Shown here one piece after another: positions 1 to 20,393 of a stretch of 20,393 nt of DNA. Source of the DNA: Streptomyces sp. NRRL WC-3618 (GTDB lineage Bacteria > Actinomycetota > Actinomycetes > Streptomycetales > Streptomycetaceae). Below the pieces are notes generated by a model, which was not told the origin of the DNA, did not search any database, and saw only the letters and a program-made list of their open reading frames with translations. How positions within the stretch are numbered: position 1 is the stretch's first letter; each line of letters opens with the position of its first letter. A program made the position numbers and the translations under genes. The stretch covers positions 1 through 20,393 of the forward strand of contig NZ_LGDW01000050.1 in assembly GCF_001280005.1 (NCBI RefSeq), given 5' to 3'.

Positions 1-92
1 CCCCTACCCGTCCCATCCCTGGGGCTACCGCCCCCGGCCCCCCGCGATCGGCCCCGAAGGGGCCTCGTCCTCAAACGCCGGACGGGCTGAGG
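1..92. repeat. Streptomyces-type extragenic repeat, copy 1
   Basis: This extragenic segment carries the motif CTCAAACGCCGGACGGGCTG at 70-89. It is preceded by a C/G-rich stretch with 'cccatcc', 'ggctaccgccccc' and 'ggggcctcgtc'. The same order of blocks recurs at about 17900-17995, so the two are copies of one roughly 90-nt element. A shorter degenerate copy of the tail, 'cctcgtcgtcaaacgccggg', lies at 164-183. From general knowledge, this motif is scattered between genes in Streptomyces chromosomes. No function is assigned here. The rest of 93-247 shows no convincing gene. Confidence 0.7.
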
Positions 93-247
93 GACCTGGG
101 CCGGGGCTGGATAGAGACGGCGCACGGGCGGGTGGGCCGGAAACACGACCCGGGCTGGAGGAGCCTCGTCGTCAAACGCCGGGTGGTGCGGATGCCTCGG
201 GCGAGACACCGGCACCCTCCCTCGGCGCGGGAAAACCCGCCCGCACC

Positions 248-253
248 TACCCT
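248..253 (+). promoter_or_regulatory. Candidate -10 box of a leaderless promoter
   Basis: TACCCT ends 6 nt before the ATG at 260, and no Shine-Dalgarno sequence precedes that ATG. This spacing would put the transcription start at or next to the A of the start codon. No good -35 box is visible. Confidence 0.35.
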
Positions 254-259
254 GCGTAC

Positions 260-1381
260 ATGACCCCTCTGCCGGACTGTTACTGCCCCGCGGACGGCAC
301 CCGCGTCCCCGCCGGCACCCTCGCCTGGTGCTGCCCCCTCTGTCGAGGCCCCCTGGACCTCGACTTCGCACCGACCCCGGCCCCCCTCAAGTCCCTCACC
401 GGCAGGGTCAACTCCCTCTGGCGCTACGCGGAAACGCTTCCCCTCGCCTCCCCCACGACCACCCTCGGAGAGGGCCGCACCCCCTTCGTCGAACTCCGTG
501 ACGGCATCTCGGCCAAGCTCGACTTCCTGATGCCGACCCTCTCCTTCAAGGACCGGGGCGCGGTCCTCCTGGCGGAGCTCGCTCTGCGGCTGGCCCCGGA
601 ACAGGTGATCGCCGACAGCAGCGGCAACGCGGGGACGGCGATCGCCGCGTACTGTGCCCGCGCCCGGCTGCCCTGCACGGTGTACGTCCCCGAGGGCACC
701 TCCGTGAAGAAGCTGGAGCAGATCCAGGCCCACGGCGCCCACGTGAACCTGGTCGAGGGGGACCGGGCGGCCACCGCGGCGGCGGCCCGCGAGGCGGCGG
801 ACGCCCCGGGCACCTTCTACGCCTCCCATGTCCACAACCCGTACTTCCTGCATGGCACGAAGACGTACGTGCACGAGCTGTGGGAGGACATGGGCGGCCT
901 TCTCCCGGACGTCATCGTCGTCCCGGTCGGCAACGGCACCCTGCTGCTGGGCGCCGCACTCGCCGTGGCCGAACTGCACTCGGCGGGCCTCATCGACCGG
1001 CGCCCCGCTCTGTACGCCGTACAGGCCGCCACGGTCGCCCCGCTGGCGCACGCCTGGGCGGAGGGCGCCGCCGACCTCACGAGGACGACTCCGCCCCCGG
1101 CGACGCCCACCCTCGCGGAGGGCATCGCGATCCCCGACCCGCCCCGGGCCCGCCAGATCCTGCGCGCGGTACGGGAGTCCGGCGGGACGTTTCTCACGGT
1201 GACGGAGGATCAGCTCCGACACGCGCAGCTGGACTTGGCGTCCCAGGGGCTGTACGTGGAGTCGACCGGAGTGGCCTGCTGGGCGGCCGTACGCGAGGGG
1301 GCGCTCGGGGCGCGCACGGCGGTGGTGCCGTTGTGCGGAGCGGGACTCAAGACGGGCCTGGCGCCGGCCTCACCGGCCTGA
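260..1381 (+). CDS. Threonine synthase-like PLP-dependent enzyme
   Basis: This 373-residue protein is a fold-type II PLP enzyme. The motif LSFKDRGA carries K97, the expected Schiff-base lysine. SSGNAGTA near residues 120-127 and VPVGNGT near 220 fit the substrate- and phosphate-binding loops. The N-terminus carries a short cysteine cluster (C7, C9, C24, C25, C28) resembling the zinc-ribbon start of many threonine-synthase-like proteins. The family converts O-phosphohomoserine to threonine, but related enzymes act on other beta/gamma-substituted amino acids. No thrA or thrB neighbour is present, so the substrate is not settled and no symbol is given. The ATG at 260 is supported by a possible leaderless -10 box. 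The gene converges on the SDR gene at 1402 with only 20 bp between the stops. Confidence 0.85.
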   Translation: MTPLPDCYCPADGTRVPAGTLAWCCPLCRGPLDLDFAPTPAPLKSLTGRVNSLWRYAETLPLASPTTTLGEGRTPFVELRDGISAKLDFLMPTLSFKDRGAVLLAELALRLAPEQVIADSSGNAGTAIAAYCARARLPCTVYVPEGTSVKKLEQIQAHGAHVNLVEGDRAATAAAAREAADAPGTFYASHVHNPYFLHGTKTYVHELWEDMGGLLPDVIVVPVGNGTLLLGAALAVAELHSAGLIDRRPALYAVQAATVAPLAHAWAEGAADLTRTTPPPATPTLAEGIAIPDPPRARQILRAVRESGGTFLTVTEDQLRHAQLDLASQGLYVESTGVACWAAVREGALGARTAVVPLCGAGLKTGLAPASPA

Positions 1382-1401
1382 GACTCCGCTCCGCCGAAGC
1401 G

Positions 1402-2244
1402 TCACGCGTCGTCGAATCCCGTCGCCCTCGCGCGCTTCTCCCAGCCGGCGACGTCACCCCGTACCTGATCGAGATGGCCTAGTACGCCGGTGACCGCGTC
1501 GTCGCCGAGGGGCAGGCGCAGCGGGGTGTGCCCGGCGTCGGCGTCCAGGGCGGCGAGGATCAGGGCCGCGGCCTTCGCCGGGTCGCCGGCCTGGGAGCCG
1601 TCGCCCTCCGCGATCATCCGGCGCGTCTCGCCGACCGTACGGGTGTAGACGCCGAGGTCCCGGCTGTGGCCCGCCCGGCCGCCGTCGAACAACTCGGTCC
1701 TGAAGGCTCCCGGTTCGACGATCAGCACCTTGATCCCGAACTGCCGGACCTCCGCCGCGAGCGCCTCGGACATCCCCTCCAACGCGAACTTGGTCGCGCT
1801 GTACGCCCCGAAGCCCGGGGCGGAGAGCTGTCCGCCCACGCTGCTCATCTGCACGATCGCGCCCGAGCCCCGTTGCCGCATGTGCGGCAGCACGGCGCGT
1901 ACGAGGGCGGCGGGCCCGAACACATGCAGATCGAACAGGGCACGGAGCTCGGCGTCGGTGGTCTCCTCGACCGCGCCCACATGGGTACGTCCCGCGTTAT
2001 TGACGAGCACATCGATCCGCCCGTGCCACGCGAGGACATCCTGTACGGCGGTGTCCACCGCGGCCAGGTCGGTGACGTCCATGCGCAGCGCCTGGACCTG
2101 TTTGGGATGGGCGGCCACGAAGCCGTCCAACGCCCCCGTACGCCGTGCGGCACCGATGACCACGTCACCGGCGGCGACCGCCGCCTCGGCGACGGCCCGT
2201 CCGAAACCGCTGCTCGCGCCGGTGATGAACCAGACCCTGCTCAT
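1402..2244 (-). CDS. SDR family oxidoreductase
   Basis: This 280-residue classical short-chain dehydrogenase/reductase is a cytosolic NAD(P)H-dependent oxidoreductase of unknown substrate. The cofactor motif TGASSGFG is at residues 8-15 and NNAG at 82-85. The catalytic serine is S134 or S135, followed by Y148-x-x-x-K152 in YSATK. The Rossmann fold and active-site tetrad therefore look intact. The residues after VGAARR favour NADP(H), which is an inference. The start ATG at 2244 is preceded by a strong Shine-Dalgarno sequence, GGGAGGG at 2252-2258. A 9-nt tandem direct repeat lies just upstream of that. The gene stands alone on this strand, 172 bp downstream of the stop of the 152-residue protein gene. 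Confidence 0.9.
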   Translation of the reverse strand: MSRVWFITGASSGFGRAVAEAAVAAGDVVIGAARRTGALDGFVAAHPKQVQALRMDVTDLAAVDTAVQDVLAWHGRIDVLVNNAGRTHVGAVEETTDAELRALFDLHVFGPAALVRAVLPHMRQRGSGAIVQMSSVGGQLSAPGFGAYSATKFALEGMSEALAAEVRQFGIKVLIVEPGAFRTELFDGGRAGHSRDLGVYTRTVGETRRMIAEGDGSQAGDPAKAAALILAALDADAGHTPLRLPLGDDAVTGVLGHLDQVRGDVAGWEKRARATGFDDA

Positions 2245-2258
2245 GAGTCAGCCCTCCC

Positions 2259-2275
2259 GTAGACCATGTAGACCA
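2259..2275 (-). promoter_or_regulatory. Tandem direct repeat upstream of the SDR gene
   Basis: GTAGACCA occurs at 2259-2266 and again at 2268-2275 on the plus strand (TGGTCTAC twice on the coding strand). It lies immediately upstream of the Shine-Dalgarno sequence. It could be a regulator half-site pair or part of the -10 region. No regulator gene is adjacent. Confidence 0.3.
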
Positions 2276-2416
2276 CTGTCCGCTTACGCGCCAACCCGAT
2301 CAGTTGCTCTGTCGTTCGGGCAGCAGCCTAGACGGGCAGCGGCTTCCGCAGGTGGCACACGCTTCCGCAGGGCCGAAACGGAACCACGACGTACCCGACG
2401 GAGTGGGCCCGACTCG

Positions 2417-2875
2417 TCACACGCTGGAAAGGATCTGCGGGGACAGGGTCTTGATCATGGTGTTGGTCCAGCGCATCTGCCGCAGGGTCCGGGGATGGCA
2501 CGCCGAGGCCAGGGTGAGCAGTTCGTCGTCGTCGGTGGCCTGGGCCACCTGGGCGAGCATCTCCCAGAGCAGGGAGTTCTCCGTGGCGGCCAGGTGCAGT
2601 TCCCGCAGGTCGCGCAGGAGCAGCAGTCCCGGCTCGGGGCGGCGCTCCGTCAGCCGAGCGGGCGGGTCGTCGGGGCCCGGGGCGAGGTCGGCGTCGCGTT
2701 CCCGGGCGGTTTCCGCCAGGCGCTCCGCGTGTTCCCGGGACCATCGGGCTAGGTCGGTGGCGACGTGGTGGACCTCGTGCTCCTCGCGGTGGCGTTCGGC
2801 CATCGTCGTCAGGCGGTCGGCGAGGTGCTCCTCGCCCTGGTGAAGAGCGCGCAGGGTGAGGCCGACGCCGTTCAT
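2417..2875 (-). CDS. Helical H/E-rich protein coupled to the molybdoenzyme
   Basis: This 152-residue protein has no confidently recognised family. It is rich in Glu, His, Arg and Leu and looks almost wholly alpha-helical. Segments such as LHQGEEHLADRL, HREEHEVHHVATDLARW and LLLLRDLRELHLAATEN have repeated E/H spacing like ferritin-like or hemerythrin-like four-helix bundles. That resemblance is an inference from composition and is not a domain match. It has no signal peptide or membrane segment. Its ATG at 2875 overlaps the TGA of the upstream molybdopterin oxidoreductase as ATGA (2872-2875), which implies translational coupling and related function. The same frame stays open far upstream to 4189, but that part is antisense-like shadow inside the molybdoenzyme gene, so the ATG at 2875 is chosen. 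It could be an accessory, metal- or chaperone-like partner of the oxidoreductase. Confidence 0.75.
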   Translation of the reverse strand: MNGVGLTLRALHQGEEHLADRLTTMAERHREEHEVHHVATDLARWSREHAERLAETARERDADLAPGPDDPPARLTERRPEPGLLLLRDLRELHLAATENSLLWEMLAQVAQATDDDELLTLASACHPRTLRQMRWTNTMIKTLSPQILSSV

Positions 2876-5334
2876 TCGGTCGCCTCCGTGACAAGGGCCT
2901 CCCGGCCGCCCGTGGTGGCCGGAACGGAGTCGGTGCGGGCGGGGGCCGACGCGGTGGTGGTCGGGGCGGGGGCGCGGTGGCCGTCCGCGCGTGCGGCGAG
3001 GTGGAGGGCGGCGGCGCCCGTCTTGAACAGAGGCTGCTTGGAGACCGGGTCCCAGTCGGTGATGGTCGCCTCGTTCGCCGCCCGCCCGGGTGTGGCATCG
3101 TCGGGGCCGCTTCCGGCCCTGGTGTCCCAGTAGCCGTAGTGGAAGGGGAGGAACAGCAGACCGGCGCGGATGTCGGTGACGCGCAGTCGCGCGCGTACGG
3201 AGCCGCGCGGGGTGGTGACGTCGACCAGGTCGCCTTCGTGCAGGCCGAGCCCGGCCGCGTCGGTCACGGATGCCTCGACCCACACATCGGGGGCGGCGGC
3301 GTTGAGCTGGGGCGTGCGCCCGGTCTTCGTACGGGTGTGGAAGTGGTAGAGGGTACGGCCTGTGACCAGCTGGAACGGGTACTCGTCGGCGGGCTCCTCG
3401 TGCGGCGGCAGGTATGCGGCGGCCTTGAGCACGGCCCGGCCTTCGGGGTTGAGGGCGCGGTAGTCGACGGCTTCGTCCGAGGCTCCGGTGGCCAGGTCCT
3501 TGCCGTACGACTCGCAGAGGTCGGGGTGGGCCCAGTCGACTCCGTCGGTGTAGAGGCGTGGGGTGCCGTCGGGGGCCTGCTCGTCGCAGGGCCACTGGAT
3601 GCCGCTTCCGCCGCGCAGCTTGTCGTAGGTCAGCCCGGTGTAGTCGCAGGGGCGCCCGGCGCTGCACCGTTTCCACGCCTCGAAGGCGGACTCCGGGTCG
3701 TGCCAGGTGATGAGGGGGCCGTCGTCCTTGTCGCGGAAGTCCATCCGGGTCGCGTAGTCGAGGAGGATGTCCAGGTCGGGCCTGGCTTCGCCGGGTGGGT
3801 CCACCGCCTTGTCGGACAGGTGGACCGTGCGGTCGGCGTTGGTGAACGTCCCCGTCTTCTCGCCCCAGGTGGCGGCGGGCAGGACCACGTCGGCGAGCTG
3901 GGCGGTCTCGGTGCGGAACAGGTCCTGGACGACGACGAAGAGCCGCTCCTGTTCGAGGATCGACCGGATGCGGGACAGCTCCGGCAGGGACACCGCCGGG
4001 TTGGTGCCGCTGATCCAGAGCATGCGGATCGAGCCCTGCTCGGCGTAGCGGAACATCTGCATCGCGTGAGTGGGGGGCGCGTAGTGCGGGATGGTTTTCG
4101 GGTCCACGTTCCACACCCGGGCCAGGTCGGTGACGTGGTCGTCGTTCTGCCAGTTCCGGAATCCGGGCAGGTCTCCGTTCGCACCGCACTCACGGGTGTT
4201 CTGGGCGGTGGGCTGCCCGTTCATCTGCAGCACGCCGGCGCCCGGCCGTCCGAGCATGCCGCGGATCAGGTGCAGGTTGTTGATCTGTACGGCCGCGGCC
4301 GTGGCCTGGTGCGACTGGTAGACGCCTTGCAGCACCGTCGACAGGAGCCGGTCGGCGCTGCCGAGGAGCTCCGCGGCCTCTGTGATCCGGGCGGCGGGCA
4401 GGTCGCAGATCCCGGCAGCCCACGCGGGGGTGCACTTCTGCACCTGGGAGGCCAGTTCCTCGTAGCCGACCGTGTGCGCCTCGATGTAGTCGTGGTCGAC
4501 GCGGTCCGTACGGATGATCTCGTGCAGGAGGGCGTTGAGCAGGGCCACGTTCGTGCCACCGCGCGGCGCGAGGTGCACGGTCGCCCGCCGGGCCACCGGC
4601 GTGGGGCGCGGGTCGACGCACAGCAGACGCAAGTCGGTCGAGTCGCCGCCCTCCAGCCTGTCCAGGACGCGCATCCACTGCACGGGCTGCGTCTCGGCGA
4701 TGTTGTGCCCGAACAGCGCGATCACGTCGGCGTCGTCGATGTCGTCGAAGCTGCCCGGCTGTCCGTCACAGCCGAAGGACTCCTTCAGCGCCTCGGCGGC
4801 GGTGGCCGTGCACAGCCGGGTGTTGCCGTCGAGGTGGTTGGTGCCGATCCCGGCCCGGGCCAGCACCGCGAGCGTGTAGTACTCCTCCAGGAACAGCTGC
4901 CCGCTGGTGTAGAACCCGATGGATCCCGGGCCCCGTTCCCGCAGCAGATCCCGCGAGCGGGTGACGATCCGCTCCATCGCGGTGTCCCAGTCGCATTCCA
5001 CGAGCCGTCCGTCCTGGCGGATGAGGGGCCTGGTCAGACGGTCCGGGGAGGCGTTGGCCTGCCAGGCGAAGAGGTCCTTGGGTCCCAGCCGGCCGCGGTT
5101 GACGCGGTCCTGCGCACGGCCTCGGACGCCCACCATCCTTCCGTCGACCACCGCGATGTCCATCGCGTCGCCGTCGGAGTGGAGGAGCGAGGCGGTCTGC
5201 ACCCACCGCTGCACGAGCCCCGGATCGACGCCCGCCTCAAGGTACGTGTCCACACGCACGGGCCACGGCTCGTGCCTGCCGTACGGGGTACGGCTGCCCC
5301 AGGGCCGCGCGATCCGGTCGACTGAAACGTCCAT
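2872..5334 (-). CDS. Molybdopterin oxidoreductase lacking Fe-S cysteines
   Basis: This 820-residue protein is a large catalytic subunit of the DMSO-reductase/formate dehydrogenase/nitrate reductase superfamily. NTRLCTATA around C175 supplies the likely molybdenum-ligand cysteine. FGHNIAETQP, TNPAVSLPEL, LADVVLPAATWGEKTGTFTN and a C-terminal molybdopterin dinucleotide-binding region (YPFQLVTGRTLYHFHTRT, near residues 690-710) are typical of the family. The first cysteine is C114, so the usual N-terminal CxxCxxxC [4Fe-4S] motif is absent. There is no twin-arginine signal, so it is probably cytoplasmic. The substrate is unknown; nitrate or formate are guesses from the family. The last 45 or so residues are Ala/Pro/Thr-rich. 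The ATG at 5334 follows a GAGGGA sequence, and the frame open further upstream crosses the DUF5133-like gene. It lies 23 bp after that gene and overlaps the next by 4 bp. Confidence 0.9.
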   Translation of the reverse strand: MDVSVDRIARPWGSRTPYGRHEPWPVRVDTYLEAGVDPGLVQRWVQTASLLHSDGDAMDIAVVDGRMVGVRGRAQDRVNRGRLGPKDLFAWQANASPDRLTRPLIRQDGRLVECDWDTAMERIVTRSRDLLRERGPGSIGFYTSGQLFLEEYYTLAVLARAGIGTNHLDGNTRLCTATAAEALKESFGCDGQPGSFDDIDDADVIALFGHNIAETQPVQWMRVLDRLEGGDSTDLRLLCVDPRPTPVARRATVHLAPRGGTNVALLNALLHEIIRTDRVDHDYIEAHTVGYEELASQVQKCTPAWAAGICDLPAARITEAAELLGSADRLLSTVLQGVYQSHQATAAAVQINNLHLIRGMLGRPGAGVLQMNGQPTAQNTRECGANGDLPGFRNWQNDDHVTDLARVWNVDPKTIPHYAPPTHAMQMFRYAEQGSIRMLWISGTNPAVSLPELSRIRSILEQERLFVVVQDLFRTETAQLADVVLPAATWGEKTGTFTNADRTVHLSDKAVDPPGEARPDLDILLDYATRMDFRDKDDGPLITWHDPESAFEAWKRCSAGRPCDYTGLTYDKLRGGSGIQWPCDEQAPDGTPRLYTDGVDWAHPDLCESYGKDLATGASDEAVDYRALNPEGRAVLKAAAYLPPHEEPADEYPFQLVTGRTLYHFHTRTKTGRTPQLNAAAPDVWVEASVTDAAGLGLHEGDLVDVTTPRGSVRARLRVTDIRAGLLFLPFHYGYWDTRAGSGPDDATPGRAANEATITDWDPVSKQPLFKTGAAALHLAARADGHRAPAPTTTASAPARTDSVPATTGGREALVTEATE

Positions 5335-5357
5335 GTCCGCTGTCCCTCGCGGCGCCG

Positions 5358-5609
5358 TCAGAGGTCGGCTTTGACGGGGCCGGCCTTGACGGCGTCGGCG
5401 TCGGTCTTCGATCCGGCGCCCAGGACCCGGTGGCGGGCGGCTGTCAGCGCGGAGGTGATGTCTCTGGTGCCGGTGGCGACGCACAGGGTGTAGGAGACGT
5501 CGTTCAGGCGCTGGAGTGTCTGGGCGTTGTTCTGCTCGTCGTGGCGGGCGCGCAGGATCTCGTACCGCTCGAGCAGGTCGGCGAGGACGGCGGGGTGGGC
5601 CATCAGCAT
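5358..5609 (-). CDS. DUF5133-like small protein
   Basis: This 83-residue protein begins MLMAHPAVLADLLERYEILR and contains LNDVSYTLCVATGTRD. That pattern matches my recollection of the Streptomyces DUF5133 family in length and motifs. The function is unknown. The N-terminal half is helical and rich in charged residues, and no membrane segment or signal is seen. The ATG at 5609 is preferred over the ATG two codons later because GGGAG lies about 8 nt before it. It is the first gene of the apparent unit with the molybdopterin oxidoreductase, which starts 23 bp downstream. Its leader contains three tandem 10-bp repeats and an inverted repeat that includes the ribosome binding site, so translational control is likely. 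Confidence 0.75.
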   Translation of the reverse strand: MLMAHPAVLADLLERYEILRARHDEQNNAQTLQRLNDVSYTLCVATGTRDITSALTAARHRVLGAGSKTDADAVKAGPVKADL

Positions 5610-5611
5610 GA

Positions 5612-5673
5612 GAGCTCTCCCTTGAGGAAACCTGAGGAAATCCGAAGAAACGGAGGTTGCGGCGGGAGAGCTC
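5612..5673 (-). promoter_or_regulatory. Leader inverted repeat covering the RBS
   Basis: GAGCTCTCCC at 5612-5621 is the exact reverse complement of GGGAGAGCTC at 5664-5673. In the minus-strand transcript the 3' arm contains the GGGAG Shine-Dalgarno sequence of the DUF5133-like gene. Folding would therefore hide the ribosome binding site. The 42-nt loop holds the tandem repeats at 5621-5650. A competing local palindrome, GAGAGCTCTC at 5610-5619, shares one arm and could form an alternative structure. Confidence 0.45.
5621..5650 (-). repeat. Three tandem 10-bp repeats in the leader
   Basis: The plus strand reads cttgaggaaa, cctgaggaaa, tccgaagaaa in exact 10-bp register. On the transcript this is TTTCTTCGGA, TTTCCTCAGG, TTTCCTCAAG. 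The unit lies within the loop of the inverted repeat and directly before the Shine-Dalgarno sequence. A 10-bp period is about one helical turn, which would suit repeated protein binding on one DNA face. It could equally act in the RNA. The remaining divergent spacer, to 5957, shows no further gene. Confidence 0.5.
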
Positions 5674-5957
5674 CGGGCGGCACGCACCCGATGTCGGCCG
5701 GTCGCCGGCCTCCCGCTGCGGGCCTGTGATCCCAAGCACCTGCGCACCAGGTGCCCCTCTCTCCCCGCCTCAAACGGGCCCTCGCCCCACCATGCGCTCT
5801 CACCACGCACACGCGTACGAACCCTGTCGCCCTGTCGGGAACCCGGTGACGAACGGTCCGTGTGGATCACGCCGTCGGGGGCACTCCGGGGAGTGGCCCG
5901 CCCCCTCGGAAGGGGGTGCCCGCCCTCCCGTCCGCCCACGACCGAGGAGCAGTTCCC

Positions 5958-6830
5958 GTGCCCGAGAACCCCACCGACAAGCATCCCCGCCCCGACTTCC
6001 CGCAGCAGGACCAGCAGCACCCCGGCTGGACCGGCCCGATGGACCCGCCACCGGACCACGGCGAGGACTCCTACGAAGGCAGCGGCCTCCTGCGCGACCG
6101 TAAGGCGGTGGTGACCGGCGGCGACTCCGGTATCGGCCGCGCCGTGGCCCTCGCCTACGCCCGCGAGGGCGCCGACGTCCTGTTCACCCACCTGCCGGAG
6201 GAGGACCAGGAGGCCGCCGAGACCACACGCCTCATCGAGGAGGCGGGCCGCAAGGCCGTCGCAGTGGTCTGCGACATCCGCGAGGAGGAGCAGTGCCGCC
6301 GGCTGGTGGAGCATGCCGTCGACGAGTTCGGCCGGATCGACATCCTCGTCAACAACGCTGCCTACCAGATGTCCCAGCCGGACGGCATCGAAGCGATCTC
6401 CACGGAGCAATTCGACCGTGTGGTGCGCACGAACCTGTACGGCATGTTCTGGCTCTGCAAGCTGGCCCTGCCGCACATCCCGGCCGGGGGTTCCGTCATC
6501 AACACCACGTCCGTGCAGGCGTACAAGCCGAGTCCGCATCTGCTCGACTACGCGATGACGAAGGGTGCCATCGTGACCTTCACGCAGGGCCTCGCGCAGA
6601 TGGTGGCCGCCGACGGCGTGCGCGTCAACGCCGTGGCACCCGGCCCCGTATGGACACCCCTGATCCCGGCGACGCTCCCGGACACGGCCGAGTTCGGCAA
6701 ACAGTCACCCCTCGGGCGGCCCGCCCAACCGGCGGAGATCGCACCGGCGTTCGTCTTCCTCGCCTCGCCGCAGGCGAGTTTCGTCACCGCGGAGATCCTG
6801 AACGCGACGGGCGGCACTCCTCTCCCGTGA
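5958..6830 (+). CDS. SDR oxidoreductase, general-stress type
   Basis: This is a 290-residue short-chain dehydrogenase/reductase of the branch that includes Bacillus general stress protein 39 and E. coli YghA. Features of that branch seen here are a Pro/Asp/Gln-rich N-terminal extension (residues 1-45), TGGDSGIG at 53-60, NNAAYQ at 132-137, S185 with Y198-x-x-x-K202, and a PLGRPAQPAEIAPAFVFLAS tail. The active site is intact, the cofactor is NAD(P)H, and the substrate is unknown. The GTG at 5958 is chosen because GAGGAG lies 8 nt upstream. The frame extends back to 5862, but those residues are of low quality and lack a Shine-Dalgarno sequence. The gene is divergent from the DUF5133 unit and is followed 83 bp later by a same-strand gene. 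A stress-related role is inferred from the family. Confidence 0.9.
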   Translation: MPENPTDKHPRPDFPQQDQQHPGWTGPMDPPPDHGEDSYEGSGLLRDRKAVVTGGDSGIGRAVALAYAREGADVLFTHLPEEDQEAAETTRLIEEAGRKAVAVVCDIREEEQCRRLVEHAVDEFGRIDILVNNAAYQMSQPDGIEAISTEQFDRVVRTNLYGMFWLCKLALPHIPAGGSVINTTSVQAYKPSPHLLDYAMTKGAIVTFTQGLAQMVAADGVRVNAVAPGPVWTPLIPATLPDTAEFGKQSPLGRPAQPAEIAPAFVFLASPQASFVTAEILNATGGTPLP

Positions 6831-6857
6831 GGCCCCGCCTGGTCTCCGGGCCTCCCG

Positions 6858-6863
6858 GGGTAC
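6858..6863 (+). promoter_or_regulatory. Possible stress-sigma -10 box
   Basis: GGGTAC matches the -10 of Streptomyces sigma-B-like promoters (GNNT, 14-16 nt, GGGTAY). A GCCT at 6837-6840 gives a 17-nt spacer, slightly too long. It would start transcription about 45 nt before the GTG at 6914. It is weak on its own but fits a stress-type SDR upstream. Confidence 0.25.
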
Positions 6864-6913
6864 TCGGAGCCCATCTGTCCGAATAGATGGATATCCCGAA
6901 AGGAAGTGGTCTC

Positions 6914-7465
6914 GTGCACGACCGCCGCCCGAACCAAACCGACGCCGACCTGCTCGGCATCTACCTCAACGACCATCTCGCCGGTGCCACCCTCGGTACG
7001 GACCGGGCCCGGTCCCTCGCCGAGTCCGAGGCCGAGCGGGATCCGGCGCTCTCCGACGCCGTGGGGCCGATCGCCGACGAGATCGCCGAGGACCGCGCCG
7101 ACCTGCTGCACATCATGCGGTCGCTCGACGTCCCCGTACGCCACTACAAGATCGTCGCGGGCCGGCTGGCCGAGCGAGTGGGCCGCCTCAAGGCCAACGG
7201 CCGGGTCGTACGCCGGTCTCCGCTCGCTCCCATGCTGGAGCTGGAGCTGCTGCGGCTGGGCGTGGAGGGAAAGGCCGCCGCCTGGCGGACGCTGCGCCGG
7301 CTGGCCGACGCCGACGACCGCCTCGACCCCGGACGCCTCGACAGCCTCCTCGAACGCGCCGAACGGCAACTGGAAACGCTGGAAGCCCTGCGCCTGCGCC
7401 AGGTCGCCGAGACCTTCCAGCCCTGGAGCGAGGCCATGGCCGCGTCCCAGGGGTCGCGCGTCTGA
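6914..7465 (+). CDS. Helical protein of unknown function
   Basis: This 183-residue protein starts M(V)HDRRPNQTDADLLGIYLN and is almost entirely amphipathic helix. Conserved-looking stretches include DLLGIYLNDHLAGATLG, EIAEDRADLLHIMRSL and LAPMLELELLRLGVEGKAAAWRTL. I recall similar uncharacterised actinobacterial proteins beginning with an LNDHLAGA-type motif. A ferritin-like helical bundle is possible but not shown. It has no signal or membrane segment. The GTG at 6914 is chosen because AAAGGAAG lies about 8 nt upstream, while the in-frame ATG at 6887 has no Shine-Dalgarno sequence. It follows the stress-type SDR by 83 bp on the same strand and converges on the secreted hydrolase gene with 25 bp between the stops. 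Confidence 0.75.
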   Translation: MHDRRPNQTDADLLGIYLNDHLAGATLGTDRARSLAESEAERDPALSDAVGPIADEIAEDRADLLHIMRSLDVPVRHYKIVAGRLAERVGRLKANGRVVRRSPLAPMLELELLRLGVEGKAAAWRTLRRLADADDRLDPGRLDSLLERAERQLETLEALRLRQVAETFQPWSEAMAASQGSRV

Positions 7466-7490
7466 GGGCCCGCCCTGTCGAGGGTCCTCG

Positions 7491-8921
7491 TCAGTGCCGG
7501 GCCGGGTGTGCCGGGGTGTCGCGGCCGACCGACAGGTTCGCCGGGCGGTACGGGACGTACGCCGCCCCGCCCAGGCCGAGCGCGGTCGCGGACTTCTGGA
7601 GCGCGGCCGACGTCGCCACGTCGTCCCAGCGGCCGGTGTCGACGCGGTGTTCGAGGGCGTGCAGGGCGGCCACCGTCTCGGCGGTCGTGAAGGCGCAGTG
7701 GCCCTGCCGCTCGACGTAGGCCTGCCGCAGCAACGCGCCGTCTCCCGAGGCGCGCACGCGCGCGGCGAAGCGGTTCTCCTGCTCCACCGGGACGAGGTTG
7801 TCGGCGGTGGTGTGCATGTTGAGCAGGGGCACCTCGAGCCCCTGGCCCGCCGACGAAGTCCGGCGCGCTGTGCGGACGGCGGCGGGATCGGCGGTGACCG
7901 TGGCGCCCGCGGTGAGGGTGCGCAGGTCGGCGCGCAGGTCGAGGCCGGCCGCCCGGTAGAGGGCACGCACCTGGGGCGCGTGCGGGGAGGCGGCGAGCAG
8001 GTCGGCGTAGTCGACGCCCCGGTTCCAGGAGTTGTTGCCGCCGACGGACTGCTCGATGGCGTACCGGCCGCCCTCGACGAACGTCAGGATGCCCTGCGCG
8101 AACCACGCGTACTGCTGCTCCTGCTGGCCTGCCCAGTCGGTCGGGGCGGGCCGGTCCTTTCCGGGCGCCCAGGCGGGCAGGTTGAGGAAGGCGGCGGCCA
8201 GTGCGATCCGGGCGCGGCCCTGGGGGGTGGCCTGGGCGGCGGTGACCGCCTTGGTGAGCAGGTCGGCGGTGGCGGCGGCCTCGGCGGCCGTGCCGAACCG
8301 TACGAGTTTCACGTCCTGTGCGGGCAGCAGCAGCCGGGCGAGCGTGTACTCGGCGTCCAACTGGTAGTTCTCCAGGTCGGTGGCCCCCGCGACCAGCCCG
8401 CACTGACCGAGCGCGCCGTCGATGCGCCCGCCGCCGTCCCGGGCCAGCTGCGCGTTGACGAGGCCGCCCATCGAACTGCCGACGGCCAGCGTGCGCGTCG
8501 GCTTGCCGATCTTCGCGGCGACGGCGTCGATGGTGGCGAACTGGTCGCGTTCGGCGCTGTTCAGGGCCCACATCGACCCGTTCGGGTCGTACGACGATCC
8601 GGCCATCGCATACCCCTTGGCGAGCAACGCGGTACGTACGGCCTCACTGGGAGCGTTGCTCGCGACCAGGGCACCGAAGCCGTGACTGAACACCAGAAGG
8701 GTGCCGTTCCAGTGGTCGGGCACGTCGGCGATCCAGACGGCCCCGTCGGAGAGGGTGCCGGTGAGGTGCCCGGCGACGACTGCGGCTTCGGGCTGGTCGG
8801 CGGCGGAGGGGAGGCCGGTGAGCGCCACGGAGGTCAGCGCGGCCACGACGGCCAGGGCGACGCGGGAGCGGGTGCGGATTCGGGGCGTGTGATGGGCACG
8901 ACGACGGGTGTCTGCGGGCAT
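7491..8921 (-). CDS. Secreted alpha/beta hydrolase
   Basis: This 476-residue protein has a clear Sec-type signal. An Arg-rich n-region (residues 6-20) is followed by a hydrophobic core (VALAVVAALTSVALTG, 21-36) and probable cleavage near PSAAD (38-42). The mature part is an alpha/beta hydrolase. The nucleophile elbow G148-S-S150-M-G152 is visible, with D374 in HTTADNLVP and H408 in QGHCAF as likely triad members. VFSHGFG (78-83) fits the oxyanion-hole loop. The spacing suits a large extracellular hydrolase or esterase. The substrate is unknown. The ATG at 8921 has AGGAG 7 nt upstream, and the longer open frame to 9296 is non-coding in character. It is monocistronic with a candidate promoter at 8999-9028. 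Confidence 0.9.
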   Translation of the reverse strand: MPADTRRRAHHTPRIRTRSRVALAVVAALTSVALTGLPSAADQPEAAVVAGHLTGTLSDGAVWIADVPDHWNGTLLVFSHGFGALVASNAPSEAVRTALLAKGYAMAGSSYDPNGSMWALNSAERDQFATIDAVAAKIGKPTRTLAVGSSMGGLVNAQLARDGGGRIDGALGQCGLVAGATDLENYQLDAEYTLARLLLPAQDVKLVRFGTAAEAAATADLLTKAVTAAQATPQGRARIALAAAFLNLPAWAPGKDRPAPTDWAGQQEQQYAWFAQGILTFVEGGRYAIEQSVGGNNSWNRGVDYADLLAASPHAPQVRALYRAAGLDLRADLRTLTAGATVTADPAAVRTARRTSSAGQGLEVPLLNMHTTADNLVPVEQENRFAARVRASGDGALLRQAYVERQGHCAFTTAETVAALHALEHRVDTGRWDDVATSAALQKSATALGLGGAAYVPYRPANLSVGRDTPAHPARH

Positions 8922-8998
8922 GGAGCGGCTCCTGGTGGGGGGCGGGTTACGGCGCGGGGCCGAACAGGCGCTCAGTGCATTGAACGAAGACGTGGAGG

Positions 8999-9028
8999 AA
9001 TGTAGGGCCCATTTATTACGGCCGTCAA
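8999..9028 (-). promoter_or_regulatory. Candidate promoter for the secreted hydrolase
   Basis: Reading the minus strand, TTGACG (9028-9023) is followed after 18 nt by TACATT (9004-8999). This fits a vegetative sigma-70-type promoter with a leader of about 70 nt. It lies in a locally AT-richer stretch. The rest of 8922-9280 shows no convincing gene. Confidence 0.45.
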
Positions 9029-9280
9029 GATAATGCACAACTCTGCTGGTGCGAGGGGTTGGGCAGATGCGCGAACGCCGCCGAGGGGGCCCGCAGGTCA
9101 GCCGCTCAGCGCGCAGAGCGCGCCCGGCCTGCGGCGCGCCTCCCGCGGTTTCCTCCGGCGATGGCCCCGACACGCAGAAGAACTCAACCGGGTCTGACTG
9201 GCCGCGCCGACCAGCGCCGACGCCGGTCACCACGCTCGGACTGCTTACGGTCTTACCGCCGGCCGCGACATGTTCCGCGA

Positions 9281-10720
9281 CTATCGAGGCTGCCACGCCC
9301 GTACGAGGTCTTCCGGCCCCCAGCGAGCATGGAGGGGCAGATCATCGGCCACCCCGCAGCGGGAAACGGCCACCAGAGGAGTGGCCGGGGTGGTGCCGGG
9401 GACGGCGAGCATGTCCCGTACCAAGGCGTCGTACTCATGGAGCCCGAAGGGCTGGTTCTCCAGCCACTTGACCGACCCGACGAAGTGCACCTGCCGAGCT
9501 ACCGGCTCACGGTCCGCACCAATGAGGTCGATCTCGGGGTTGTTCTGACGGTTCCACCAACCGCCGACGGCCTCGGTGTCTGGCCACTCGTCGTTCGGCA
9601 TCAGACGCAGCAATGCCTCGCGAATCAGCGGCTCGACCGCCCGTCCGCGCCAAGTGGCCCAGGACCGCTCGATGCGTTCCAGCGCCAGGTCGCCGCGACC
9701 ACGCTCGATGAGGGGGATCGCACGTGCCAGGAAGGCCAGCCAGAACCGCAGATACGGGTCGGCAATGCGGTAACGCTTGTTCTTGCTGTCCGGCTTGACG
9801 GACAAAGGGAGATCGGCGGCCAGAACTCGCTTGGTCTGCAACGTGCCCAACAGCGGGGAGAGCGTGCCCGACGGCAGTGCGCCGGTGCCACCCACCCGGG
9901 CTGCGATGGTGCTGAAAGTGCGCTCACCACTGCCGACCGCTTCCAGTACGGCCCGCGAGTGCGAAGCCTCGGGGAACTCGCCCAGCAGGGACAACTCGCC
10001 CGCCATCAGCAGGGGCGAGAGCGGGTTGGCGACCGACGCCCGCAAGAACGCCATGCGCCCCATTCCGGGCGTCCACGACTGCACGATCTCGGGGAATCCG
10101 CCGGTGATCAACTGAGCATCGACTGCTGCGGCGGCGTCGAGTTCAGTCATGGCCTGCACATCGGCCAGATTCAGAGGACGGACGGTCATTTTCGCCGCAC
10201 GGCCGAAAAACGGGCGCCCGTACGACTGCAGTGCCTCCATCACCGAGGTATCACTGCCGACCAACAGCAGAAGCACGGGCTTGGAAGACAGGTGCCGGTC
10301 CCAGACAGTCTGGAGTGCGCCCTCGAATTCCTGATCCTGCTCGACCAGCCAGGGCACCTCGTCAATCACCGCGATGCTGGGAGAGTCGTCGGGTACCGCA
10401 AGCGCGAGCGAACGCAGGGCCTGGTTCCAGTCCTGCGGCTGAAGGCCGGCGAACAGTTCCCCCTTTGGCAACAGCGACTGCGCGAGGGTCGCGGCGAAAT
10501 CGGCGCGTTCCGCCACAGGATTGCGCCCCCGGGTGGCCTGAAACACCACGTACGGCGCTCCCGAACGATCACAGAACTCCTGGACCAGCCGAGACTTCCC
10601 CACTCGGCGACGGCCCGTCATGATCACGGCCCGCCCACGGGTGGCGCCCCCACCATCGGCCACTGTCCGGTACTGCCCGGCCAACAGTTCAAGATCCCCG
10701 ACCCGGCCCCGGAACTCCAC
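9281..10720 (-). CDS. DUF234-type P-loop ATPase
   Basis: This 479-residue protein has an N-terminal ATPase domain. Walker A is GRRRVGKS (residues 36-43), Walker B is SIAVIDEVPWL (115-125), and a sensor-like LLVGSDTSVM lies near 152-161. The C-terminal part contains WWNRQNNPEIDLIG and VGSVKWLENQPFG. This matches the DUF234 restriction-endonuclease-like domain found after archaeal-type AAA/STAND ATPases. In many nuclease-fold relatives the residue two before the final lysine is Glu; here it is Ser (GSVK), so nuclease activity is uncertain. The cellular role of this family is not established. The start is a GTG at 10720 with GGAG about 6 nt upstream. The gene borders the AT-richer island but has intermediate composition. 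A 9-bp direct repeat lies 17-41 nt upstream of the start. Confidence 0.85.
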   Translation of the reverse strand: MEFRGRVGDLELLAGQYRTVADGGGATRGRAVIMTGRRRVGKSRLVQEFCDRSGAPYVVFQATRGRNPVAERADFAATLAQSLLPKGELFAGLQPQDWNQALRSLALAVPDDSPSIAVIDEVPWLVEQDQEFEGALQTVWDRHLSSKPVLLLLVGSDTSVMEALQSYGRPFFGRAAKMTVRPLNLADVQAMTELDAAAAVDAQLITGGFPEIVQSWTPGMGRMAFLRASVANPLSPLLMAGELSLLGEFPEASHSRAVLEAVGSGERTFSTIAARVGGTGALPSGTLSPLLGTLQTKRVLAADLPLSVKPDSKNKRYRIADPYLRFWLAFLARAIPLIERGRGDLALERIERSWATWRGRAVEPLIREALLRLMPNDEWPDTEAVGGWWNRQNNPEIDLIGADREPVARQVHFVGSVKWLENQPFGLHEYDALVRDMLAVPGTTPATPLVAVSRCGVADDLPLHARWGPEDLVRAWQPR

Positions 10721-10736
10721 GACATACTCCAGCGGA

Positions 10737-10761
10737 ACGTAGATGAGTTCTTACGTAGATG
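10737..10761 (-). repeat. 9-bp direct repeat upstream of the ATPase gene
   Basis: ACGTAGATG occurs at 10737-10745 and 10753-10761 on the plus strand, 16 bp apart. It lies between the GTG start of the ATPase gene and the upstream spacer. It may be a regulator site or chance. Confidence 0.25.
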
Positions 10762-10766
10762 GAATC

Positions 10767-10982
10767 TTACTTCAGTGGGTCCAGGTTCACGTACAGGGCA
10801 CCCACAGCCGCCAGGCGGTCATCAGATCGCCAGGGCCGGACAGGATCGAGCTCCGGACAGTCGACTCCGCCGCGCAGGGCCGGGGTGGGCAGCGCGGCTG
10901 ATCGCTGCTCACTCTGCCGCGATACATCAAGAATCCAAGGCCGACCGGTGCAACCGACGACAACTATTTGCGGCATGTGCAT
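10767..10982 (-). CDS. Possible small ORF or gene remnant
   Basis: This open frame of 71 codons ends 46 bp before the ATPase start. Its 3' half (SAALPTPALRGGVDC through YVNLDPLK) has GC-rich third positions like real Streptomyces genes. Its 5' half does not, and no Shine-Dalgarno sequence precedes either candidate ATG (10982, 10976). I recognise no family. It may be the tail of a truncated gene left at the island edge. The remaining spacer, 10983-11147, holds only a possible stem (GCTGTTTC at 11049-11056 with GAAACGGC at 11067-11074). Confidence 0.2.
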   Translation of the reverse strand: MHMPQIVVVGCTGRPWILDVSRQSEQRSAALPTPALRGGVDCPELDPVRPWRSDDRLAAVGALYVNLDPLK

Positions 10983-11147
10983 CCGTCATCGCGAAGGATG
11001 GAATCAGCACAGTAATAGTCGGAAGATAATATTAGCCAATTCCTGACGGCTGTTTCTCCAAATACCGAAACGGCACTGTTCGCAAGGTGGCGGGATCCTC
11101 CTGCGTCATGCTTCACTACCATACGAAGCAGCGTCATGGAGACTCCG

Positions 11148-11723
11148 ATGATCGCATCAATGGTAACTGCCTGCGCCAGCATCCTTATTGCCGTCATGGC
11201 CTACTGGCTGAACCATCGAGCAGAGACTCGAAGGTCTCAAAGGGAAGCGCGAATCGACCGGGTGAGCAGTCAGTTAAAAGACCTCTACGGGCCCCTTCTC
11301 GTTCTCACAGAGACAAACGAGAGAGCGTGGGCCGAATATTACAGACACTACATTCGACCCATTGGTGCAGGCCGGGCCGATATTCAGCTGCCGGAGTCAG
11401 AAGAAGCACGTTGGCGCACGTGGGTAGAAACAGTGTTCGCCCCGACGGCCCAGAAAATACGGGATATTATCACCGCCCGGGGAGACCTGATCATCGGGAG
11501 AGAAATGCCGCCCGTGGTCCTGGAATTCTGCGCACACGCAGCGACCTACGACGTCCTTCTGGCGAACTGGGACGGAGCCGGCCCGAGTAAATCCACCCTG
11601 ATTCGCCATCCGGGAAACCAGTTTCTGTCCTACGTCCGAGAGTCATACGGATCACTCAAGGAGGAACAGACACTACTCCTCAAGGTGGCGCGTGAGGACG
11701 ATCGGGTCGGATTCCATCAATAA
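11148..11723 (+). CDS. Membrane-anchored protein upstream of TIR gene
   Basis: This 191-residue protein has one N-terminal transmembrane segment (about residues 3-21, ASMVTACASILIAVMAYWL). A basic linker (NHRAETRRSQREARIDR) and a soluble, mostly helical domain follow. The positive-inside rule puts the domain in the cytoplasm. Motif-like parts are QLKDLYGPLLVLTETNERAW, RWRTWVETVFAPTAQKIRD and EFCAHAATYDVLLANW. I recall similar uncharacterised Streptomyces membrane proteins but no assigned function. The ATG at 11148 is preferred over the one at 11136 because GGAG at 11138-11141 is 6 nt before it. Codon use is less GC-biased than in the flanks, consistent with acquired DNA. It lies 28 bp ahead of the TIR frame on the same strand, so it is a likely membrane sensor or anchor for the TIR protein. 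Confidence 0.75.
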   Translation: MIASMVTACASILIAVMAYWLNHRAETRRSQREARIDRVSSQLKDLYGPLLVLTETNERAWAEYYRHYIRPIGAGRADIQLPESEEARWRTWVETVFAPTAQKIRDIITARGDLIIGREMPPVVLEFCAHAATYDVLLANWDGAGPSKSTLIRHPGNQFLSYVRESYGSLKEEQTLLLKVAREDDRVGFHQ

Positions 11724-11751
11724 GCATAACGATTGAAATTGGGAACCCGCC

Positions 11752-12624
11752 ATAAAATTATTCCTGAGCTGGTCCGGAGCGCGCTCCAAGAAGGCCGCTG
11801 AGACCCTACGGTCCTGGTTACCGGACGTTCTCCAATACATCAACCCCTGGCTTTCCAGCCTGGACATTTCTGCCGGAAGGAGAGGGGTTCGAGAGATTAC
11901 CGACGAGCTTTCCGAGACAAATTTCGGCATCATCTGCGTAACCCCGGAGAACCAAGCTTCACCTTGGATAAATTTCGAAGCCGGGGCCCTTTCCAAACAA
12001 GTCGAGGGCAGCTACGTCGTCCCGTTCCTGATTGGCATGAAAACCACCGACCTCATCAGCCCTCTCAGTCAGTTCCAGGCCGTCATCGGGGAAAACAAAG
12101 ACGACGTACAGAAACTTCTTGTCGACATCAATGAGGTCTCGGGCAACCTGACAATCCCGCGCGAAAGGCTGGAACGCGCCTTCCTGAGAAGTTGGCCGGA
12201 GTTCGATAACGACATCAGGAGCATCGGCGCAATTTCATCGAGAGATTACATTTCAAAGAAGGTGCAACGATCCGAAGCTGACATGACGGAGGAGATCCTC
12301 CTTATTTCTCGACAGCTCGATCACCGTATCGCGGAGATCGAAAGGTACACACTACGGGCGGATGGGACACCGCGGCGACCTTCTCGGGAGATTCGCCGGA
12401 TCAGCGAAGAGAAGTTCATTGTATCCTCATTCACAAAGATCGGCTGGGAGGCTGTGCGATCCTCCTGGGAGGGGGAAAGCGTAGTCATTGCAGCTCGGAG
12501 TTCCAGTGGGACCTCGCAGTCGATTTCGCGCGATTTTGTCGTGCGGCTTGCCAAGTCCCTGAGTCGGGAGGTAGTTGTGCTGGGGGAAGCTGGGGAAGTG
12601 ATTGTTCGCAGCAACTTCCTCTGA
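11752..12624 (+). CDS. TIR-domain protein with apparent ATA start
   Basis: Read from ATA at 11752 this frame gives 290 residues. Residues 2-83 form a bacterial TIR domain: KLFLSWSGARSKKAAETL is the first strand and helix, SSLDISAGRRG the BB-loop region, ELSETNFGIICVTPEN the central strand, and SPWINFEAGALSK carries E76, the expected catalytic glutamate in a W-x-x-x-E setting. Bacterial TIR domains commonly cleave NAD+ or make cyclic ADP-ribose signals. The C-terminal 200 residues match no family I know and end in beta-like segments. The frame has no ATG, GTG or TTG between the TGA at 11734 and residue 96; the first ATG is at 12037, past the whole TIR domain. ATA sits where homologues usually have ATG, with GGGA 7 nt upstream. 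The gene either uses ATA or is disabled by a point change. Confidence 0.75.
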   Translation: MKLFLSWSGARSKKAAETLRSWLPDVLQYINPWLSSLDISAGRRGVREITDELSETNFGIICVTPENQASPWINFEAGALSKQVEGSYVVPFLIGMKTTDLISPLSQFQAVIGENKDDVQKLLVDINEVSGNLTIPRERLERAFLRSWPEFDNDIRSIGAISSRDYISKKVQRSEADMTEEILLISRQLDHRIAEIERYTLRADGTPRRPSREIRRISEEKFIVSSFTKIGWEAVRSSWEGESVVIAARSSSGTSQSISRDFVVRLAKSLSREVVVLGEAGEVIVRSNFL

Positions 12625-12626
12625 GA

Positions 12627-13505
12627 CTACGCCTCCCTAAATTTATCGAATTTAACCTCGACCGGCATCGGCATCTTCTCTCTCTTCTTCAAGCGCCGAA
12701 GAACCAATTCGCCTTCCGGCTCAACCCAGGCATTCCATGCCTTGATGTAGATTGCTACCTGGTCTCGCATGCCCATCCTGCGCCTGGAACCCCGCTTCTG
12801 AGTGCCCTTCGGCACCTCTCGCAGAGCGAGCCGCGCATCGCCAGGATCCAAATTTGCGCCCGACTTGAGTCCCGAGATCCACTCGTCGATGTCTGCGGCA
12901 GGCGCCACTTCAGTGGTCAAAAAGAACCCCGCCGCAACCGCCGTCTGCGTCGCGAACAGGTGCTTGGAAAGATCACGACCGATGGTCACCGCCTCCTCGT
13001 ATCTGTCTTTATCCCCGTTGTATGCGGCCAGGATCCGGTCGTTCGATACCTGAGACCGGGAACCGCTCCAAGGAGCGTTCGGAATCGCCTTGAAGAGAAT
13101 CACATGCCGGATGGTGGAGGAAAGCAGTGGCAGGTACTTCGCGCCGGTCGACAGCAGCGTATCCGCTGCACTCCGACGCTTTCCGGTGTCGAGAACCGGG
13201 AAAACTTCCCTTGACATCCCTTCGAAAACGAGCATCTCTACAGGAGTGTTGGCCTCGATAATCGCGTGGAGGCGATGTTGGCCATCGAGAAGTGCGCCGA
13301 CCTCGTCGAAGGCAATTCCCTGATGAGTCAGCTTCCATTCGCCACGACGGATGGCCTCGGCCAGGGACCTCACCTGCCCCATATCCAGGCGTCTGTTAAC
13401 CGAAGCCTGGGACAGGTGAGTCTTGGCCATTTCGGGGGTCACCTTGACGATTCGTGAGACCAGTTTCCCTTCCGGCTCTTCTGGCTTCGTGATAGCAATA
13501 GTCAT
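12627..13505 (-). CDS. DGQHR / ParB-like domain protein
   Basis: This 292-residue protein contains NRRLDMGQVRSLAEAI, RRGEWKLTHQGIAFDE and LLDGQHRLHAI (DGQHR at residues 74-78), then VLDTGKRRSAADTL. This is the ParB/sulfiredoxin-like fold of phage and island proteins with the DGQHR signature, also seen in DndB-type proteins. Such domains bind DNA or nucleotides. The exact role here is unknown, and a DNA-binding regulator or a defence component are both possible. It has no membrane segment. The ATG at 13505 is preceded by AGGA with 7-nt spacing; the overlapping TAGGAT could alternatively be a leaderless -10. It is convergent with the TIR gene with 2 bp between the stops. Codons are less GC-rich than in the flanks. 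Confidence 0.85.
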   Translation of the reverse strand: MTIAITKPEEPEGKLVSRIVKVTPEMAKTHLSQASVNRRLDMGQVRSLAEAIRRGEWKLTHQGIAFDEVGALLDGQHRLHAIIEANTPVEMLVFEGMSREVFPVLDTGKRRSAADTLLSTGAKYLPLLSSTIRHVILFKAIPNAPWSGSRSQVSNDRILAAYNGDKDRYEEAVTIGRDLSKHLFATQTAVAAGFFLTTEVAPAADIDEWISGLKSGANLDPGDARLALREVPKGTQKRGSRRRMGMRDQVAIYIKAWNAWVEPEGELVLRRLKKREKMPMPVEVKFDKFREA

Positions 13506-13511
13506 CCTTTT

Positions 13512-13561
13512 ATCCTAAGGCCACCGAAACCCGAACTCTTATCTGTGATCGAAAATGATCA
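13512..13561 (-). promoter_or_regulatory. Promoter region of the DGQHR gene with TGATC sites
   Basis: TAGGAT (minus strand, 13517-13512) ends 6 nt before the ATG and could be a -10 box. Upstream, TGATCGAAAATGATCA at 13546-13561 has inverted TGATC/GATCA arms. Another GATCATTT lies near 13609-13616. These could be operator sites, perhaps for the adjacent ParB-like protein itself. From 13562 to 13800 I see no intact gene. Confidence 0.3.
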
Positions 13562-13810
13562 ATTTTAGCCAGAGAGGTATTATCCAAACACCTTCGATGC
13601 TCTAATGGATCATTTCAGAATAAGTTGGACTGCAGGTTTTGTGCATGCACACCTTGGGCGGCAGTCCTGTCGACGACGCGTACGAAAGCATCTGACCAGG
13701 GAGGGTATGGCGTTGCCCGCTGGGCCGATACGCCAATGACGGGGCTTCATCTCTGCGAGCCGTTTACGGCTGTTCGTGGCCCGGTGGCGAAGAGCAGGGC
13801 GACGGCAGGC

Positions 13811-14035
13811 GACCCGTGGTCCACACGCACTTCATGGACTGCTCCTGCCAGCCCACCTGCAAGAAGGCCGGCCGAGTGAAGGGCACCGGACCCCACGGCC
13901 CTCCGGCACTACTACGCCAGCCTACTGATCAAGCACGGCGAGTCCGTGAAGCCGGTCTCCAAGCGCCTCGGCCACACCAAGGCGGCCATGACGCTGAACA
14001 TCCACAGGTCGACGAAGCGGCGTGGCCGCTCCCCG
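13811..14035 (+). pseudogene. Degenerate tyrosine recombinase (integrase) C-terminus
   Basis: The remnant reads across two frames. DPWSTRTSW (13811-13837, frame 2) is followed by CKKAGRVKGTGPH (frame 1, to 13896), then ALRHYYASLLIKHGESVK and SKRLGHTKAAMTLN (frame 2). This is the order found at the end of actinobacterial phage-type integrases (R/H-x-x-R/H/Y family). One shift lies between 13838 and 13858, and one extra base sits at 13897. HxxR (GPH-AL-R) and the LGH histidine survive. The codon at 14003-14005, where the nucleophile tyrosine is expected, is CAC (His), and the following HL motif is lost. Frame 2 also has a TGA at 13877. The N-terminal two thirds are missing. It is non-functional and marks past integration at the island's right end. 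Confidence 0.75.
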
Positions 14036-14078
14036 CGTGCCGGACTCATCAGCACACTGCCGACTCTGTGCAGACGGC

Positions 14079-14120
14079 AAAGGCCGCCTAACCCGCTCCA
14101 CTGCAGGTCAGACGGCCTTT
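14079..14120 (-). terminator. Hairpin terminator of ychF
   Basis: On the minus strand AAAGGCCGTCTGACC pairs with GGTTAGGCGGCCTTT over 15 bp (two G-U pairs) around a 12-nt loop. On the plus strand the two G-U pairs become mismatches, so it serves ychF. It lies 12 nt past the ychF stop and ends in TTT. Confidence 0.7.
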
Positions 14121-14131
14121 CTCTGGACGTA

Positions 14132-15220
<1,089 letters not shown>

Positions 15221-15271
15221 GTTGCGACTTCCCGTACGAGAGGAGGGTGAGGAGGGTGGAGACGATCCCTC

Positions 15272-15277
15272 AGTCTA
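15272..15277 (-). promoter_or_regulatory. Candidate -10 box for ychF
   Basis: The minus strand reads TAGACT, a common Streptomyces -10 form, about 50 nt before the GTG start. No clear TTGAC -35 is visible. It lies in the 246-bp divergent spacer between ychF and the DUF6542-like gene. Confidence 0.4.
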
Positions 15278-15454
15278 CGGGCTGTCGTGGGGCCCGCCCG
15301 GCGCCGTATCGAACACGTGGCCACGGTCTGTTCGTCGGCTCGTCCGTGGCGTTGTCAGAGATCTTGTACGGGGTTTCCGCGGCCGCTGTCCGTCGGCGTG
15401 TCCTACGCGTTTTGTTCGGCGTGTCTGAGGGGCTGTTCCGTGCGGAGGCCCACC

Positions 15455-15460
15455 TAGGTT
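15455..15460 (+). promoter_or_regulatory. Candidate leaderless -10 box
   Basis: TAGGTT ends 6 nt before the GTG at 15467. A leaderless transcript is likely because no good Shine-Dalgarno sequence precedes this start. Confidence 0.4.
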
Positions 15461-15466
15461 GGTCCA

Positions 15467-16000
15467 GTGGAGCAACCCAGGATCCGACACCGTCCCCCGC
15501 ACTCCGGCCCGGCCCGGCCCGGACGCGGCTCCCCGCCGGCCCCCCGCGGTGGCCGTCCCGGCGCCACCGGCCGACGGTCCGCCCCACCTGTCGTGCAGGC
15601 CCTGCGGCGGATGCCGAACCCCCGGCTCACCGGTCTCGGCGGCGGTCTGTTCTGCGCCGCGGTGATGTTCGTGCTCGGCAGTCTCGACCAGTTGCTGTTC
15701 GGGGCGTCGCTGACGGCGTACGGAGTACTGTTCCTGCCGGTGTGCGTGCTGACCGCGGCCTGGGTGCGGGGCGCCGACCTGGTGATCGCGCCCGTCGTCG
15801 TACCCATCGCCTTCACCGTGGGCCTGCTGCCGGTGGCGGACGGCGACGGGTTCCTCTCCCGCCTGATGGGCATCGTCACCGCACTCGCCACCGAGGCCGG
15901 CTGGCTGTACGGGGGGACGCTCGTCGCGGGTGTCATCGCGGTCGTACGGAGGATCCGCCTGATGAACCGGCGGCCGGGACGGACCCGTATGCCCGTGTGA
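15467..16000 (+). CDS. DUF6542-like membrane protein
   Basis: This 177-residue protein has a disordered Pro/Arg/Gly-rich N-terminus (residues 1-50) and about four hydrophobic segments. They are LTGLGGGLFCAAVMFVLGSL (54-73), AYGVLFLPVCVLTAAWV, VIAPVVVPIAFTVGLLPVA and WLYGGTLVAGVIAVV, ending in a basic tail. It is an integral membrane protein of unknown function. I recall this architecture, next to ychF, as the Streptomyces DUF6542 family, and am less certain of the number than of the topology. The GTG at 15467 is supported by a leaderless-type -10 box. It is divergent from ychF and converges on ppgK with 43 bp between the stops. Confidence 0.8.
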   Translation: MEQPRIRHRPPHSGPARPGRGSPPAPRGGRPGATGRRSAPPVVQALRRMPNPRLTGLGGGLFCAAVMFVLGSLDQLLFGASLTAYGVLFLPVCVLTAAWVRGADLVIAPVVVPIAFTVGLLPVADGDGFLSRLMGIVTALATEAGWLYGGTLVAGVIAVVRRIRLMNRRPGRTRMPV

Positions 16001-16043
16001 GGCATCGGGTCGTCCCTCCGGTTGCCCTGCTTGACGCCCCTCG

Positions 16044-16790
16044 TTACGCCTTCTCGGCCGCACGCATCGCCGCGCCCACGATCCCCGCGTTGTTCTGCAG
16101 CTGCGCCGGGACGATCTCCGCCCTGATCCCCTCGATCAGCGGCAGGAACTTGGCGGACTTGCGGCTGACGCCGCCGCCGATGATGAACAGTTCGGGCGAG
16201 AACAGCATCTCCACATGGGCCAGGTACTTCTGGACGCGCTGGGCCCAGTGCTCCCACGTCAGCTCGTGGTCCTCCTTGGCCTTGGTGGACGCCCTGGTCT
16301 CCGCGTCGTGGCCATGCAGTTCCAGATGGCCCAGTTCCGTGTTCGGGATCAGGACGCCCTCGGTGAAGAGGGCGCTGCCGATGCCCGTGCCGAAGGTGAG
16401 AAGGGCGACCGTGCCTTTGCGGTCGCGGCCCGCGCCGAACCGCATCTCGGCGACGCCCGCCGCGTCCGCGTCGTTCAGTACCGTCACCGGGAGGCCGCCC
16501 AGGCGGTCGCTCAGCAACGCGCGCGCGTCCGTGTCGATCCAGTTCTTGTCGACGTTCGCCGCCGTACGGATCGTCGAGCCGTCCGTGACCACGCCCGGGA
16601 AGGTGATCCCGACAGGGCCCGTCCAGCCGAAGTGGCCGACGACCTCCTTCACGCCGTCCGCCACCGCGTCGGGTGTGGCCGGGTGCGGGGTGAGCACCTT
16701 GAAGCGCTCCTCCGCGAGGTCACCCCTGTCCAGATCCACAGGGGCGCCCTTGATCCCCGACCCGCCGATGTCCACGCCAAAGATGTGCAT
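16044..16790 (-). CDS. ppgK: Polyphosphate glucokinase
   Basis: This 248-residue ROK-family kinase phosphorylates glucose with inorganic polyphosphate (or ATP), feeding glycolysis in the cytosol. DIGGSGIKG (residues 7-15) is the phosphate-binding loop. NDADAAG (106-112) carries the catalytic aspartate, [12 protein letters not shown] (131-142) is the second phosphate loop, and [15 protein letters not shown] (150-164) is the diagnostic PpgK signature. Length is normal. ATG at 16790 has no clear Shine-Dalgarno sequence, but TAGCGT ends 6 nt before it, suggesting a leaderless start. It lies 29 bp downstream of ispH on the same strand, so it may also be read from ispH transcripts. Confidence 0.96.
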
Positions 16791-16796
16791 GGCGCT

Positions 16797-16802
16797 ACGC
16801 TA
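16797..16802 (-). promoter_or_regulatory. Candidate leaderless -10 box for ppgK
   Basis: TAGCGT on the minus strand ends 6 nt before the ATG at 16790. It sits in the 29-bp spacer after ispH. A perfect palindrome GACTGACAGTC at 16811-16821 abuts the ispH stop. Confidence 0.35.
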
Positions 16803-16819
16803 CGACGTACGACTGACAG

Positions 16820-17839
16820 TCACTCACCCGAGGGGGTGGATGCGGGCGCCGTACCCGTGCGCTGGGCCACCAGCGCAGCCGCCTCCGCCCGCAGGTCGCG
16901 GCGCAGCTCCTTCGGCAGCGAGAAGGTGATCGACTCCTCGGCCGCCTTGACGAGCTCCACGTCCTCGAAGCCGCGCTGCGACAGCCACTCCAGGACCTGC
17001 TCGACCAGGATCTCGGGGACCGACGCGCCCGAGGTGACACCGACCGTCGACACGCCGTCCAGCCATGCCTCGTCGATCTCGTCGGCGAAGTCCACGAGGT
17101 ACGCCTCGCGGGAGCCGGCGAGCTTCGCGACCTCGACCAGACGGACCGAGTTCGAGGAGTTCTTCGAGCCGACGACGATCACCAGCTCCGCCTCCTCGCC
17201 CATCTGCTTCACCGCGAGCTGACGGTTCTGGGTGGCGTAGCAGATGTCGTCGCTGGGCGGGGAGATCAGCTGCGGGAACTTCTCCTTGAGGGCGTCGACG
17301 GTCTCCATCGTCTCGTCCACGGAAAGGGTGGTCTGGGACAGCCAGACCACCCTCGACTCGTCGCGCACCTCGACCTTGGCGACGTCCTTCGGGCCGTCGA
17401 CCAGCGTGATGTGGTCCGGGGCCTCGCCGGAGGTGCCGATGACCTCTTCGTGGCCCTCGTGACCGATCAGGAGGATGTCGTAGTCCTCGTTGGCGAAGCG
17501 GACGGCTTCCTTGTGGACCTTGGTGACGAGGGGGCAGGTCGCGTCGATGGTCGCGAGTTTGCCGGCGGCGGCCTCGTCGTGGACGACGGGGGCGACGCCG
17601 TGCGCGGAGAACATGACGATGGACCCCTCGGGGACCTCCGCGGTCCGCTCGACGAAGATCGCGCCCTTCTTTTCGAGGGTCTGTACGACGTATTTGTTGT
17701 GCACGATCTCGTGCCGGACGTAGATGGGGGCCCCGTACTGTTCGAGGGCTTTCTCGACGGCGATCACGGCGCGGTCCACGCCCGCGCAGTAGCCTCGGGG
17801 GGCGGCGAGCAGGACACGGCGGCCAGGCGAAGCGGTCAT
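16820..17839 (-). CDS. ispH: 4-hydroxy-3-methylbut-2-enyl diphosphate reductase
   Basis: IspH (LytB) catalyses the last step of the MEP pathway, reducing HMBPP to IPP and DMAPP with a [4Fe-4S] cluster. The three cluster cysteines are C18 ([11 protein letters not shown]), C102 (DATCPLVTK) and C200 ([11 protein letters not shown]). H43 in [11 protein letters not shown]80 in FSAHGV and the EEVIGTSGE loop are the expected substrate and catalytic residues. The protein is 339 residues from ATG 17839, normal for the family. An in-frame ATG at 17848 adds three residues. The shorter start is preferred because TACGAT ends 7 nt before it, giving a leaderless transcript. ppgK follows 29 bp downstream. 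Confidence 0.96.
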
Positions 17840-17846
17840 GTGAACC

Positions 17847-17852
17847 ATCGTA
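17847..17852 (-). promoter_or_regulatory. Candidate leaderless -10 box for ispH
   Basis: TACGAT on the minus strand ends 7 nt before the ATG at 17839 and overlaps the alternative ATG at 17848. If used, the longer start would not be transcribed. Confidence 0.35.
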
Positions 17853-17899
17853 AGGCCGCGCTCGGGGTGGCGATGATTGTGCGGTTTGCGCCCCCGCCG

Positions 17900-17996
17900 C
17901 CCTTACCCTTCCCATCCTGTTGCTGGAGGCTGCGCCCCCAGACCCCCGCTGTCGACCCTGAACGGGCCTTGTCCTCAAACGCCGGACGGGCTGGGG
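17900..17996. repeat. Streptomyces-type extragenic repeat, copy 2
   Basis: This spacer between ispH and xseA repeats the block order of 1-92: 'ccttacccttcccatcc', 'ggctgcgcccccagaccccc', 'gggccttgtc', then CTCAAACGCCGGACGGGCTG at 17974-17993. It is in the same orientation as copy 1. Differences are concentrated in the middle, while the last 20 bp are identical. Confidence 0.7.
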
Positions 17997-18049
17997 GTGG
18001 GCCGGGGATGCCGTCCGTGCAGGCGCCCTCTGCTGTCAGTCGGGGCCGT

Positions 18050-18055
18050 TAGGCT
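18050..18055 (+). promoter_or_regulatory. Candidate leaderless -10 box for xseA
   Basis: TAGGCT ends 6 nt before the ATG at 18062, which lacks a Shine-Dalgarno sequence. Confidence 0.4.
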
Positions 18056-18061
18056 CGCTGT

Positions 18062-19270
18062 ATGGGTCTCAATACGTCCGCTGACGCTCCGCTGCCTGTC
18101 GGTGAGGTGTCGCGGCTCATCGGGGGGTGGATCGAGCGGCTCGGTGCCGTGTGGGTCGAGGGGCAGATCACTCAGTTGTCGCGGCGGCCCGGCGCCGGTG
18201 TGGTGTTTCTGACGTTGCGTGACCCCTCACACGACATCTCCGTCGGCGTCACCTGTTATCGCCAGGTGTTCGACGCCGTCGCCGATGTGGTGAGCGAGGG
18301 GGCCCGCGTCGTCGTACTCGCGAAGCCCGAGTGGTACGCGCCTCGGGGGCAGTTGTCGTTGCGGGCCACCGAGATACGGCCCGTCGGGGTCGGGGAACTG
18401 CTCGTCCGGCTGGAGCAGTTGAAGAAGGCCCTCGGTAACGAGGGGCTGTTCGCCGCGGAGCGGAAGAAGGCGCTGCCCTTTCTGCCGCACCTCATCGGGC
18501 TCGTCTGCGGACGTGCCTCCGCCGCCGAGCGCGACGTTCTGGAGAACGCCCGGCGTCGCTGGCCGGCCGTCCGGTTCGAGGTGCGCAACGTCGCCGTGCA
18601 GGGCGTGCACGCCGTGTCGCAGGTCGTCCAGGCCGTGAAGGAGCTGGACGATCACGACGAGGTGGATGTGATCGTGGTGGCCCGGGGCGGCGGGAGCGTG
18701 GAGGATCTGCTGCCCTTCTCCGACGAGCAGCTCGTCCGGGCGGTCGCCGCCTGTCGTACGCCCGTCGTCTCCGCCATCGGGCACGAGCCCGACCAGCCGC
18801 TGCTCGACCACGTGGCGGATGTACGGGCCTCCACTCCCACCGACGCCGCCAAGAAGGTCGTACCGGACGTGGGGGAGGAGTACGAGCGGGTGCGGCTGCT
18901 GCTCGACCGGGCCCGGCGGTCCGTCCACTCCTTCGTCGAGCGGGAGGAACGCGGGCTCGCGCACGCCCTCGCGCGGCCCGTCATGGAGGATCCGCATCGG
19001 TTGATCGACGAGCGGGCCGACCATGTCGCCTCTCTCGCCGATCGGGCGCGGCGCACCCTGGGCCATCTTCTCGACCGCGCCGACTCCGAGCTGTCCCACA
19101 CCCACGCGCGCGTGGTGGGCCTCTCCCCCGCCGCGACCCTGCGGCGCGGGTACGCGGTGCTGCAGCAGGCCGACGGGCAGGTGGTCCGGGATCCGGGCGA
19201 GGTCGCGGCCGGTGAGGCGTTGCGGGCGCGGGTCGCCGAGGGTGAGTTCACTGTACGAGTCGATGTCTAG
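18062..19270 (+). CDS. xseA: Exodeoxyribonuclease VII large subunit
   Basis: This 402-residue protein is the catalytic subunit of exonuclease VII, which degrades single-stranded DNA to oligonucleotides in repair. An N-terminal OB-fold (residues 10-105, [20 protein letters not shown] onward) is followed by the catalytic domain. Its motifs include [43 protein letters not shown] and [28 protein letters not shown] charged helical region and a C-terminal GYAVLQ segment complete the family layout. ATG 18062 fits a leaderless promoter. xseB starts 9 nt after the stop, so the two subunits are cotranscribed. Confidence 0.97.
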
Positions 19271-19273
19271 GGT
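19268..19273 (+). promoter_or_regulatory. Possible -10 box for xseB inside the xseA stop
   Basis: TAGGGT, whose TAG is the xseA stop codon, ends 6 nt before the xseB ATG at 19280. It could give xseB an extra leaderless transcript. Confidence 0.25.
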
Positions 19274-19279
19274 GGGCGC

Positions 19280-19522
19280 ATGACCAGCAACGTGAGTGAG
19301 GCACTCGGCTATGAGCAGGCGCGGGACGAGCTGATCGAGGTCGTACGGCGACTGGAGGTCGGCGGTACGACGCTCGAGGAGTCCCTCGCGCTCTGGGAGC
19401 GCGGCGAGGAGCTCGCCAAGGTGTGCCGGCAGTGGCTGGAGGGGGCGCGCAAGCGACTCGACGCGGCCCTGGCCGGGGAGCGGTCCGAAGAGACGGAAGC
19501 GGGAGCGGAGGCGGGAACGTAG
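19280..19522 (+). CDS. xseB: Exodeoxyribonuclease VII small subunit
   Basis: This 80-residue protein is the small subunit of exonuclease VII, which binds the helical part of XseA in several copies. [38 protein letters not shown] and [13 protein letters not shown] are the family's two-helix signature, followed by a Glu-rich tail. Length is normal. It begins 9 nt after xseA. Confidence 0.95.
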
Positions 19523-19571
19523 TTCACTTGCGTGAGGCTGTGTGAAGCGGATCACCCTCCCCCGATTTTCG

Positions 19572-19600
19572 TTGAAATTTGAACTTCATCTTTGTACTGT
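19572..19600 (+). promoter_or_regulatory. Promoter and operator-like repeats for nitroreductase
   Basis: TTGAAA (19572-19577), 17 nt, then TACTGT (19595-19600) could form a promoter with a leader of about 48 nt. TTGAA is directly repeated at 19572 and 19579, and TGAACTTCA at 19580-19588 is a perfect 9-bp palindrome within the spacer. Its location suits a repressor site. No regulator gene is adjacent. Confidence 0.4.
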
Positions 19601-19654
19601 CGACGCAGTCAGCCGATCCCGACGGATCCGGCGTACGTCTACAGAAGGTTTGTC

Positions 19655-20245
19655 ATGTCTCTCGTTCTCGACCCCGCCGCCCAGGACCTGCTGTTCCGCG
19701 AGGCCCGCACCGCGAACACCTTCACCGACGAGCCGGTCTCGGACGAGCAGGTCCAGGCGATCTACGACCTGGTCAAGTACGGCCCCACCGCGTTCAACCA
19801 GACCCCGCTGCGCATCACGCTGGTCCGCTCCGCCGAGGCCCGTGAGCGCCTCGTGAAGCACATGGCCGAGGGCAACCAGGCGAAGACCGCCGCCGCGCCG
19901 CTGGTCGCGATCCTCTCCGCCGACAACGAGTTCCACGAGGAGCTGCCGGCCCTCCTCCCGGCCTTCCCCCAGGCCAAGGACCTCTTCTTCGCCGAGCGTC
20001 CCGCCCGTGAGGGTTCCGCCGCGCTGAACGCCGCTCTGCAGGCCGCGTACTTCATCATCGGCGTGCGTGCCGCCGGCCTCGCCGCCGGCCCGATGTCCGG
20101 TCTCGACTTCGCCGGCGTCCAGAAGGAGTTCCTGGACGGCGACCACACCCCGCTGATGGTCATCAACATCGGCAAGCCCGGCGCCGACGCCTGGTACCCG
20201 CGCTCCCCGCGCCTCGCCTACGACGACGTCGTCACCACCGTCTGA
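19655..20245 (+). CDS. Nitroreductase family protein, RutE/HadB-like
   Basis: This 196-residue FMN-dependent nitroreductase-fold protein resembles the malonic semialdehyde reductase (RutE) / HadB branch. FREARTANTFTDEPVSDEQV, YDLVKYGPTAFNQTPLRI (flavin-binding segment), NAALQAAYFIIGVRAAGLAAGPMSG and NIGKPGADAWYPRSPRL follow the branch closely, and length is typical. It would reduce malonic semialdehyde or another small electrophile with NAD(P)H. No other pyrimidine-degradation (rut) genes are present, so the substrate is open. ATG 19655 has AGAAGG 6 nt upstream. It is monocistronic, with its own promoter-like region and a strong hairpin downstream. Codons are extremely GC3-biased, suggesting high expression. 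Confidence 0.9.
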   Translation: MSLVLDPAAQDLLFREARTANTFTDEPVSDEQVQAIYDLVKYGPTAFNQTPLRITLVRSAEARERLVKHMAEGNQAKTAAAPLVAILSADNEFHEELPALLPAFPQAKDLFFAERPAREGSAALNAALQAAYFIIGVRAAGLAAGPMSGLDFAGVQKEFLDGDHTPLMVINIGKPGADAWYPRSPRLAYDDVVTTV

Positions 20246-20286
20246 GATACGGCAGTACGTACGACTGCAGCAGATGAGGCCCCCGG

Positions 20287-20308
20287 CGCCAAAACGACAC
20301 TGTTGGCG
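20287..20308. repeat. Small inverted repeat after the nitroreductase gene
   Basis: CGCCAA (20287-20292) and TTGGCG (20303-20308) are exact inverted arms around 10 nt. It may be a weak first terminator or a binding site. A further short stem, GCAGT/ACTGC, lies at 20252-20268. Confidence 0.3.
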
Positions 20309-20330
20309 AATCCAGCCCGTTGATCTCCGT

Positions 20331-20363
20331 TCCGGCCCGCCGAGTCCTACTCGGCGGGCCGGA
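20331..20363 (+). terminator. Perfect 14-bp hairpin, probable terminator
   Basis: TCCGGCCCGCCGAG (20331-20344) and CTCGGCGGGCCGGA (20350-20363) pair perfectly around TCCTA. No U-tract follows, which is common for Streptomyces terminators. It could serve both strands. It lies 85 nt past the nitroreductase stop. Confidence 0.65.
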
Positions 20364-20393
20364 GGGATGCCAGGTGTGATGTGCGAGTGCGGG

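Follow-up and report, generated by a model that had tools for sequence, protein, structure and literature searches.

Introduction

Bacterial genes with experimentally characterised non-canonical start codons are very few, according to the excerpts of Feeney et al. (2017; PMC5472188) used here. The same excerpts describe two Streptomyces genes, infC starting with ATC and sigR starting with GTC, both of which were misannotated, and report that raised IF3 lowers SigR. Non-canonical starts of S. aureus, AUA among them, are given in the excerpts of PMC13009471 as yielding approximately 10% of AUG output in poor medium, with up to 30% for the ccpN start in rich medium. Among TIR systems, that of the P2-like phage AC1 protects E. 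coli C against phage (Rousset et al. 2022, PMC9122126, in excerpt). Among the open-licence titles and abstract openings listed, none reports a non-canonical start in a TIR or phage-defence gene, which is weak evidence of absence, and nothing on AUC or AUA starts was found in the portion of PMC11497404 that was consulted.

The locus compared here with these systems was found in Streptomyces sp. NRRL WC-3618. The window, the whole stretch of DNA analysed (20,393 nt), is the entire contig C50 (NZ_LGDW01000050.1) of the 9.34-Mb draft genome (499 contigs), and contains a TIR gene with ATA at the place of the start codon. Translation is proposed to begin at an Ile codon at this site (AUA at 11752; AUC in most close relatives) as a lasting feature of the clade that keeps the TIR protein scarce. 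Read from sequence, this proposal as a whole is given a probability of about 0.7.

TIR reading frame and product

The TIR frame is closed on its upstream side by an in-frame TGA (11734..11736, + strand), is open from 11737, and ends with a TGA stop at 12624. With ATA (11752..11754) as codon 1, the gene (11752..12624, + strand) encodes 290 aa. As the preliminary description had stated, a frame scan found no ATG, GTG or TTG before residue 96; the first canonical in-frame start is ATG at 12037..12039 (codon 96), and the ORF from there has 195 aa. The GGGA noted in the same description, a weak Shine-Dalgarno-like element, is present at 11741..11744, 7 nt ahead of ATA, which is a usual spacing.

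The 290-aa frame matched Pfam TIR_2 (PF13676) over residues 4-112 at 34.4 bits (curated cut-off 28), and the 195-aa ORF from 12037 was without any Pfam match. The codon, the frame and the motif were as the preliminary description had given them. E76 (11977-11979), at the usual place of the conserved and presumably catalytic TIR glutamate, was invariant in 40 of 40 aligned homologues, and the other invariant TIR residues of the alignment were also kept in the window copy. The AlphaFold model, compared with PDB structures, had a TIR fold, with the predicted first strand at residues 2-6; a sequence search of solved structures with the TIR protein gave nothing at E < 0.1 (best E 0.14). The PADLOC profile TIR-TM was matched at E 6.3e-62, residues 1-193 aligning with profile positions 1-195 of 293. 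Positions 196-293 were left unmatched by the window protein, and no hydrophobic helix was seen by hydropathy in its C-terminal extension. On these analyses the gene probably encodes an immune-type TIR effector, for which NADase activity and a part in phage defence would be expected.

Start position in relatives

The protein search returned 693 matches; 120 of these were listed and the first 82 were classified by start position. Sixty-six of the 82 (P0001-P0063, P0067, P0074 and P0080; at least 62% identity) formed the close group, in which all records with a named source came from Streptomyces or Kitasatospora. The residue aligned with codon 1 was the annotated start, as Met, in 31 of the 66; in the two of these that were compared with DNA the codon was ATC in one and GTG in the other. 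A later start was annotated in 22, and 13 began further upstream, position 1 being Ile in 11 of them and Val in two. All 16 of the other classified records (approximately 41-57% identity) started at position 1; gene callers therefore disagree on the close clade and not on its neighbours. In the 13 extended records a canonical codon shortly before position 1 may serve as the start, so that Ile at that position was dropped as proof of an ATC/ATA start. The start-codon counts rest on DNA-checked loci only, six of the 66 close records having been matched to a DNA locus.

Eight close loci with DNA were available, including the window. Position 1 was ATC in five of the seven relatives (L128, 87% identity to the window; L113, 84%; L002, S. 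lushanensis, 79%; L003, S. tagetis, 79%; L115, 74%), ATG in one (L129, 75%) and GTG in one (L116, 67%); the weak codon is thus not universal, two of the eight members having ATG or GTG. The preliminary description had placed the Met of the homologues at this site. The site does coincide with the start position of the relatives, but their DNA mostly encodes Ile there. A G-to-A change silencing an ATG, the second of two branches that had been offered, did not survive the comparison; as ATC is found in each of the four nearest relatives with DNA, parsimony favours a change from ATC to ATA. The other branch, in which ATA is used and yields little protein, fares better. It is supported by the position of the codon, the Shine-Dalgarno spacing, selection on residues 2-95 across the clade and, most of all, by the ATC of the five relatives. 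The apparent sharing of the odd codon, as ATC in other species, goes beyond what had been described from the window.

Sequencing or assembly error at 11752-11754 was also considered, the window being known from a single draft assembly in 499 contigs. An error would have to strike exactly the ATA codon, however, and ATC at the same site in five other genomes indicates that an Ile codon is real in the clade, so that this explanation is very improbable.

Any TIR match was found in 15 of 392, 15 of 394, 19 of 391, 6 of 199, 11 of 295, 2 of 70 and 6 of 245 genomes (overlapping sets), and no further close loci were present in the sets of 392, 199, 295, 70 and 245 genomes. The plasmid collection held 11 relatives and the phage collection four, all below 60% identity, and viral contigs held 17 TIR relatives at 26-46% identity.

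Among 82 distinct loci whose alignment begins at residue 1, 78 had a canonical start in the stretch from the upstream in-frame stop up to codon 1, a test that left out 42 distant loci not so aligned and the loci added later. The four exceptions were the window itself and L128, L113 and L002, which belong to the seven close relatives; none of the 74 distant loci was among them. The one-sided exact probability for four of eight close against none of 74 distant loci was approximately 4e-5 (by hand; with related rows, a guide only). Sixty-six of the 74 distant loci had ATG, GTG or TTG at position 1, and the other eight had it 3-72 nt upstream. The upstream in-frame stop was at -18 in the window, -33 in L128, -24 in L113 and -15 in L002, and the first canonical start after that stop was codon 96, 23, 96 and 23, respectively. 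The two remaining ATC relatives carry a canonical in-frame codon upstream, which counts against the Ile-codon start: GTG at -60 in L003, and ATG at -12 in L115. The ATG of L115 overlaps its Shine-Dalgarno sequence, like the misannotated GTG of sigR. The triplet before the TIR start (codon -1) was GCN in all eight close loci, with a varying third base (GCT, GCA, GCC, GCG), and persisted even where an in-frame stop was closely upstream.

Eleven of the 22 later annotated starts gave the N-terminus MSWSG at codon 5. One of these is P0001, the window's own database record, which starts at CTG (11764..11766, + strand) and has 286 aa; P0067, P0074 and P0080 were annotated from the position matching ATG 12037. 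The hazard of an annotation that hides the TIR domain, foreseen in the preliminary description, is thus real. The same records (P0001 and ten others at codon 5, three relatives at the 12037 position) speak for a start elsewhere, whether at CTG codon 5, at some different near-cognate codon or, giving 195 aa without TIR domain, at ATG 12037 alone. Near-cognate candidates were codon -4 (ACG in L128; AAG in L113 and L002), codon 2 (AAG in L128 and L113) and codon -2 (also ATC in L113). CTG codon 5, however, is separated from GGGA by 19 nt, and a start there would truncate the first TIR strand; the candidates at codons -4 and -2 overlap or touch the Shine-Dalgarno sequence and are not common to the members, and a start at codon 96 only does not fit the upstream dN/dS of 0.02-0.10 given below. 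CTG codon 5 and ATG 12037 were rejected on spacing, structure and selection, and a start at any site other than codon 1 is considered quite improbable.

Cassette and genomic setting

A co-oriented partner gene (11136..11723, + strand; 195 aa) ends in TAA 28 nt before the TIR start. Its product showed a single hydropathy peak at residues 2-20, and AlphaFold helices at residues 3-72, 87-118, 126-143, 149-155 and 162-194 (mean pLDDT 84.0), an N-terminal hydrophobic helix followed by long helices. From these predictions the partner is probably membrane-anchored. The third cassette gene is a convergent neighbour (12627..13505, - strand; 292 aa) of the ParB/sulfiredoxin or DndB/DGQHR-like kind. Its relatives are named ParB/Sulfiredoxin domain protein by one source, and Pfam DndB was matched weakly in eight of 31 homologues (best E 0.014). 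A DGQHR match had E 0.022. Neither of the two partner proteins of the window itself matched Pfam. The ParB/DndB-like gene could be a regulator or sensor.

A TIR match was present in 75 scanned loci and was flanked by both the membrane partner and the convergent gene in eight, namely the seven close loci and L147 (TIR 49% identity, ATG start, both partners adjoining). The three-gene cassette was thus seen in nine loci counting the window. Two distant loci, L091 and L119, had the membrane partner only, and 65 of the 75 had neither partner, some with short flanks. In L091 and L119, whose TIR genes are more distant, the membrane-partner homologue (49-53% identity) is found on the downstream side of the TIR gene, and the pairing may therefore predate the close clade, with another gene order. 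By matching of equal-size contigs in clustered lists, at least 31 of the 66 close TIR records were on the same contig as both partner families, and at least 49 of the 66 on the same contig as at least one. Because clustering at 90% conceals members, contigs with both partners and no listed TIR record were given no weight. ATG was present at the aligned start of the convergent gene in seven of nine loci and at aligned residue 5 of the membrane gene in all nine. Within the cassette genes compared in this way, the weak start is thus confined to the TIR gene.

GC content was approximately 0.55-0.58 at 11001-14000 and mostly approximately 0.70 elsewhere on the contig, and the low-GC region is likely an acquired island. 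No tRNA genes were found in the window. An ATPase_2/DUF234 protein encoded at 9281-10720 (- strand) matched the PADLOC phage-defence candidate PDC-S27 (E 1.3e-21). It was not seen in any of the 75 scanned loci with a TIR match and was set aside as a separate adjoining element, not a cassette member. A short ORF at 13946-14230 (+ strand), without Pfam match, contains a stretch (GHTKAAMTLNIH) that by eye resembles a tyrosine-recombinase tail.

Initiation context

In the window, pairing with the 16S tail reached at best -5.2 kcal/mol, the weakest value among the eight close members. The ATC members gave -10.9 (L128), -12.2 (L113), -9.7 (L002), -7.4 (L003) and -6.4 kcal/mol (L115), and the canonical members -7.5 (ATG, L129) and -10.7 kcal/mol (GTG, L116); L117 and L082, which are more distant and start with ATG, had -5.1 and -10.7 kcal/mol. 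The ATC members have a normal Shine-Dalgarno sequence that is not specially strong, and that of the window is weak. Since relatives with canonical starts also have a strong Shine-Dalgarno sequence, there is no special compensation for the weak codon.

The gap from the partner stop to the TIR start was 28 nt in the window, 17 in L128, 21 in L113, 21 in L002 and 19 in L003. It was 53 nt in L115, and 42, 74 and 39 nt in the canonical loci L129, L116 and L082. Short gaps fit assistance from ribosomes that have just terminated on the partner, which at nine loci is suggestive only. Read-through of the partner stop codon, or frameshifting, could in principle fuse the TIR protein to the membrane protein, and in L113, L002, L129 and L082 the partner TGA and the TIR gene share a frame. 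Yet the frame relation of partner and TIR gene varies (0, 1 or 2) between members, on which ground fusion was rejected, and the window has TAA at the partner end as well as an in-frame TGA before ATA. As read from the sequence, TGA 11734-11736 argues against any longer in-frame product or simple fusion with the partner, and almost no weight is given to this explanation. Also rejected was a small ORF that overlaps the TIR start, seen by eye in L128 and L113 and not in L002 or L003.

Selection and phylogeny

The dN/dS ratio (NG86) over residues 2-95 was 0.02-0.10 in 23 of 28 pairs, the other five being saturated and not computable, and over residues 96 to the end was 0.09-0.27 in 24 of 28 pairs; many dS values exceeded 1, and the ratios are rough. 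Residues 2-95 thus appear to be under strong purifying selection clade-wide, with which an untranslated TIR part would not fit.

Substitutions found only in the window were 17 non-synonymous and 11 synonymous, against 14 and 24 on the sister branch of L128, and the unique changes within residues 2-95 were 3 and 4 in the window and 2 and 8 in L128. Constraint may be relaxed in the window copy. These counts and the weakest Shine-Dalgarno sequence of the eight close members (-5.2 kcal/mol) speak for decay of the window copy, by which the clade would use AUC and here ATC would have become ATA, the Shine-Dalgarno sequence weakened, and the gene fallen silent or nearly so. Against decay, the 290 codons are without stop or frameshift, both neighbouring genes are open over the full length of their homologues, E76 and the other invariant TIR residues are retained, and the 3 and 4 changes in residues 2-95 are a small count. 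AUA is also reported as a start codon in S. aureus infC and ccpN (PMC13009471, in excerpt). A silent or nearly silent gene is judged unlikely. The weak Shine-Dalgarno sequence and the branch counts may also mean, within translation from an Ile codon, that the window copy is further attenuated or decaying.

Mapped on an 85-row tree, the non-canonical label, carried by 15 rows, needed 10 changes, five of them forced by well-supported branches. Bootstraps of this tree had not settled and rows with an annotated Met can hide ATC, as in P0003, whose annotated Met sits on the ATC of L128. Read from these labels, the non-canonical start would have been either repeatedly gained and lost or under-called.

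Discussion

In the proposed mechanism the initiator tRNA would read the Ile codon (AUA/AUC) as formyl-Met. The weak codon would hold the TIR protein at a lower level than the membrane partner encoded in the same orientation, probably because IF3 discriminates against the Ile codon, and ribosomes finishing the partner gene 17-28 nt upstream would assist the weak start. On triggering of the cassette, presumably by phage, the TIR domain would consume or convert NAD+. A bolder extension is that immunity is gated at the start codon itself. IF3 would then repress TIR in healthy cells, and a shortage of IF3 relative to free 30S subunits (e.g. when host translation is disturbed by phage) would derepress TIR together with infC, tied to translation of the partner. 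This extension is rather unlikely; if true, the initiation machinery itself would arm an immune effector.

If translation from the Ile codon is correct, TIR genes of this clade with AUC or AUA starts would form a new class in which the start codon determines how scarce a self-harming effector is kept, and the level of IF3 would be predicted to influence immunity. The annotations also point to a blind spot. Callers often shorten close TIR proteins or start them past the TIR domain, as in 22 of the 66 close records, and defence surveys based on predicted proteins can therefore miss such genes.

Compared with SpbK and the other phage-defence TIR NADases, the window TIR protein gave no sequence match to a solved structure at E < 0.1 and matched PADLOC ThsB weakly (E 0.02 and 0.041). 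With the AC1 system the TIR half is 41% identical over residues 1-187, and the AC1 TIR gene likewise adjoins membrane-protein genes (Rousset et al. 2022, PMC9122126, in excerpt). AC1 differs from the window cassette in the C-terminus and the start codon (ATG) of its TIR gene and in its membrane genes, two small ORFs with which the partner shared no significant similarity (best blastp E 3.0). PADLOC TIR-TM and AC1 are surmised to belong together.

The window gene resembles S. aureus infC, ccpN, citZ and cvfC1 (AUA/AUU) in its proposed AUA start, in the conservation of non-canonical starts and in the lowered output that is proposed for it; infC, ccpN and cvfC1 have extended Shine-Dalgarno motifs, whereas that of the window is weak, and the four do not include a TIR gene (excerpts of PMC13009471). 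In the window genome, infC (L148, G000:C14) has an apparent ATC start behind GAGGAGG, as assigned by eye and from the excerpts of PMC5472188, with canonical codons also in frame upstream of the assigned ATC. Like Streptomyces infC and sigR, the TIR gene appears to have a near-cognate or non-canonical start that is often misannotated, theirs being conserved in the genus, and sigR has a strong Shine-Dalgarno sequence ahead of its start and shares an operon with a partner to which its ratio matters (excerpts of PMC5472188). Unlike infC and sigR, the window gene is a putative TIR effector gene on a low-GC island, its ATC/ATA start is not universal in the family, and its control by IF3 is proposed by analogy.
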